Assembly: GCA_938042245.1 (NCBI GenBank)
Contig: CALIRO010000062.1
Coordinates: 1-64,000, forward strand
Reading direction: 5' to 3'
DNA: 64,000 bases
Source of the DNA: an uncultured Thermoguttaceae bacterium
Lineage (GTDB): Bacteria > Planctomycetota > Planctomycetia > Pirellulales > Thermoguttaceae
Position numbers and translations under genes: made by a program. Below, one piece after another: positions 1 to 64,000 of the stretch (positions within the stretch are counted from its first letter, which is position 1; each line of letters opens with the position of its first letter). The notes below the pieces were generated by a model. The model was given only the letters and a program-made list of their open reading frames with translations. It did no database searches and was not told the origin of the DNA.

Positions 1-4
1 GCTC

Positions 5-145
5 TTAATCTTTTCCCCAGATGGGGTTTTAAGCTTTTCGCCAATGGAGTGTTAAGCTTTTCTCCAGTGGGGTCTTAACTTTTTACCCAAATGGGGTGTT
101 AAGCTTTTAGCCAAATGGAGTTTTTAACCTTTTACCAAAAAGCGA
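5..145. repeat. Degenerate 23-25 bp tandem repeat
   Basis: About five and a half copies of a unit resembling TTAAGCTTTTCGCCAATGGA lie head to tail, each beginning TTAA, then a T-rich run, then CCA(A)TGG(A/G)GT. The copies vary in length (23-25 bp) and sequence, so the array is old or under little constraint. It starts at the window edge and may continue to the left. The 240 bp between it and the FHA/kinase gene hold no recognised gene. Confidence 0.85.
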
Positions 146-388
146 GTTGCGAGGGGCCGCCAATTTTTTTCCACTAGGCCAGAAAACTGGGGATAAGTCA
201 GCCTTGGGGCTGATTGACAAACCGAACATCTTTGTTCACAATGCAAAGGGTTGGCCTCTTATCGGTGGAGAAGGTTCGCGTAGTTCTGGGAGATTCGGGC
301 GGGCTAGTTCTGGCGGGTTTCCCAAGCCAAAAATCCTGAAGCTAGTTATCCAACTTTTTACCTCTTTGCGTCCCTTTGGGAGGCAAGG

Positions 389-1953
389 GTGAGTATGGGC
401 AATGAGCCAAGGGCGAGTGGGCCGGGGCAGCTCGGCCAGTTGCTGCTTTGTCGGTTGGACAGGCAGGAGAAGGTCTATCTTGCCCGGGGGGTCTCCATTG
501 GTCGGTCGGCGGACAACACCTTCGTCGTGGACGATCCCCAGGTGAGCCGACATCATGCCCAGTTGGAGGAGGACCCTGCTGGGGGGCTGGTGTTGCGCTG
601 TATGGAGCAGGCGGCGGTGCTGGTTTTGGAGGATGGCCGACAGGTGCGCGAGCTTTACCCGGCCGAGGGGCTACGGTTTCGTGTTGGCTCGGTGGAGTTT
701 GCTTTTCAGGCGGCCGGCCCGGAGCGACCCGGTCCGTCAGAACTCAGCGCTACGAGCCCGGTGTGGCTGCGCAAGTGTCCGGGTTGCGGCAACGGCCAGT
801 TACCTCCGCCACGTCCTACCCCGCAGAAATGCCCCTCCTGTGGCATGGGCCTGATCGTCTTTCAGACGGCCCAGGCAGGGCTGGCCTGTATCAAGGCATC
901 GAAACCCTTGAATGTGCTGCGCAGCGGGGCTAGGGCGTCGGAGGTTGGCTCGGTGGAGTTAGGGCGGTTTGTGGGCGAGGGGGGCATGGGGGTGGTCTTC
1001 GAAGGGCGGTTGCAGCCCTCGGGAACGCCTGTGGCGCTCAAACTGCTTCATCCCCATCTTGCTAGCCAGGAGTCGATGGTCCGTCGTTTCCAAAAGGAGG
1101 TGGAGATCTTGCGCGGTCTGAATCATCCGCATGTGGTGCGGGTAATTGGCTATGGCCAGTGGGACGGGCTAAAGGCGCTAATAACCGAGTGGATGCCTGG
1201 CGGCAGTCTGAAAACCGTTTTGGAGTATCAGCGGCGTCTGGGCAAGCCGCTGGATTGGGGCAAGGCTGGGGGGCTGTTGCGCCAGGCGGCGGCAGCCTTG
1301 GCTGCGGTGCACCAGGCCGGGCTGATCCATCGCGACGTCACGCCGTCGAACTTTCTGCTCAGCCCCCAGGGGGTGCTCAAGATTGCGGATCTCGGCCTGG
1401 CCAAGCCCACGGTGGGTCGGGGCGAGCTGACGGCTACGGGCCTGGTCTTGGGCTCGCCCAACTATATGGCCCCGGAACACTGGGATGGCCAGCCGGATCA
1501 GCGAAGCGACTTATTCAGCCTGGGCGTGATGTTCTACGAGCTGCTCACCGGCCGGTTGCCCCAAGGGGCCTGGGCCCCGCCTCCAAGCTCAATCCCACGG
1601 TTCCTCGGGGGATGGACCGGCTTTTGGCCAGCCTGCTAGCGCCGGAGCCTGCCCAGCGCCCCTCCTCCGCCTGGCAAGTGGTGCAGGAGTTGGACGCCCT
1701 TCTAAGGCCCCGACAGGCCACCTGGGCACCCCCTGGAACCCCGCCCCCTGTGACCAAACCAACTTTACCTCCTATAACCTTACCTCCTCGAATTGCCTTA
1801 ATCGGCTTGGTTGTCTTTGCGGTCACTATTATGGTCGGGCTGCTGGGGATCGGAGGTGGGAAACTCTGGAATTGGCTAAGGCCACCACCGTCCCCCGGCA
1901 AGGGTGCAGCCCATTTCGGGCCATCAAGGCCCGGTCTTGTCGGTCGCCTTTAG
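389..1953 (+). pseudogene. FHA domain-Ser/Thr protein kinase-TM protein, frame-shifted
   Basis: The first 416 codons encode an N-terminal FHA domain (about residues 14-100, with GRSADNTF and VSRHHAQLE), a four-cysteine zinc-ribbon-like stretch (CPGCG and CPSCG, from about residue 130), then a Hanks-type kinase from about residue 190. The kinase shows the glycine loop GEGGMGVV, lysine in VALKLL, HRDVTPSN, DLGLA in place of DFG, and APEHW. The frame then runs to a stop at 1639 in unrelated sequence. The missing kinase end (SKLNPTVPRGMDRLLASLL and a following helix-rich stretch) and a single transmembrane segment (IALIGLVVFAVTIMVGLLGI) continue in another frame to 1953. The shift lies near 1560-1585 in a GC-rich run. 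Such kinases are typically membrane-anchored signalling proteins. This is either a real frameshift or a sequencing error; the domain calls are secure. Confidence 0.8.
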
Positions 1954-2356
1954 TCGGGATGGTCGGTTTTTGGCCACCGGCTCTTTGGACAAGACGGCCA
2001 AGCTGTGGGAGGTAGAAAGCGGCCGAGCAGTTCGCTCTTTCCAGGCACATACCAGCTTGGTCTTTTCGGTCGCCTTTAGTCCGGATGGTCGGCTTTTGGC
2101 CACCGGTGCTGGGGATGGGGCAGTCCGCCTGTGGGATGCCCAAACCGGCCAGGAACTTGTGCAACTATGGCATCTTCGCGAAGGCGGCTGGTTTGCCATC
2201 ACCCCGAAAGGTTACTTCGCCTATGACGGGCAAGAAACCACGCTGAGCCGGATTAGCCTTGATGACGCCCGTACCGGACAGCCCCTTTCCCTGGAGGAAG
2301 TGAAAACGTACCACCGGCCCGACCTGGTCCGGCAAGCCGTGACCAAAGGATTATGA
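1904..2356 (+). pseudogene. WD40-repeat fragment, probable C-terminus of the preceding kinase
   Basis: From a possible GTG at 1904 the frame encodes two clear WD40 blades (GHQGPVLSVAFSRDGRFLA...AKLWEVESG and VFSVAFSPDGRLLA...VRLWDAQTG). A tail follows (GWFAITPKGYFAYDG ... YHRPDLVRQAV) that resembles the end of WD40 regions in planctomycete kinases and caspase-like proteins. Two blades cannot close a propeller, so it is a fragment. It overlaps the end of the kinase/TM frame in a different register, and that frame has just encoded a transmembrane helix. Kinase-TM-WD40 is a familiar planctomycete architecture, so a second frameshift between 1880 and 1953 is the simplest explanation. Independent expression from the GTG is possible but has no clear ribosome-binding site. 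Confidence 0.65.
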
Positions 2357-2477
2357 CGGTGCTTCTGGTCGGCCGGGTGCACCTCCAGGCAGCACCCTGG
2401 GAGAATAAAGACGTGGTTTTGCGAACCATTGGGAGCATTGGGAATTCTGTTGGTACCGTTGGCAAAGGAGCCGAATC

Positions 2478-3728
2478 ATGCAATCTACAGTGTCTCGAAG
2501 CCCGTGGGGGCATCCGGTGGTGGTAGCCTTGCTGGCTCTGATTTTGTTGGCGCTATTGGGGATACAGGGGATGTTGATTTGGGGGCGGAGCGGTTCGGGG
2601 GGTGGAGAACAGGCTGCGGGGCATAGGCAGGCTGGGTCGCCGGGGTCGCCGGCCACACCATCCGTGTCCCCAAAGCCGGAACCTCCCCCGCCGCCAAAAC
2701 CTGTGGGCAACCCGGAGCGAGTTCGCAACGTCCTGCAGCCGGGCAAAACCTACGAAACCACCATGAAAATGGGCATGGCAGCAACGGTCATCGACAAGGA
2801 TTGGGGGATCCGGAAGACCTGCCATCTGAACTACGTGTTTGAATCCCGGGTGCGTCGCACGGTAAAGCACAACGACGGCAAGACGGTGCAGGTGGAGTAC
2901 TATGTGGTGGAATGCCGGGCGGTGAAATTGCTCAGCCAGGCCCAGGTGCGGTTCGACCTAGGCCCGTTGGGCGTATCGGTGCTGCGTCTGTTGGACCAAT
3001 GGTTCCTCAAAGGCGCTGGGGAGCGGGTTATCGAGGCGCCCCTGAATGTCCTGTCTCCTATTCTTGATGCGATAGCCCAACAGGAACTGGCAAGAAGAGG
3101 GGCTAGAGTCAAGGCGATGGTGGACTCGCTGGAGAAGAAGAAATGCCTGATTACCTACGTGGATGGCGAAGGCGTTACCGAGATCCGCCCGATCGACTGC
3201 GAACTGACCGAAGAGGAACGTCTTTATTTGGAGGGGCTATCGATTCTGGCCGATTGCTACTTTCTGCCCGATCTGCAAAGCCGGCCGGGCACCTACTGGG
3301 ACGTGGATGCCCATGCGTTGATGGACTTTCTGCCCCCTTCCTGGCGTGGTCGGCCCAGGGGAAAAGTAACCAGAACGCGAGAGGAAGACTATAAAGTAGG
3401 GGAGGCCCAATACGCGTTGTTGAAGATTCGGAGCGGCTCGTTGGAGATCGACGCCACGGATGCCACCCGGCACCGGTTGGGAAGCCTAACGCCCCGCGGA
3501 GAACTGCACTACAACATCACCGCCGGATTTGTGGAAAAAGGTGAGCTTACGGCCAAAGGCCACATTGAAGACGTTTCCCGAGATCACCTTTTATTTGAAG
3601 CCCGCTTCGAAAGCACGCCTCATGTGGAAATCGAATACTATTGCCAAATTCTGGGAGAATCCGGCGGTACATGGAAAGTGCCTGTAACGCCGCCGAAGAT
3701 CGATCTGGAGACCAAACTAAGGCCCTAA
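2478..3728 (+). CDS. Hypothetical membrane-anchored protein with Pro-rich linker
   Basis: 416 residues, starting at an ATG preceded by AAAGGAG. One N-terminal membrane segment (about residues 13-35, VVVALLALILLALLGI), then a Gly/Ser/Pro-rich linker (about 36-78, ending in a run of prolines), then about 335 residues of mixed charged and beta-rich sequence with no motif I recognise. The layout implies a short cytoplasmic tail, an anchor and a large domain outside the membrane. It sits between the broken FHA/kinase gene and an FHA-ABC transporter on the same strand and may belong with them. Its function is unknown. Confidence 0.8.
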   Translation: MQSTVSRSPWGHPVVVALLALILLALLGIQGMLIWGRSGSGGGEQAAGHRQAGSPGSPATPSVSPKPEPPPPPKPVGNPERVRNVLQPGKTYETTMKMGMAATVIDKDWGIRKTCHLNYVFESRVRRTVKHNDGKTVQVEYYVVECRAVKLLSQAQVRFDLGPLGVSVLRLLDQWFLKGAGERVIEAPLNVLSPILDAIAQQELARRGARVKAMVDSLEKKKCLITYVDGEGVTEIRPIDCELTEEERLYLEGLSILADCYFLPDLQSRPGTYWDVDAHALMDFLPPSWRGRPRGKVTRTREEDYKVGEAQYALLKIRSGSLEIDATDATRHRLGSLTPRGELHYNITAGFVEKGELTAKGHIEDVSRDHLLFEARFESTPHVEIEYYCQILGESGGTWKVPVTPPKIDLETKLRP

Positions 3729-3912
3729 GAGTTCCGCAGGCGACGAAGAGGCGCGCCCAGCGTTGGCCTGACCAAAGCTGGAGCGAGGCTGTGGAGCAGC
3801 CAGCCCGGAAAAGCGGGTGGGCAGCTCGAAGCCGAACAGGGCCGACAGGCTCACCGCCCCAACGGCGTCGGGTGGGCGTGCGGGAACAAAGCTTGGATTT
3901 CGAGGAGCCAAC

Positions 3913-6102
3913 ATGGCACGCTGGAGGCAGAAAGACCGTTGGATTCCGCTTTGGCAGTTGCCGATGGTGGTGGGGCGGTCGGAGGAGTGCGATCTGTGGC
4001 TGACCGAGCCGACCGTTTCACGCCGCCATGCCCAGCTTGAGCGGAGCGGAAGCGGGCTGGTGGTCCGGGACCTGCAGAGCCGGTTCGGTACGTTCGTCAA
4101 CGGCCTTCGGGTGGTGGAAAAGCCCCTTCAGCCGGGCGACCAAGTGCGTTTCGGCAGGCACATTTGCTATTTGGTCCGAGAAGACGCCTTAGAGCGGGTG
4201 GAAGCGGCCGGGGCCGGCCTGGTGCTAGAAGAGGTGGCCATTGAGCGCGGCGGCCGGCGGTTGGTCCAGGCCGTTACCGCGCAGATGCAGCCAGGTCAGT
4301 TGATCGGCATCCTGGGACCCAGCGGGGTCGGCAAGACGCTGATACTTCGGGTGTTGGCGGGGTTGTTTGCTCCGGCGGCGGGGCAGGTGTTGTGGCAATA
4401 TACACCTGTCCAGCAGGTGCTTGCCGAGTATCTGCAACAGCTCGGCTACATCCCCCAACAAGACCTGCTGTACGAGACGTTGACGGTGGAAGAGAACGTT
4501 CTGTATGCGGCCGAGTTGCGCCTTGGCCAACTCAGTGCGTCCCAGCGGGCCGAACGCGTCCGCTGCGTCTTAGACATGGTGCAGCTTTCCGAACATCGGG
4601 ATAAAAAGACGGCGGTGCTCAGCGGCGGACAACGCAAACGCCTCAGCGTGGCCGTGGAACTGCTCCGACAGCCGAGCATCCTCCTTCTAGATGAACCGAC
4701 CACCGGCCTAGATCCGGCCAACGAAATCCGACTGGTCGAAAACTTGCGTCAGATCGCCCGGCAAGGCACCCTAGTCATCTGCACCACCCACTCCCTGAGC
4801 GTGGTGCGGATGTTCGATCAGGTATTGGTGTTGGCGTTGCGAGAGAAGGTAGCCCGGCAGGTTTTCTATGGTCGGCCGGAAAACCTGCTGAATGCGCTGG
4901 GAGTGAGTGAATGGACAGATTTATATAAAATGCTGGAACACGACCCTGGCGTTCCCCTGGTGGGGCAGGCCGAAGGTAGCCCCCCTGCCAAAGCCTTGCC
5001 TGGCCAATCGCCTGTTTCGGGGACCCAAGAGGCTAGCCTCAAGCCGGGGGACGCCCCGAGAGCTACGCCGTCGCCTTGGACCGAAGAGGAGCTCCAATGG
5101 CCGAGCCCCGATAGCATCCCGCTCGGCCGGGATTTTCTCCTCCTGCAACGACAAGCCCATCAAGGCCCCTCCGCGCACGGGCTAAGACAATGCGGGCAGG
5201 TGGCCTGGCGCTGCCTGACCATGATCCGCCGCGACTGGTTGCTAGCGGCGATGATGATCGTCCAGCCGCTGCTTTTGGGACTGCTGCTTGTGCTGACCCA
5301 ATACAACCCCGGCAACGTCAAACCGATCTTCTTTTTCACGGTGGTAATCGCCATCTGGCTAGGACTGCATAATTCCGTCCGGGACCTGGTCCGGGAACGC
5401 CGCCAGTACATCCGGGACCGCATGGCCGGTATGCAAGTCGAAGCATACCTAGGGGCTAAGATCGGCCTGTACCTGGCCATCGGCCTGGGGCAGATCGTGC
5501 TGCTAGTGCTGGTGGTGCGGATCGGGACAAAGCTGGTTTTGAGCAGCACGGTAGAGCACATCTACAACGATTTGGCCGCCGTGGGTTGGTTGTGGTGGAT
5601 CGGCGTGGAGATGTTGGTATATAGTTGCGGGTTGGGATTGGGACTGTTCGTATCCACGCTGGTGCGGACCGAAGAGGCGGCCGTGGCCGCCCTGCCGATG
5701 CTGATGCTTCCGCAGATTCTCTTAAGCGCCATGGCCACCGGGGATATCAAAACCCCGGTCAGTCAGCCCCGGGCGTTCCTGCCGGTAGTGGCGACGTTCA
5801 GTGCGCCGTCAGCCCAAAACCAACCTGGCCTCGGCCACGGCAACCAGAAAAACCTAAGCAGCGATAGCCAAGAGGGCCTGAGCTTTGTTCAGCGACTGGT
5901 GGATATATGCTCCCTGGCCTGCTACAGCCGACCAGCCCTGCTGGTGCTAGAGCCGGAGGATATGTCTATCCAAGGCTACAGCAAAAACATCTGGTGGGGC
6001 GATTTGTGCCACCTGCTGATTCTTTTGGCGGTTACCTATAGCGCCTTATGGGTGGGATTGCTCAATCAGGAAAAGTACTGGCCCGACTGGATCGGTATCT
6101 GA
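3913..6102 (+). CDS. FHA domain-ABC transporter fusion (ABCG-type half-transporter)
   Basis: 729 residues. The ATG at 3913 follows GAGGAG by a few bases; the frame is open further upstream without a better start. An FHA domain comes first (about 15-90: GRSEECDLW, VSRRHAQLE, SRFGTFVNG), then an ABC ATPase with Walker A GPSGVGKT (135-142), signature LSGGQ (236-240), Walker B ILLLDE (256-261) and the H-loop histidine in CTTHS (293). A low-complexity linker (about 380-430) leads to a C-terminal ABC2-type membrane domain with several hydrophobic helices. This ATPase-then-membrane order matches ABCG half-transporters, which dimerise. FHA domains bind phosphothreonine, so control by a Ser/Thr kinase is plausible, and a decayed FHA/kinase gene lies 1.5 kb upstream. 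The substrate cannot be read from sequence. Confidence 0.9.
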   Translation: MARWRQKDRWIPLWQLPMVVGRSEECDLWLTEPTVSRRHAQLERSGSGLVVRDLQSRFGTFVNGLRVVEKPLQPGDQVRFGRHICYLVREDALERVEAAGAGLVLEEVAIERGGRRLVQAVTAQMQPGQLIGILGPSGVGKTLILRVLAGLFAPAAGQVLWQYTPVQQVLAEYLQQLGYIPQQDLLYETLTVEENVLYAAELRLGQLSASQRAERVRCVLDMVQLSEHRDKKTAVLSGGQRKRLSVAVELLRQPSILLLDEPTTGLDPANEIRLVENLRQIARQGTLVICTTHSLSVVRMFDQVLVLALREKVARQVFYGRPENLLNALGVSEWTDLYKMLEHDPGVPLVGQAEGSPPAKALPGQSPVSGTQEASLKPGDAPRATPSPWTEEELQWPSPDSIPLGRDFLLLQRQAHQGPSAHGLRQCGQVAWRCLTMIRRDWLLAAMMIVQPLLLGLLLVLTQYNPGNVKPIFFFTVVIAIWLGLHNSVRDLVRERRQYIRDRMAGMQVEAYLGAKIGLYLAIGLGQIVLLVLVVRIGTKLVLSSTVEHIYNDLAAVGWLWWIGVEMLVYSCGLGLGLFVSTLVRTEEAAVAALPMLMLPQILLSAMATGDIKTPVSQPRAFLPVVATFSAPSAQNQPGLGHGNQKNLSSDSQEGLSFVQRLVDICSLACYSRPALLVLEPEDMSIQGYSKNIWWGDLCHLLILLAVTYSALWVGLLNQEKYWPDWIGI

Positions 6103-6326
6103 ACGCCCAGGCCCGATTATCTTTTGCTTGCCCGGAAAGCTGCTTTACATATCCTAGGCCGATCCTGGCAGAAACCATGCCAATAGGCAGCCGGTTTACC
6201 CTCGGGGGCTTCTTTGGGCTGTTTGCCGCCATAAGCACTACCATTGGGGGAGAAAAAAGCTCAGCGGCGGGAAGGAGCGACGTTCGATCCAGGCCCCTAG
6301 AAGAAACGGGGATGAAAAAACGTTCT

Positions 6327-6565
6327 GATCAATGGGCCGAGAAACTGCCTGATAGGCCAGGTATGGCCGCTGGGAACTATCACCCAGGTCGGGTCAATGG
6401 GCCGGTAAGCTGGCTTATAGGCCAGCCTCATCGGGCCTAGAAGGAGCTGGTATGAAAGACGTGCTGGCCAATGGTGGGCCGGGTTCGGCGCCGCCGCGAG
6501 CGGCGCGACGACGGCGATTGAGCGGAGATGAAAGACGTGCTGGCCAATGGGGGGGCCGGGTCCGG
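6327..6565. repeat. Two pairs of imperfect direct repeats sharing a CAATGG-GGCCG core
   Basis: Pair one is 6327-6360 and 6392-6425 (34 bp each; shared TCAATGGGCCG and ATAGGCCAG). Pair two is about 6452-6487 and 6528-6565 and shares ATGAAAGACGTGCTGGCCAA, followed by GG-rich sequence and GGCCGGG. All four copies contain CAATGG followed by GGCCG. Between the copies of pair two lies a perfect 7-bp hairpin, GCGCCGC/GCGGCGC with a five-base loop, at 6488-6506. The region is otherwise non-coding and lies just beyond the 3' end of the tmRNA gene. Confidence 0.75.
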
Positions 6566-6652
6566 ATAGAGTGAAAATTTGTTTATACAGCCTTTAAAAT
6601 TTCGCAGATTTCGAGGGTGCTTGTCGTAACTGCTTGCTACATAAGGACTTAT

Positions 6653-7014
6653 TGGAGGCGGCGGGAATCGAACCCGCGTCCCAAGGCGGCTTGCCGATAG
6701 GCCTGGTACGTGCGTAGTCGGTTTTTTCGGTTTCGCCCAGCAAGGCTCCAACCGACAGGATCCTTGTGAGGCTAGCCCGCCTTAGGGTTTAATCCCAGGC
6801 CAAGCAGGCGCCGACCTGAGACGAGCCGGATTGTCCGGCCGGTTTTCGGGCCTCTCCGGCAAAGACCCTCAACCGGGCTGCTTATTCAATTAAGCAGCAA
6901 GCGCGAGCGGTTGCTCGGCATGTAATTTTGCAGTCGGCTTTTAACGTGGCCCGCCGACCAACCACGGCACGGTGCCTACCGCGAGAGCCGTCCGGTCGAA
7001 TCCAATTCGCCCCC
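6653..7014 (-). ncRNA. ssrA: tmRNA (transfer-messenger RNA)
   Basis: Read on the minus strand, the gene starts GGGGGCGAATTGGATTCGAC, the hallmark tmRNA 5' end, and finishes with a T-arm (GGTTCGATTCC) and CGCCTCCA. The first seven bases pair with CGCCTCC to form the acceptor stem (one G-U). The terminal CCA is not encoded. The tag reading frame lies at 6890-6931: resume codon GCA, then AKLHAEQPLALAA and TAA. The ALAA end is the usual protease degron. tmRNA rescues stalled ribosomes with SmpB, which is not in this window. A TACAAT hexamer about 18 nt upstream of the 5' end (7032-7037) is a possible -10 box. It is a one-piece tmRNA of ordinary length (362 nt). Confidence 0.96.
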
Positions 7015-7606
7015 GGAGTGTGCCCAAGCGGAATTGTAGGCCTAATAGGATACCCCCCGAATAGTGGTAAGGTTTCCCTCCATTATAGGCAATTTCCCAC
7101 AGTTACTTCTACTTCAACTCGATTCGTGGGGGACCTTCCTTATTAATACGGCTTATCCGGATTTTACTCTGAAGGGTTTTCCTGTGGGCGGGATTCCCTC
7201 CTCTATTAATTATATACGGTTTGTGCCACGTATATTATACGCGGTTTATCCAAGCCAACCCAAAAAGGTAAGAGGATTGCGGTGTGTTCGCCTGGCTGAT
7301 CCCTCCGAGTGGGGGATTGGGGTATAGAATAAAGGGGATTAGAGGATAGAATAAAGCGGTTTTGGAAGCTGTGCCTGGGGAGATAACAGATTTGGAAAAG
7401 GAGTGTTCTGGAGTGCTCTGGGGGAACTAACTGGGGGGTACGCCATGAATTGAGGCTCCTGGGAGATTTTCAGAAAAGCCGGTTTGGGAAACCTGGTTGT
7501 GCTGTACTGAGGGATGTTTTCGATTTAAAATTAACTATTTATTTATACCCCTTAAGAGGGGACAAGACGTTTTCAGCACCTTTTTTCCAAAGGAGTCCAG
7601 ATAGCC
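7015..7606. other. Non-coding gap between ssrA and the LeuB-type gene
   Basis: About 590 bp, AT-rich around 7080-7260 and again before 7600. It must hold the promoters of the divergent ssrA and dehydrogenase genes, but no convincing -35/-10 pair stands out on the plus strand. The last bases hold AAAGGAG, the ribosome-binding site of the next gene. No RNA gene or credible ORF was seen. Confidence 0.6.
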
Positions 7607-8692
7607 GTGGAATCGACGATGGCAGTGAAGAATCCGTTGCGGGTGGCGGTAATTGGGGGGGATGGGACGGGGCCAGAAGTGGTAGCCGAGTCGGTGAAGG
7701 TGCTTCGGGCGGTCTCGCAGCGGGAGGGATTTCGGATAGAGTTTACGGAATTTGATTTAGGCGGGGAGCGCTATTTGCGGACCGGGGAGATTCTCCCGGA
7801 TGAAGAGCTGGCCCGATTGAAGACGTATCATGCGATTTTGTTGGGGGCGGTAGGGCATCCGAAGGTGCCGCCGGGGGTGTTGGAACGGGGATTGCTTTTG
7901 CGGCTGCGATTTGAGTTGGATCAATATATTAATCTCCGGCCGGTAAAACTTTATCCGGGGGTGCAAACGCCCTTGGCAGATAAAAGGCCGGAGGATATCG
8001 ACTTTGTGGTCGTGCGGGAAAATACGGAAGATTTGTATGCTGGTATGGGTGGTTGGCTGAAGAAGGGGACTCCGGACGAAGTGGCCATCCAGACGGCGAT
8101 TTACACCCGGAAGGGATGTGAACGTTGTATTCGGTGGGCATTTGAATATACGAGGAAACGGAATAAAAAGAAGTTTCTCGTCCTGGTGGCCAAGACGAAT
8201 GTATTGACCTATGGCCATGACCTATGGATGCGCACTTTCCAGGAGGTGGCCAAGGAGTATCCGGACATTCGGACCGACTATAATCACGTAGATGCCTGCT
8301 GCATGTGGATGGTGAAGAATCCGGAATACTACGATGTGATTGTCACGACGAACATGTTTGGGGACATCATTACGGATTTGGGGGGGATTATTCAGGGGGG
8401 TATGGGGGTGGCAGCCGGGGCTAATCTGAATCCGGATCCGGGCGGCATCAGTATGTTTGAGCCGATGGGCGGCAGCGCACCAAAATACACCGGCACTGGA
8501 CAGATCAATCCGATTGCGGCGATTACGGCGGGTGCGATGCTATTGGAGTTTAACGGCTACGAGCGTGCAGCCCAACGGGTGTATCAGGCCATTCAGGTGG
8601 TAACCGGCACGAAGATGAAAAGCCAGGCGGCAGGCAAGATGGGTTATACCACCCAACAGGTGGGCGACTTGGTCTGTGAAGCGCTTGGATAG
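7607..8692 (+). CDS. leuB: 3-isopropylmalate dehydrogenase-type (LeuB/ICDH family) oxidoreductase
   Basis: 361 residues from a GTG placed 11 nt after AAAGGAG; an ATG at 7619 is the alternative. The family uses NAD(P) and a divalent metal to oxidise and decarboxylate beta-hydroxy acids such as 3-isopropylmalate in leucine synthesis. Visible landmarks are GGDGTGPEV at the N-terminus, the substrate-binding stretch RLRFELDQYINLRPVKLYPG, KTNVL, the metal-binding MFGDIITDLGG and the adenosine-loop MGGSAPKYTGTG. The sequence has ENTEDLYAG where many leuB products differ, and this occurs in isocitrate, homoisocitrate and tartrate dehydrogenases. The family is certain, and LeuB is the likeliest but not the only substrate assignment. 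No other leucine gene is nearby. Confidence 0.88.
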   Translation: MESTMAVKNPLRVAVIGGDGTGPEVVAESVKVLRAVSQREGFRIEFTEFDLGGERYLRTGEILPDEELARLKTYHAILLGAVGHPKVPPGVLERGLLLRLRFELDQYINLRPVKLYPGVQTPLADKRPEDIDFVVVRENTEDLYAGMGGWLKKGTPDEVAIQTAIYTRKGCERCIRWAFEYTRKRNKKKFLVLVAKTNVLTYGHDLWMRTFQEVAKEYPDIRTDYNHVDACCMWMVKNPEYYDVIVTTNMFGDIITDLGGIIQGGMGVAAGANLNPDPGGISMFEPMGGSAPKYTGTGQINPIAAITAGAMLLEFNGYERAAQRVYQAIQVVTGTKMKSQAAGKMGYTTQQVGDLVCEALG

Positions 8693-8734
8693 GGAGCTGG
8701 CATTTGGTCTCAACGGATGGAGAGCGTTTTGAGG

Positions 8735-9580
8735 TTACCGGCGCTTTAGCAGGGGGATCGTATGGTGGAGGGTAATTTCCAGGGGGCTTTGTGGGGGCCG
8801 GGCCACAGCCAAAGCCACCTGAAACCGGCCGTCCAGCAGAAACTCTCGGAATTGGCAGGATGGGGGGTTATCGGTTGGTCTGGGGGAGAATATCAAAAGC
8901 TGAGGGGCGTTTTGGGGCGGTAGGTTTAAGGGTAGCGCTTGGCTGGGGGACGGGATGGGAAACGAGCAGGGATGGGCGAGAGTCTCGTTGGGCCAACCAA
9001 AGGAGAACGTATCTAGGGAGCTGGTCAGACCGGTACCTAGGGCCTTCAGGTAGGCTTCTTTGAGGGTCCAGAGGCGGTAGAAGGCTAGCGGCAGTTGATC
9101 TGGGGCAAGGGCTTCCAATAGGGCGGTTTCGGCCGGGTGGAAGAATCGGCGTGCCAGGCAGAGGTATTCGGCAGATGGGCCGGTATCTTCGACATCGACG
9201 CCCAGAGGGGCGCCAGAGGTTACAGCACAAATGATCAAGCCTTCGGTGTGAGAGAGGTTAAATTCCAAACGAGGGGTCTCGGTCGGGCCATCGGCCAATA
9301 GGGGTTCCACCGTCGGCCAATCAATGGCGGGTTTGCCGGTAGGAGATCGGACCAACTGCCATTTTTGCGGGGCAATGGGCGCATATTGGGAAAGGGTGGT
9401 TCGGAGCAGCGCTCTGGAGATCAAATGTTCCAGTTTCTTTTTTTCCACCCGGTACCGATGCCACTCGGCCATTTCCTCCTGGTCCAGCAAACGGCGATAT
9501 TCTGCTAATAAAAGGGGGTCCTGGCATTCTTCTGGCCGGACAACCCAAAGATGCACCTGATGCTCGGATAAAGCAAACAT
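8735..9580 (-). CDS. 4'-phosphopantetheinyl transferase (Sfp type)
   Basis: 281 residues from the ATG at 9580, 22 nt after the stop of the nitroreductase gene. The open frame extends upstream, but a longer protein would overlap that gene. Family members move phosphopantetheine from CoA to a serine of acyl or peptidyl carrier proteins. The two signature motifs are present: GVDVE (127-131, with the Mg-binding Asp and Glu) and WTLKEAYLKA (171-180). FNLSH (107-111) matches the conserved histidine region. The length is typical of the Sfp/Gsp class rather than the short AcpS class. The C-terminal 60 residues are proline-rich and less conserved. No carrier protein or synthase is in the window, so it may serve acyl carrier protein or a pathway elsewhere. 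Confidence 0.9.
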   Translation of the reverse strand: MFALSEHQVHLWVVRPEECQDPLLLAEYRRLLDQEEMAEWHRYRVEKKKLEHLISRALLRTTLSQYAPIAPQKWQLVRSPTGKPAIDWPTVEPLLADGPTETPRLEFNLSHTEGLIICAVTSGAPLGVDVEDTGPSAEYLCLARRFFHPAETALLEALAPDQLPLAFYRLWTLKEAYLKALGTGLTSSLDTFSFGWPNETLAHPCSFPIPSPSQALPLNLPPQNAPQLLIFSPRPTDNPPSCQFREFLLDGRFQVALAVARPPQSPLEITLHHTIPLLKRR

Positions 9581-9602
9581 AGAGGTATGGTTTGGGCGAT
9601 TT

Positions 9603-10142
9603 TTATTCCGAGTCTGGCGAGTGGCCCCAACGATTGAACCAGGCCCGGCGAGCAAAGGGAAGTTTGTCTTTTTGGGTACCTGGCTGTGCGGGCAGGCCCA
9701 AAGGTAATACCACCCGAACATGCCGGCCCGGCGGAACACCTAGAAGTTGGCCTACCCGCTCGGCCACCTGATCCACTCGCAGCGCCCCGTCCAGCCAGAC
9801 CGTCGCATAGCCCAAGGCCGTGATGGCTAGCCACATGTTCTCCACCGCCGCCGCACAGTCTTCGACCGCAAACGAAATCTCGCCGAAGACCGGCCGAGGA
9901 TCGATCACGCACACGATCATCGCCTTGGCCGTCTGGCAAACCGGCCGATTGATAATCTCGGCCAATTGGCGCAAAAGCTCTGGATCATCCACAATGATAA
10001 AGGAGGTGGTCTGTTCGTTTTTCCCGGACGGCGCTCGGATGCCTGCCTCGACAATTTTGATCAGATCTTCTCGGGGAATCGGTTTGTCTAAAAACGGTCC
10101 CCGGTAACTATGACGTTTGGCAATGGCTTCAAATAGGTCCAT
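9603..10142 (-). CDS. Nitroreductase family protein
   Basis: 179 residues. The ATG at 10142 follows AGGAG by 8 nt; a TTG six codons upstream is less likely. The family comprises FMN-dependent NAD(P)H oxidoreductases that act as dimers. The N-terminal MDLFEAIAKRHSYRG is the usual opening, with the RHSYR arginines that contact FMN phosphate. APSGKNEQTTSFIIV matches the second conserved block, and AVEDCAAAVENMWLAITALGY the central helix. It is the first gene of a two-gene unit with the phosphopantetheinyl transferase. The substrate cannot be predicted. Confidence 0.88.
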   Translation of the reverse strand: MDLFEAIAKRHSYRGPFLDKPIPREDLIKIVEAGIRAPSGKNEQTTSFIIVDDPELLRQLAEIINRPVCQTAKAMIVCVIDPRPVFGEISFAVEDCAAAVENMWLAITALGYATVWLDGALRVDQVAERVGQLLGVPPGRHVRVVLPLGLPAQPGTQKDKLPFARRAWFNRWGHSPDSE

Positions 10143-10281
10143 TGGGCGGTCTCCTGGCAAAGGACTCCCCTTTGAACAGGAAGGCAGAGGATGAAAAGGA
10201 CTACGGGAGCACCCTCCGCCAACTGCTTCCGGCTGCCTCCAGGAGCAGAAAATTCGGTCGAAAACCCTCTCTGGGGGGTTC

Positions 10282-10320
10282 TTGACAGTTGGGTTAGGTC
10301 AAGTTAGGCTAAGCCCAACT
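10282..10320 (+). promoter_or_regulatory. Possible promoter with overlapping inverted repeat
   Basis: TTGACA at 10282-10287 is followed 17 nt later by TAGGCT (10305-10310), a good -35 with a weak -10. An inverted repeat, AGTTGGGTTAG ... CTAAGCCCAACT (one bulged base), spans 10287-10320 across the spacer and the -10, where an operator would sit. It lies about 200 nt before the MFS gene. The regulator is unknown and the promoter call is tentative. Confidence 0.4.
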
Positions 10321-10520
10321 TCCCAAGATAAGTCTAATTGTATCCCTAGATGGGAAGCGGAATCAATCGCTCCCTTCCTTAAAGTTTTCCAATACAAAAG
10401 GAAGGGGGGTTACGTCATTTTGCCGGTTGTCTTCAGCCAAAAGTGTCTGAACTCCATTAGGCTTTCTGGTAGGTGTCGTGTGGGTTTGGCAACGGCATTG
10501 TTTTTTAGGAAGGACCAATC

Positions 10521-12242
10521 ATGGCAGCGTCAGGAACAAGCCTGTTCGGGGCGGCAACTGGGATTCGGATTCGGCTGTCGGTGATGATGTTTTTGGAATT
10601 TCTGATTTGGGCCTCCTGGTATGTGCCGATTGGCGGGTACATGAATAGCACTCTGCACTTTAGCGGAGGGGAGATCGGCTGGATATATACGACCACGGCC
10701 TTGGGGGCGATTATAGCCCCGCTTTTCGTTGGCTTTGTGGCCGACCGATTCTTTCCCACCCAGGTGGTGCTGGGGGTTTTGCATTTGTTGGGGGCGGTGT
10801 GTCTGTTTTTAGCTTCCTTCCAAAGCACGTTTGCGCCGCTGATGGCCCTGCTGCTGGTGAACTGTCTATGTTTCATGCCTACCTTGGCGCTAGCGAATTC
10901 GTTGGCCTTCCGCAATATCGACGATCGGGATAAGTTTTCCTGGATTGCCGTGTGGGGGACGATCGGCTGGATTGTTTCTGGGCTTTTGGTGGATTTTGTT
11001 CTTGGTGGGGCGGCCAAGCCAAACTTCTTCTATTTAGCGGCTCTGGGAGCGGTTCTGATGGGCCTGTACTGTTTTACCTTGCCGCACACCCCGCCCAAAG
11101 GCGCCGAATCCGGCGGCGATGTGCTGGGCCTGGGTGCCGTTAAACTGCTGAGCGATCCTTCCTTTCTGATCTTCGCCCTGTCGGTCTTTTTGGTCAGTAT
11201 CCCGCTTACCTTCTACTTTACCTGGATGAATGCCTTTTTGGTGGAAACCGATCGGCCGAAGCCGACCGCCCTGATGACACTGAGCCAATGTTCCGAAATC
11301 GTGGTGATGCTTATTATGCCCTGGTTTATCAGCCAGATTGGGCTGAAAAATGTGCTGGTCATTGGGATGACGGCCTGGCTGGTCCGGTATCTGCTGTTTG
11401 CCACGATGAGTTTTCCGCTGATTATCCTGGGATTATTGCTCCATGGGTTTTGCTATTGTTTTGTGTTTGTGGCCTCGTTCATTTATGCGGATCGGAAGGC
11501 TCCGCCCGGTTTAAGTGCCAGTGTGCAGAGCTTCTTAGCATTTCTGATGTGGGGGCTGGGGATGTTTGGTGGGGCGAAACTGGCCGGTTGGGTAGGCGAT
11601 CTGTATGGCCCAATGACGGTAGCGTCCACCGTTCAAAAAGGTACGGAAACCACCCAGGAGGAAAGATCTCCCCTGCCCAAGTGGAAAGACATGCTCACCC
11701 GCCAGAAGGAGGAACCTGTACCAGTGGAAAAAATTATATCAGGCGCCAAGGTGGTCATGATCGATGCCGGTGGGCCGAAAATCGCTCTGGTGGAAAAACT
11801 GAACGTGTTATGGCATCTGCCGTCGGGAGGCTATGAGGTCGAAAAGAAAGACGAACAAAACCAAGTGCTAGAAAAGAGGACCTATCCTCAGGATAAACTT
11901 CTGCAGGTGTTTACGAAGGCGGATGTCAACCAGGATGGGGTGGTAACCTATGAGGAGTGGCAGGGGGTGGCCAACCACCACTGGCCGCCCATTTGGCTCT
12001 GGCCGGCGCTATTGGCTGCGGTGGTAGCGGTGCTGTTCTGGTTTGGCGGTCAGGAAGCCCGGGCAGTCGAAGCCGTTCCCCAGACGCCCCCGGCCCCCGG
12101 CGAAACGGCTCCGGAACAGCCAACCTCTCCACCACCTACCGCTCAAATCGAAGAAGAGGAACTTGTTGGACTCGGACCGGCAGAGCGGGAACCCCCGGCC
12201 TCTGCTTCAATCGGTGGGGAGGGTGTGGGCGGCGCTGGGTGA
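10521..12242 (+). CDS. MFS transporter, nucleoside:H+ symporter family, with EF-hand insert
   Basis: 573 residues. The ATG at 10521 follows AGGAAGGA. The N-terminal 360 residues form 10-11 membrane helices with the Nuc_H_symport pattern (LEFLIWASWYVPIGGYM, LGAIIAPLFVGFVADRFF). A soluble stretch of about 120 residues follows, ending in a canonical EF-hand loop, DVNQDGVVTYEE (468-479), with all calcium-coordinating positions filled. One last helix (about 491-509) comes next, then a Pro/Glu-rich tail. Family members import nucleosides with protons. The EF-hand suggests calcium sensing or structural calcium binding (inference). After the TGA at 12240 the same frame continues as proline-rich sequence for 47 codons to another TGA, so the true C-terminus may be longer. 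Confidence 0.88.
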   Translation: MAASGTSLFGAATGIRIRLSVMMFLEFLIWASWYVPIGGYMNSTLHFSGGEIGWIYTTTALGAIIAPLFVGFVADRFFPTQVVLGVLHLLGAVCLFLASFQSTFAPLMALLLVNCLCFMPTLALANSLAFRNIDDRDKFSWIAVWGTIGWIVSGLLVDFVLGGAAKPNFFYLAALGAVLMGLYCFTLPHTPPKGAESGGDVLGLGAVKLLSDPSFLIFALSVFLVSIPLTFYFTWMNAFLVETDRPKPTALMTLSQCSEIVVMLIMPWFISQIGLKNVLVIGMTAWLVRYLLFATMSFPLIILGLLLHGFCYCFVFVASFIYADRKAPPGLSASVQSFLAFLMWGLGMFGGAKLAGWVGDLYGPMTVASTVQKGTETTQEERSPLPKWKDMLTRQKEEPVPVEKIISGAKVVMIDAGGPKIALVEKLNVLWHLPSGGYEVEKKDEQNQVLEKRTYPQDKLLQVFTKADVNQDGVVTYEEWQGVANHHWPPIWLWPALLAAVVAVLFWFGGQEARAVEAVPQTPPAPGETAPEQPTSPPPTAQIEEEELVGLGPAEREPPASASIGGEGVGGAG

Positions 12243-12657
12243 GGATTTCCGGAACCCCCGATCCCTTCCGAGGAAGTTCCGCCGCCGACCTCCCCAGGGA
12301 CTCCTTCCGAGCCGAGCGCTCCGGCTGACCACCCGGCCGGGCCCACCAGTCCCCCCGGCCCCACCCTGCCCCCAGCCGCCTCCTGAACCGGAATCTTCTA
12401 GCAGCCTGGGTCATCCAACCTAGAGGGAGTGTTATCTCCTTCGACCCAAAACTTTTTCTTTAGGGGGGGTATTCATAGACCGTCCGAAGATGGTAATCTA
12501 TTTGCTTTTAAGGTACAATAAAAAAGAGGGCTCTGGCGGATAGCATCCGATGAGCTTTTCTGGGTATTGCTGAGACGGTGCCGGCAAAGGAAGCCACCAG
12601 GGCCGGAAGATCTCGGGATCGAGTGGGGACTTGTCTCCTCTAAGGACGGACTCGGGT
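12243..12657. other. Gap between the MFS transporter and the kinase gene
   Basis: The first 150 bp continue the MFS frame after its stop as a Pro/Glu/Ser-rich stretch (12243-12383). The remainder (about 12420-12657) is non-coding. AAGGAC near 12641 is the probable ribosome-binding site of the kinase. No RNA gene was recognised. Confidence 0.55.
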
Positions 12658-14151
12658 ATGGCCAACACGAAAGTGACAAACTTTCTGGAGTTGGTCCTTC
12701 ACAGCGGGTTGATTGATAAGGGGGTTTTGGACGCCCACTTGGACCGGATTGTCCAGGAGCAGGGCGAGCAGATTCTTTTCGATCCTGCTCGGCTTGCGGA
12801 GCAATTCGTTCAGGCGGGGCTGCTGACGCGCTGGCAGAGCGAAAAACTGCTAGAGGGCCGACATCGGGGCTTTTTCCTGGATAAATATAAACTTTTGGAT
12901 CATCTTGGCTCCGGCGGCATGAGCAGCGTCTATCTGGCTGAACATGTGCTGATGAATCGCCGGGTAGCCATTAAAGTGCTCCCGAAGGAACGGGTGAATG
13001 ATTCCTCCTATCTGGCCCGGTTTCGTCGGGAGGCGCAGGCGGCGGCCGCTTTGGATCATCCGAATATCGTCCGAGCCTACGATATCGGCAATGAAGGGAA
13101 CATTCATTTCCTGGTCATGGAGTATGTGGAAGGGCAGGATTTACAGGGGATAGTCCGCCAGCAAGGGCCGCTGGATCCGCTGACCGCCGCCGAATACATT
13201 CGTCAGGCCGCTGTTGGATTGCATCATGCGCATCAGGCCGGGCTGATCCATCGGGACGTTAAGCCAGCCAATCTCTTAGTGGACAAAAATGGTACGGTGA
13301 AGATTTTGGATTTGGGTTTAGCCCGTTTTACCGGCGAGGAGCAGGCCTCGCTTACCTTGGCCTATGATGAGAATGTGCTAGGCACGGCCGACTACTTGGC
13401 CCCGGAACAAGCTATCAATAGTCATGCCGTGGACGCCCGGGCGGACATTTACAGTTTAGGGTGTACTTTATACTATCTACTGACCGGTCATCCACCGTTT
13501 CCGGAAGGTACGTTGCCGCAGCGGCTGATGGCCCATCAAAAGCAGCCGCCCCCTAGCATCAAAAAAGAGCGCCCTGATGTACCGGACGACCTGATCCGGA
13601 TCTGTATGCGGATGATGGCCAAAAAACCGGCCGCCCGTTACCAAACGATGGCGGAGGTGGCCGACGCCTTGGCCGAATGGCTTACCGCCCACGGCAAACC
13701 CACTGAGTCCAGCTCGGGCCGGGGAAAAAGGCCAAAACCTTCTCCCAGACCGGCAGTCCTTCCGGTGGCCAAACCGCTCCGGGCCACTCCGCTGGAAAAT
13801 CAGCCCCCTCTCTCTGCTGGGGTGGACTCCGCCCTGACGGAAACCGCCAAGGAAAAACAGGCGCCCACGTTAACGGTCCGAGGCGCAGCCAAGGGAGCGG
13901 CCGAACCCGGCTCGGACAAACTCAAACGGCTCCCCAAAGCCAAACCCTTAGACGAAGCACCCTCCGAAGAACTGGTTTTCGATTGGGGGCGGCCTGCTTC
14001 GGTGGCTGCTCGTTATACTGCCCCCAAACCCTCTCTGCCCCCGGCCAAGCTCCTGTTGGATCCCCGGATCATGCCCCTGTGGCTCTGGGGCCTGCTATTG
14101 GGCGGAGTGGTCTTATCGATCATCCTGGTCATCCTCCTGGTGCTGTTCTAG
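12658..14151 (+). CDS. Serine/threonine protein kinase with C-terminal membrane anchor
   Basis: 497 residues from ATG 12658; an in-frame TTG at 12631 is an alternative. A planctomycete-type N-terminal helical region (about 1-70, with [19 protein letters not shown]-like sequence) precedes the kinase domain (about 77-345). Catalytic features are complete: GSGGMSSV loop (84-91), Lys106 in VAIKVL, Glu125, HRDVKPAN (198-205), DLGLA (218-222, DLG for DFG) and APEQA. A low-complexity Pro/Lys linker (about 350-470) ends in a single membrane helix (about 475-497). The kinase would face the cytoplasm on a tail anchor with no extracellular sensor. No phosphatase gene is nearby and the substrates are unknown. 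Confidence 0.93.
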
Positions 14152-14167
14152 AGAGCCTTCTGCCCAA

Positions 14168-14193
14168 GCCCCTCTGCTACCAGCAGAAGGGGC
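14168..14193 (+). terminator. Hairpin after the kinase gene
   Basis: GCCCCTCTGCT and AGCAGAAGGGGC pair around a three-base loop with one bulge, 16 bp after the kinase stop codon. There is no T-tract, so a Rho-independent terminator is only possible; it may instead protect the mRNA 3' end. Confidence 0.45.
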
Positions 14194-14423
14194 AGACCAG
14201 GTCATCCTACTTGTCCCTTTCTAAAACTCCTTCCGCGGGTGCAGGAGAGTTTCCAAGCAGAGGCTTTTCCCGCTAAAGTAGCGGAGAAAAATCAGGGCTG
14301 TTGGAATCACCGGAGCTGTTCAAATCTTCTTTTGGGGCGAACCAGGCTGTTTGTATGTTCGAGAAAGTCTGGCCAGAATGGGCGAGGCTGTGAAAGTCTT
14401 TTTCTGGAGAACCACGTAGCTTT

Positions 14424-15461
14424 TTAGAATCGGCCATTTCGGACCTGAAACTTGGTGGGTTTCCCGAGGGTGGGGCCGCCGCGCTGCAGCCAATCGGCTA
14501 CCCAGCGGAGGATTTGCTCTGCGGAGACCTGAGGCATGCCGAAAAGCTCGTAGGCCCGGCTGGCATTGCTTAAAAGGGCCGTAGGGGCTTCGGTGCCGAT
14601 AAAGGTGGCCGGCCGTCCGAGCAACTCAGCCAGTTGACCTGCTACCTGCCGAACCGCCAGCAACTCCGGGCCGGTAACGTTGATCGGTCGGGCTGGTACA
14701 GCCGTATATTCTAATGCTCGAAGCGTCATCTGATTGCTATCGGCCTGCCAGATGACGTTGAAATATCCCATGGCGAGATCAATCGGCTCGCCGGCCAAAA
14801 TCTTTTGCCCTAAATCCACCATAATTCCATACCGCAGTTCGTGGGCGTAATTGAGCCGAACGAGAACAACGGGAATGTTTCGGGTGAGGCTGAAATATGT
14901 AAATATTCGTTCCCTGCCCAGGCAGCTCATCGCATATTCGCCGATCGGCTCAGGAGGGTCTTCTTCTTTGGACCCGCCTGATGCCACTGGAACCAGGGGA
15001 TACACATTGCCGGTCGAATACGCCACGATTCGGCTTCCGGAAAACCGTTCGCACACCAGACCTGGCAGATAGCTGTTCAGTGCCCAGGTGAACGGTTCTT
15101 GGCCAGTGGTACCGAACTTCATGGCCGCCAAATAAAAGATGTTCGGTACGTCCGGCAGTTCGGCCAACTGACGCCGGTCCAACAGATCGCAGCGAATCGG
15201 CTCAATGCCCCGTTCCAAGCACCACTGCTGCCGTTGGGGGGAAATATTTCGGCCAACGGCATAAATCCGACGGGGCAGGCCGGCTTGGTCGGCAGCTCGC
15301 CGGGCCATCCAGGTAAGCGTTGGCCCGATCTTGCCAAAGGCACCCAAAAACATCATATCTCCGGCAACCCGCTGCATCATCTCCACCACGGCAGCCGGCG
15401 GCCGACTCAATAGCTCCTCCAACATCTCCACATCTGTAATCCGCTCCGGCCATTGGCTCAT
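14424..15461 (-). CDS. NAD-dependent epimerase/dehydratase-like SDR protein
   Basis: 345 residues; the ATG follows GAAGGAG by 7 nt. The extended short-chain dehydrogenase fold is recognisable from GAFGKIG (40-46, NAD-binding glycines), CDLLDRRQL, the FYLAAMKFG strand, AYSTGNVYP and VTGPE. At the catalytic site the tyrosine is at 176 but the usual YxxxK lysine is replaced (YAMSC, 176-180), so ordinary dehydrogenase chemistry is doubtful. Relatives of this type act on nucleotide sugars or are of unknown role. It stands alone, with the moeA fusion transcribed toward it from 250 bp upstream on the same strand. Confidence 0.83.
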   Translation of the reverse strand: MSQWPERITDVEMLEELLSRPPAAVVEMMQRVAGDMMFLGAFGKIGPTLTWMARRAADQAGLPRRIYAVGRNISPQRQQWCLERGIEPIRCDLLDRRQLAELPDVPNIFYLAAMKFGTTGQEPFTWALNSYLPGLVCERFSGSRIVAYSTGNVYPLVPVASGGSKEEDPPEPIGEYAMSCLGRERIFTYFSLTRNIPVVLVRLNYAHELRYGIMVDLGQKILAGEPIDLAMGYFNVIWQADSNQMTLRALEYTAVPARPINVTGPELLAVRQVAGQLAELLGRPATFIGTEAPTALLSNASRAYELFGMPQVSAEQILRWVADWLQRGGPTLGKPTKFQVRNGRF

Positions 15462-15594
15462 CCAAACACTCCTTCCTAGACCCCCTCCTGGAACACTTCA
15501 GCCGAACGAAGAAACTGCCTGGTTGTTCCAAGGAAACCTTTAGGTGTTCCTGCCGCACAAGCGGCAATCCAGTTTTTTCCCGGATTTCTGATCT

Positions 15595-15634
15595 CTGGAT
15601 TCCCGCTTCTGCGAGAATGACATTCAGGGGCATT
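15595..15634. repeat. REP-like palindromic repeat, copy 1
   Basis: CTGGATTCCCGCTTCTGCGA followed by GAATGAC and a short tail. This is a decayed copy of the dispersed element whose core is CCCGCTTTCGCGGG; the better copy is at 19352. Spurious ORFs through such elements read VIPAKAGIQ; here the reading is VILAEAGIQ. It lies in the 250 bp gap between two minus-strand genes. Confidence 0.75.
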
Positions 15635-15711
15635 CTCCCTAAAAAACGGGAACCTCCTTCACTCGGCTGAAATGTTACCCGGATAAGGATTATTCTGAAA
15701 GGTGGCGAACA

Positions 15712-17643
15712 TTACTCCTCCGGTCGGAATCCCATCTGTTGAAGCTGGGCACGGACTTCCGGCTCAGCCAGCAGTTGGCGAAAGGCGCTCACTGCGGGGC
15801 GATCCCGTCGGCGACGGGGAACTATAAAATCGTAGTGTTCTTCTTCCAAGGGGAGAAAACCCAAGCCGTACAGGCGGGCTACCGGCTCGATGGCCACTCC
15901 CCAATCCGCCCGGCCCTGCGCCACGGCTGCAGCCACCGCATGATGACTTTTGGCCTGGACGGCATATCCGGGCGGCTGCTGCCCTGCCAAAAGGCGATCA
16001 ATAAGTATCCGGGTACCGCTGCCGGCGTTTCGGTTGACCATCCGACAATTCGGGTCGGCCAAGGCCTGCTGAATGGCCAAGCGCGCCTCCGACACATTGG
16101 TAAACCGACTGTCATCCGGTCGAAACACCACTCCCTGCATCCGCTTGTAGCCCGGCAAAAGCTCCAGTTCCGGCGTCAGGAACGGTCGATTGTACTGGCC
16201 GGTGGCAGGATCCACTAGATGCACTCCGGCCAGATCACATTGGCCTTGTTGGGCTGCCTCCAAGCCCGCGGTCGAACCGGCCGCCAAAAACTTCGTCTTC
16301 CATCCCCGTCGCTGCATCTGTTCCAAAAGCCAATCCAGCCCCACACAGTGGCTGCCGATGACCACCAGATCGGCCGCTCGAATCCCCTGGGCCAACAGAT
16401 GCACGGTAACTTCCGCCCCGGCCGGTATCAGCTCCTCATGCTGAGCGATGGCGATGAATCCGTCGGCGGTGCTGAAGGCCGTTACCGAGCCGGAACCTTT
16501 CCCCATCGGATAGGCCACCAGGCCCTCCGGCGAAGGCATCAGGCGAACCAGCAGGTATTCGGTTCGGCCAATTTCGGAGCGGATGCGAACCGGCAGTCGG
16601 GCCTGGATCGTAGGCCGCTCTTCGCTCGGCAAACCAGCCCACGCCCGAATCACCGGCGCCACAAACTCATGAAAGGTAAAAATGGCCGAGGTGGGGAACC
16701 CAGGCAACACAACGACCGGCTTTTTGCCATGCACGGCCAGACACAGCGGTTTGCCCGGTTTGAGAGCCACTCCATGAACAATAATTCCCGGACGGGTGAG
16801 TTCTCGCACGGCTTGGTAGGCCAGGTCCCCTTCCCCTTTGCTGGTGCCGCCGGAGAGCAGCACCAGATCGGCGGTTTCTAACGCTTGGCTCAGTCGCTCC
16901 CGCAGGAGGTCCAACTGGTCCGGCACTCGACCCATTTCGATCGGCAGGCCGCCTAGTTCTCGGACCGCATCTGCCAACATCCGCTGGTTGGAGTCATAGA
17001 TTTTGCCTGGCGTCATGGGTTGGCCCGGCTCCATGAGCTCATCGCCGGTGGAAATGATGGCCACCCGCGGCCGACGCCACACCCGAACCCGCTCTAACCC
17101 CAGGGCGGCCAAAACCCCCGTTTCCCGGCTGGTAAGCAGTTGGCCTGCTCGGAGCACCGTTTCGCCGGCCGCCATGTCCGAACCCGCAAAGCTCATCCCA
17201 CTGCCAGGCGTCAGCGCCCGATACACCAAAAGGGCGCCCGGATCGCAGGGATCCAAATCCGTTTCTTCTATCCGCACCACCGCATCCGCCCCCCGGGGCA
17301 ACATACCGCCGGTAGCAATCGCCATGGCTTGGCCGGGGCGGAGTTCGGTCTGCGGCTGGTGGCCTGGGGTGATTGGCTCGCCCACCAAAAGCAACCGGCG
17401 GGGAGACTGTTCATCGGCCCCATAGGTGTCCGCCGCCTGCACGGCAAAACCGTCGAAATCCGAGCGGTCAAACGATGGCACATCCACCGGCGCCGGCACA
17501 TCCTCGGCCAACACCCGGCCCAGCGCTTCCGCCAACGGGACTTCCTCTTGGCCCAACGGCCCAAGCTCCACGGCAGCACGAAACCGCCGCTGAGCCTCAT
17601 CCCGATCGGCAACGTGCAAAAATTCTTCCGGACTTTGTCTCAT
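15712..17643 (-). CDS. moeA: MoeA-like molybdenum insertase fused to a periplasmic-binding-protein-like domain
   Basis: 643 residues. Residues 1 to about 410 are MoeA, which uses adenylylated molybdopterin and molybdate to complete the molybdenum cofactor. Visible are VPSFDRSDFDGFAV in the N-terminal domain, VAIISTGDEL and SGGTSKGEGD of the MoCF-binding fold, and KPGKPLCLAV with VLPGFPTSA. From about 425 a second domain resembles the LysR/ModE-type substrate-binding fold of COG1910 proteins (DLVVIGSHCVGLDWLLEQM, GQCDLAGVHL, NAGSGTRILIDRLL, GRADWGVAIEPVA). Such MoeA-PBP fusions are known. The second domain may bind molybdate, tungstate or a related anion (inference). No other cofactor or molybdoenzyme gene is in the window. 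Confidence 0.93.
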   Translation of the reverse strand: MRQSPEEFLHVADRDEAQRRFRAAVELGPLGQEEVPLAEALGRVLAEDVPAPVDVPSFDRSDFDGFAVQAADTYGADEQSPRRLLLVGEPITPGHQPQTELRPGQAMAIATGGMLPRGADAVVRIEETDLDPCDPGALLVYRALTPGSGMSFAGSDMAAGETVLRAGQLLTSRETGVLAALGLERVRVWRRPRVAIISTGDELMEPGQPMTPGKIYDSNQRMLADAVRELGGLPIEMGRVPDQLDLLRERLSQALETADLVLLSGGTSKGEGDLAYQAVRELTRPGIIVHGVALKPGKPLCLAVHGKKPVVVLPGFPTSAIFTFHEFVAPVIRAWAGLPSEERPTIQARLPVRIRSEIGRTEYLLVRLMPSPEGLVAYPMGKGSGSVTAFSTADGFIAIAQHEELIPAGAEVTVHLLAQGIRAADLVVIGSHCVGLDWLLEQMQRRGWKTKFLAAGSTAGLEAAQQGQCDLAGVHLVDPATGQYNRPFLTPELELLPGYKRMQGVVFRPDDSRFTNVSEARLAIQQALADPNCRMVNRNAGSGTRILIDRLLAGQQPPGYAVQAKSHHAVAAAVAQGRADWGVAIEPVARLYGLGFLPLEEEHYDFIVPRRRRDRPAVSAFRQLLAEPEVRAQLQQMGFRPEE

Positions 17644-18043
17644 GGTTCTCTAGGGGTGAATGGCGTTTTTCGGAACTATTGCCTTCCTCACACTGCCCGA
17701 TAGAATAAAGCGTGTGCTGGATTTTCGTTGGGTTCCATCTTACCATTTTTCCTGCTCGGAGGGGATCGGGAAGAGGACTCCGGTACCATGGGAACCAGAC
17801 AAGAAGGATGCCTCCTAGCGCTTCGGGACCTGTTGGGCCATGTCATTCTCGTTTAACTCGTTTAAGCGCAAATCCAGCGATCGGGCGTTGCTTCTGGCAG
17901 TTGGAATCGGCTCTCTTCACTTCGGGAGATACTGTCAGGGAGCAGAGATTGCAGGTAGATTAGCTTCTTGCAGATTTGTTTCTTATTGTAGGCAGATTGG
18001 TTTTTTTTCCATTGGTTGCTGTTTGTTAAGAGGAGGTCCAGTC

Positions 18044-19216
18044 ATGAAGTTCTGGGAATGGGTGATGGTAGTTGGTGGGGGATTAGGGCTTTTAGCCGGG
18101 TGTGGTCCAGACGGTTCCGCAGCGAAAAAGTCGGCGGACAAACCATCCCCACCGCCGCCCGCAGCCGCCCCGACAGGTCAACCTACGGAAAGTACGCAAA
18201 CCCCGGCGCCGCCAAGCTCGGAAGAATCCGCTTCCACCGCTGCAGCCCCACCGACCGAGCAAAAGGCGCCGCCGTTAGATCAAATTGTGAAAGTGCCGTT
18301 GGGTCTGCCGCCGCTTCCCGTTCCAGACGACAATCCCATGACCCCGGAAAAGGTTGCTCTGGGCCGAATGCTCTACTTCGATAAACGCCTCAGCCGAGAC
18401 GGCACGATTTCCTGTGCTACTTGCCATGATCCGCAAAAGGCATGGGCCGAAGATACGCCTGTCAGCACCGGCTTCAAAGGCCAAAAGGGCGAGGTCAATT
18501 CGCCCACCGTCATTAACACCGCCTATGCCACCAGCCTGTTTTGGGATGGGCGGGCCGCCAGTTTGGAAGAGCAAGCTCTGGGCCCCATGCAAAACCCAGT
18601 AGAAATGGCCCACGACCTGGACCTGCTAGTCAAACAGCTTTCGGAGATTCCGAAATATGCGGAAATGTTCCAAAAGGTCTTCGGCACTGGCGTAACCAAG
18701 GAGGGCATGGCCAAGGCCATTGCCGCCTTCGAACGCACCGTCTTAAGCGGCAATTCGCCCTATGACCGATACACTAAGGGCAACGATCCCAACGCCCTAT
18801 CGGAAGCCCAAAAGCGTGGGTTAGAGCTTTTTGAACAACACTGTGCCGTCTGCCATACGCCGCCGCTATTTAGCAACTATCGGTTTTTCAACGCCGGCAT
18901 CGGCATGGATAAGGATCCGCCTCCGGCAGGTCGGAAATCGGTTACCGGCAAAGACGAAGACCTAGGCAAGTTCCGGGTGCCGCCGCTGCGGGAAGTGGCC
19001 AAAACCGCCCCCTACTTCCATGATGGCAGCGCCGCCACTCTGGAAGAAGCCGTCGCCGTCATGGCAGCCGGCGGAAAAGACAATCCCCATCTTTCCCCCA
19101 TGATGAAGGCAGTTCGGGAAGCCAAACTTTCCGAAGACAACCGCAAAGACCTGGTGGAGTTCCTGAAGGCCCTTTCGGGCGAATATCCCATCGTCGAGCC
19201 GCCCGAATTGCCGTAG
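18044..19216 (+). CDS. Di-haem cytochrome c peroxidase family lipoprotein
   Basis: 390 residues from ATG 18044, 7 nt after AGGAGG; the frame is open about 200 bp further upstream without a signal. The N-terminus is a lipoprotein signal with lipobox LLAGC (Cys20), then a 50-residue Pro/Ala/Ser linker. Two CxxCH haem sites are present: CATCH (124-128) and CAVCH (267-271), within the CCP/MauG landmarks VALGRMLYFDKRLSRDGTIS, SPTVINTAYATSLFWDGRA and LREVAKTAPYFHDG. These enzymes reduce peroxide in the periplasm with electrons from cytochromes. Lipidation would tether it to a membrane. A 400 bp leader separates it from the divergent moeA fusion. Confidence 0.93.
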   Translation: MKFWEWVMVVGGGLGLLAGCGPDGSAAKKSADKPSPPPPAAAPTGQPTESTQTPAPPSSEESASTAAAPPTEQKAPPLDQIVKVPLGLPPLPVPDDNPMTPEKVALGRMLYFDKRLSRDGTISCATCHDPQKAWAEDTPVSTGFKGQKGEVNSPTVINTAYATSLFWDGRAASLEEQALGPMQNPVEMAHDLDLLVKQLSEIPKYAEMFQKVFGTGVTKEGMAKAIAAFERTVLSGNSPYDRYTKGNDPNALSEAQKRGLELFEQHCAVCHTPPLFSNYRFFNAGIGMDKDPPPAGRKSVTGKDEDLGKFRVPPLREVAKTAPYFHDGSAATLEEAVAVMAAGGKDNPHLSPMMKAVREAKLSEDNRKDLVEFLKALSGEYPIVEPPELP

Positions 19217-19351
19217 CCGATGCCTTCCCGGTCGGCCTCCCAGAGGCCTCCCCCGCAAAGAGCCGGACATGGGAGGACATCCAGCTCCGCTGCGTAACCT
19301 GCTTCTCTGCCATCTGGAGAGAGGCCGGGCGGGAACTGCATAGGGAGTGAA

Positions 19352-19390
19352 CTGGATTCCCGCTTTCGCGGGAATGACAATCAACGGCAC
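19352..19390. repeat. REP-like palindromic repeat, copy 2
   Basis: CTGGATTCCCGCTTTCGCGG followed by GAATGACAATCAACG. The core CCCGCTTTCGCGGG is a perfect 6-bp stem with a TT loop. It lies between the convergent peroxidase and TPR lipoprotein genes, a usual site for such elements, and may act as a bidirectional mRNA 3' structure. Confidence 0.8.
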
Positions 19391-19451
19391 TCTTGAGCCT
19401 CAAGTTACCCGTGTTCCTGGCAGGAAAGGTTAAGATTTCCCTTTAGCAGCT

Positions 19452-20324
19452 TTATCGCCAGCTTTGTACGCCGCCGAGGGTGCGGGGTGAATTGGAGGAA
19501 CCGGCACCAGGCGGAGAACCGGGCACCCCAGAGCGGGGGATGGCTGCGAGGTTGGTGGGCATCTGCGACCGGAGGGCAGCCACCCGTTGCTGCACGCCTT
19601 CTTGGAACCGGTTGGCTTCCAGGGAGCGTTGATAGTCGGCCAAGGCCTGGAGCGTATCGCCGGAAAGTTCGCGCAGTCGGCCCAGGGCGGCCAAAGCCCG
19701 GGCATTGGACGGCTCCACCCCCAACGCACTGACTAAGTAATCTTTGGCAGTCTCCCGGTCGCCAAACTCCTCATAGAGCCGGGCCAGTTCGATCTTCGGA
19801 TCGGCCAAGTCCGGCCGACGATCCGCCCAACCTTTCAAAAGCCGAAATGCCTCCTCGCCCCGGCCTTGTTCGACCAAAAGCACCGCCAAGCCCCGGTAGC
19901 ATTCCCGGTGATCCGGGTTTTGGTCCAGGCACATGTGATAGTAATGCTCGGCCTGTTTGAGGTCCGAAGGCCGTTGATTGAGCAGACCTAGACGGTGGTA
20001 GGTAGCTGCCAAGTTATAGTAACCGTCGGCATCCTTGGGATTCAGATGGATCGCCTTTTGAAATTGCTGGAGGGCTTCGTCGTATCGGCTTTGTTGGAAA
20101 AGGCGAACCCCTTCGGCATTGATTCCCCTAGAAGCTACCGAACCACAGCCTCCCAATAGAAGGATCGGTGCAAGGGTACCTGCCAGCACCACCTCCCACA
20201 GAATCCTCTGGGCCTGAAAATCCTTTTGTCCGGCCTTTAATCCCGGGGAGGCAGTCCACTTTTGGAAGGGGGTGAGTTCCCACCAGCCAATTTTCCCGCA
20301 ACTGCTACCAGTCGATCCGGCCAC
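19452..20324 (-). CDS. TPR-repeat lipoprotein
   Basis: 290 residues if the first ATG is used. A hydrophobic stretch and lipobox (APILLLGGC) end at residue 60, too far in for a standard signal, so the true start is probably an internal GTG/TTG around residues 17-46. After Cys60 come about five tetratricopeptide units (RLFQQSRYDEALQQFQKAI, GYYNLAATYHRLG, ECYRGLAVLLVEQG, KIELARLYEEFGDRETA, ALAALGRLRELSGDTLQAL). The C-terminus is Pro/Gly/Ser-rich. TPR lipoproteins scaffold envelope assemblies; no partner is obvious here. The family is clear, the start is not. Confidence 0.82.
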   Translation of the reverse strand: MAGSTGSSCGKIGWWELTPFQKWTASPGLKAGQKDFQAQRILWEVVLAGTLAPILLLGGCGSVASRGINAEGVRLFQQSRYDEALQQFQKAIHLNPKDADGYYNLAATYHRLGLLNQRPSDLKQAEHYYHMCLDQNPDHRECYRGLAVLLVEQGRGEEAFRLLKGWADRRPDLADPKIELARLYEEFGDRETAKDYLVSALGVEPSNARALAALGRLRELSGDTLQALADYQRSLEANRFQEGVQQRVAALRSQMPTNLAAIPRSGVPGSPPGAGSSNSPRTLGGVQSWR

Positions 20325-20579
20325 GGCTTCCTTGCCTTTAATAATCGCCCCCGCCTTTCGATAGAGAAAAGAACTTTCCGACGGGCCCCGAGAAGGCCCA
20401 AACCATATCAGGTCAATGCCGGAAATTCAAGAGAACTTCGGCGGTTGGGCAAAGGGGGAGCGGTTTGGCCAAGTTTCCCCTCCTCCAGGGGGATTCCCTA
20501 GGAGACTTTATCTGATAGAGCTCGATAAGCCCGCTCTGTAAAGGGGAAGCAAGAAAAGTCATCTGTTAAAATAGGCATG

Positions 20580-20639
20580 ATGGAAAATCTGCATAAAACA
20601 AAAATGAGAAATTTAGATAATATGGAAAATCTAGATAAA
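20580..20639. repeat. Short AT-rich tandem repeat (three copies)
   Basis: ATGGAAAATCTGCATAAA (20580), ATGAGAAATTTAGATAAT (20604) and ATGGAAAATCTAGATAAA (20622) are related 18-mers spaced 24 and 18 bp apart. They could be read as MENLHK/MRNLDN/MENLDK but do not lead into a gene. They lie between the RidA-like gene and the TPR gene, in the promoter region of the latter. Confidence 0.6.
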
Positions 20640-20693
20640 GTTTCACAACTGAAGACTCTGGAATTCCCCTCGGCCTCCTATTGGCAGGAAGAA

Positions 20694-21158
20694 TTACCCG
20701 AGGAGTTCCACAATAGCTTCCACCTCAACGGCGGCACCCAGCGGCAACGAGGAGACTCCAACCGCGGATCGGACGCCGATGCCTGCTTCAGGGCCGAAAA
20801 GATCGGCCAACATCTGGCTACAACCGTTTAGGACTGCCGGGTGCTGCACAAAATCCGGTGTGGATTGAACAAAGCCGGTCAGTTTTACCACCCGCCGGAT
20901 CCGGTCCAGGCTGCCCAGGGCCTGCCGGAGGGAAGCGAGCATATTCAGAGCTGCCCATCGGGCTGCCTGTTGACCTGCCGGCAGGTCCATATCCGCTCCA
21001 AGCCGACCGGTGATCACCCGGCCTTCCGCATCCATCGATAAATGCCCCGAGGTAAACGCCCACTGGCCCACCATCACCACCGGCCGATACAGCCCCTTGG
21101 CCTCCGGCGCCGGCGGCAAAACCAGACCCAACTCCTGAAGACGTCTTTCCCCACTCAT
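20694..21158 (-). CDS. RidA/YjgF family protein
   Basis: 154 residues from the ATG at 21158, preceded by AAGGA; the open frame upstream is low-quality sequence. The family includes enamine/imine deaminases that clear reactive 2-aminoacrylate. Visible are the N-terminal LPPAPEAKGLYRPVVMVGQWAFTSG strand pair in short form, NMLASLRQALGSLDRIRRVVKL, and the C-terminal GVRSAVGVSSLPLGAAVEVE. The arginine at 130 occupies the position of the RidA catalytic Arg. The length and start pattern fit the longer RidA subgroup (about 150 residues), whose substrates are less well defined than those of RidA itself. Confidence 0.88.
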   Translation of the reverse strand: MSGERRLQELGLVLPPAPEAKGLYRPVVMVGQWAFTSGHLSMDAEGRVITGRLGADMDLPAGQQAARWAALNMLASLRQALGSLDRIRRVVKLTGFVQSTPDFVQHPAVLNGCSQMLADLFGPEAGIGVRSAVGVSSLPLGAAVEVEAIVELLG

Positions 21159-21483
21159 GCTGGCTTGGTTTCCTTGAAAAGCTAGCCATTCTTGCAAGGC
21201 TGACCCTCCGCTCCACCGAGACACCAAAGCCATCTTACCGCCATTTGGCCAAAGAAAAAGGAAGGCCCACCTGGACACGTGGGCGAGCCTCCCCTCAACA
21301 TTACTTTTATTCGAGGGGGAGCGGAGACGTATAACCGCCCAAATCAGTTCGACCTCGGTTGTGCCCAAACGTTACTGTTTTCGAGGCCTAACATCCAGTA
21401 GGTGCGCAAACGCCCCTGTGGCACGAGGTGCAAATCCCCGAACCTTTTCTATTTTTTAAGGCACATCGGGGATAACCCACCGG
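21159..21483. other. Non-coding gap with two inverted repeats
   Basis: 325 bp between two minus-strand genes. ATCCCCGA/TCGGGGAT (about 21433-21474) flank a T-rich 25-base loop just after the FucI-like stop codon and could form a weak transcript end. CCTCCCCTC and GAGGGGGAG around 21289-21320 form another imperfect pair. No ORF was recognised. Confidence 0.5.
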
Positions 21484-22929
21484 TTAGGCCAATTCATTGA
21501 CCAGTTTCACCTTGGCCAGTCGGCAGAACCGCTCCAGGTCTTTAACGATGTCGCCCAGCACCGTAGAGCGATGCAGGCCGTAGTCCCAATTGCGCCAGAG
21601 TTTTTCCACATCGCCGTCCACTTTCACGGTGATTTTGGTTCGGCAGCCGCGCGGCACGTCCGGAGCGTCGATGATCTCGCCGGTAAAGTACACTATAGTG
21701 TTTGGATCCACTAGCAGGGCTTGGGTGGCCCGTTCGCCTTTGGGCATGAACACCTGGGGAGTAACTCCCTCCTGCCGTTCCATCACCGTGCGGATTTGAT
21801 ACGGCATATCGGGGGTATTCGGACCGGCCATTTTGACCGTCGCCATACAGTGGGCCAGGATGATCGAGTTGGTCGATTGATCCACCGTCGGATCGCTGAT
21901 AAAGCCGGGTCGGCCCACCAAACCTTGGAAAATAATATGCGTCATCGCACTCCGAAGATCGGACTCGCAGATACCGCCCAAACCCATGTTATTGAGCCGA
22001 GAAAAGCCAAGGCACGGATACGCCGGCAGCTTGATCGTCTTATCCCACATCGTGCCGTAGCAATCCACGGTGAGCACGGTGGCATCTTCCTCGGCCAAAA
22101 GTCTCTCGAAGGCCAAGGCCTGTTTGCAAGCGCGGAAGATTTCTTCTCGGCTGGGTTCGACCACTTTTTTGGCGCCGGCGATCCACCGTTGGGTTTCTGC
22201 TTCGGCGTCCTGGTCGGAAACTTTTTCGTAGGCAGCCACCACCGGTTCCAGGCCGATATGCTTGATCTCCGTACCGAACTTTTCTTTCACCTGGGCGTTG
22301 AACGGTCCGGGTTGCCGAAGCGTCACATTGATGATCTTAGCTTCCCGCAAATGATGCAATGCTCGGATGGGTCGAATCGCAACGGCCAAGTCCTTCTTAT
22401 CGGCGCTGAGGATCACATCACACGGCGGCGGTTCTGCTTGGCGCAACATCCGGCCCCAACCAGCCCATTCGTGGCCGGAATAAGGAACGGCAAAGATCAT
22501 CATCGGACGCTTCGTGGCCAACAGCGCCCCCAAAATCCCCCCAACCCCCATGCTCAGATGGATCGCCAGGATGCCGTCGCATTGGGCGATGCCCTCTTTG
22601 AGGGCTTCGATCTGTTTCGGGTCGGTTACCAGTTCATCGACGGCAAAATCCACATCGGCCACCTGATCGCCCATGGCCTGGAAGGCTTCCAAGTAGGAGC
22701 GGCGTTCGGTCTCTAGGTCCATGGTGGGTTCCGGCCAGTGGGCGCCTGGCCGACCCATGAAAATCCGAGCGATCTTCACTTTGGACCGTCGGCATCCGGG
22801 GCTTACCAGTTTGGTGATCACCGGTGCACCAGCCGCTTCCGCCCCAAAACTCCATCGGCTCATCCCGGCCATCGCTACACCGGCCAAACTCAACTGCAAA
22901 AACTCCCGGCGTTCTAAATGCATTCCCAT
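21484..22929 (-). CDS. Tat-signal protein with L-fucose/arabinose isomerase-like fold
   Basis: 481 residues. AGGAGG sits 8 nt before the ATG at 22929; GTG and ATG neighbours are also possible. The N-terminus ERREFLQLSLAGVAMAGMS is a twin-arginine export signal. The mature part resembles the FucI/AraA sugar isomerase fold found in many planctomycete proteins. N-terminal strands include KVKIARIFMGRPGAHWP, the middle has GILAIHLSMGVGGILGALL, and the C-terminal half has VLTVDCYGTMWDKTIKLPAYPCLG and GGICESDL. The glutamate in CESD may correspond to the isomerase catalytic Glu. Export of such a protein, folded and possibly metal-loaded, suggests periplasmic carbohydrate work (inference). The exact reaction is unknown. 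Confidence 0.8.
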   Translation of the reverse strand: MGMHLERREFLQLSLAGVAMAGMSRWSFGAEAAGAPVITKLVSPGCRRSKVKIARIFMGRPGAHWPEPTMDLETERRSYLEAFQAMGDQVADVDFAVDELVTDPKQIEALKEGIAQCDGILAIHLSMGVGGILGALLATKRPMMIFAVPYSGHEWAGWGRMLRQAEPPPCDVILSADKKDLAVAIRPIRALHHLREAKIINVTLRQPGPFNAQVKEKFGTEIKHIGLEPVVAAYEKVSDQDAEAETQRWIAGAKKVVEPSREEIFRACKQALAFERLLAEEDATVLTVDCYGTMWDKTIKLPAYPCLGFSRLNNMGLGGICESDLRSAMTHIIFQGLVGRPGFISDPTVDQSTNSIILAHCMATVKMAGPNTPDMPYQIRTVMERQEGVTPQVFMPKGERATQALLVDPNTIVYFTGEIIDAPDVPRGCRTKITVKVDGDVEKLWRNWDYGLHRSTVLGDIVKDLERFCRLAKVKLVNELA

Positions 22930-22979
22930 CACTTGTTCCTCCTATAAAAATACCTTAAGCTTGGACACGAGACTTTTTT

Positions 22980-23008
22980 ATCATACGGTACCAAGGCGCT
23001 ATAATCAA
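22980..23008 (-). promoter_or_regulatory. Sigma-70-type promoter of the FucI-like gene
   Basis: On the minus strand TTGATT (23003-23008), a 17-nt spacer and TATGAT (22980-22985) match the housekeeping consensus at 4/6 and 5/6. Transcription would start about 22973, giving a leader of about 45 nt that contains the AGGAGG site of the Tat-signal gene. The rest of the 23009-23377 gap shows no further recognised feature. Confidence 0.7.
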
Positions 23009-23377
23009 GTTTTTCGGGGATCGGAAATCCGTTTTGTGGGCGGCAGGAGAACGACAAGATAAAATAGAATCGAGACCCAATGCGCTGCCGAGGCTTTTGC
23101 CTAGGAAGGCAAGGCCAACGTTCGGCCATACGAAGGGAATGGGAAACAGTTCGGCCCACCGGAAGAGGTGTTTTTGCGCGGGTTGATGAGGAATATGATT
23201 TTGGGAGTATGCTCCGACAAAGAGTAGCCATTCACGGGGTCCCAGGGAATCCCCACGGAGGCACGGGACAAAGAAAAATAGAGGTCGATGGCAAATCGCG
23301 GAAGATAACCCGTCGTCCAATGGCAGCCACCACGGAGCTCTAGCTCCTAGCTTTCAAGGTCCGACACCGATCGGTAG

Positions 23378-23860
23378 ATGAAAACCTTAGACGAGTTAGT
23401 TCAACGGCAACAAGCTCGACGGGCGGCTCTTCAGCAGGCCCTTGCTAGCATCTTGGAACAGTTGAAGGGGTTGGGAGCTCGGAAGGTGATTTTGTTCGGT
23501 TCGTTTGCCCGAGACCAGGTGGGACCTCGAACCGATTTGGACCTGCTGGCTGTCATGCCCTCTGATCGGACAAGCCGCCAATGGATGGAAATCATCTACT
23601 CCAGCGTGCGGCGACCTGTGGCCTGTGATATTTTGGCCTATAATGAGGAGGAACTGGGGGAGATTTCTGCGGCAAGCCGATTTGTCCGGCGGATCTTCCA
23701 AGAGGGAAAGGTAGTTTATGAAGCGGCCAGCCCGTCAGGAAGCCCAACGGTGGTTGATTCAAGGCCCAGGATGAGTTTCACGACGCGGACGAGCTCCGGC
23801 AGCGCGGCCGGTTCTATCGCGCCCTGTTTCATTTTCAGCAGGCCGCCGAAAAAGCGATGA
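23378..23860 (+). CDS. MNT-type nucleotidyltransferase antitoxin (MntA-like)
   Basis: 160 residues as it stands. A polymerase-beta-like minimal nucleotidyltransferase with GSFARDQVGPRTDLDLL: GS at 41-42 and the metal-binding DxD at 53-55. MntA proteins neutralise a neighbouring HEPN toxin, in studied cases by adding AMP to it. About 45 C-terminal residues (SPTVVDSRPRMSFTTRTSSG and on) look like out-of-frame HEPN sequence. If one G of the pair at 23763-23764 is removed, this frame ends at TGA near 23775 (about 131 residues), the usual MNT length, with the HEPN gene overlapping its end. So the visible extension is probably an artefact of that extra base. Confidence 0.85.
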   Translation: MKTLDELVQRQQARRAALQQALASILEQLKGLGARKVILFGSFARDQVGPRTDLDLLAVMPSDRTSRQWMEIIYSSVRRPVACDILAYNEEELGEISAASRFVRRIFQEGKVVYEAASPSGSPTVVDSRPRMSFTTRTSSGSAAGSIAPCFIFSRPPKKR

Positions 23861-24129
23861 AAGCGTTTCTTTACACTGTGGTGGAAGCGGAGGAGGTTTT
23901 CTTTACCCATTCTCTGGCCGAACTTTTGGAACGGGCCAAAGAAGCGGATCCCGATTTTGCTCACGTCGAAAAAGCCGCCAAACGGGACATTTATTATATT
24001 CCGACTTGCTATCCGAACGGTCTGCCCGGCGGCGTACCTTCTCGCTTCTACACCGATCCAGACGAAGCCCAGCAGGCCATGCTGCTGGCTAAATCGGTTC
24101 TCGAAATGGTGGAAAAGAAACTTACCTAG
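23718..24129 (+). pseudogene. HEPN-domain toxin (HepT-like), frame-shifted
   Basis: From ATG 23718 the frame reads MKRPARQEAQRWLIQGPG and stops. Dropping one G at 23763-23764 restores a 136-residue protein: WLIQAQDEFHDADELRQRG, then FYRALFHFQQAAEKAMKAFL, VVEAEEVFFTHSLAELLERA and an end at 24129. That is a standard HEPN protein of the COG2250 type, partner of MNT antitoxins, with the gene overlapping the antitoxin end. The restored HEPN keeps the FHFQQAAEKAMKAFL helix typical of the family. HEPN toxins are usually RNases. As sequenced the toxin is inactive unless ribosomes shift frame or translation begins at an internal site such as ATG 23857. Confidence 0.82.
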
Positions 24130-24477
24130 CCGGATTTTCTCCCCCCAAGGAACTCGCTTTTCCCGCTGAAGAAAGACGTGGGCAGATCGATTTCCTCCCG
24201 GGAGGGCAAAGCAGCAAGAGTTAGCCATATTGCTCTCCGGTTATGACCGCCTGGGTAGTTTTTCGTCCCGCTGCTGATGCCGCAAGAAGTTAGCCCCATT
24301 GGTATAGCTGTGTGCGGGCAACCTTGTTGGGCAAGAAAAAAACCGGAGGCTCCTTTGCCCAGGCGAGTGCTTGGCGGGATACAAGACGAGACTGCTCTGA
24401 GGCGGGACATTGCCAAAGCAGGCTCCCAAAGGCAGCCCGCTTTGGGCAGCTAGGTCTTCTACCTTTCCCTCGATGGG

Positions 24478-24503
24478 CAAGGCGCCTCCGGCGATAGCCT
24501 TTT
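24478..24503. terminator. Weak hairpin between convergent HEPN and lpxI genes
   Basis: AAGGC-GCC-tcc-GGC-gata-GCCTTTT forms an interrupted stem ending in four T's on the plus strand. It sits about 30 bp beyond the lpxI stop and in the 400 bp gap after the HEPN gene. The rest of 24130-24532 shows nothing recognised. Confidence 0.35.
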
Positions 24504-24532
24504 AGATGATTAAAAATACTGTCTGGTTGGGT

Positions 24533-25456
24533 CTAGGGCAAGTCCCCCTTCCGCAGCGCGCCGATGGCCGAGTCTTCCAGGGCCACCACGGCCAATTGGG
24601 CCTGGTTGGCTTGTCGGAGGAACTGATCGTGTTCGACCAGGATGGTGCGATGGGCTTCGACGGCCAGCACGGCCCCGCCGGCCGATCGGATGCTCTCCAA
24701 GGTGCCTAGGCCCACGGTCGGCACATCGAAGCGCATATCCTGCTGGGGCTTCGCGACCTTCACGACCGTAAATCCGCCGGCAGGGCACAGTTGGCCTGCC
24801 CGCCGGATACAAGCGTCGGTTCCTTCGATGGCTTCGACGGCCAAGACGGCCTGGTCTTTGACGACCACCGTTTGTCCGATGTCCAAGGCCCCCATCTGTT
24901 TGGCCACTCGCCAGCCAAACTGAATATCTTTCCATTGCCAAGGGGTTGGCCCTCGCTCCGTCAGTTGTCCTGGGCCCAAAAGTAGCTCCGGGACCAGATC
25001 GGTAGGAGGACGGATTTGGATCCCCTCGGCGGCAAAGGTTTCTACAACGGCGTTGAGGATGCTATCATCCCGGCAATCTTTGTGGCGGGTAAGCAGGTGG
25101 GGAATGAACAAACGTATTGTGCGCCAATCCGGAAAATGCCGGACCCAGGCCCATGGCTGGAATAGGTGCGTCTTGTGTACTTTGCCCGCCATCAAGGCCT
25201 GCTGCACCTGATGCTGGCGGAAGAAGCGGATAGCCTGGCCAAGTTTGCCCAGCCCCATCCACTGAAATTTTTTACACACATCCGCTAGAGCTGGGTCCGC
25301 CTCCCCCCAAACGCCCACACAATACAGCTCATAGCCGTCCCGCCGCAGAGCCTCGGCCAAAAGGACCGGATACCGCCCCCAACCGGCCAGCAGCCCCAAT
25401 CGCTGACCAACATCGGAAGATTTTCGATCGGTGGATACCGTTGCTGAAATAGCCAT
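24533..25456 (-). CDS. lpxI: UDP-2,3-diacylglucosamine pyrophosphatase, LpxI type
   Basis: 307 residues, from the ATG at 25456; an earlier in-frame start at 25495 is less likely. LpxI cleaves UDP-2,3-diacylglucosamine to lipid X in lipid A synthesis, replacing LpxH in many bacteria. Recognisable blocks are RLGLLAGWGRYPVLLAEALR at the N-terminus, FQWMGLGKLGQAIRFFRQH, ALMAGKVHKTHLF, RHKDCRDDSILNAVVETF and, in the C-terminal domain, VVVKDQAVLAVEAIEGTDAC, VKVAKPQQDMRFDVPTVG and AGGAVLAVEA. Length and domain order fit the family. The gene follows lpxD by 73 bp on the same strand, so the pair is probably co-transcribed. Confidence 0.93.
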   Translation of the reverse strand: MAISATVSTDRKSSDVGQRLGLLAGWGRYPVLLAEALRRDGYELYCVGVWGEADPALADVCKKFQWMGLGKLGQAIRFFRQHQVQQALMAGKVHKTHLFQPWAWVRHFPDWRTIRLFIPHLLTRHKDCRDDSILNAVVETFAAEGIQIRPPTDLVPELLLGPGQLTERGPTPWQWKDIQFGWRVAKQMGALDIGQTVVVKDQAVLAVEAIEGTDACIRRAGQLCPAGGFTVVKVAKPQQDMRFDVPTVGLGTLESIRSAGGAVLAVEAHRTILVEHDQFLRQANQAQLAVVALEDSAIGALRKGDLP

Positions 25457-25529
25457 TAGCGTTCCGTTCTTGTTGCCCAAAACAACTGATTGCACGGCGC
25501 AGAGGGTGTGTTGGGATATGAATGGCGAT

Positions 25530-26651
25530 TCAGGCCACCGCCCGATCCGAATCGGGAGGCTTTTGCCCCATCAATTGACGAAGGGCTTCCAACTCTTGGC
25601 CGAGGCGAGCCACCGTAGCTTGCAGCCGCTTAAACTCCTGCCGCATTTCCGGCAACTTGGTCCATGCCACCTGCTTGAGGCGCTGTTCCCATTCCGGTGT
25701 GGCCGGAATGCCCACCATCCGAGCCCCCGGCGGCACATCGGCAATCACCCCCGACATGGCGCCCAAAACCGCCCCATCGCCAATCTGGACATGGTCCTTG
25801 ACGCCCACCTGCCCAGCCATGATCACATGATCCCCTGTAATGGTGCTCCCAGCAATGCCCACCTGGGCACAGATCATATTATGCCGACCAATCCGACAGT
25901 TGTGGGCAATCATGACCAGATTGTCGATCTTGGTGCCCTCTCCAATGACCGTCGAACCGTAGGTACCTCGGTCAATGGTGGTGCAGGCCCCGATTTCCAC
26001 ATCGGCACCTAGCACCACATTTCCCAACTGCGCTGCCAGCCGATAACGCCCCTGTTGATTCACATACCCAAACCCATACGCCCCGATAACCGCGCCAGCA
26101 TGGATGATGCAGCGAGGACCGACTACGGTATTTTCGTACAATACGGCATTGGGAAAAATCGTAACCTCCGGCCCGATCTTCACGCCATCCATGATTCGCA
26201 CGCCCGCATGAATCGTCGCGCGCTGGCCGATCTCCACATCCTCGCCGATGGTTACATACGGACCGATTTCCACATCCTCTGCCAGACGGGCGCTAGGAGC
26301 AATTACCGCCGTGGGATGAATCCCCTGCCGGCGAGGCAGCCGAGGAGGCCGAAAGTAACAAATAATCTTCGCAAACGCCATATGCGGATCAGCCACCCGA
26401 ATGACCGGCAGCCTGCTTGCCGGCAACCCCTCCGGCGCCACAGCGGCGGCGGCCCCGGATTGCTGAGCCGCCTCTAGCCGCTCCGCTTTATCCACTAACG
26501 TAATCAGCCCCGGTCCCGCTTCCGTTAAAGGGGCCGCCCCAAAAATCATCACCTTTGCCGGCTCCATGCCACCGCCCGATTCCACCCGCCCTCCGACCAA
26601 CTCAGCCAGCTCTAGCAGAGAAGCACTCCGGCAGATGGACTCTCCTGCCAT
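25530..26651 (-). CDS. lpxD: UDP-3-O-acylglucosamine N-acyltransferase
   Basis: 373 residues from the ATG at 26651, 6 nt after AAGGAG; a longer reading to 26753 lacks such a site. LpxD adds the second hydroxyacyl chain, from acyl-ACP, in lipid A synthesis. An N-terminal uridine-binding domain (about 1-115) is followed by a left-handed beta-helix of hexapeptide repeats ([20 protein letters not shown] and many more) and a C-terminal coiled coil ([19 protein letters not shown]). The catalytic histidine is seen in MIAHNCRIG. Together with lpxI it indicates a lipid A-containing outer membrane. Confidence 0.95.
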
Positions 26652-27505
26652 CCTTGACTCCTTGGCGATCCTTTTGGCTTTTCGACCTATCAGCACAAAA
26701 CTGGAAGAAATCCCCCGTTGCCTAGTTGGAAAAGCCTCCCTTAGAGGTAGCACCGTGTGTTAGTCAGGAGGTATTTTCGCTCCATTGGCACTCAACGCCG
26801 TCGAACAGAGGAAGTGATCAGGCCGTATGCCAATCCCTTCTTGGCCTCGATATCGTTTTTTGGGGGGAATATTTCCCCCTGCAGAACCCCCCGCCTTGGC
26901 ATCCCTGGCAAAGGAGGCACGCAGACTCTTTGCGTTGCTTTCCTGCCTGCCCAGAAATCACACTCTGGGCGACCGTCAGCGAAATTGAGGGGCCTTTTTC
27001 ATTGGGGCTAAATTAGGTCTTTTTTCTGGGCTTCCGGCCCCGGCCCAGTTAAGGTCTTGACCCATGATAGAATCTAAAAAAGGTAGCGTCCTCCGTCGTC
27101 GGCCCGTTGTTCCGTAAGTTTCCCAACTCAACTTGAATAGGAATCTAGCCAATCCTTTCCTCTAGAGCAAGAGCATCTGGGTTTTCCAAAAGGAATAGAA
27201 GTGGTGGGAGTCCTCGTTGCCCCTATCCTAGCTGGGGGTATAGCGATGAGCTAGGCCGCACGCATTTTCAGCATAAACGATGAATCTGCTAAAACTTGTG
27301 TAAACACCCTTTTGGGGGGTTCCGTGGAGCTTTACAAACTTTCTCTCCGAAGAAAATGGGGAAAGGAATTTGGGGCCATTGGCAGGCGGGGGAATCAGGG
27401 ATGCCGAACGAACTCATAAGAGTAGCATCCAGAAGGGGCAGATTTGGAAAAGAGTTTAATATTACTAAACTAACAAAGTAACTTTGATTTTTGAAAGGCT
27501 AGGGT
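26652..27505. other. Long non-coding gap
   Basis: About 850 bp between the divergent lpxD and GT2-like genes. It should hold both promoters. No consensus pair or RNA gene was recognised. The last 50 bases contain ATATTACTAAACTAA (27459-27473), described separately. Confidence 0.55.
27459..27473 (+). promoter_or_regulatory. Shared 15-bp upstream motif, copy 1
   Basis: ATATTACTAAACTAA lies 32 nt before the start of the GT2-like gene. The identical 15-mer recurs at 42706-42720 before another GT2 gene, in each case followed by ACTTTG and GAAAGG. It may be a common leader or operator, but a chance match cannot be excluded. Confidence 0.35.
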
Positions 27506-28219
27506 GTGTGCCTCTCGCTCAGTGCATTGGTTCCTGTGCGAAATGTCCAGGCTGTTGTAGAACCGGCTCTGCGGAGGTTATTAGAAATCTTGGCGGAATT
27601 GACCCGAGCGGTGGAACTGATCGTGTTGGACGATGGTTCTACGGATGCCACCGGCGAAGTGCTTTCGGAAATGGCCGTTCAGTATCCTCAAATCAAGGTA
27701 TTTCATTTTGGCCGACCGAGGGGGTGGGTTGAAGCTCTTCGGACCGGTCTAGCCGAAGCCAGGGGTCAAATCCTCTTTTTCGAAGAACCAGGTTGCCTCC
27801 TGCCTTGGAATCAATTACCTCTGTTATGGAACGCCGCCGCCAAGCATCTGGTGGTGGTTGGTCGGTCTGCAGGGGCTGGTTGGCAGGCCCACAGCCACGG
27901 CACCGGCAGCGCGGACGACCCATCTGGAGGGGTTGCAGGGAGGGGCACCTATCAATTGGTGCACCGATCTGTCCTGTTCCGCTTGGCGAGCCGACTTACC
28001 GAGGGGATTTCTTTCCGGCAGCTGCTGTTGCAAGAGGGGATTGCTTGGCAAGAGCGGATCCTTTCGGGGCGGCTTCGGCCAGAGAATGAAATTTTATATC
28101 CTATTCTTTACCCCACAGAACCCTTCTCTTGCCGCACCGATCTGCCCCAACAGCAAACAAACCCGCCCAACTATTTGGTCCATCTGGTGAAAGAAAAACC
28201 ATCTGTCTTCTCCCTCTAA
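27506..28219 (+). CDS. Glycosyltransferase family 2-like protein, short and atypical
   Basis: 237 residues from a GTG at 27506, with GAAAGG nearby. The start matches the GT-A fold of GT2 enzymes: LSALVPVRNVQAVVEPALRR, then ELIVLDDGSTDATGEVL (the DDGS nucleotide-binding motif at 42-45). Where the metal-binding DxD normally follows, the sequence is ILFFEEPGCLLP, without a DxD. The remainder is shorter than usual (typical members exceed 280 residues) and Gly/Ala/Ser-rich in the middle. It could be an inactive or specialised relative. It lies alone in a long non-coding area, before a GT4 gene on the other strand. Confidence 0.7.
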   Translation: MCLSLSALVPVRNVQAVVEPALRRLLEILAELTRAVELIVLDDGSTDATGEVLSEMAVQYPQIKVFHFGRPRGWVEALRTGLAEARGQILFFEEPGCLLPWNQLPLLWNAAAKHLVVVGRSAGAGWQAHSHGTGSADDPSGGVAGRGTYQLVHRSVLFRLASRLTEGISFRQLLLQEGIAWQERILSGRLRPENEILYPILYPTEPFSCRTDLPQQQTNPPNYLVHLVKEKPSVFSL

Positions 28220-28362
28220 CGAAGTCCCACCGTACCCCCCAGAAGGGCATATCCAGTCCTTCAAGACGGAGAAAGCGAACTGCTTCTTTTCTCTGGGCGC
28301 CTGGAGGGTTCCGAACCAATTCGGCCAGCTTTTCTCACCGCCCCTTTGGCCGTCTTTGCGGT

Positions 28363-28451
28363 TGGCTGAATTGTTCCAGGCTTTCGATGGCAAGCAGCCT
28401 GGACCTCTTCGGCCTGCTTGGCCGCTTGTGGCTAAATTGTTCCAGGCTTTC
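28363..28451. repeat. Direct repeat of 23 bp, 66 bp apart
   Basis: TGGCTGAATTGTTCCAGGCT plus TTC at 28363-28385 recurs at 28429-28451 with one mismatch (TGGCTA). The second copy ends immediately before the GT4 stop codon. Between them lies a G/C-rich stretch. The role is unknown. Confidence 0.7.
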
Positions 28452-28452
28452 C

Positions 28453-29742
28453 TTACGGACTACACGGGGCCATGGAGGGTTTGGATAGGATGGCCCGCAG
28501 TTCTTGTTCCACGCGAGCATAGGAGAAGTAGCGTCGGCCAATCTGGTAATTCTGTTCTACAATCTCTTTCCAGGCCTGCCGATTGTCTAATAGGTGGCGC
28601 ACTTGCGCTACCAATTCCTCGGTCAAAAAGCCGTCCATCAAAAAGGTCTTAAATCCGCACGGTTCGATGTCCGTCCGATAGATGGCATAACAGTTGGCCA
28701 GGATCGGTTTTTTGAAGTAGATGGCTTCCAGGAAAGCATTGCCGAAGCCTTCGTAGGTGGACGGATAGCTTACCAGGTCGGCGTTGTGGTAGGCATCCCA
28801 AATGGTATATAGACGTCTTCCATCGGAGGCTACCCCACGGCGATGCGAAATCCACCCGGAGGCATAATAAATCGGCACCGCCAACAGCCGGGCGTACCGC
28901 TCGATCCACCGGGGATACGCATCGCCTTCGTCGCCGGCATCGTGCGTGATTACTAGCTTGACCCGGGGATCGTCTAAAAGACGGACCAATTCAATGGCAT
29001 GTTCGATCCCTTTGCGTGCTACGATCCGCGTGGGCTGCAAGATCAAAAAATCCTCCGGACGGATACCCAACGACTCCCGGAGCGACAAAGCGTAGGCGTC
29101 CGGCGGATCAGGCGGATGGTCGAAATCCATCACATTGGGGATAACATGGCAGGTGAGGCCGGTGCGTCGGCTAAATTCGCGCGCGGCCTGTGAATTGATG
29201 ACCACATGCTGCATCTGCGGCAACGCCGGCGGAAACGCCGTACGCAGGTAATCCTCCGCCGCATTGACCAAGTACCGCTCTCGCTCCCAGACAAAATCAT
29301 GGTGGTGGGCAATACACCCGATGCCCGTCTCCATGACCAGTTCCACCAAGGCCAAACCAAGCGGAATGTTCATCGGAATGGTCAAGCAGTTTTCGGCAAT
29401 CAAAAGATCCAGATCGAACCGCCGGACCGCCGAGTGCAGCTTCTCCTTGATCACCCAGGTCATTTCTCGCACTTCGGCACTCAGCTGCATGCTCCGGCGC
29501 TGGCGACCGAAAAGTTGCCGCTGGATCTCCACAATCATCGGGTGCTTGAAATGGGCCTCTCGGATCAGTTGCGTACGATCTTCGGGCCGGTCGCATTGTC
29601 CAGCGATATAGAAACATTCATGTCCCATCCGCTCCAGCACCTCGGCCCATTTGCCAATTTCTAAGCTCACGCCATCCGTGCCCGCTATCCGGGTGGCTAC
29701 AAAACCAATCCGATGGTTGGCTCGCTGCGGATCGTAGTTCAT
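28453..29742 (-). CDS. Glycosyltransferase family 4 (GT-B fold)
   Basis: 429 residues. The N-terminal domain shows RIGFVATRIAGTDGVSLEIGKWAEVL, the usual substrate-side Rossmann start. The C-terminal domain has LILQPTRIVARKGIEHAIELV, VKLVITHDAG, LYTIWDAYHNADLVSYPSTYEGFGNAFLEAI in parts, including the EX7E motif (EGFGNAFLE) that marks GT4 retaining transferases. Typical members use NDP-sugars to build glycoconjugates or exopolysaccharide. Acceptor and donor cannot be predicted. There is no strong ribosome-binding site before the ATG, and no adjacent pathway gene on the same strand within 350 bp. Confidence 0.88.
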   Translation of the reverse strand: MNYDPQRANHRIGFVATRIAGTDGVSLEIGKWAEVLERMGHECFYIAGQCDRPEDRTQLIREAHFKHPMIVEIQRQLFGRQRRSMQLSAEVREMTWVIKEKLHSAVRRFDLDLLIAENCLTIPMNIPLGLALVELVMETGIGCIAHHHDFVWERERYLVNAAEDYLRTAFPPALPQMQHVVINSQAAREFSRRTGLTCHVIPNVMDFDHPPDPPDAYALSLRESLGIRPEDFLILQPTRIVARKGIEHAIELVRLLDDPRVKLVITHDAGDEGDAYPRWIERYARLLAVPIYYASGWISHRRGVASDGRRLYTIWDAYHNADLVSYPSTYEGFGNAFLEAIYFKKPILANCYAIYRTDIEPCGFKTFLMDGFLTEELVAQVRHLLDNRQAWKEIVEQNYQIGRRYFSYARVEQELRAILSKPSMAPCSP

Positions 29743-30104
29743 GCTGGGAACACGTACCTAAAGAAATTCAAACGAAGGAAATGCGAACATGGCGGGGAAC
29801 GGCATGTCCCCAGTTGCTGCCCCTATTGTTCGGGAAATCAGGGAAGCAGGTGGCTGAGGTCAAGTAAGAGAAAAATGTTCAGTAATCTTCCCCACTCTCT
29901 TCGCATACGCCGAGGACCTTCCGACTCCCAACAGCTAAAAGAAACTTGCTTATGATTGTAATCGGGGAAGTTCTGAAGACAAGAGATGTTCGGGCTATCC
30001 GGCAATAACCCAAAAGGGGAATGATTATAAGATTACGGCGCCACGAACCGTAGCAGACCAATCTCCCGGAACTGGCGGATCCTATCTGCTGGCCGCCAGC
30101 CTGC
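29743..30104. other. Non-coding gap
   Basis: About 360 bp between the GT4 gene and the GTPase gene, both on the minus strand. Nothing recognised; it should hold the GT4 promoter. Confidence 0.5.
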
Positions 30105-31910
30105 TTATGCCGAGCGGCGTCGGCCCAACACTCCTTCCGGCAACGCCAACCGGAGGCGCATGTTTTCGACCCGCTGCCAAATCCGGGTCAAATCCTCCTG
30201 AAAACGCCGGATGTCTTCACATTCTCTCTCCCAGGCCCGGAAAAGCCAGGTTTGTTCGGCCTCCTGACGCCACTGCCGAAGGCAATGCTGAATATGGCGG
30301 GCAAGACCATGGCGAATCCGATTCAAGAAGATCCAAATTAACACCGCCGCCCACACGAAGATCCAAAAAAGGCTCGCCAAATAAAACGCCAGTCCATAAA
30401 CAGGGGCATCCGGCGTCGGATCCAGCCAGGTATCCCAAAAGTAATTTTTCGCCAAGCGATACAGCACCACCGCGATTCCCACCCCAAACAGGAATTCATA
30501 GAAGCCCCGAACGTACCATCGGCTATGCTGAACTGCTAGACGCTGGATCGTTTCCTCGGCATGCTCGCTCAATTGGGAAAGGAGGTCTTGAACGGACTGC
30601 TCTAATTCGGGCCATAGGTGTTCGGGCTGGCCTCGTTGGGTATCCAGTCCAGCTTCCCCAGCATACCCCTGCAGTCGGATACCGACCTCCTGTAATTGGC
30701 TCCGCTGCCAACCTATGCTTCGGAGGGTCTGCAGGCCTAGGAGGCGTGCCTGTTGGACTTGCCGTTTGCGCCACAGTTGCCAGCCGATCGCCCCAGCCCA
30801 AAGCACCCAGGCTGCCGGACCGGGCACCCGACGGCCTAATGCCCACACCAGCAGCATCCCCACGCTTTGATAGATTCGGAGCATCCAGGCCCAAGGACTG
30901 CTGCCCCAGCGGGATATAATTTCCCCCAAAAGCCGGTTTTCCGCATCCCGCCGAGCCGTCTCCAACTGCGTCTGCAACTGGCCCCCCAGAGCGTCCAAAA
31001 GCTGGTGTTTCTCCTTTTGCAAGGCCTGCTGAAACTTTTCGAGGCCAGTCTGGCCCTGCTGAAAGTTTTCCGCACATCGTTTTAATGCCTCCGCTGCCAG
31101 ATCCAGCAGATTGGCCCGCCGGATACGGCTGGCTGCAGAACCGGCAAGCTGCCGGGTCAGAAGGTCCAGCAACTCGGCCATTTCCGGTTGCGCCGGTCGG
31201 CCCAACCGCGCATCTTCCAAAGACCGGACGCTATCGATCCGAAAAATCCGAGGTACCGTATATCTCGATTTCTCCAGCACCTTTTGCCAATCCTGGCGGA
31301 TGTCGGCGTCGGTCTCGGCATGAGTTTGCACGAACACAAGCCGGGCGCCGGTGGCTGATCGGGCTAATTCCTCAGCTACCCGGCCGCTCCGGTATTTCTG
31401 CTGGGTACCGGTTACCAAGAGCACATCACAGTAAGGCAGTATCTGCCGCAATCGGGCCAAATTCGTGGCAGCCTCTTCGGCCGATTCACTAGTGTCCGGA
31501 TCCGGACAGTCCACCAGCACCAGATGCTCCAAAATAGGCAACTGCTGATGGCAAACCTCCACAGCGGCCGGATCCAGACCAAGCATTTCCGGCCGGATGT
31601 CTGCTCGGCAGACCAAGATGGGTTTCCGGGTGGTAGGCCGAAGCTGGCCGGTGGGCAGCACTTCCTGACCCAGAATCGCATTAAGTAAAGCGCTTTTGCC
31701 AGTCCCTGTACCCCCCAACGTGGCTACCACTAACGGGGCATCCATTCGAATCCGAATCCCCTCCAGACGCTCCAAAAGACGATGGATCAATTTTTGCGCC
31801 GATCGGGCAGGCTCCCAATCTGGGGCCGATTCGGCCCAGGCCCGCAGATCCTCTGCCAACCGGTCGATTTCAGCCAGAATCTCTAATTGGGAAATGTCTG
31901 GTAAAGACAT
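30105..31910 (-). CDS. Membrane-associated dynamin-like GTPase
   Basis: 601 residues. Residues about 55-250 are a GTPase domain with P-loop GGTGTGKS (66-73) and switch motif DCPDPDT (134-140). A canonical NKxD is not seen; the G4 region reads FVQTHAETDAD, so guanine specificity is uncertain. A long helical region with coiled-coil tendency follows, then two hydrophobic stretches (about 345-385 and 480-530). The C-terminus is highly charged and helical, a plan reminiscent of bacterial dynamin-like proteins that remodel membranes. No paired second dynamin gene is adjacent. The ATG has only a weak ribosome-binding site. Confidence 0.8.
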   Translation of the reverse strand: MSLPDISQLEILAEIDRLAEDLRAWAESAPDWEPARSAQKLIHRLLERLEGIRIRMDAPLVVATLGGTGTGKSALLNAILGQEVLPTGQLRPTTRKPILVCRADIRPEMLGLDPAAVEVCHQQLPILEHLVLVDCPDPDTSESAEEAATNLARLRQILPYCDVLLVTGTQQKYRSGRVAEELARSATGARLVFVQTHAETDADIRQDWQKVLEKSRYTVPRIFRIDSVRSLEDARLGRPAQPEMAELLDLLTRQLAGSAASRIRRANLLDLAAEALKRCAENFQQGQTGLEKFQQALQKEKHQLLDALGGQLQTQLETARRDAENRLLGEIISRWGSSPWAWMLRIYQSVGMLLVWALGRRVPGPAAWVLWAGAIGWQLWRKRQVQQARLLGLQTLRSIGWQRSQLQEVGIRLQGYAGEAGLDTQRGQPEHLWPELEQSVQDLLSQLSEHAEETIQRLAVQHSRWYVRGFYEFLFGVGIAVVLYRLAKNYFWDTWLDPTPDAPVYGLAFYLASLFWIFVWAAVLIWIFLNRIRHGLARHIQHCLRQWRQEAEQTWLFRAWERECEDIRRFQEDLTRIWQRVENMRLRLALPEGVLGRRRSA

Positions 31911-32750
31911 TTTACTAACTTTACCTATCTTTCGTGTTTTGCCAAAAATACGGTTCCAACGGGAAACTACTCTAAAATCTTAATATCTCTCTGGGGGAAT
32001 CAAAACCCTCCGAAAAGGGGAAGAAAATTCAAAAATACCAAAACCTGACCCTTCCGGAACCTATGAGGGAAGCTAGGCCAACAAAGAACGTAGCTGGTCC
32101 TTTCCAAATCATTGGCCGAAGATTTTTGAAATTCAAACCGGAAAATCTGGGAAGAATAGGAAAGAGTAAATCGTTGTGAGGATTATCCAAAGGAAGTACT
32201 TTTTCTCAAAATTACCTATTTTCTCTACTTTGTCAAAATACTTTTAGACCTCCCCTGATTTCGACTTTTGCCCATTTTAAGCCCACCCTGCCAGAGGCAA
32301 GCTCCTACTCCGTTCTACACATTGGCGTTAGGAAATTACATGAAGAAATGGAGTTTTCTACGTAACTATCGGAAATAAAAGGAGTTATGGAAAATAGCAA
32401 AGGTCGAGCTGAGGAAAGGGTTGCTGGGAAAGTCGGGAAAGTATCGGCCTCTAAATCGGCACTTAAAGGAGACATTCCTGTCTTTTGGACCCTTTTATCT
32501 TTCGGATCTTTTTGGAGGTACGTCCAAACTCCGAAACCCGTAAAGCTGCCATTGTAGCCAATAGGCGGTATTACTAAAATGTGCCCCCCATTGACAGGTA
32601 TTGGTAGGCGGAGGCAACGGTGTTTGGCAAAGCAATGCCAAGCTGAGCGAGCCCTTTTGCGAATCGGGGCAATGGGCACGACGTTTTCTTACTGGGGCAA
32701 CGGAGATGCTCCGTCCGAAGGGTCTGGATATTAGGCCTGATTGCCCTCCG
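31911..32750. other. Non-coding gap with divergent promoters expected
   Basis: About 840 bp between the GTPase gene and the DUF11 protein gene. AT-rich at 31911-32250. No RNA gene or confident promoter pair was seen. The in-frame extension of the DUF11 gene to 32601 has weak coding character. Confidence 0.5.
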
Positions 32751-35369
32751 ATGGTAACTACGGCAGCCACTCAAGGGGGAAGACGCTGCGCCTGGTGGCA
32801 TTTGAGGCCATGGGGTCGGGAAGTCATGGCCCTCTGCGTGCTTGGACTGGGACTGCTGCTGGCTGGCGGCGATGGCCAGGCGGGGGTGCCCCGGATTGAT
32901 CCAAGCGGAGAACGGATTTTCTTGCCCCCAGCGGACCGAACCGACTTAGAGGGAGGCCTGTTCCAACAGCTGGAGAATGTGGCCTTATACCTTAACCCTC
33001 GGGACGTGGTAGCTCCCATTGGCACGGAAGTGATCTTGGTGGCTACTGTGGTGGGGCCGGACCATTATACTAGCACCAACGAGCGGGTGGAATGGTCGAT
33101 TTCGGCTGGTAGTGTCGGCGAATTTGTGCAGGTGGGTAAGGGCAGTTGGCTGAATTGGTTGGTTTTCGACTTTACCCGGGCACGCAAACTGTGCACTACG
33201 TTTGCGATTACCAGCACGTTGCGGCGGCCGGTTCGGCTTACCCGAGGCACCCCGGACCCAGGGGATGATCTGGTGATTCAGCCGGGCCAAGCCTGGGTCT
33301 CGGTGAGTTCTGCTATGGAGGGGACGAGTTATGTCTCGGCATATGCTCCTAGTGTGGTGCCGGGGGGCCAGCGGCGGCAGACAGCCAAGATCCAGTGGGT
33401 GGATGCCCAGTGGACGTTTCCGGCCCCAGGGATTCAGTCGGCTGGGAGCAGACACAGCTTGACTACGACGGTGGTGGGTCGTTCCGACGGTCGGCCACGT
33501 CGCGGATGGGTGGTGCGGTATGAAATTGTGGATGGGCCGCCTGCTGGATTTGTCCCTGATGGCGCCAAGGTGGCAGAAGTAGCCACCAATGAAGCGGGCC
33601 AAGCAACGGTCGAACTCGTGCAGCCCCAACCCACGGCGGGAACCAATCGCATCCAGATTCAAATCCTTCGGCCTTCTGCTGGGGGTGGGCCGGAGTCAGG
33701 TCGGTTAGCGTTGGCCTCTGGAATGACTACCTGTACATGGTCGGCGCCCCAACTTGCTGTGCGAATGATTGGCCCTAGTGTGGTCTCGGTGGGCAGCTCG
33801 GTGCAATATACCGTGGAGGTGTCCAATCCAGGGGACCTGTTGGCCGAGGGGGTTCGGCTTGGGGTGCAGATTCCGGAGGGGGCGGCCTTTTTGGCAAGCA
33901 CGCCGCCGGGGCAATTAACCGGCCCTATGGTGCAATGGGATTTGGGCACGCTGGGGCCGGGGCAGTTCCAGCGGGTGGATGTTACTCTGCGGGCGGATCG
34001 CCCTGGAGTATGGAACATTTCTGCGGAGGCCGTTTCTCCTCGGGGCCTCCGCTCCCGCCACCAGACCAGTACCACCGTCACCCCATCGGCCACGTCCCCT
34101 CCCACCCCCGGATCGACGGCGCCGACAGGAGCCGCCGCTTCCTCAGGGCCTTCGGAAGTTCCACCGGAGGTCCAGTTGCGGGTAAGTGGCCCCAATCAGG
34201 CTACCGTAGGTCAGCAAGTCCGGTTCGACATTCTGGTGATCAACCGAACCAGCAGAACAATTTCCGGTTTGGTGATTCGGGATCGGTTTGGGCCGGGGCT
34301 TCGGCATGAAATGGCCCCAGCGGGGGTTTTGGAACGATCTTTGCCCGATCTGCCGCCCGCAGCCCAACAGCAGTTCTATGTAGTGTTTCAAGTGGTTCAA
34401 TCGGGCCAGCTCTGTCAGGTGGTAGAACTTTATAGTGGTGGACAGATGATTCAAAGCCAACAAGTATGTTTGACAGCCGTCGGCGGGGCAGCAGGCGGCG
34501 CTGGCTCTGTCGGGGGCGCCCAGCCGCCGCCGGTATCGGCAGAAGGCTCGACCTCCCAAAGCAGTCCGGCTCATGCCTCCGGGGGCTCTGCCAGGGAAGG
34601 TCCTGCCGGGAAGATGCCGCCAGCTAGTGCCAGTCTAAAACTGCGCAGTTGGACCGAACCGTCCAAAGCAACCATCGGCCAGCAAGTGCTTCTCACTACG
34701 GAGATTCATAATATCGGCGACAGACCCCTTTCGCAGGTGCAGGTACGGATCCGACAGGATCCTCAATTAGCGCCCCGTCAGGCCACCCAGGGTGCCCGTT
34801 GGACCGGCCAAGAGGTAGAATGGCTGATCAGCTCGATCCCGCCTGGCGAGTATGTGCCGCTGCAAGTGCAATATCTCTGCAATGCTGCTGGAACAAAAGT
34901 ATGTGCATATACTTATGTTACTTCTACTCACGCCCAAGCAGATGCCGAAGCTTGTCTGAGTATAGAACCTCCCGGCTCTACGAGCAGCCTTGGCCCGGCA
35001 GAATTGGTGGTAACGGTTACCGACCTCAAAGACCCCGTCCCCCAAGGCGATCCGATTACCTATAAGATCACCGTGCACAATCAAGGCCAGAAGGCTGATT
35101 TTCAGACGACCGTTACTGCCATCTTATCCAGTGATCTGCTTGCCTACCGGATCGGCACCAGTGGACCTGCCCCTTACGACATCCAAGGCCAAGAGATCCG
35201 GTTTCGACCGGTGGAACAGATTCGGCCAGGGGAGACGCTGACCTATCGAATTATTGCCCAGACACGCAATCCCGGGGAAGCCCAGCTGACCGTCAAAGTC
35301 GTCAGTCAATCTCTTCGCACACCCAAAATCGTCTCCGAGAAGACCCGCATTCATCCGAAAACCCGGTAA
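32751..35369 (+). CDS. Large secreted DUF11/CARDB-type repeat protein
   Basis: 872 residues from ATG 32751; starts at 32706, 32601 or 32826 are possible since none has a strong ribosome-binding site. An N-terminal region of positive charge and hydrophobic core (VMALCVLGLGLLLAGG) looks like a Sec signal. After an Ig-like part (LYLNPRDVVAPIGTEVILVATV) come at least four DUF11 units starting near 333, 473, 628 and 750 (IGPSVVSVGSSVQYTVEVSN, SGPNQATVGQQVRFDILVIN, WTEPSKATIGQQVLLTTEIHN, DLKDPVPQGDPITYKITVHN), joined by Pro/Ser/Gly-rich linkers. Such beta-sandwich repeats form surface or cell-envelope fibres in planctomycetes. There is no anchor motif at the C-terminus. Confidence 0.88.
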   Translation: MVTTAATQGGRRCAWWHLRPWGREVMALCVLGLGLLLAGGDGQAGVPRIDPSGERIFLPPADRTDLEGGLFQQLENVALYLNPRDVVAPIGTEVILVATVVGPDHYTSTNERVEWSISAGSVGEFVQVGKGSWLNWLVFDFTRARKLCTTFAITSTLRRPVRLTRGTPDPGDDLVIQPGQAWVSVSSAMEGTSYVSAYAPSVVPGGQRRQTAKIQWVDAQWTFPAPGIQSAGSRHSLTTTVVGRSDGRPRRGWVVRYEIVDGPPAGFVPDGAKVAEVATNEAGQATVELVQPQPTAGTNRIQIQILRPSAGGGPESGRLALASGMTTCTWSAPQLAVRMIGPSVVSVGSSVQYTVEVSNPGDLLAEGVRLGVQIPEGAAFLASTPPGQLTGPMVQWDLGTLGPGQFQRVDVTLRADRPGVWNISAEAVSPRGLRSRHQTSTTVTPSATSPPTPGSTAPTGAAASSGPSEVPPEVQLRVSGPNQATVGQQVRFDILVINRTSRTISGLVIRDRFGPGLRHEMAPAGVLERSLPDLPPAAQQQFYVVFQVVQSGQLCQVVELYSGGQMIQSQQVCLTAVGGAAGGAGSVGGAQPPPVSAEGSTSQSSPAHASGGSAREGPAGKMPPASASLKLRSWTEPSKATIGQQVLLTTEIHNIGDRPLSQVQVRIRQDPQLAPRQATQGARWTGQEVEWLISSIPPGEYVPLQVQYLCNAAGTKVCAYTYVTSTHAQADAEACLSIEPPGSTSSLGPAELVVTVTDLKDPVPQGDPITYKITVHNQGQKADFQTTVTAILSSDLLAYRIGTSGPAPYDIQGQEIRFRPVEQIRPGETLTYRIIAQTRNPGEAQLTVKVVSQSLRTPKIVSEKTRIHPKTR

Positions 35370-35485
35370 AACCAGCCTCTAAGGAACGATGGGAAACGGC
35401 GGTTTGTTGTACCCCTTTGGTAGGTTATGCTTCATCGACAGTTTGTTTAGCTCTTGCGATTCCCCTGGCAGAGGATTTGGAAGGC

Positions 35486-36439
35486 TTACCGATCGAAATC
35501 ATGTTCAATCGGGGGCATCCCCGGACGCACTGTCAGACGTGTCCAGTGGAACTTCGCTTGATCGATCAGGTTTTTGGGCTCAGGGAAATATTTTTTCATT
35601 TCTACGAGGACAGGCTCGGCCATGTCGGGCTGGCTGGAGCGGGCACGGCGGGAAATCAGGCACATGTAGTACTCCCCCGGAGCGGGCAATTGGACCAGGA
35701 AGTTGCCTTCGGCGTCGGTGCGGGCATAGGCCCCGCCAAAGCGGCTGATCGCTTGAAGGGTCGGGTGGGACGGCTCCAGCGGCGGATCTTGAGGTCGGAG
35801 GCCTATCGTAACAAATCGCTCCTCGGGGATCCGATCTGCTGGCAAAAAGATAGCCACCGCTCCTTCATCCGGCTTGACGTCAAGAGGTTTCGGTCGATAA
35901 AAAAGTCGGCCTTCGACAAATATCGGCCCGGTAGGTTGTTCCGGTTCCACTGGCCGGGACCGAGCCGGATTGTCAGCCCAGCCCAACCAATATCCCAGCC
36001 CAAACCCCCCTATACCCACCAGAAAGATCAACACCGCCTCCCAATACAACCTGCGCCGGGAAATCCAGATCAGTTCCTTGGTGGAACTGGCAAAGTGGGG
36101 ACCCAGCGGGCTGGTTGGGGGAAATCCCTCTCCGCTGGCTGGGGGGGCAGAACCGACCCCCACAACACCAGAAACAACAGATGTGGAGGAACTCGCAGTG
36201 CCCGTCCCAGTCCAGGCGTCATCTTCGGGCTCTTCGTCGAAAATGAAGATACCGGAGGGCATAGGTGGGCTAGGCTGGGAGCGGGCAGCAGCTTCGGCGG
36301 CCAAGGCGGCGCCCGCCTCCTCCTGGCTGGGGACCCGCTGCAAGCGGCCGCATTTCGGGCACTGTATCTCGGCGCCCGCTTTTCGCCGACCAATGCTCAG
36401 CAGTTGCCGACACCCTATACACCGAAATCGAATCGGCAT
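35486..36439 (-). CDS. Zinc-ribbon membrane protein with carboxypeptidase-regulatory-like domain
   Basis: 317 residues. A zinc ribbon with Cys7, Cys10, Cys27 and Cys30 opens the protein (RCIGC, QCPKC), a cytoplasmic feature found in many planctomycete membrane proteins. A low-complexity region, a single membrane helix (LIFLVGIGGFGLGYWLGWA) and then an extracytoplasmic domain follow. That domain (VEGRLFYRPKPLDVKPDEGAVAIFLP, RTDAEGNFLVQLPAPGEYYM) resembles carboxypeptidase-regulatory or transthyretin-like beta-sandwiches. No enzymatic motif was recognised. The gene faces the DUF11 gene and ends 117 bp from its stop codon. The function is unknown. Confidence 0.82.
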   Translation of the reverse strand: MPIRFRCIGCRQLLSIGRRKAGAEIQCPKCGRLQRVPSQEEAGAALAAEAAARSQPSPPMPSGIFIFDEEPEDDAWTGTGTASSSTSVVSGVVGVGSAPPASGEGFPPTSPLGPHFASSTKELIWISRRRLYWEAVLIFLVGIGGFGLGYWLGWADNPARSRPVEPEQPTGPIFVEGRLFYRPKPLDVKPDEGAVAIFLPADRIPEERFVTIGLRPQDPPLEPSHPTLQAISRFGGAYARTDAEGNFLVQLPAPGEYYMCLISRRARSSQPDMAEPVLVEMKKYFPEPKNLIDQAKFHWTRLTVRPGMPPIEHDFDR

Positions 36440-36871
36440 CCGCCTTCATCCTCAAAACAGGCATCTGAGCTTCTCGGCCTGCTGCCTCTGCCAACACAAA
36501 GTTCCTCTATTTAGAAAATACGTTGGTTTGCTCCTGGGGGAAAGCCTTCCCAAGCGCTTTTTTCCCTTGTAGATGGGTTCTTCTCTCACCATACCGCCCT
36601 TTGGAAAATCGCACCAAGCAGTGGCAAAAGACGTTCTTGACAGAAGTCTCCCATGGTATTGCGGGGTTTGCTTCCGCTTGAGTTTTGGCAATTTTCAGAA
36701 CTTCTTTGGTTTCGGATTGTTGTGTAGAAGCTAATATTTGTTTATCTAACTTCTCACCTCCAGGGTTTCCTACCGGTTAGCAGAGTGCATCTCCGGCGGA
36801 GGCTTTCCGAAACGGCAAAAGCGGATGTCAGTGAGGTTTTAAAGGGCGACTAGGTTTTTGTCGGAGGTCCT
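36440..36871. other. Non-coding gap
   Basis: About 430 bp between the zinc-ribbon gene start and the ruvX stop, both minus strand. Nothing recognised apart from AT-rich sequence around 36720-36770. Confidence 0.5.
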
Positions 36872-37351
36872 CTAGATGTCCTCTGTTCGGGCCTGGTGCT
36901 CGGTAGAGCGATGCGGAGCGGATTCCAGATAAGCAGCCAGCAGAATTTGGGCGGCCAGTTTATCGACCTTTTGTCGGTGTTTTTTGCCTCGGAGGCCTGC
37001 TTGGCGGAGGGTTTGGGCCGCCCATTGGGTAGAAAAGCGCTCATCGAAAAACTCTACCGGCACACCGGTAACTTCCTGGAGCCATTGGCCAAACCGCCGA
37101 GCCGCCCGCGATAACTCACTCTCACTGCCATCGGTATGCACCGGCAGCCCCACCACAAAAAGCCGAACCTCCTGCTCTGCCACCAACCGACGAAACCACT
37201 GGGCATCTTGCTCCGGACGGCGGCGGCGATACGTCTGATAGGGGCTGGCAATGCGTCGGCCCGGATCGCTTAAGGCTACGCCGATCCGAACCCGACCGAA
37301 GTCAATTCCCGCCACCCGCCCCGTACCGCTATCAGACTGCCCTGGCTTCAT
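36872..37351 (-). CDS. ruvX: YqgF/RuvX Holliday-junction resolvase-like nuclease
   Basis: 159 residues from the ATG at 37351, which follows AAAGGG by 8 nt. The RNase H-like fold shows GIDFGRVRIGVALSDP (first acidic residue), VVGLPVHTDGSESE, FFDERFSTQWAA (second acidic pair) and KVDKLAAQILLAAYLES (third). Members are implicated in Holliday junction resolution and in processing the 5' end of pre-16S rRNA. It is of family length. It stands 165 bp downstream of leuS on the same strand and may share its transcript. Confidence 0.93.
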   Translation of the reverse strand: MKPGQSDSGTGRVAGIDFGRVRIGVALSDPGRRIASPYQTYRRRRPEQDAQWFRRLVAEQEVRLFVVGLPVHTDGSESELSRAARRFGQWLQEVTGVPVEFFDERFSTQWAAQTLRQAGLRGKKHRQKVDKLAAQILLAAYLESAPHRSTEHQARTEDI

Positions 37352-37516
37352 TGGTTGCACCCTTTCTGTCGCCTCCGCCTGTTGCCGGACATCCCAGGGA
37401 AAGCAAGGATCAGGTTGGACCCCACCGATTCTCCCTTCATGTTGCCTTTCCGGGGCCATTGCCTGTCATTGCTGTGGGGGGCCTTCGGCTGGGTTTGATC
37501 CTTCTGGAGGGTTTGT

Positions 37517-40393
37517 CTATGGCTCCTGGGCGACGATATTGACCATTCGGCCTGGCACCACGATCACCCGTTTGATTTGTTTGCCCGCCAAGAGTTGGCA
37601 GATGCGTGGTTCGTTTCGGGCGGCGGTTTCCAGGGTTTGGGCGTCAGCTTCGGCTGGCACCCGAACTCGGCTTCGTACTTTGCCGTTGATCTGCACCGGC
37701 ACCTCAATCATTTCCTCTTTGATCCATTGTTCCTCGTAGGCGGGCCAGGGTTCATAAGCCAATGGTTTCGGATGGCCCAGCGCTTGCCAGAGTTCTTCGG
37801 CAATGTGCGGAGCAAACGGCGACAGAAGCAGCACAAACTGCTCCATCGCTCGGCGGGGCCGAACCGATTGCTTGGTGAAAAAGTTCGTAAACTCCATCAT
37901 CCGGGCAATCGCCGTATTGAAGGCCATCTGTTCGATGTCCTCGGTTACCGCTTTGATGGTCCGGTGGAGGATCCGGTTTTGTTCGGCGGTGGGTTCGACA
38001 TCCTGGACTGCCGGATGGAGCTTTACTTGCTCGGCCCGTTCGTCGATAATCATCCGCCAAACCCGATCCAAGAAGTTCCGCACCCCGTTAACCCCTTCCA
38101 TGCTCCAGGGTTTGACCGCCTCCAGAGGCCCCATGAACATCTCATAGAGCCGAAGCGTGTCCGCCCCGTAATTGGCTACAATGTCGTCCGGATTGATCAC
38201 ATTGCCTCGGCTTTTGGACATTTTATAGGCTCGGCCGTTCACCCGGATATGCGGAGCCGCTTTGAGCACCAACAGATCATCCCGTTTTTCCACCTGAGCG
38301 GGATCCAGTTTGATCCGGCGCACGGGTTGGCCGTCCGTTTTGCGGATGGCCTGCTGGCCGGTTTCCGGATCATCCACCTCGGAGGCGGAAATCCATTGAC
38401 CTTGCTCGTCCTGATAACCGGTAAATTCCATTTCCCCCAGGATCATTCCCTGGTTGACCAGCTTCATGAAGGGTTCCGGCGTGCTAACATAGCCCCGATC
38501 ATAGAGCACCTTGTGCCAGAACCGTGCGTACAGCAGATGCAAGACCGCATGTTCCGCCCCGCCCACATAAAGATCCACCGGCATCCAAGCCCGCTCGACC
38601 TCCGGATCGACCAGGGCCTTGTCGTTGCGGGGGTCCAAAAACCGCAGATAATACCAGCACGAACCGGCCCACTGCGGCATCGTATTGGTTTCCCGTTTGT
38701 AGCGCCGACCGTTTCGCCTTACATAAAGCCAATCGGGCGGCGCCTTTTCCAACGGCGGCTCCGGCGTATCATGTTTGGCATCGAACGGCATGTCCGCCGG
38801 CAAATCCACCGGCAATTCCTCCGGACCAAGCGGAACCACTCGACCGGTAGGTTGGCCCTCCGCATCCAGCTCGTGCAGCAGCGGGAACGGTTCACCCCAG
38901 AAATGCTGTCGGCTGAAAATCCAGTCCCGAAGGCGATAGTTGACGGCAAATCGGCCCAACCCTTGGGCGGCCAAGTCCTCGGTGATTCTCTTCTTGAAAT
39001 CGGCCGTGCTCAGCCCGTCGTATGGACCAGAGTTGATGGCAATTCCATCCTCCACATAGGCAATCCGACCGGCTAACACCTCCTGACGAAGCAAGCCCTT
39101 CGACTCCCCAGGATCCACCACCGGCACAATCGGCAGCCCATATTGCTGGGCAAATTCAAAGTCCCTGGTGTCGTGCGCTGGCACCGCCATGATCGCTCCA
39201 GTGCCATAGGTGGCCAACACATAATCAGCTACCCAAATCGGGATCGCTTGATCGTTGACCGGATTGATCGCATACGAGCCGGTAAACACGCCCGTTTTTA
39301 CCTTGGCCAAATCGGTGCGATCTAGATCGCTTTTTCGAGCAGCCTCCGCACAATAGGCCTCGACCGCCTCCCGGTGCTGCGGGGCCGTCAGCTTCCGGAC
39401 CAACGGATGCTCCGGAGCAATCACCATATAGGTGGCGCCAAACAGGGTATCCGGCCTGGTGGTGTAAATCCGAAGCACCGATTCATCTGGTTTCCGAGGG
39501 AAACCGGCCACCTGCCGATCAAATCGCCACCCTTCATATTCTTTCCTGGAGGGTTTACCGTCGGGACCCAAAAAGCTGCCGATAAAGAAGTCCACTTCTG
39601 CCCCAGTGCTTCGGCCGATCCAATTGCGTTGCAAGGTTTTGATATTTTCCGGCCAATCCAACAGATCCAGGTCTTTTAGCAACCGGTCTGCATAGGCAGT
39701 AATGCGTAACATCCACTGGCGCAAGGGGATGCGGACAACCGGATGGCCGCCCCGCTCGCTCACCCCGCCGACCACCTCCTCATTGGCCAACACAGTACCC
39801 AAGGCCGGACACCAATTGACCGGCGCTTCCAATTGGTAGGCTAAGCGATGGTCGTCCCGATATTGTTCAATGGCTTCTGGGCCTTGTGCCGCCACTTCCG
39901 GCGGAATGGGCAGTTCGCTAATCGGTCGGCCTCGCTCAGCTTCCGGATCGTACCAAGTATCATACAGAATCAAAAAAATAAACTGCGTCCAGCGGAAATA
40001 CTCCAAATCCGTGGTGGCCAGTTCCCGGTCCCAATCGTAGCTAAAACCCAGCATCTTCAATTGCCGACGAAAGGTGGCAATGTTTTTTTCTGTGGTCAGC
40101 CGAGGGTGAATCCCGGTCTTTTTGGCGTGTTGCTCGGCCGGCAGCCCAAAGGCATCCCAGCCCATCGGGTGCATCACACAGTAGCCTTTCATCCGTTTGT
40201 ACCGGGCTACAATATCAGTAGCCGTGTACCCCTCCGGATGGCCTACATGCAGCCCCTCCCCGCTAGGATACGGAAACATATCCAAAATGTATAACTTCCT
40301 CCCCTCCGGAAACCGGGGCGTTCGAAACGTCTTATGCTCCTCCCAATACTTCTGCCATTTCGGTTCAATAGTAGCCGGGTTGTACCGTGGCAT
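37517..40393 (-). CDS. leuS: Leucyl-tRNA synthetase
   Basis: 958 residues. The class I motifs are clear: HVGHPEGY (HIGH region, after PYPSGEGL) and [15 protein letters not shown]. An editing (CP1) domain is present ([23 protein letters not shown]), and the C-terminal anticodon and tRNA-binding domains follow ([15 protein letters not shown]). It charges tRNA-Leu and hydrolyses mischarged products. Length is slightly above average. The ATG follows GAGGG. It is on the minus strand with ruvX 165 bp behind it. No LeuS-type leader or T-box was recognised upstream. Confidence 0.98.
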
Positions 40394-40791
40394 GGCAACA
40401 TTCCCTCGACGCTCAAAACGGAAGCGCTTTCCTCTGACAAAAATCTTCGCCGCTTTTCTACCTTCTCAAAACTTTTTATTTTACTTTACCCCCAAAGCAA
40501 CCGTAAAGCCGGTTTGGAACCACCCTATCCCAAACATCCATTTGGCCGATTAGGGAAAAGGTTTCCTTTTGTCAAAACCCCATCTTTGGCACCCCATATT
40601 GAAAAGGACTCCGGGCAAGGCAGGCACTCATACAGCCCATACCCTTCGGTAAGTTTCGGAAGGGTAATTTCGGGCGGGGGAGGCTTAGGAAAGTTTTCCT
40701 ATTGGTGGCTGGAAGGAATATTCCTATAATCCAGGCCTCGAAATCTACGCCTTGGCTGGCAGATAGGGGCGGTTGGCAAGGAAGCCCTTGG
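40394..40791. other. Non-coding gap between divergent leuS and GT87-like genes
   Basis: About 400 bp. It should contain both promoters. No convincing consensus pair, RNA gene or repeat was seen. AAGGA at its end is the ribosome-binding site of the next gene. Confidence 0.5.
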
Positions 40792-42678
40792 ATGAGCAAT
40801 TCGGCAGAGTCCGGAAGTTCCTTCAGAGGGGAAACTTCCCCCTTGTTTGTGGGAGAAAATGATACCATCTTCCGTGCAGCAGAAAAGGTTTCCAGTCCTC
40901 TGCCGAGGCAGGATTCCCTTTGCCCACCATTATGGTGCACCAACATAATCCACCAATTTTCCAGTCTTCCTGGTCCCCGCCGGTTTTGGTGGACCGTGCT
41001 GGTAGGGGCTGTAGTCCTGTGGGGTTTTGCCGATATTCGGCTCCGGGGACTGCCTTGGCCTGATCGTCCGTTGGAACATAAAACCGACTTTACAGTGTAT
41101 ACGGCTGCAGGCCGGGCCTTTTTCACCGGAGAAAATCCCTACGAAGTGAGCAATCCCCGGGGCTGGAAATATTTGTATCCGCCGCTTTTTGCCCTGTTGG
41201 TGGCCCCGTTGAGCCTGCTTGCCATGCCAGAACAGTGTTTGGTCTGGTATTTCATTTCGGTGCTTTTTTGTTGGGGCTGCTATCGGGAGGCTGGCCGACT
41301 CTTACGGGGAGTCCAAACTAAGATAGCCAACTTGGGGAGTAATATATCCCCCCAATGGGGCAGTTTTTTAGGAAGTCTGGCATTTTTGGCTGCTTTGTTT
41401 CCTACCCTGAACTGCCTGCAGCGGGGGCAGGTGGGAATATTGAAGCTGTATTTATTGCTTCTGGGGGTGAGATTAGTCTGGCAGTCGGCCGGTTGGGTAG
41501 GCCGGAGCTTCGGCGGGGTGATTCTGGCAGGGGCCATTGTCCTGAAACTGACCCCGGCTTTGGCGGTTGGAATGGTGCTTTGGAGCCAATTGGCTAGTGT
41601 TTTCAGCCAGTGGCGGCAGCGCTGGAAAGTGGGGAGGTTAGCTGGAGGCCCCGGAGTAGCCCCTAAAAAAATCACCCATTCTCCCCATTTTGTGTATATT
41701 CACACGCGAAACTTCGATATTCACACCCAAAAGGGGCCTCTCCTTCAATCCAATCCTATTTCCTCCGATTGTTTGTCTGAGGGCCTCCCCCAGGGGCCCT
41801 CTCAGCCGGTTCCCCTCCGGGCCAAAAGTGCCTTCCGCTGCTTTGCTGCGACTGCCCTGGGTGTAGCCGTCGGCCTTGGGCTATTCTTCTTTCTCCTGCC
41901 GGGGGCTATTCTAGGTTGGCAAAAGAACCTGGAGCATCTGACCTATTGGGCCAGTCGGGTATTGCCGTTGGCGGGGGAGGGTTTCCCTGTGGAAAAATCG
42001 GTTCCCTCTGGTTCCCACCAGCCAAGCGAGCAACCTCTTCTGCCGGCCAATTATCGCACGGTACGGAACCAGAGCTTGGCCAATGGGATGTTTCGGCTTG
42101 CAGCTCTGGTGGATCATTTAGTGTTTGGCGGACCAGAGGATCGGTCTTTGGACTACCAGGCCAGTGCTCCCACCCGGATCGACACCCCGGTGTTTCAGGC
42201 CGTACAAAAGGCCGTTCGGGCTTTGCTGGGGGTTTTGCTCCTTTTGGCCGGTGCGAGGCTTGGGGCTTCGGGCAGCCGCAGCGATCAGGCGGCGGCTTTC
42301 GGCCTAGGATGTGTCGGTATGTTGGTGATCTCACCGGTATCATGGGGACATTATTTCATGTTGCTTGTGCCGGGGGTGTTGTTTGTGCCTTTATGGCTGG
42401 TAGAGCAGGGCAGATCAAGGGCGGCCTTCTGGTTGGCTGTGGTACCGGCTCTCCTCTCGGCGATTCATTATGCGTTTCTGAATATCGTAGGTCGGATGGG
42501 GCTGTTGGGCCTGGGGACTGGGGGTTGGCTTTTGGCAGCATGTATATTAGTTCTCCGAATTTCTTTGTGCTCGACCGCTCCAGCAGCGGCACCTGATTGC
42601 GATGTTCGAAAAGCCACTTCTTCCCTGGGAGAACCGGCGCCGTATGGGCTATCGCCCCTTTCAGCCCGTGGGAGATAG
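40792..42678 (+). CDS. GT-C (DUF2029/GT87-like) membrane glycosyltransferase
   Basis: 628 residues. AAGGA lies 9 nt before the ATG at 40792; the frame is open to 40702. Eight to eleven hydrophobic helices span the protein. The segment HKTDFTVYTAAGRAFFTGEN then NPYEVSNPRGWKYLYPPLFALL is the DUF2029 signature, with the acidic residue likely at the catalytic loop, as in polyprenyl-phosphomannose-dependent mannosyltransferases. A soluble insertion of about 55 residues (around 315-375, Lys/His/Pro/Ser-rich) interrupts the membrane part. Related enzymes transfer sugars from lipid carriers on the outer face. The neighbouring GT2 gene encodes a dolichol-phosphate-mannose-synthase-like protein that could make the lipid-linked donor. 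Confidence 0.85.
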   Translation: MSNSAESGSSFRGETSPLFVGENDTIFRAAEKVSSPLPRQDSLCPPLWCTNIIHQFSSLPGPRRFWWTVLVGAVVLWGFADIRLRGLPWPDRPLEHKTDFTVYTAAGRAFFTGENPYEVSNPRGWKYLYPPLFALLVAPLSLLAMPEQCLVWYFISVLFCWGCYREAGRLLRGVQTKIANLGSNISPQWGSFLGSLAFLAALFPTLNCLQRGQVGILKLYLLLLGVRLVWQSAGWVGRSFGGVILAGAIVLKLTPALAVGMVLWSQLASVFSQWRQRWKVGRLAGGPGVAPKKITHSPHFVYIHTRNFDIHTQKGPLLQSNPISSDCLSEGLPQGPSQPVPLRAKSAFRCFAATALGVAVGLGLFFFLLPGAILGWQKNLEHLTYWASRVLPLAGEGFPVEKSVPSGSHQPSEQPLLPANYRTVRNQSLANGMFRLAALVDHLVFGGPEDRSLDYQASAPTRIDTPVFQAVQKAVRALLGVLLLLAGARLGASGSRSDQAAAFGLGCVGMLVISPVSWGHYFMLLVPGVLFVPLWLVEQGRSRAAFWLAVVPALLSAIHYAFLNIVGRMGLLGLGTGGWLLAACILVLRISLCSTAPAAAPDCDVRKATSSLGEPAPYGLSPLSARGR

Positions 42679-42705
42679 TCCCATGGGCCGCCATACCCAA
42701 AAGAG

Positions 42706-42720
42706 ATATTACTAAACTAA
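42706..42720 (+). promoter_or_regulatory. Shared 15-bp upstream motif, copy 2
   Basis: Identical to 27459-27473 (ATATTACTAAACTAA), 31 nt before the GT2 start and followed by ACTTTG and GAAAGG. Its role is unknown. Confidence 0.35.
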
Positions 42721-42751
42721 TATTTACTTTGCTTTGGAAAGGAGGCCAACA

Positions 42752-43849
42752 ATGACTCTCCGCCTGGACGCCCCCCATCCTGCAACGGCCAGTTCTGTGG
42801 GCCGGTCGATCCGCCAACCAGACCCAGCCCGTCCATTGGTTACTGTGGTCGTCCCTGTCTATAATGAAGAAGCCTGTCTGGAGGCCCTTTACCATCGCGT
42901 TTCGGTGGTGCTGGAATCCTTGGGCCAGCCTTATGAAATTCTTTTCGTCGATGATGGAAGCCAGGATCGCTCGCTAGAGATCATTCGTCAACTCGCCGAG
43001 GCGGATCCGCATATCAGTTATGTGGCCTTTAGCCGCAATTTCGGCCATGAAGCCGCTACCACCTGTGGCATCCAGCAGGCCCGAGGCCAAACCGTGGTGC
43101 TGATCGATGCAGATTTGCAGGACCCCCCGGAGCTGATCCCCCAGATGCTTTCCCTATGGGAGGCAGGCTATGACCATATCCATGCCCAGCGCAGCGCCCG
43201 GCTGGGCGAAACCTGGCTAACAAAACTTACCGCCCACCTTTTCTATCGGGTGTTTCGCTGGCTGGCTGGCTTTGAAATCCCGGTGGATACTGGGGACTAT
43301 CGGCTGATGGATCGCCGGGTGGTGGAAGCCTTCTGCCAATTGCCAGAACGGAATCGGTTTGTCCGGGGCCTGGTCAGTTGGACCGGGTTCCGTCAGACCA
43401 CGATCCGTTATACCCGTCAGCCCCGTCATGCCGGCCGAACCAAATATAACTTTTTTAAACGCCTGCACCTTGCTCTGGATGCCATCAGTAGCATGAGCAT
43501 GGCGCCGCTGCGTGGACTGAGTTATTTGGGGGCGGTGGTGATTGGCGGCACGCTCCTGGCTGCTCTGATAGCCGCCTTTTTACGCCTGGCTGGAATTGTG
43601 CCGATAGGGGCTAATTGGTTTTTGCTTATGGCCCTTTTCTTTGTCGCTGGGGTGCAACTGCTGGGCATGGGGCTTTTGGGCGAATATGTGGGCCGAATCT
43701 ATCGAGAAGTTCAGGCCAAACCATTATACATTCCGGCGGAAATCCACCTAGCTGCCCTTTGCCAGCAGGAAGCAGCTTCTTGCTTGGAGCCTGGAAGGAT
43801 AAGCACCTGTTCTGCCCGCTTTTCAGCCAAACAACAATCTATCCGATAG
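42752..43849 (+). CDS. GT2 glycosyltransferase, DPM1/GtrB type
   Basis: 365 residues; AGGAGG lies 6 nt before the ATG. The GT-A domain is complete: TVVVPVYNEEACLEALYHRV, LFVDDGSQD (DDGS 67-70), LIDADLQDPPE (DxD at 119-121), and GDYRLMDRRVV. Two C-terminal membrane helices (about 248-270 and 280-305) match GtrB/dolichyl-phosphate-sugar synthases, which move a sugar from an NDP donor onto undecaprenyl phosphate at the inner leaflet. The last 40 residues, after LGEYVGRIYREVQAKP, are a Cys/Ser-containing tail. It is 73 bp after the GT87-like gene, on the same strand, a sensible donor-supply pairing. Confidence 0.92.
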   Translation: MTLRLDAPHPATASSVGRSIRQPDPARPLVTVVVPVYNEEACLEALYHRVSVVLESLGQPYEILFVDDGSQDRSLEIIRQLAEADPHISYVAFSRNFGHEAATTCGIQQARGQTVVLIDADLQDPPELIPQMLSLWEAGYDHIHAQRSARLGETWLTKLTAHLFYRVFRWLAGFEIPVDTGDYRLMDRRVVEAFCQLPERNRFVRGLVSWTGFRQTTIRYTRQPRHAGRTKYNFFKRLHLALDAISSMSMAPLRGLSYLGAVVIGGTLLAALIAAFLRLAGIVPIGANWFLLMALFFVAGVQLLGMGLLGEYVGRIYREVQAKPLYIPAEIHLAALCQQEAASCLEPGRISTCSARFSAKQQSIR

Positions 43850-44247
43850 GGGCTACTGGGGGGGTAGCTTGAGGAACAGTTTTTGAACATGGGTGGCATG
43901 GGGGGCTCTGTTTTATAGATATTTTGGGGGGTATATCCTACTCTCTAAGTGGGATCAGACGGGGCCGTTTTGAAAATATCTCGCTTTATGCCCCACCATA
44001 GACAGGAATAGATCCCCATATATTGGGGGTTTTAAAAAGGGGGATCGGTCTCCATAGCCCGTGGTTAACTTTTTCTGTTTTGTTTATTCGATTTAATCTA
44101 CTTAAACGGGCTTTTTTGCCTAACACTCACTACTTTGCCAACTTATGCCGACGTAGTATATTTGGAGTGTTTTACCGGGGAAGGTGTGTGGCTAATGGGG
44201 AGAGTCCTGTTTTCGAAGGACACCGTTGGACAACGTAGGAGAGGCCC
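43850..44247. other. Non-coding gap
   Basis: About 400 bp, AT-rich, between two plus-strand genes. Nothing recognised except AGGAGAGG immediately before the GTG of the next gene. Confidence 0.5.
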
Positions 44248-46935
44248 GTGAGTATCCATAATTTGCATAAGATTTTTAATCCCTATCGGGTAGCGGTCAT
44301 AGGGGCGAGCGACAATCCCTCCAGTGTGGGATATACGGTATTAAAGAATTTGGTGGGCTCTGGATTTCGGGGGGTGGTGTATCCGGTCAATCCGAATCGG
44401 GAGGCGGTGCAGGGAATTCATGCATATTCAGACGTACAGCATTTGCCTCATCCCCCGGACTTGGCCGTCATCTGCACTCCGGCGCCCACGGTGCCGGGAC
44501 TGGTCCGCCAGTTGGGCGAGGTGGGGACCTTAGGGCTAGTGATCATTTCGGCCGGTTTCCGTGAAATCGGCGAGGAGGGCCGAAAACTGGAAGAGCAGAT
44601 CCTGCAAGAACAGGCTAAATTCCCTGGCATGCGGATCTTAGGGCCGAATTGTTTGGGCATTATTGTGCCGGGGATTCATTTGAACGCCAGTTTTGCGGCG
44701 GCCACCCCGCGGCCGGGGCACATCGGGTTTATTTCGCAGTCAGGGGCATTATGTACATCTGTTCTGGATTGGGCCCTGGACGAAGGCATCGGCTTTTCCT
44801 ACTTTGTATCGGTCGGCAATATGATCGACGTGAGCATTGCCGACCTGATTGATTATTTTGGCTCACAGACGGACACGCAATCGATCATTTTGTATATCGA
44901 GTCGATTACGGAGGCAAGGGAGTTTATGTCGGCCGCCCGGGCCTTTGCCCGCACCAAGCCGATCGTCGCTTATAAAGCAGGTCGATTTCAGGAGTCTGCT
45001 CAGGCCGCCGCCAGCCATACCGGCGCCATGGCCGGGGTCGATGCCGTCTATGAAGCCGCCTTCCAACGGGCCGGTATTGTCCGCGTCTTCGAAGTGGACG
45101 ACATGTTCGACTGTGCGGAGTTGTTGGCCCGGCAGCAACCTCCCAAAGGAGACCGATTGGCCATCGTAACCAATGCGGGCGGCCCGGGGGTGATGACCAC
45201 GGATACCCTGATTTCGATGGATGGTCATCTGGCCACTCTTTCGAAGGAAACCATAGAGACGCTCAACAGCTTTTTGCCTCCGTTCTGGTCCCATGGCAAC
45301 CCGGTGGACGTTTTAGGCGATGCGCCGCCGGAACGCTATGCCAAAGCGGTGGAGACGGTGCTGAAAGATCCCAATGTGGATGCGGTGTTGGTGATTTTGA
45401 CGCCGCAGGCGATGACCGATCCGACCGGCACGGCCCGGGCGGTTTCCCAGGTGGCCGTGGCTTCCCGAAAGCCGGTCTTGGCCGCCTGGATGGGCGGACG
45501 AACGGTGGCCCAAGGGCTACAAATTTTCAACGAAGCCGGCATCCCCTCCTACACGACGCCGGAAAAGGCGGTTCGAGCATTTATGCATCTAGTCCACTAT
45601 GCTCGGAATCTGGAAATCTTGCATGAAACGCCCCGGGACATTCCGGTGGCCTTCCAACTGGATCGGCAGCGCTTGCGTCCGGTTTTTGACAGTGTGCTGG
45701 CCGAGGGAAGCGACATCCTTTCGGAAACCCTTTCCAAGGCGTTTTTGGAGGCATATGAGATTCCGGTTACCCGACCGCATCTGGCCCGCACTGCAGAGGA
45801 TGCGGTGGAACTGGCCCATCAGATCGGCTATCCGGTGGTACTGAAGATTCATTCTCCGCAGATCACCCACAAGACGGATGTAGGCGGCGTGGCCCTGAAC
45901 ATCAACTCGGATGAAGGGGTTCGGACCGCGTTTCAGGAGATTCTCCAGCGGGCGCGCCAGCGCCGACCCGACGCTACGATCCTCGGCGTAACGGTGCAGA
46001 AGCATATTACTCGCGGCAACGACGTGGAACTGATCATCGGCAGCAAAAAGGACCCTGTTTTCGGCGTAGTGATTATGGTGGGCATGGGAGGGGTGGCCGC
46101 TGAGGTGTTCCGGGACCGTGCTTTGGCCCTGCCGCCGCTCAATGAGGCGCTGGCACGCCGGATGTTGGAATCGCTCAAATCTTGGCCGCTGCTGCGCGGC
46201 TATCGGAGCCGACCCGGCGTGAACATCGATCGGCTGATCGAGATCCTCATGCGTTTCTCCTACCTAGTAGCCGACTATCCCGAAATCAAAGAGATCGATG
46301 TCAACCCCTTGCTGGTTACTCCGAAGGACGCCATCGCCCTGGATGCCCGGGTGATTGTTGATCGAGAAGTGATGGTGCACGGGGCCCGGCCCTATTCGCA
46401 CTTGGCCATCCGGCCTTATCCGGAAGAGTTCGTTACTCAGCGGACGCTCAAAGACGGCACGGTGGTTACGCTGCGGCCCATCAAACCGGAAGATGAACCG
46501 ATGTGGCATGATCTTTTGGCCAACTGCTCCACGCAGTCCATCTGGTTTCGGTTCCGGTATCTATTCAAGCAGACTACGCACGAGATGGCCACCCGCTACT
46601 GCTTTATCGACTACGACCGGGAAATCGGCATTGTAGCGGAGATCGAAGAAGAGGGCCAAAACAAGCTGATCGGCGTGGGGCGATTGGTAGCGGACATGAA
46701 CCACGAAGAGGCCGAGTATGCGGTCATTGTGGTGGATCGTTGGCATGGCCGGGGCTTGGGGGGCTTGTTGACGGATTACTGCCTGGAGGTAGCCCGCCGC
46801 TGGGGCGTCAAACGGGTCGTCGCCGAAACCACTAAAGATAACGCCCGCATGCTGGCCACCTTCCGCAACCGCGGCTTCGAGTTCATCGACCGGCCGGACG
46901 AAGACGTCATTCTCGTGCGCAAAGAAGTGGCCTAG
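44248..46935 (+). CDS. ADP-forming acyl-CoA synthetase/GNAT acetyltransferase fusion
   Basis: 895 residues from a GTG after GTAGGAGAGG. Order: CoA-binding domain (about 10-130, VAVIGASDNPSSVGY), two succinyl-CoA-ligase-like domains with the phosphohistidine in AASHTGAMAG (His257), an ATP-grasp domain (about 495-715, VVLKIHSPQITHKTDVGG), and a C-terminal GNAT acetyltransferase (about 735-895, LKDGTVVTLRPIKPED, and RWHGRGLGGLLTDYCLEVARR with the acetyl-CoA loop). The first part is the NDP-forming acetyl-CoA synthetase fold; the fusion is the Pat/Acs type. In well-studied relatives the synthetase part is often inactive and the GNAT acetylates lysines, but here the catalytic His is retained. Function: ATP from acyl-CoA, or protein lysine acetylation, or both. 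Confidence 0.93.
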   Translation: MSIHNLHKIFNPYRVAVIGASDNPSSVGYTVLKNLVGSGFRGVVYPVNPNREAVQGIHAYSDVQHLPHPPDLAVICTPAPTVPGLVRQLGEVGTLGLVIISAGFREIGEEGRKLEEQILQEQAKFPGMRILGPNCLGIIVPGIHLNASFAAATPRPGHIGFISQSGALCTSVLDWALDEGIGFSYFVSVGNMIDVSIADLIDYFGSQTDTQSIILYIESITEAREFMSAARAFARTKPIVAYKAGRFQESAQAAASHTGAMAGVDAVYEAAFQRAGIVRVFEVDDMFDCAELLARQQPPKGDRLAIVTNAGGPGVMTTDTLISMDGHLATLSKETIETLNSFLPPFWSHGNPVDVLGDAPPERYAKAVETVLKDPNVDAVLVILTPQAMTDPTGTARAVSQVAVASRKPVLAAWMGGRTVAQGLQIFNEAGIPSYTTPEKAVRAFMHLVHYARNLEILHETPRDIPVAFQLDRQRLRPVFDSVLAEGSDILSETLSKAFLEAYEIPVTRPHLARTAEDAVELAHQIGYPVVLKIHSPQITHKTDVGGVALNINSDEGVRTAFQEILQRARQRRPDATILGVTVQKHITRGNDVELIIGSKKDPVFGVVIMVGMGGVAAEVFRDRALALPPLNEALARRMLESLKSWPLLRGYRSRPGVNIDRLIEILMRFSYLVADYPEIKEIDVNPLLVTPKDAIALDARVIVDREVMVHGARPYSHLAIRPYPEEFVTQRTLKDGTVVTLRPIKPEDEPMWHDLLANCSTQSIWFRFRYLFKQTTHEMATRYCFIDYDREIGIVAEIEEEGQNKLIGVGRLVADMNHEEAEYAVIVVDRWHGRGLGGLLTDYCLEVARRWGVKRVVAETTKDNARMLATFRNRGFEFIDRPDEDVILVRKEVA

Positions 46936-47457
46936 AGCTTCCCAACGTTTCTTCCGAATCGAGACTCTTCCATCTTGTCATTTCTGCCGAGGCCCCACGG
47001 CGCCCGTATCCACGGGATAAGCCTTCGGAGGCGGTTTCCGGGCGTGTGGCCCTGCTCCAAGCGGACTGAACTCGCCGAATCCGGTCCGGTTCTCCTCGTT
47101 TGCCGATGCGCGGAACCAATTTCTCTAGCCCTTCAGGCAAAAGCTGTTGGCAGAGAGGAATTTTCTTCCGGCCCAAGTTCTCCGGCCTTCCAAAGACAGA
47201 GGCCTGAAGTTGTCCGGCCCAAGCTGCTAGAAAGTTTGCGGAAAGCGGGCTAGATGGGTAGGAGCCAGCGGGTTGGCTTCGGGAAAGGCTCCGGTTGGTT
47301 TTTTTCGGACGAAGGCCTGATTCACCCAGAAGCCATCCTGATTTTCGCGTTGTCCCCTGTAGTCGTGTTCTTTTCAAAATAGTATTGTAGAGATTTTGGA
47401 AGAGGCGGAGGAAGAGATTGGGCCAACCGGACGGTCTTAGCCCCCTGGGAGGGGGTT
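46936..47457. other. Non-coding gap
   Basis: About 520 bp after the acyl-CoA synthetase gene. No hairpin with a T-tract and no RNA gene recognised. It ends at the promoter for the DksA-like gene. Confidence 0.5.
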
Positions 47458-47486
47458 TTGACATTGCACAGGCCTTGGATTAAAAT
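47458..47486 (+). promoter_or_regulatory. Sigma-70 promoter of the dksA-like/lspA unit
   Basis: A perfect TTGACA (47458-47463), 17-nt spacer and TAAAAT (47481-47486). A start about 47493 gives a leader of about 48 nt to the ATG at 47541. Confidence 0.8.
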
Positions 47487-47540
47487 AGGAAGTTTGGAAG
47501 ATGGGGAATTGACAGTTTCCTTAGACCCGGAGCGATAGCG

Positions 47541-47924
47541 ATGACGAAGGCAGAATTGGCAGTATTCAAGGAGAAGCTACTTGCCTTACGGGCTCGGCTC
47601 CGAGGTGATGTTCGGCAGATGGCCGACGCCGCCCTGAAGAAAAATCGGGAACCGGGCAATGGGGAGCTTTCCAGCATGCCCATCCACATGGCGGATCTGG
47701 GCACCGACAATTTTGAACAGGAGTTTACGCTCAGTTTGGTGGAGAATCAGGAGGAGATGTTGGCCCAGATCGAGGCGGCCTTGGAACGGATTGAGGACGG
47801 GGTGTACGGGATTTGTGAGGAATGCGGAGCGAAGATTCCGAAGGCCCGATTGAATGCAATTCCGTACACTACGCTTTGTGTCAAATGTGCGGCAGCGCTG
47901 GAGGAAGGTTATCGGCTGCCATGA
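47541..47924 (+). CDS. TraR/DksA family zinc-finger protein
   Basis: 127 residues. A long helical N-terminus (about 1-85, [19 protein letters not shown]) is followed by a C4 zinc finger: Cys92, Cys95, Cys113, Cys116 ([14 protein letters not shown] ... LCVKC). DksA proteins bind the RNA polymerase secondary channel and act with ppGpp. The coiled-coil tip acidic motif of true DksA (DxxDxA) is not evident here; [14 protein letters not shown] is instead like the short YocK/YteA-type relatives. So regulatory action on transcription is likely, but DksA equivalence is not shown. Its stop overlaps the lspA start (ATGA), so the two are co-translated. Confidence 0.92.
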
Positions 47925-48502
47925 AATCGGATTGGGGGCGTGTAGCCCTGTTTGTTATCGTTGCCACGGCAGGCTGCGCCGCCGATCTGGCTACAAAAAC
48001 ATATATGTTCAACTGGTTAGGAATGCCGGGCGCCAGTCCGGTCCAGTGGGTCTGGCCGGGGGTCTTCGGATTTCAGACCAGTCTGAATGAAGGGGCGGTG
48101 TTTGGGCTGGCGCAAGGATGGGTACATTTATTCGGTCTGTTGGGCTTGGTAGCAGCCGGCGCCGTAGTCTATTGGATGCTCTGGGGAGGCGGCGCCAAAG
48201 ATTGGGTTTTAACCATTGCTCTGGGCCTAGCTTTGGCCGGCATCTTGGGCAACCTCTACGATCGATTGGGACTGCCCGGTTTGCGATGGCACGGCCTGTG
48301 CCCCCCAGAGCGAATAGGTCAACCTGTTTATGCAGTGCGCGATTGGATCTTGGTGATGATCGGCCGATTCCACTGGCCTAATTTCAACTTGGCTGATACC
48401 TTCCTGGTATGTGCCGCCGGTGGGTTTCTGCTGTATCTATGGCGCCAGGGGAAAATCCTTTCCCGGCCATCTGAGGGGAGCAGCTTTTACGAAAAAGACT
48501 GA
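47921..48502 (+). CDS. lspA: Lipoprotein signal peptidase (signal peptidase II)
   Basis: 193 residues, start ATG overlapping the previous stop codon. LspA removes the signal peptide from lipid-modified prolipoproteins. Four membrane helices are evident. Family motifs: DLATK (22-26), NEGAVFG, GNLYDRL with catalytic Asp114, and FNLADTF with catalytic Asp159. The loop between the two Asp motifs is longer than usual ([18 protein letters not shown]). Substrates probably include the peroxidase and TPR lipoproteins of this window. Confidence 0.95.
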
Positions 48503-48640
48503 GGAGAAATTCACCGCCTTGCAAGACAGCCCGCCTCCTATTTCCCAGATTGCCAGGAAGGTCTTTTTTCTGCAGAATACCAGGTTGTTGCCTGAGGGAC
48601 TCATGGGATTCGGCTTTTTGAATTTTTAAAGGGATTCGGC

Positions 48641-49441
48641 ATGTCTGATTTGGTGCCGGAGGTGAAAGCTCGGCTGGACTGTGCGATTCAGGCGGCCCGA
48701 GCTGCCGGCCAGTTTACGTTGAGCTATTTCCGCCGGCGCGATTTGGCCGTCGAACGAAAAACCGACGCCACGCCGGTTACCGTTGCCGACCGCGGTGCCG
48801 AAGAGCTTCTTCGCCAACAGATCAGCCAGCAATTTCCTCAAGATGGGATTTTAGGCGAAGAGTTTCCGGAACGGCCCGGCACCAGCGGATTCCGATGGAT
48901 TCTGGATCCCATTGACGGGACCAAATCATTCATCCATGGGGTGCCGCTTTACGGCACGTTGATAGGGCTGGAATACCAATCGGAGCCGGTCGCAGGCGTC
49001 CTCTTCATCCCTGCTTTGGACGAATGCCTCTGGGCTGCCAAGGGCCAGGGGGCATGGTATCAGCATGCCGACGCCCCTTGGGAGCCTGCCAAAGTTTCCC
49101 CCTGTAAATACCTCTCCGAGGCTCTGGTCGTTACCAGCGAGATTGCCAACTTCGATGCCATTGGGCGCCCAGAGGTATTTCAGCGCTTGAACCGGGAAGC
49201 TCGGCTGCTGCGCACCTGGGGAGATTGCTACGGCTATCTGATGGTGGCTACTGGCCGGGCAGAAGTAGCCATCGACCCCATTATGAACCTTTGGGATGCA
49301 GCCGCCTTGCTGCCGATTTTGCAAGAGGCGGGCGGCACCTTTACCGATTGGCAAGGCCGACCTACCATCTACTCCGGCCAAGGCGTAGCTACCAACGGCC
49401 TGGTGCTAGAAGAAGTTCTGGCGATCACCCGCTCCGGATAG
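48641..49441 (+). CDS. Inositol monophosphatase family phosphatase
   Basis: 266 residues; AAGGGAT lies before the ATG. Mg-dependent phosphatase fold with KTDATPVTVAD, GEE (72-74), the metal motif DPIDGTKSF (89-97) and WDAAALLPI near 222. Family members act on inositol phosphate, histidinol phosphate, PAP or fructose bisphosphate. The pattern DPIDGTKSFIHGVPLYGTLIG resembles the HisN-type histidinol-phosphatases more than SuhB, but no histidine gene is near and the substrate is open. Confidence 0.92.
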   Translation: MSDLVPEVKARLDCAIQAARAAGQFTLSYFRRRDLAVERKTDATPVTVADRGAEELLRQQISQQFPQDGILGEEFPERPGTSGFRWILDPIDGTKSFIHGVPLYGTLIGLEYQSEPVAGVLFIPALDECLWAAKGQGAWYQHADAPWEPAKVSPCKYLSEALVVTSEIANFDAIGRPEVFQRLNREARLLRTWGDCYGYLMVATGRAEVAIDPIMNLWDAAALLPILQEAGGTFTDWQGRPTIYSGQGVATNGLVLEEVLAITRSG

Positions 49442-49584
49442 AACCGAACCCACTAGCTCCTGCCCAACCCGCCGATCCCGCCAGGCCCACCGTCTGCTAG
49501 TGTTTGCCGCCGGCAGCGACTTTAGGGGAATTGGGTTCCGATGTACCAGGAGCTGGTCTGTTTGGATTTACCGGGACGCCGGAG

Positions 49585-50325
49585 CTACTGGGATGGCGGG
49601 GCAACAGAAGAACTCCCAGCCGCCTTTAGCCCAGGCCAACAGACCTTTTGCGTCCACAGTACCCGGTTGTCTCGCAAAAACCACACTCGCAGTTGTGCTG
49701 GTTGGGGATAAAATCGGCCGGGAAGTTCCAAACAGAGATGATAGTCATCTTCTGCCCAATGGTCCAACAGAGGATAGATTACCGCCGTAGCCGATTGGCT
49801 CCGAAGCCTGGGATCGGCCGGTATTTCCCGGAGGATCCACAGGGCCGGTCGCCCTAGCAGCGACAGATCGGCCACCAGCAGCCAGTCCAAACCCTCCGCG
49901 CTCAAAGACTTTTGCACTGGCACATCGGCCGCTTGCAAGAGACAATCATAGGCGGTATGTAAAAGTTTGCCTTTCCAGTATCGGCTCCGAAAGAAAAGAG
50001 GCTGAATCCGCTCGTCATCCACCTGGCTGAGGCTGAAGAACCGCAGTTCCAACGATGCATTCCGATACGCTTTCCAGGGATAGCTAATCCGCAGCACAGG
50101 CGTTTTGCCAAAGGCCTCAAACAGTTCTACCCGCGCAGGGGGATTTAGCTCGGCCAAAGCAGGGACTTTTTGGGCTAACGGCTCCGTCCCAAAAGCGCGG
50201 AGCTGCTGCGCCTGAGAATCCAACAAGGGCCACTGGTGTACTGTGGCAGCCAAGGCCAACCACCCGCCCAGTGCCCCACGCCTCAATCCCGCCCTATAGA
50301 GACCAAAAAACCCAAGCGTTTTCAT
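49585..50325 (-). CDS. Hypothetical exported protein
   Basis: 246 residues. The ATG at 50325 follows GAGGAG by 7 nt. The N-terminus (MKTLGFFGLYRAGLRRGALGGWLALAATVHQW) could be a signal sequence. The rest is rich in aromatic and charged residues with beta tendencies (RVELFEAFGKTPVLRISYPWKAYRN, DWLLVADLSLLGRPALWILREI). No motif recognised. Isolated gene; function unknown. Confidence 0.7.
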   Translation of the reverse strand: MKTLGFFGLYRAGLRRGALGGWLALAATVHQWPLLDSQAQQLRAFGTEPLAQKVPALAELNPPARVELFEAFGKTPVLRISYPWKAYRNASLELRFFSLSQVDDERIQPLFFRSRYWKGKLLHTAYDCLLQAADVPVQKSLSAEGLDWLLVADLSLLGRPALWILREIPADPRLRSQSATAVIYPLLDHWAEDDYHLCLELPGRFYPQPAQLRVWFLRDNRVLWTQKVCWPGLKAAGSSSVAPPSQ

Positions 50326-51062
50326 ACCGGTTCTCCTCGTTTTGCGTTTTGGTTTTTTTCGGGAGGGGAATTGTTATTGGAAGCTCTGCAAAATCCCGAA
50401 TATCACGCGAACTTTATGAATATGCGATCCATTCCTTTGCCTATCGGTTCCCATTGCTGGGCACTATATATGGAGTCTCATGTTGGCAGTACCACTATAT
50501 GTTGAGGCTATTTAACGGAGTTTCCGAAATAGTGTAAAAATAGCTCCTTTGAATTCTTCAGAGGTTCCTGTTTTTATCTATGTTCTCTATTCTTTCTGTT
50601 TTCTCAAAACCCAACCTTGAAAAGGATGCAGCCGAACATGTTATTTCAAACCCTATTTTTAGCAAATCTATGTATTTTGTCTATATTGCCTAATATTGCT
50701 TTTTTAACCAAAAGAATGCGGCCTATCTGAAGAAGGCGGGCTTTGGCTATTCCTTCAGCCTCCGGCCGGGTATCTGAGAAAGCAAAACCTCTTTGGAAAC
50801 AGGCCCTTTAGCCGGCGGCAACCCCAGCCCCGTGGAAATGCCTCTTCTAAATGAACCGCTCAGAATCCTCTGGGGGGACTACCGCTTGTTTTTCTATGAG
50901 ATAAAAAGGGTGGCTTTGTTCCTTCCAGCGGCGCTGCTGGACAGTAGGCCAAAATTACTCTAGCCGGGGTGCTGCTTTTCTAGTAAGCTGTTGGCCTCTC
51001 CCGGAGTCTCTTTGTTAGGGGGGCGGGAACCTCATCCCCAAGGAAGAAGGGGAGAGCAGCTA
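50326..51062. other. Long AT-rich non-coding gap
   Basis: About 735 bp between divergent genes, AT-rich at 50390-50720. It probably contains promoters for both, but no consensus pair was identified with confidence. No repeat or RNA gene was seen. Confidence 0.5.
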
Positions 51063-52355
51063 ATGGCACCAGAAAACTCCAATGTGTGGAATGGAATCAT
51101 GAATGGGATTAAAAATCTCGCCCTGATTTTGGTGGTGGTGGGGGTAGGGTATTTAGTGTATCAGCATCTTTATGGGCCGGCCAGAACCCCCAGCCCGGAG
51201 ACAGGCCCCGGACCGGAAATGCCTCCCCTCGAAATCCCGGGTCTGAACCGGCCAGGTCAAGCTAAACCCTCTACTGCTTCCGGCCAGTTGGCATCTTCCT
51301 TGGGAGCTAGCGCTGCAGGGGAGTCTGCCGGAAAACCTAAGCCTGGAACTCCGACGGGGGTTGGGTCTCCGTTGCCCGATCCGGATCAACGCAAGCCGAC
51401 TTCTGCAAATCCGTCTTCCAAGAGTTTGCCGGCAAAACCCCAGGCAAAAGATTCTCCAGGAGGGACCGGTTCGGGCAATGCTGGCTCTTCTGCCGCTGCT
51501 AAACCAACCTCTTCGGATCCGGTAGTGAAAGATGCTTTGGTTGGTGCTGGATCCCCGAAAGAAACTGGTTCGCCCCAACCGGATTCTTCTCCCAAAGGGG
51601 GCCCCTCGGCAAAAGCGGAGGCGGCTGGGGCAACGGATTCCGCAAAACGGCGGCCTGAGCACGAAATTGGAGAACAATTTATCACCTGCATGCAAGTAGC
51701 TCACCAGGCGCTCCAACAGGGACAGTGGACTGAAGTGCTTATGCAACTGAGTCCTTGGTACCGCTATCCCGACCTAACCAGGGCGGAATCGGACAAGTTG
51801 ACCGAACTGCTGGATCAACTGGCCGGCAGCGTGATTTATTCTCGGGAGCATCGGCTGGAAGCTCCTTATCGAGTACGCCCGGGAGATGATCTGGTGCAAA
51901 TTGCCCGTCAGTATCAGGTCTCTTGGGAGCTGCTGGCTAAGATTAACGGCATTCGGGATCCATACCAGTTGGAGGGAATAGACGTTCTAAAAGTTGTTCG
52001 CGGTCCCTTTCATGCCCTGGTGGATTTGACTCGGCGGGATATTACTCTGATGTTGGAATTTCGGGATCCGAAGGGGCAAATCTATCCCCTCTATGCAGGG
52101 CGATTTCCCATCCGAGCCATTTCTGGCATTTCAGAGTTGGAAGGGCAGTATGAAGTCCTTCGCAAAGCCGCCGGCCCTAGGGCTCGGCAACCCGGTCCAC
52201 TTGCCCTGGAACTGTCGCAGCAAGTGATCATTCACGGGCCGGCAGATCCACAAACCCTGCCCAAAGCTCGGGGGACCCTGGAACTGCCCGAAGCCGATAT
52301 GGAAGATATCTATGATATTTTGACCATCGGTTCCCGAGTGCTGATCCGAAGATGA
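51063..52355 (+). CDS. LysM protein with degenerate L,D-transpeptidase-like domain
   Basis: 430 residues; GGAG lies 8 nt before the ATG at 51063. A single N-terminal membrane helix (about 19-35) precedes a 170-residue low-complexity Pro/Ser/Gly linker, a helical segment (about 205-250), a LysM peptidoglycan-binding domain (about 266-312, YRVRPGDDLVQIARQYQVS) and a C-terminal YkuD-like domain (about 320-430). The C-terminal part keeps the fold landmarks (YAGRFPI, IIHGPADP at about 387, EADMEDIYDILTIGSRVLI). However, the catalytic segment that in active enzymes reads SHGCIRL is KARGTLEL here, so the catalytic Cys is missing. It may be a non-catalytic peptidoglycan anchor. Confidence 0.85.
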   Translation: MAPENSNVWNGIMNGIKNLALILVVVGVGYLVYQHLYGPARTPSPETGPGPEMPPLEIPGLNRPGQAKPSTASGQLASSLGASAAGESAGKPKPGTPTGVGSPLPDPDQRKPTSANPSSKSLPAKPQAKDSPGGTGSGNAGSSAAAKPTSSDPVVKDALVGAGSPKETGSPQPDSSPKGGPSAKAEAAGATDSAKRRPEHEIGEQFITCMQVAHQALQQGQWTEVLMQLSPWYRYPDLTRAESDKLTELLDQLAGSVIYSREHRLEAPYRVRPGDDLVQIARQYQVSWELLAKINGIRDPYQLEGIDVLKVVRGPFHALVDLTRRDITLMLEFRDPKGQIYPLYAGRFPIRAISGISELEGQYEVLRKAAGPRARQPGPLALELSQQVIIHGPADPQTLPKARGTLELPEADMEDIYDILTIGSRVLIRR

Positions 52356-52605
52356 TTCTATCGTTGTCGAGCAGTTGGAACATTTGTACCCATCAACGCC
52401 GCCTGTGAATTCTATCGACGCAGCGCCCCGGAAAATGCTTCTTCTGCCGAAAAGCAGCATTTCCCTTTTCGCAGGAAAAACACGCCCCCGTCCCGTTGGC
52501 CCTTCTGATGCCGAGCGGAGAGTCCTAAAAACCCAGTGGGGGAGATTGGCCTGATCCGTACAACGGTCCCCTTACCGTCGGAACGCACCGATGGATGCAG
52601 CCAGT

Positions 52606-53175
52606 CTATTCTTTGACCCGTTCCACGTACTCGCCGGTGCGGGTGTCGATCTTGATCAGATCGCCGATTTCAATGAAGGCGGGTACCGTAAACTCCGCCC
52701 CGGTTTCCACTTTGCATGGTTTGGTGACATTGGTGGCGGTGTTGCCCCGGGCACTAGGTTCGCAGTATTCCACCCGCAGGATTACGTGGTTCGGCGGGGT
52801 GATGCCGATGGGCGTGTTGTTAAATAGCAGCACCTGGCAGACCGTGCCTTCTTTGAGGTATTTCCAGTTTTCGGCCAGCACCTCGGCCGAGAGTTCATAT
52901 TGCTCATAGGTTTCTGTGTTCATGAAGATGAACTGGTCGCCTTGGCGGTAGAGGAACTGAGCTTCGGTCTCTTCGATGTCGGCGGCTTCTAGGGTATCGC
53001 CGCTTCGGTAGGTGCGGTCGATGATGATATTGCGAATGAGATGGCGGAGTTTGCATTTATATAGCCCCTGTCCCTTGCCTGGCTTCACAAACGTACATTC
53101 GACCATCAAATACGGCTCGCCGTCAATCTGTACTTTCAACCCCTTGCGAAATTCACTCGTATTGTACGTAACCAC
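52606..53175 (-). CDS. efp: Elongation factor P
   Basis: 189 residues, from a GTG at 53175. EF-P relieves ribosome stalling at polyproline. All three beta-barrel domains are present. The modifiable residue Lys34 sits in the loop PGKGQG, the usual site for a post-translational modification. The C-terminus (IEIGDLIKIDTRTGEYVERVKE) is typical. The modification genes (epmA/B or others) are not in the window. Several proline-rich proteins in this window (MFS, kinase, DUF11 linkers) would be natural clients. Confidence 0.97.
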   Translation of the reverse strand: MVTYNTSEFRKGLKVQIDGEPYLMVECTFVKPGKGQGLYKCKLRHLIRNIIIDRTYRSGDTLEAADIEETEAQFLYRQGDQFIFMNTETYEQYELSAEVLAENWKYLKEGTVCQVLLFNNTPIGITPPNHVILRVEYCEPSARGNTATNVTKPCKVETGAEFTVPAFIEIGDLIKIDTRTGEYVERVKE

Positions 53176-53328
53176 GGACGTCGTCCTATCTTCCTAAAGG
53201 CCACGAAGATTCTTATTCTTTCCTCAGATTGCTCCGAGGCCCCTTTTTTTTCCACTCCGCAGGCTGAGACAAAGCCCCCTCAGAATCTCAGCACCTTACC
53301 AACAGGAAACCTTCAAAAAGAACATTTT

Positions 53329-53357
53329 ATCTTACCATCCATGCGCTTTTGTGTCTA
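53329..53357 (-). promoter_or_regulatory. Probable promoter of efp
   Basis: On the minus strand TAGACA (53352-53357), 17 nt and TAAGAT (53329-53334). This would give a leader of roughly 145 nt. The plus-strand gap (53176-53605) otherwise shows nothing recognised. Confidence 0.5.
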
Positions 53358-53605
53358 TGGGGATTTGTCCCAAACTGGGGCAGGAGGCGCTACCAGAGGT
53401 TTTGTTCCGGCTGGCCAGAACCAGCGGGGGAACCGCCCAAACTCATTCCACGCTGCTTGGCGGGATTGAAATGACTTGAAAGGCTGCCCACCACTCCTCA
53501 GCTCTGGGGGTTGGTGGTATGGTAAAAATTCTGCGTAATGAGGCGGCCAGTTGGTCTGGCTCGGAAGGAGGATTTATCTATCGGCCAATAGGAGCGGAGG
53601 AGCGT

Positions 53606-54688
53606 ATGGCTTCAGCATACCCGCCAACAGGTCCATTGCAGCCCTTGGCCGTAGGGAATAGCTCTGGTGGGCAGGGGGAAGGTGGTTTGCCCGAGCAGGC
53701 AGCCCGCTCTTTACCAAAGGCCTATTCTTCCGGTGTGTCTGAGCAAGACCAGTTTTGGGGGTTCGGCAGCGCTACACAAAATCTAGCACAGGCCGGTTTT
53801 TCGAGTGTTTCTGGGCAGAGCGGCTGGGTACGGATCGGCCTGATCCAGATGCGCTGTAGTCCTTCCAAAGAGGAAAATCTTCAGAAGGCGTTCGAGCGGA
53901 TATCGGAAGCGGCTCGCCAAGGCGCCCAAATCCTCTGCCTGCCGGAACTTTTCCATGGCCTGTATCCTTGCCAGAGCGAGGATCACCGTCGGTTTGCTGA
54001 GGCCGAACCGATACCCGGCCCGACCACCAAGCGCCTGGCCGAGGCAGCAGCCCAACTCGGCGTGGTGATTATCAGTTCGATCTTCGAGCGGCGTGCCCCC
54101 GGGCTATATCACAATACGGCGGTCGTCCTCGATGCCGATGGCCAGCTCGTAGGCATTTACCGCAAAATGCATATCCCTGACGACCCTCGTTACTATGAAA
54201 AGTTCTATTTCACCCCAGGTGATTTAGGCTTTCGGAGCTTTCCTACTCGGTTTGGCCGGGTGGGGGTGTGTGTCTGCTGGGACCAATGGTTTCCGGAAGC
54301 AGCACGGCTGACGGCCCTGACCGGGGCAGAGATTTTGTTTTATCCAACGGCCATTGGCTGGCTGGTGGAAGAAAAGGAGCAGTTCGGGTCGGTGCAACAT
54401 GCCGCCTGGCAGACGATCATCCGAAGCCATGCCATTGCCAATGGCCTGTTTGTAGCAGCGGTGAACCGGACCGGTCGGGAAGAAGGGATTGAGTTTTGGG
54501 GAGCTTCTTTTGCGGCCGACCCCATGGGCCAACTGCTCGCTCAGGCCTCCCATGATCAGGAACAGATTCTCTTGGCCGACTGCCATCTTGCCATGATCGA
54601 TCTGGTGCGCACCCATTGGCCTTTCCTCCGGGACCGACGGATCGACGCTTACGCTGACCTGCAGCGCCGATTCCGAGATGAGGTATAA
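53606..54688 (+). CDS. aguB: N-carbamoylputrescine amidase-type nitrilase
   Basis: 360 residues from ATG 53606, 5 nt after GGAGGAG; the frame is open to 53519. The first 72 residues are a Ser/Gly/Pro-rich extension absent from typical members. The nitrilase fold follows (RIGLIQMRCSPSKEENL). The catalytic triad can be read: Glu in LCLPELFHGLYPCQ, Lys in YRKMHIPDDP, Cys in GVCVCWDQWFPE. The sequences YRKMHIPDDPRYYEKFYFTPGD and CWDQWFPEAARL are characteristic of AguB, which converts N-carbamoylputrescine to putrescine. The partner agmatine deiminase is not here. Confidence 0.92.
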   Translation: MASAYPPTGPLQPLAVGNSSGGQGEGGLPEQAARSLPKAYSSGVSEQDQFWGFGSATQNLAQAGFSSVSGQSGWVRIGLIQMRCSPSKEENLQKAFERISEAARQGAQILCLPELFHGLYPCQSEDHRRFAEAEPIPGPTTKRLAEAAAQLGVVIISSIFERRAPGLYHNTAVVLDADGQLVGIYRKMHIPDDPRYYEKFYFTPGDLGFRSFPTRFGRVGVCVCWDQWFPEAARLTALTGAEILFYPTAIGWLVEEKEQFGSVQHAAWQTIIRSHAIANGLFVAAVNRTGREEGIEFWGASFAADPMGQLLAQASHDQEQILLADCHLAMIDLVRTHWPFLRDRRIDAYADLQRRFRDEV

Positions 54689-55174
54689 CGACCCCCACCA
54701 GTTCCGCCGAGCGAAAACCTCTTGGCCGCGGGGAGGTTACCTGCCCATTTCTTGTGGCCGGGCCTGTAGGGCCTCCGGTGGATCTGTCCTTCCGCTGGAG
54801 TTTTGCTATCTTACATAACTCATTTTGTTTCCAATAGTTACGCAGAAATCCCAGTTGTTCCTGGAATTTTCCCACTCCCCTGTTTGCCCAGGGATAGCGA
54901 AAAGCTTCTCTGAGGCCGCCTCAACATGGCAAAACTCCAGATAAGACCTCAGCCTCCATGTTCGGTCACACATTATCGGATATAGTTCCGGCTGTAAACT
55001 TCCGGAAGATGGGAAGGACCCTGGCATAGGGCATTTAGACTTCCCCTGCGATACCGGACGTCTGCCTTGTTTGCACAAAAAAAGTTGGCCGGAAGCAGAG
55101 GTTATATCTGCCAACGCAGGCGACCCTTTCGGGTTTCGGGCAAAAGCAGAGGGCTCGATTCCCTGAAAACCCCC
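54689..55174. other. Non-coding gap before the fluoride-responsive cassette
   Basis: About 485 bp. No ORF or RNA recognised. It ends at the TTGACA box described next. Confidence 0.5.
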
Positions 55175-55203
55175 TTGACAGCCCCCAAAAGGAGACGTAG
55201 GAT
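55175..55203 (+). promoter_or_regulatory. Promoter of the fluoride riboswitch/antiporter cassette
   Basis: TTGACA (55175-55180), 17-nt spacer, TAGGAT (55198-55203). Predicted transcription start at about 55210, a few bases before the aptamer. Together they form a compact leader. Confidence 0.72.
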
Positions 55204-55215
55204 TTTCCTAGTGAT

Positions 55216-55265
55216 GGGGATGGGGTCCCCCGATAAGCGCCCGTGGGGGCTGATGACTCCTGCTG
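55216..55265 (+). promoter_or_regulatory. Fluoride riboswitch (crcB motif)
   Basis: The 50-nt core starts GGGGATGGGGTCCCCC and ends GGGCTGATGACTCCTGCTG. P1 pairs GGGG (55216-55219) with CCCC (55228-55231). A pseudoknot pairs GGGGTC (55222-55227) with GACTCC (55255-55260), including one G-U. P3 pairs GCCC (55239-55242) with GGGC (55247-55250) around a four-base loop. The GAUG and CUGAUGACUCCUxC blocks match the fluoride aptamer consensus. Fluoride binding stabilises this fold and, in studied cases, turns on downstream genes for fluoride export or tolerance. It lies 220 nt before a cation/proton antiporter gene, with an intrinsic terminator between. Confidence 0.93.
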
Positions 55266-55321
55266 TGATGTCATCTCGGTAGGGGTTTTAGCCCCCAGTA
55301 GAGGGGAAATCTTCGACAAAG

Positions 55322-55350
55322 AAGCCCTGCCGTGATGGCAGGGCTTTTTT
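55322..55350 (+). terminator. Intrinsic terminator in the riboswitch leader
   Basis: AGCCCTGCC and GGCAGGGCT form a perfect 9-bp stem with loop GTGAT, followed by six T's. It lies 56 nt after the aptamer and 137 nt before the antiporter ATG, so it is the likely expression platform. The 5' arm contains AGCCC, complementary to GGGCT (55247-55251) of the aptamer, which suggests alternative pairing; the switching path is inferred, not shown. Confidence 0.88.
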
Positions 55351-55487
55351 GTTTGGTTTGGGCCGGGCTCGCGGCGGCCCACCAGAAACCCATCCTCGTA
55401 AGCTGGGTAGGCTGCCCTAGGTTTTTCACCGATTCCCCATCAACCGACGAAAGCCTGCCCCGCTTCTATACCTGGAGGCGTTTTGTC

Positions 55488-56756
55488 ATGGAACAAGCGT
55501 ATCTGATTGCTGCAGTTTGGTTTGGTTTGGCGCTGGCGGCAGCCATTTTGGCCCATCACTTTCGGCTGTCGATGGCGCTGGTGGAAATTTGTGTCGGCAT
55601 GGTGGCCGCTTTGGCGGCGGAAAAACTTTTCTACCCTGACGCCATCGGGGCCACCCATGAATGGCTTCGGTTTGTCGCTTCGGTCGGCGCGGTGCTTTTA
55701 ACGTTTTTGGCCGGGGCGGAATTGGATCCGGCCGCCATGCGGATGAAATTCAAAGAAGTCTTGGTGGTGGGACTGTTCGGATTTTTCGCACCGTTTTTCG
55801 GTTGTGCTCTGTTGGCTCGGTATGTGCTGGGCTGGGACCATTCGGCCAGTTGGTTGGCTGGGATCGCCCTTTCGACCACTTCAATGGCCGTGGTCTATGC
55901 GGTCATGCTAGAAACCGGTTTCAACAAAACGGAGTTTGGCAAAGGAATTTTGGGCGCCTGTTTTGTCAATGATCTGGGGACGGTGATTGCTCTGGGAGTG
56001 ATGTTTGCGCCGTTTACCTGGAAGACGGTTGTTTTTGTAGGGGTGAGTGTGTTGGTGATAGGAAGTTTACCCTTGTTGACGCCTCGGCTTATCAACTCCT
56101 ACGGCAACCGGACCGCCGCCATCCGAACGAAGTGGATTCTGCTGGTGCTTTTCGGGTTGGGGGCCTTGGCTCTTTGGAGCGGAAGCGAAGCGGTGCTGCC
56201 GGCTTATTTGGCCGGGATGGTGCTGGCCGAGACGATCGGACGAGATAACTTCTATGTGCGCCGCCTCCGGACTATGACCTTGGGGTTTTTGGCCCCATTC
56301 TACTTTATTCGGGCAGGGGCGTTGGCGTCGCTGCCGGCGATATGGTCCGCTCCGGCGGCCTTTTTGCTTCTGTTCGGGGGCAAAGCGGTAAGCAAAATCC
56401 TGGGGCTTGTGCCGGTGGTGGGCCTTTTCCGCTCCGACGCCAAGGAACGATGGTACTATACCCTGATGATGTCCACTGGACTAACCTTTGGAACGATCTC
56501 AGCCATGTATGGCTACCATCATGGCATCGTGGATCAGACGCAGTATTCCCTTTTGGTGGCGGCGGTGATTGCCAGTGCGGTGATTCCGACGATGATCGCC
56601 AACGCTCTGTTTCTGCCCCGGCATCTATTAAGCACGATTCCGCCCGAAGCTCTTCCCCCGGAGCAATGGGAAGCTCGCCCAGCGGTTCGGAAGGAACCCC
56701 GCTCTGGTCCGAAAAAATCTCCCCACCAGGATCCCACTTCCGTCGAACTGGCTTAG
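55488..56756 (+). CDS. Cation/proton antiporter under fluoride riboswitch control
   Basis: 422 residues from ATG 55488, 9 nt after GGAGG; the open frame reaches back through the terminator to 55332, which is not a credible start. About 12-13 membrane helices of the Na_H_Exchanger (CPA) type, with FLAGAELDPAAMRMKFKEVL, ALSTTSMAVVYAVMLETGFN and ACFVNDLGTVIALG carrying an Asn161-Asp162 ion-binding pair (the ND pair usual in electroneutral exchangers; electrogenic ones have DD). A hydrophilic, Lys/Pro-rich C-terminal tail has no regulatory nucleotide-binding domain. Antiporters of this class are found under crcB-type riboswitches, where they may offset fluoride toxicity by exporting protons or sodium; whether this one moves fluoride is unknown. 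Confidence 0.93.
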   Translation: MEQAYLIAAVWFGLALAAAILAHHFRLSMALVEICVGMVAALAAEKLFYPDAIGATHEWLRFVASVGAVLLTFLAGAELDPAAMRMKFKEVLVVGLFGFFAPFFGCALLARYVLGWDHSASWLAGIALSTTSMAVVYAVMLETGFNKTEFGKGILGACFVNDLGTVIALGVMFAPFTWKTVVFVGVSVLVIGSLPLLTPRLINSYGNRTAAIRTKWILLVLFGLGALALWSGSEAVLPAYLAGMVLAETIGRDNFYVRRLRTMTLGFLAPFYFIRAGALASLPAIWSAPAAFLLLFGGKAVSKILGLVPVVGLFRSDAKERWYYTLMMSTGLTFGTISAMYGYHHGIVDQTQYSLLVAAVIASAVIPTMIANALFLPRHLLSTIPPEALPPEQWEARPAVRKEPRSGPKKSPHQDPTSVELA

Positions 56757-57090
56757 AAACTTTCGAATGGCGAACTGCTAGTAAGTAATTTTTCTTTCGG
56801 GGGTTGCTACCCAACCTTCTTCTCGGAGAGAGGTATTTTGGTGAAATCAGGGGAAGTTCCTGAAGGGGCCAGAAAGATTTTATCTAGAGCTCCGGGGAGG
56901 TTGCTGGCCCCAGGGATTGAATCTTTAAGGTTTCTTCACAAAAATAAAACGTGTCTTTTCTCTTCCCAGAACATTTCCCCAAACAGGAGGTACGGTTCTA
57001 ATTGGGTTTGTGATCGTGTTTTCTTTCCCGAATTCCTTTGGTTCTCGATAAATTCGATTACTGCCCATTTTTTAAGGAGTCTCCCCGACG
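56757..57090. other. Non-coding gap
   Basis: About 335 bp. Contains the ribosome-binding site GGAG of apgM. No terminator with a T-tract was found after the antiporter gene, and no RNA recognised. Confidence 0.5.
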
Positions 57091-58353
57091 ATGGACCTTC
57101 ATGCCCTGGTAAAAGAGCTTCACAAGAAGAATGATTCCAAGATAGTGCTTTTGGTGGCCGATGGGCTGGGCGGGTTGCCCCCACGGCCTTTGACGCCGGA
57201 AGAACAGATAAAGCGCTTTGGCGCAGTTAATGCCTTCTTTCCCGAGTGGAACAAGACGGAGCTGGAGACGGCCCAGACGCCCAACCTGGATGCCCTGGCT
57301 CGCCGGGGCACCTCCGGTCTGATGACCATGATCAAACCGGGCATTACGCCCGGCAGTGGTCCGGGGCATTTGGCGATGTTCGGCTATGATCCGCTTCGGT
57401 ATCAAATTGGCCGAGGTGCTTTGGAGGCCACTGGGGTTGGATTTGCTCTGGGGCCAAAGGATGTAGCGGTTCGGTGCAATTTCTGTACCTTGGACGCCCA
57501 GGGCCGGATCACCGATCGGCGAGCGGGCCGGATTTCTACCGAACAAAGCGCCCCGTTGGCCATTCGGCTTCGGCAGATCCAAATCCCTGGGGTGGAAGTG
57601 TTTGTTGAGCCGGTCAAGGAGCACCGGTTTGTGGTGGTCTTTCGGGGCGAGGGGCTGGGCGATCAGGTAACGGATACGGATCCGCAGGCCACCGGGGTGC
57701 CGCCGTTGGACCCGGTGGGGGCGGACCCAGCTAGCCAGCGCACGGCGGAGGCGGCTAAGGAGTTCATTCGCCAGGCCCGCCAATTGTTGGCCGACCAGCC
57801 TCATGCCAATGGGTTGACGATGCGCGGCTTTGCCAGGCGGCCGGACATGCCCACCTATGAGGAAGTCTATGGGCTTCGGGCGGCGGCGATTGCCGTCTAT
57901 CCAATGTACAAGGGGCTGGCCCAATTGGTCGGCATGAAGGTGGTCGGTTCGCCCAGCAATTTGAAGGAAGAGATCGATCTGCTGGAGCAGGTCTGGCAGG
58001 ATTTTGACTTCTTTTTTGTCCATTTCAAATATACCGATAGCCGGGGCGAAGACGGCGACTTCGAGGCCAAGGTCCGCATGATCGAGGAGTTAGATTCGGT
58101 CATCCCCCGGGTGGTGGCCCTGAACCCGACGGTGCTGGCGGTTACCGGCGACCACAGCACGCCGTCCCGACTGGCCAGCCATAGTTGGCATCCGGTGCCG
58201 GTAGTGATTGTGGCCGATTCGTGTCGTCCGGACGGTTGCCAGGAGTTTAGCGAATCGGCAGCTTGTCGGGGCGGCCTGGGGCATTTCGAGGCCATGTATC
58301 TGATGCCGCTGCTATTGGCCCATGCAGGCCGACTGGAAAAATTCGGCGCCTAG
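57091..58353 (+). CDS. apgM: 2,3-bisphosphoglycerate-independent phosphoglycerate mutase, archaeal type
   Basis: 420 residues; the ATG follows GGAG. ApgM interconverts 3- and 2-phosphoglycerate without a bisphosphoglycerate cofactor, using the alkaline-phosphatase-like fold. Landmarks: VLLVADGLGGLP with the metal-binding Asp, TPNLDALARRG, PGSGPGHLAMFGYDP, and near the C-terminus VHFKYTDSRGEDGDFEAKVRM and LAVTGDHSTPSRLASHSWHP with the metal-binding Asp and His residues. Length matches ApgM, shorter than the bacterial GpmI form. It may be the main glycolytic mutase of this organism. Confidence 0.95.
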   Translation: MDLHALVKELHKKNDSKIVLLVADGLGGLPPRPLTPEEQIKRFGAVNAFFPEWNKTELETAQTPNLDALARRGTSGLMTMIKPGITPGSGPGHLAMFGYDPLRYQIGRGALEATGVGFALGPKDVAVRCNFCTLDAQGRITDRRAGRISTEQSAPLAIRLRQIQIPGVEVFVEPVKEHRFVVVFRGEGLGDQVTDTDPQATGVPPLDPVGADPASQRTAEAAKEFIRQARQLLADQPHANGLTMRGFARRPDMPTYEEVYGLRAAAIAVYPMYKGLAQLVGMKVVGSPSNLKEEIDLLEQVWQDFDFFFVHFKYTDSRGEDGDFEAKVRMIEELDSVIPRVVALNPTVLAVTGDHSTPSRLASHSWHPVPVVIVADSCRPDGCQEFSESAACRGGLGHFEAMYLMPLLLAHAGRLEKFGA

Positions 58354-58584
58354 CCAGCGGCACCCTGCTGTCCGCCTTAGTTGCCCGGAACGGAAGGCCA
58401 CTAGGACTGTAAACGTCTAGTTCACATTGGCCGGATGGGGGAATCCTCCGCTCCTATTTTGCGGGCTACAGGCCTACGCTTCTAGACGGTTCTTGCATCT
58501 TTTGCCGTCCCAGATCAAAATGGCAATTAGCAGGTCTTTGGGGACTCTGGGCAGCCACCGGAACAGACTGGGAAGGCGGCAGCC

Positions 58585-59322
58585 ATGCTACAAAGGCAGT
58601 TTTCGTATCGGTATTTGGTAGGGTTTCTGATTGTTTGGGTAGTATTATTTGCGATTTGGCGGTGGTATCAGGCGCCTCGGGAAGCCCAGGCTCGATTGGC
58701 CTCCATACGCCACGTGTTGGCGGTGGTAACCGAGTATGTGCGGCAGCACCAGGGGGTATGGCCTCGGGGTTGGGAGGAGATAGAAAAGACGCCGGTGCCG
58801 CCGGATGCACCCCCCCGCCAAGGTGCCTGGCCGGAGGTGCGGGCCCATGTCAAAGTCGATTTCGGCGCCGATCCCCGAAAACTCCTCCAAGCCGGGCCGG
58901 ATCAGTTTCAGGCCATCTCCCCGAAAGGCCGCTGCAGCGGGGATTACCGAGAAGATGTCCAGCGGCTTTTGGAGGCAATTCGGCAAGCTCTGCCGGCAGA
59001 GGCTACTGCAGAAAAGCCCCTAGCCTCGGGAGCCGGCGCCGGTCCCACCAAACCCACCCCCGGCCCCAGTTCCGAAGCCACTAAGCTTCTCCCCACCCCT
59101 AAAGAGCCGCCTTCGACGCTTGCCTCAGGGAGCAAAGAATCCATTTCCGAAAAACCCTCCCTGCCTGGAAAATTGCCGGGACTTCCGAAGGAGATAGGGG
59201 AACAACCTCCGGCTGAAAAAGCCACGCCAGCACCAATCGACAAACAACCACCTTCTCCGAAAGAAAAGACCGAACCGTCCTCTAAACAGCCTCCCCGCAT
59301 CGTCCTGCCCGGCTTGGATTAA
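58585..59322 (+). CDS. Hypothetical anchored protein with Pro/Lys-rich tail
   Basis: 245 residues; GAAGGCGG before the ATG. A single N-terminal membrane helix (about 11-26, LVGFLIVWVVLFAIWRW), then about 110 residues of charged sequence (RLASIRHVLAVVTEYVRQ, GVWPRGWEEIEKT), then a long Pro/Ala/Lys/Ser-rich tail from about 140. No motif recognised. It could be a fragment of an assembly or type IV pilin-like leader protein, but that is not supported. Not clearly linked to neighbours. Confidence 0.65.
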   Translation: MLQRQFSYRYLVGFLIVWVVLFAIWRWYQAPREAQARLASIRHVLAVVTEYVRQHQGVWPRGWEEIEKTPVPPDAPPRQGAWPEVRAHVKVDFGADPRKLLQAGPDQFQAISPKGRCSGDYREDVQRLLEAIRQALPAEATAEKPLASGAGAGPTKPTPGPSSEATKLLPTPKEPPSTLASGSKESISEKPSLPGKLPGLPKEIGEQPPAEKATPAPIDKQPPSPKEKTEPSSKQPPRIVLPGLD

Positions 59323-59477
59323 CAGGACAACGGAACCAGACGACCAGAAAAGTACCTGGAAATTTGTCAATATGATCCTACCCGGATTGGACGACCGGGA
59401 CAGAGGATAAGGCCAGCTTTTGCCTTCCGGATGTCGCCTTCAGCTTCTTTTGTCTTACCTTCTATTTCTTCCTGTTT

Positions 59478-60599
59478 TTATCTGTTCCTAGGTGGTTTTC
59501 GGCGGAAGGGGCGTTGGAGGGCGGCCACACAGATTTCTTGTCGATTGTAGTACAGTTGGCGGGCTTGGGTCTGGTTATATCCCCAGGAGCGAATTCTGCG
59601 GAGCCAATCGGGGATCCGTTCGGCCAACTGCCACTTGGTGAGCTTGAGCGTCAGGATCATGCCGCGGATGTTGATTTCCGGATGGGTAACAATATTTTCG
59701 ACGGCGGTCAGGGTGTAATTGGGGGCCACATTCATGTCCGAGAAGAGCCAGCGCACCTTTCGCAGAGCGCGGCGGGGGGTTTGGGTGCTTCGGCGTCGCA
59801 GATGGGTAAATCGCGGGTGCTGAAGCACGGTAGGATGCATTTCTGCCGGGTCGATGCCCAGAACATACATACCCCGGTCCAGGAGGGCCTGCGTGCTGCC
59901 GCCCGGGGCACTGCCCAGCTCCGCACAGCGGGCGCCTGGCGGTATCGGCAAACCGGACCATCGAAGCGCTTCTTCCATCTTCAGCCAGGCACGGGAAACG
60001 GCATGTTCGGGCAGTTCGAGCGGGAAGACGCCGCCGGGATACCGGCTAGCAGGCCCCCGGGCTCGGTGGTAGCCCAGATACCATTGGTCCTGTTCGATCA
60101 CAATGCAATCCAGCACCAGGTCGCCGAAGGCGGCCGGTTCGGTAGGGTCAAAGGCGGCCAGTCCCACCGGCGGCAACCGAGGGCAGGCTTGTTGCAGCGC
60201 TTGCCGGGCTTGCTGCGCCAACGGCGTTTGCCAGGGCAGGGGGGCATCGTCCGGCCGAGACTCTCGCAGTTCCGTTTCCCGCTGCCAGACATGCACCCGA
60301 TGGAACGGGAGATTCTGTGCTAATGTCCACCATTTTTGGGCAAGCTCTTCCGGGCTTTTGCCATGCACGCTGCCGTAAGAAAAGCCGCTGGCCAGAGCAA
60401 AAATGAGCGATTTGCCCCACCCCCAGCCCCGTTCAGGTGCCCAGTCCGCCGGCGCTTTGAAGGTAACAAAGCCGGGTCGGCGAAAAGCGGGCCTCCAACC
60501 CGGACCGCACCGACCCATCTCCTCCACCAACGCCTGCTCCGCTCCCACCTGACAAGTGGCAAACACAAACCCAGGCCAAGCCGCCCCAGTTCCCTCCAT
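59478..60599 (-). CDS. RlmM-like 23S rRNA 2'-O-ribose methyltransferase
   Basis: 373 residues; the ATG follows GGGAGAGG. The C-terminal half is an FtsJ/RrmJ-type Rossmann fold with CAELGSAPGGSTQALLDRG (SAM-binding), an LFSDMNVAPN acidic site and TLKLTKW, consistent with the Lys-Asp-Lys-Glu catalytic set of 2'-O-methyltransferases. The N-terminal half is a THUMP-like region (FVFATCQVGAEQALVEEMG). RlmM targets C2498 of 23S rRNA in E. coli; orthology here is inferred from domain order. It is on the minus strand, 96 bp after the anchored FmdE-like gene, so the two may form one transcript. Confidence 0.82.
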   Translation of the reverse strand: MEGTGAAWPGFVFATCQVGAEQALVEEMGRCGPGWRPAFRRPGFVTFKAPADWAPERGWGWGKSLIFALASGFSYGSVHGKSPEELAQKWWTLAQNLPFHRVHVWQRETELRESRPDDAPLPWQTPLAQQARQALQQACPRLPPVGLAAFDPTEPAAFGDLVLDCIVIEQDQWYLGYHRARGPASRYPGGVFPLELPEHAVSRAWLKMEEALRWSGLPIPPGARCAELGSAPGGSTQALLDRGMYVLGIDPAEMHPTVLQHPRFTHLRRRSTQTPRRALRKVRWLFSDMNVAPNYTLTAVENIVTHPEINIRGMILTLKLTKWQLAERIPDWLRRIRSWGYNQTQARQLYYNRQEICVAALQRPFRRKPPRNR

Positions 60600-60695
60600 T
60601 ACCTCTCCCTACTACCCGACAAGTCAATCCCCTTTCTCCGGCGAGCCAACAGCCGGGAATTCAAACGGCCCACCCTATCTCCTCCTGCTAACAAA

Positions 60696-61358
60696 TCACT
60701 CCAGTTTCTCTCCAGCAGCAAGAATGGTAACGGTCAAGATCTTCGCCTCAGGCAGGACAGCAATTTGCCGGGCCGCCGCCTCCACCGGATCCTGTTGGTC
60801 CTGCTTGGACTCGGCGCCGGATAGGCCATGAGCATGGTCATGGTGGTGCGTTTCCTCAGGGCCGGCGGCGCCGGAGGGCTGGGATTTGGTTTTCGCTGCC
60901 GTAAGCAACTCCCAAAAGGATGGGGTGGGACGCACTTCGGCGGTCTGTCCAGTACGGGTGTTTTTGACCCAAACGACCAATTCTTCTGCGGGTTCCCAGT
61001 GGATGTTGCGTTTGCCGAGCGTGGCGCCGGTTGCCACTTGGAGGCCGTCCAAGAAACAGGCCCTCGGCGGGCGCTGCAACGGTCCTTGGCAGCGCACCTC
61101 TAGGTCGAAGTAGCCTTCGGCGCCGACCGCACGCCGTCCTGCCGCCCCAAACCGAATACCGGAGACCGCCCACGGACCCAAATGCCCGTGAAATTGCACC
61201 GCCTGCGCCAACCAGGGGGGATCGGTAGGTTTGGGTTGATAATGCGGCTTGGGGAGATCGACCTTCACCTCCTGGGTCTCCATCAGGGATAAAAGAAAAA
61301 TGCCCTGCAGCCCCAAGACAGGAACTGCTAGTACCCATAGTAATATTTTTTTCACCAT
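60696..61358 (-). CDS. Membrane-anchored FmdE-like protein
   Basis: 220 residues; GGAAGG before the ATG. One N-terminal helix (about 4-24, ILLWVLAVPVLGLQGIFLL), then an FmdE-like domain: HGHLGP (57-62) with the conserved histidines, RACFLDGLQVATGATLGKRN with Cys101, Asp104 and the glycine loop at about 111-118. FmdE is a subunit of formylmethanofuran dehydrogenase, and lone FmdE-domain proteins bind metal through these His/Cys residues. The C-terminal zinc ribbon of many FmdE proteins is absent. A Gly-rich tail carries HHHDHAH at 171-177, a possible metal-binding patch. An anchored, solitary FmdE is unusual; a role in metal handling or C1 metabolism is possible. Confidence 0.78.
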   Translation of the reverse strand: MVKKILLWVLAVPVLGLQGIFLLSLMETQEVKVDLPKPHYQPKPTDPPWLAQAVQFHGHLGPWAVSGIRFGAAGRRAVGAEGYFDLEVRCQGPLQRPPRACFLDGLQVATGATLGKRNIHWEPAEELVVWVKNTRTGQTAEVRPTPSFWELLTAAKTKSQPSGAAGPEETHHHDHAHGLSGAESKQDQQDPVEAAARQIAVLPEAKILTVTILAAGEKLE

Positions 61359-61588
61359 CTTGATGGCCTTCCGCTCATCACCTTCAGGACCAAACTCCTG
61401 TCACCGACCCGGCACAATCGAACAACCTCTAACAAAACCACATGCCTAGTGGCATACCTTAGGAAACGGGGTAGCTAAATCTTTTGAGGGTTCTTTTTTT
61501 GTTGGAGCCTCTGGATCTATCGTAGCCACCCCATCTCTTGTAGCCCCAGCACGGCGGAATAGCCCCTGGAGGCTGCAGGGGGGCAGAT

Positions 61589-63715
61589 TCAGTGCACGCG
61601 TTGGCCTGGTTTGGCGCCGGGGTCCGGGGCCAATAAATAAATTTCTCCATCCCCGGGACCGGCGGCCAGGATCATCCCTTCACTGGTACCAAAGGCCATC
61701 TTTCGCGGGGCCAGGTTGGCTACCAGAATGACCAATCGACCGACCAGATCTTCCGGTTTGTAAACGCCTTTGATGCCGGCAAAGACGGTCCGTCGATTCT
61801 GGCCGCCCAGGCTCAATGTAAGCCGAAGCAGTTTCTTGGCCTTCGGCACATCCTCGGCCTGGATAATTCGGGCCACTCGGAGGTCGATCTTCTGAAAATC
61901 TTCGATGGTGCATGGGGGGGCGAGCGGCTCGGCCTGGAACGGCGTTTCCTCGTCTTGCCAGTCCGAGGAGGCCGATGGAGAGGCCGTCGATTGGGCAACC
62001 GAGCCTGCTGTTTCTGCTGCCGTCGGTTTGGCTGCCGGAACCACCCTGCTTTGTGCCGACGGGGCCGAGAGTTCTTCCGGTTGTCGGCTCTCTTCGATCA
62101 TGGCGGAGATGGCCTGCCGATCCACCCGCTTGATCATATGTTCAAATGGCCGAACCGGCGTCCCTAAAAGCGGCTTCTGCGAATCGTCCCAATGGCGGAT
62201 CGGCACATGCAGCAGTTGCCCAGTTTGCTCTGCCAACCGTGGCAGCACCGGCGCCAAATAGACGATGATTTGCCGAAACAGATTCAATGCCACCGTACAG
62301 ACGTTTTGGAGTTGTTCGGCCTGCTCAGGGTCTTTGGCCAATTTCCAGGGTTCTTGACGTTCGACGTATTGATTGGCCCGGTCGGCGGCGGCCAGGATTA
62401 GCCGAATCGCACGGTTAAAGTCACACGCCTCGTAGGCCTCGGCAATTTGCTGGCCCTCGGCGGCGGCTTGGGCAAACAGCCCGCCGTCGTCCGGCCAAGA
62501 AGAAGCCAAACCGGTAGAAACTACAAAACGGGCCGTCCGACTCGCTAGGTTGACGATCTTGCCCACCAGATCCCCGTCGGCCTTCTCGGCCATGTCGTCA
62601 AACTGTAGATCCAGGTCATCCACCCGGGGCGTCAGTTTCGAGGCGTAGTAATAGCGAAGATACGCCGGATCCAGATATTTCAAATACGTCGAAGCCAGGA
62701 TAAAGGTCCCCTTAGACTTCGACATTTTTTCACCATTCACCGTCAAAAACCCATGAATCTGAATCCGCCGAGGCAATTGATACCGGGATACCCGAAGCAT
62801 CGCCGGCCAAAACAGGGTGTGAAAATAGGTAATGTCTTTGCCAATAAAGTGCCAAATCTGCGTCTCCGGATTGGCCCACCAGGCGTCAAAATCTTCGCCT
62901 TCCCTTTTACACCATTGCCAGGTCGAGGCCATATAACCGATCGGCGCATCAAACCACACATACCAATAGTTGCCGGGCGAGTCGGGAATCTCAAATCCAA
63001 AATACGGCGCCGGCCGAGACACATCCCACGGGCGCAGCGGCTGCCCCAAGAAATGCCCCCGCAGATAATTGGCAATTTCCGGCTGCAAGTGGTCCCCGCT
63101 TTGGGTCCATTCTTCTAAAAAGGCATGTTGTTTTTCCACATCCACAAAAAGATGTACAGCAGACCGGACCTCTGGCCGAGCCCCAGACAAAGTGCTCCGC
63201 GGATCAATCAGGTCGATCGGGTCATAATGATGCCCGCACCGATCGCAACTGTCGCCGTATTGATTCGGGGCATGACAGTTGGGGCAAGTGCCTTGGACGA
63301 ACCGGTCGGCCAGGAAGGTACCTACCTCCGGGTCGTACAATTGCCGCACTTCTTGTTGGTAGATCATCCCAGCGGCGCGCAGGGCTTGCCAAATTTCCCA
63401 GCAAAGTTGGCGATTTTCCTCGCAGTGGGTGCTCCCGTAGTGATCGAAGGCAATTTGGAAGCCGGCAAAGTCCCGGGTATGGGCCTGATGCATGCGCTGC
63501 AGGAGTTCTTCTTCCCGGATACCTTCTTGGCGGGCGCGGATCATGATGGCCGTGCCGTGCGTGTCATCAGCACAAATGTATATACACCGCCGTCCTCGCA
63601 ACTTCTGAAACCGCACCCAAATATCCGTCTGGATATACTCGACCAAATGCCCCAAATGAATATGCCCGTTGGCATACGGTAGGGCGCTAGTAACCAACAG
63701 TTGCGCCTGGCTCAT
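61589..63715 (-). CDS. metG: Methionyl-tRNA synthetase with C-terminal tRNA-binding domain
   Basis: 708 residues; GCAGGA before the ATG. Class I features: HIHLGH (18-23), the four-cysteine zinc knuckle ([18 protein letters not shown]) and EKMSKSKG in the KMSKS position. A Pro/Ser/Ala-rich linker (about 550-600) leads to a C-terminal OB-fold tRNA-binding domain ([47 protein letters not shown]), the Trbp111-like dimerising domain. It attaches Met to initiator and elongator tRNA. It ends 230 bp from the FmdE-like gene start, both minus strand. Confidence 0.98.
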
Positions 63716-64000
63716 TCCTGCAGTTCCTTGCCTAAAAATCGGGTATCTTTTCCGCTCAATGAGTTATCAATTCACCCCCCAAAGTGGGAATCCCGTTGGG
63801 CATCCCTGACCTTTCTGTTTTCCAAATGACCGGACACACGGGGTTTGCCGATGCTACACACCAATTACGTCCCAAAGCGCTGCCTCACACACTACCCAGT
63901 TCGTTTAGCTGAGTTGGCACCCAGAAATCCCACTGGAAAGGGAACGTTTTCCCCAAAGTTTTTAATTATACCTTATCCCCTTTCTTGGAAAGAACCCGGG
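63716..64000. other. Region upstream of metG
   Basis: 285 bp to the window end. It should hold the metG promoter; no clear consensus pair was found beyond a weak TTGATA. No T-box or other leader motif recognised. Confidence 0.5.

Follow-up and report, generated by a model that had tools for sequence, protein, structure and literature searches.

After the exporters, the class of proteins most often associated with fluoride riboswitches is that of the Na+/H+ antiporters, and those linked to the riboswitch have been interpreted as acting in pH homeostasis (2024 review, PMC11139923). Described examples include the riboswitch-controlled Na+/H+ antiporters of Baker 2012, as cited in that review, and C. 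difficile CD0656-7, which consists of a CLC plus an NhaP-type antiporter (PMC11477304). The locus examined in the present study likewise places an antiporter gene under a fluoride riboswitch; since such pairings are documented (PMC11139923), the one found here is not new, and the pairing that the original prediction read correctly is no surprise. Unlike CD0656-7 and the Baker 2012 antiporters as the review presents them, this antiporter is accompanied by neither CLC nor CrcB, none was found in its genome, and it falls in a delimited family with an extra lysine. It resembles CrcB/Fluc and CLC-F in being a riboswitch-controlled membrane protein that takes the same regulatory place as they do in related genomes, but the folds are unrelated, and fluoride transport, shown for CrcB/Fluc and CLC-F, is putative for the antiporter family. 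As to the regulatory element, the RF01734 riboswitch of B. cereus offers a described counterpart, in which the pseudoknot strand itself forms the base of the terminator (PMC11077080). We consider it probable that the fluoride ON switch of the present locus controls a transporter of the CPA/NapA fold dedicated to fluoride defence, for which fluoride export is the likeliest, though putative, role.

The window analysed is the whole 64-kb stretch of DNA, which was scanned against Rfam and derives from an assembly of 4.65 Mb that is 93% complete. Rfam, PF00999 and the sequence elements agree that the ordered cassette originally proposed is real, with promoter, fluoride aptamer, terminator, Shine-Dalgarno sequence and the antiporter ATG at 55488 following one another in the window:

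55175 to 55203, plus strand: sigma-70-type promoter TTGACA-17-TAGGAT, 10 of 12 consensus matches, TTGACA and the spacing being retained in the sister locus L076
55207 to 55269, plus strand: fluoride riboswitch aptamer RF01734, full-length model match, 52.5 bits, E 1.1e-11
55245 to 55296, plus strand: predicted fluoride-free anti-aptamer hairpin, 55245-55265 pairing with 55277-55296, the minimum-energy fold in the growing and the full leader
55277 to 55284, plus strand: predicted switching strand CGGUAGGG, which would pair with 55325-55332 as antiterminator
55323 to 55350, plus strand: intrinsic terminator, a perfect 9-bp stem and T6, identical in L076
55474 to 55478, plus strand: Shine-Dalgarno sequence GGAGG, 9 nt ahead of the ATG
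55488 to 56756, plus strand: CPA-fold antiporter of 422 aa, PF00999 119.5 bits, with D162 and K299/K303 marking the predicted ion site

The promoter had been read correctly, its -35 element lying at 55175-55180 and its -10 element at 55198-55203, separated by 17 nt. The Rfam search of the window gave the strong match to the fluoride model that had been expected (52.5 bits, where the gathering score is 34), with zero non-standard pairs, and this is the only fluoride aptamer in the whole assembly. P1 (55216-55219/55228-55231), P3 (within CGCCCG...GGGGGCT) and the 6-bp pseudoknot (GGGGUC at 55222-55227 with GACUCC at 55255-55260, one of the pairs being G-U) are all present in it, as described beforehand. 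The same holds for the perfect terminator, whose arms AGCCCTGCC (55323-55331) and GGCAGGGCT (55337-55345) are followed by T6; a promoter/terminator scan of the locus did not report this terminator, the main one, which it probably missed owing to pairing of the T run with upstream A. The antiporter reading frame is open from GTG 55332, which was rejected as a start because it lies inside the terminator hairpin and the homologues start at ATG 55488. Translation very probably begins at that ATG, given the preceding GGAGG and the matching first residue of the homologues.

Energy folding of growing transcripts suggests how these elements may act together. At low fluoride, the nascent aptamer would be invaded by the anti-aptamer hairpin, which in the predicted folds uses up the 3' strand of P3 and the pseudoknot strand and spares the terminator; the terminator would then form and the antiporter gene would be off. 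A comparable hairpin also folds in L076. Fluoride, by holding the aptamer, would release CGGUAGGG to pair with the 5' arm of the terminator, allowing read-through. With the aptamer held, this strand makes 8 bp with CCCUGCCG (55325-55332), and in an energy model that omits the fluoride-Mg2+ site and kinetics the antiterminator is favoured at -34.6 versus -21.5 kcal/mol for the terminator at 55340. At 55345-55347 the corresponding values are -37.0 versus -33.6 to -35.8 kcal/mol (-35.8 at 55347), and the terminator outcompetes the antiterminator only after the T run is added. An 8-bp complement arose by chance in a fraction of 0.02 of shuffled linkers. The switching strand of L076, CGGCAGGG, pairs perfectly with the terminator 5' arm, a U-to-C change converting G-U pairs to G-C, and the flanking leader has diverged. 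The folding favours a conventional transcriptional fluoride ON switch, a pathway that we infer from the energy model. It has the same aptamer and 6-bp pseudoknot as the B. cereus riboswitch and the same, here predicted, logic of turning transcription on by preventing termination. It departs from B. cereus in that the pseudoknot strand is predicted to fold into an anti-aptamer hairpin distinct from the terminator, with the antiterminator supplied by a released stretch of linker, and the expression platform would represent a modest variant of that type.

The switch path first proposed, in which AGCCC of the terminator pairs with GGGCT of the aptamer, had the wrong sign: fluoride would favour termination, the reverse of what known fluoride switches do, and the folding backs a different antiterminator. 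It is also conceivable that the riboswitch has decayed, with a terminator that always wins or always loses. The stems here are GC-rich, and in T. petrophila a GC-rich pseudoknot can mean poor switching in vitro (PMC11077080). Aptamer, switching strand and terminator are nevertheless conserved in L076 although the flanking leader diverges, and we regard decay as very improbable.

The antiporter has the Na_H_Exchanger fold originally assigned to it. PF00999 scores 119.5 bits (cut-off 26.2) and is the sole Pfam family in the protein, and a structure model derived from 55 homologues (pLDDT 90.4) aligns with NapA 5bz2 over 365 residues (Z 41.5, rmsd 3.2). The protein is neither CrcB nor CLC, as had also been stated, the Pfam scan giving no profile match to CrcB/Fluc PF02537 or Voltage_CLC. 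Scores for the CPA2 subfamily TIGR00932 (103 bits) and the KefC equivalog NF002924 (33.5 bits) fall below their cut-offs of 238.3 and 752 bits, respectively, and the antiporter is CPA2-like yet outside the curated TIGR00932 model. With Thermus NapA (4bwz, 5bz2) it shares the fold, the ion-site aspartate and the universal lysine, and with KefC (8bxg) a CPA2-like fold, an x-D site and the equivalent of K303, which alignment to KefC identifies as the general CPA2 lysine. Unlike NapA, which has DD and PRGE, the family has N or T at position 161 followed by D162 (in 54 of 55 aligned homologues), and the NapA-type DD site is not found in the family alignment; unlike KefC, it has no regulatory C-terminal domains. 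Both K299 and K303 are invariant (55/55). The extra K299 is missing from NapA, from KefC and from the outgroups L137 and L138, two distant plasmid antiporters without aptamers, and the family has TGLT where these four have RGE-like or other residues. The alignment would place K299 beside the ion site. A single Nitrospinota homologue (L084:2305-3495) has N in place of D at position 162, and its locus yielded no aptamer. In two relatives, stop codons or a shift in frame break up the gene (G044:C8:26434-27298 and G103:C6:633885-634831; L032, L034-L036), which suggests gene decay or assembly error.

KefC and MagA models match the antiporter weakly, and fluoride binds divalent cations (PMC11139923), as might be expected if the protein moved some other fluoride-disturbed ion, e.g. 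K+ or Mg2+, with no direct transport of fluoride. This seems unlikely to us: the KefC and MagA scores are far under the equivalog cut-offs, and the 422-aa protein, for which the Pfam scan returned PF00999 only, has neither a glutathione-gating nor an RCK/TrkA domain.

A total of 60 related loci from more than 15 phyla were compared, 52 of which carry a full or nearly full gene and were used to count linkage. In 39 of these 52, the gene is preceded at 18-222 nt by an above-threshold aptamer on its own strand, which lends weight to the original reading of a fluoride riboswitch with a fluoride-linked role. Sub-threshold aptamers precede two further homologues, and another four are separated from an aptamer by one same-strand gene (enolase, Usp and, twice, a dynamin-like GTPase), bringing the linkage, weaker and operon-distance cases included, to 45/52. 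Aptamers are also found upstream of relatives with just 38-48% identity and of plasmid homologues. Phyla are intermingled in the antiporter tree, a pattern compatible with horizontal transfer, and the antiporter is a member of a coherent, many-phylum, fluoride-linked family, the delimitation of which is new here. Dynamin-like GTPase genes adjoin the antiporter at L041, L053, L075 and L085, three of the four directly behind a fluoride aptamer.

Members of the family were also found on enterobacterial plasmids, many of them conjugative. Enterobacter and Methylocystis plasmids carry antiporter, usp and crcB in one cassette, near a mutS-like gene, gpmA or eno, and since the plasmid antiporter shares its cassette with crcB it can act alongside CrcB instead of standing in for it. 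At locus L134 (NZ_CP103612.1 40271-59416) a fluoride riboswitch precedes the antiporter, usp and a mutS-like gene. The genes crcB, gpmA and eno are close by, an arrangement that has the appearance of a mobile fluoride cassette; pco copper resistance lies alongside it.

Neither CrcB nor CLC was matched in the antiporter's own assembly (93% complete) or in G186, the genome of the 92%-identical sister. Across 392 genomes of Planctomycetota, CrcB is present in 1/15 with the antiporter versus 235/377 without it (Fisher p 1.7e-5, uncorrected for ancestry). The contrast recurs among the 147 genomes of the order Pirellulales (1/7 versus 112/140; p 6e-4, likewise uncorrected) and is weak within the antiporter's own family, Thermoguttaceae (1/6 versus 10/18; p 0.17, uncorrected). 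Among 50 antiporter genomes from all phyla, CrcB occurs in seven and CLC in 21. CLC-F was considered for the latter and rejected, as the readable CLC hits are of GHGT or GSGIP type and show no CLC-F signature, a few fragments or odd sequences being unclassifiable. Within Pirellulales, a fluoride aptamer precedes CrcB in eight genomes, CLC-F in three and the antiporter in five, plus one in which the antiporter follows another gene. The fluoride-linked antiporter clade tends to be found in genomes that lack CrcB or CLC-F.

The aptamer, terminator, fold, linkage and complementary distribution come directly from sequence and comparison, and the fluoride-linked activity originally suggested for the protein is strengthened by the comparison, the activity itself being plausible. 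Under the mechanism we propose, the antiporter would export fluoride by F-/H+ exchange at a site formed by D162, K299 and K303. That it exports fluoride itself, a substrate and coupling that we infer, has in our judgement not quite an even chance. More tentatively still, the family could represent a third kind of fluoride exporter in microbes, so far unrecognised, in which a CPA fold with a lysine-rich site exchanges F- for H+ and takes the place of CrcB and CLC-F in many phyla. A search of the accessible literature found neither transport data nor growth data for any family member.

Alternatively, the antiporter may in truth exchange Na+ or K+ for H+, its induction by fluoride serving to correct the disturbance of pH and ions that follows HF entry, with fluoride leaving by a different, unrecognised route or simply being tolerated. 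The fold and the closest solved relatives are those of cation exchangers, reviews take riboswitch-linked Na+/H+ antiporters as serving pH homeostasis (PMC11139923), and the plasmid cassettes hold antiporter and CrcB together. Against this stand the distribution complementary to CrcB, the own and sister genomes without a known exporter, the extra invariant lysine and the loss of the RGE-like motif. Na+/H+ antiport, moreover, normally carries protons inward, and proton entry by this route would worsen acidification. We regard cation exchange as a serious possibility but not a probable one. Because the antiporter is the only PF00999 protein in its genome, its role could also lie in general ion balance. 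If the family does export fluoride, another protein fold joins fluoride resistance and provides an example of a cation-exchanger fold carrying a small anion; if not, organisms without a recognised exporter must manage fluoride through ion balance alone. In either case the antiporter family is well defined.

Two other genes in the window were recorded. A tmRNA gene lies on the minus strand at 6650-7014 (159.1 bits). A phosphoglycerate mutase gene is located downstream of the antiporter at 57091-58353; it was dropped as a co-regulated partner, as even the 92%-identical sister does not preserve the adjacency. It differs from gpmA, the phosphoglycerate mutase that belongs to a known fluoride operon.
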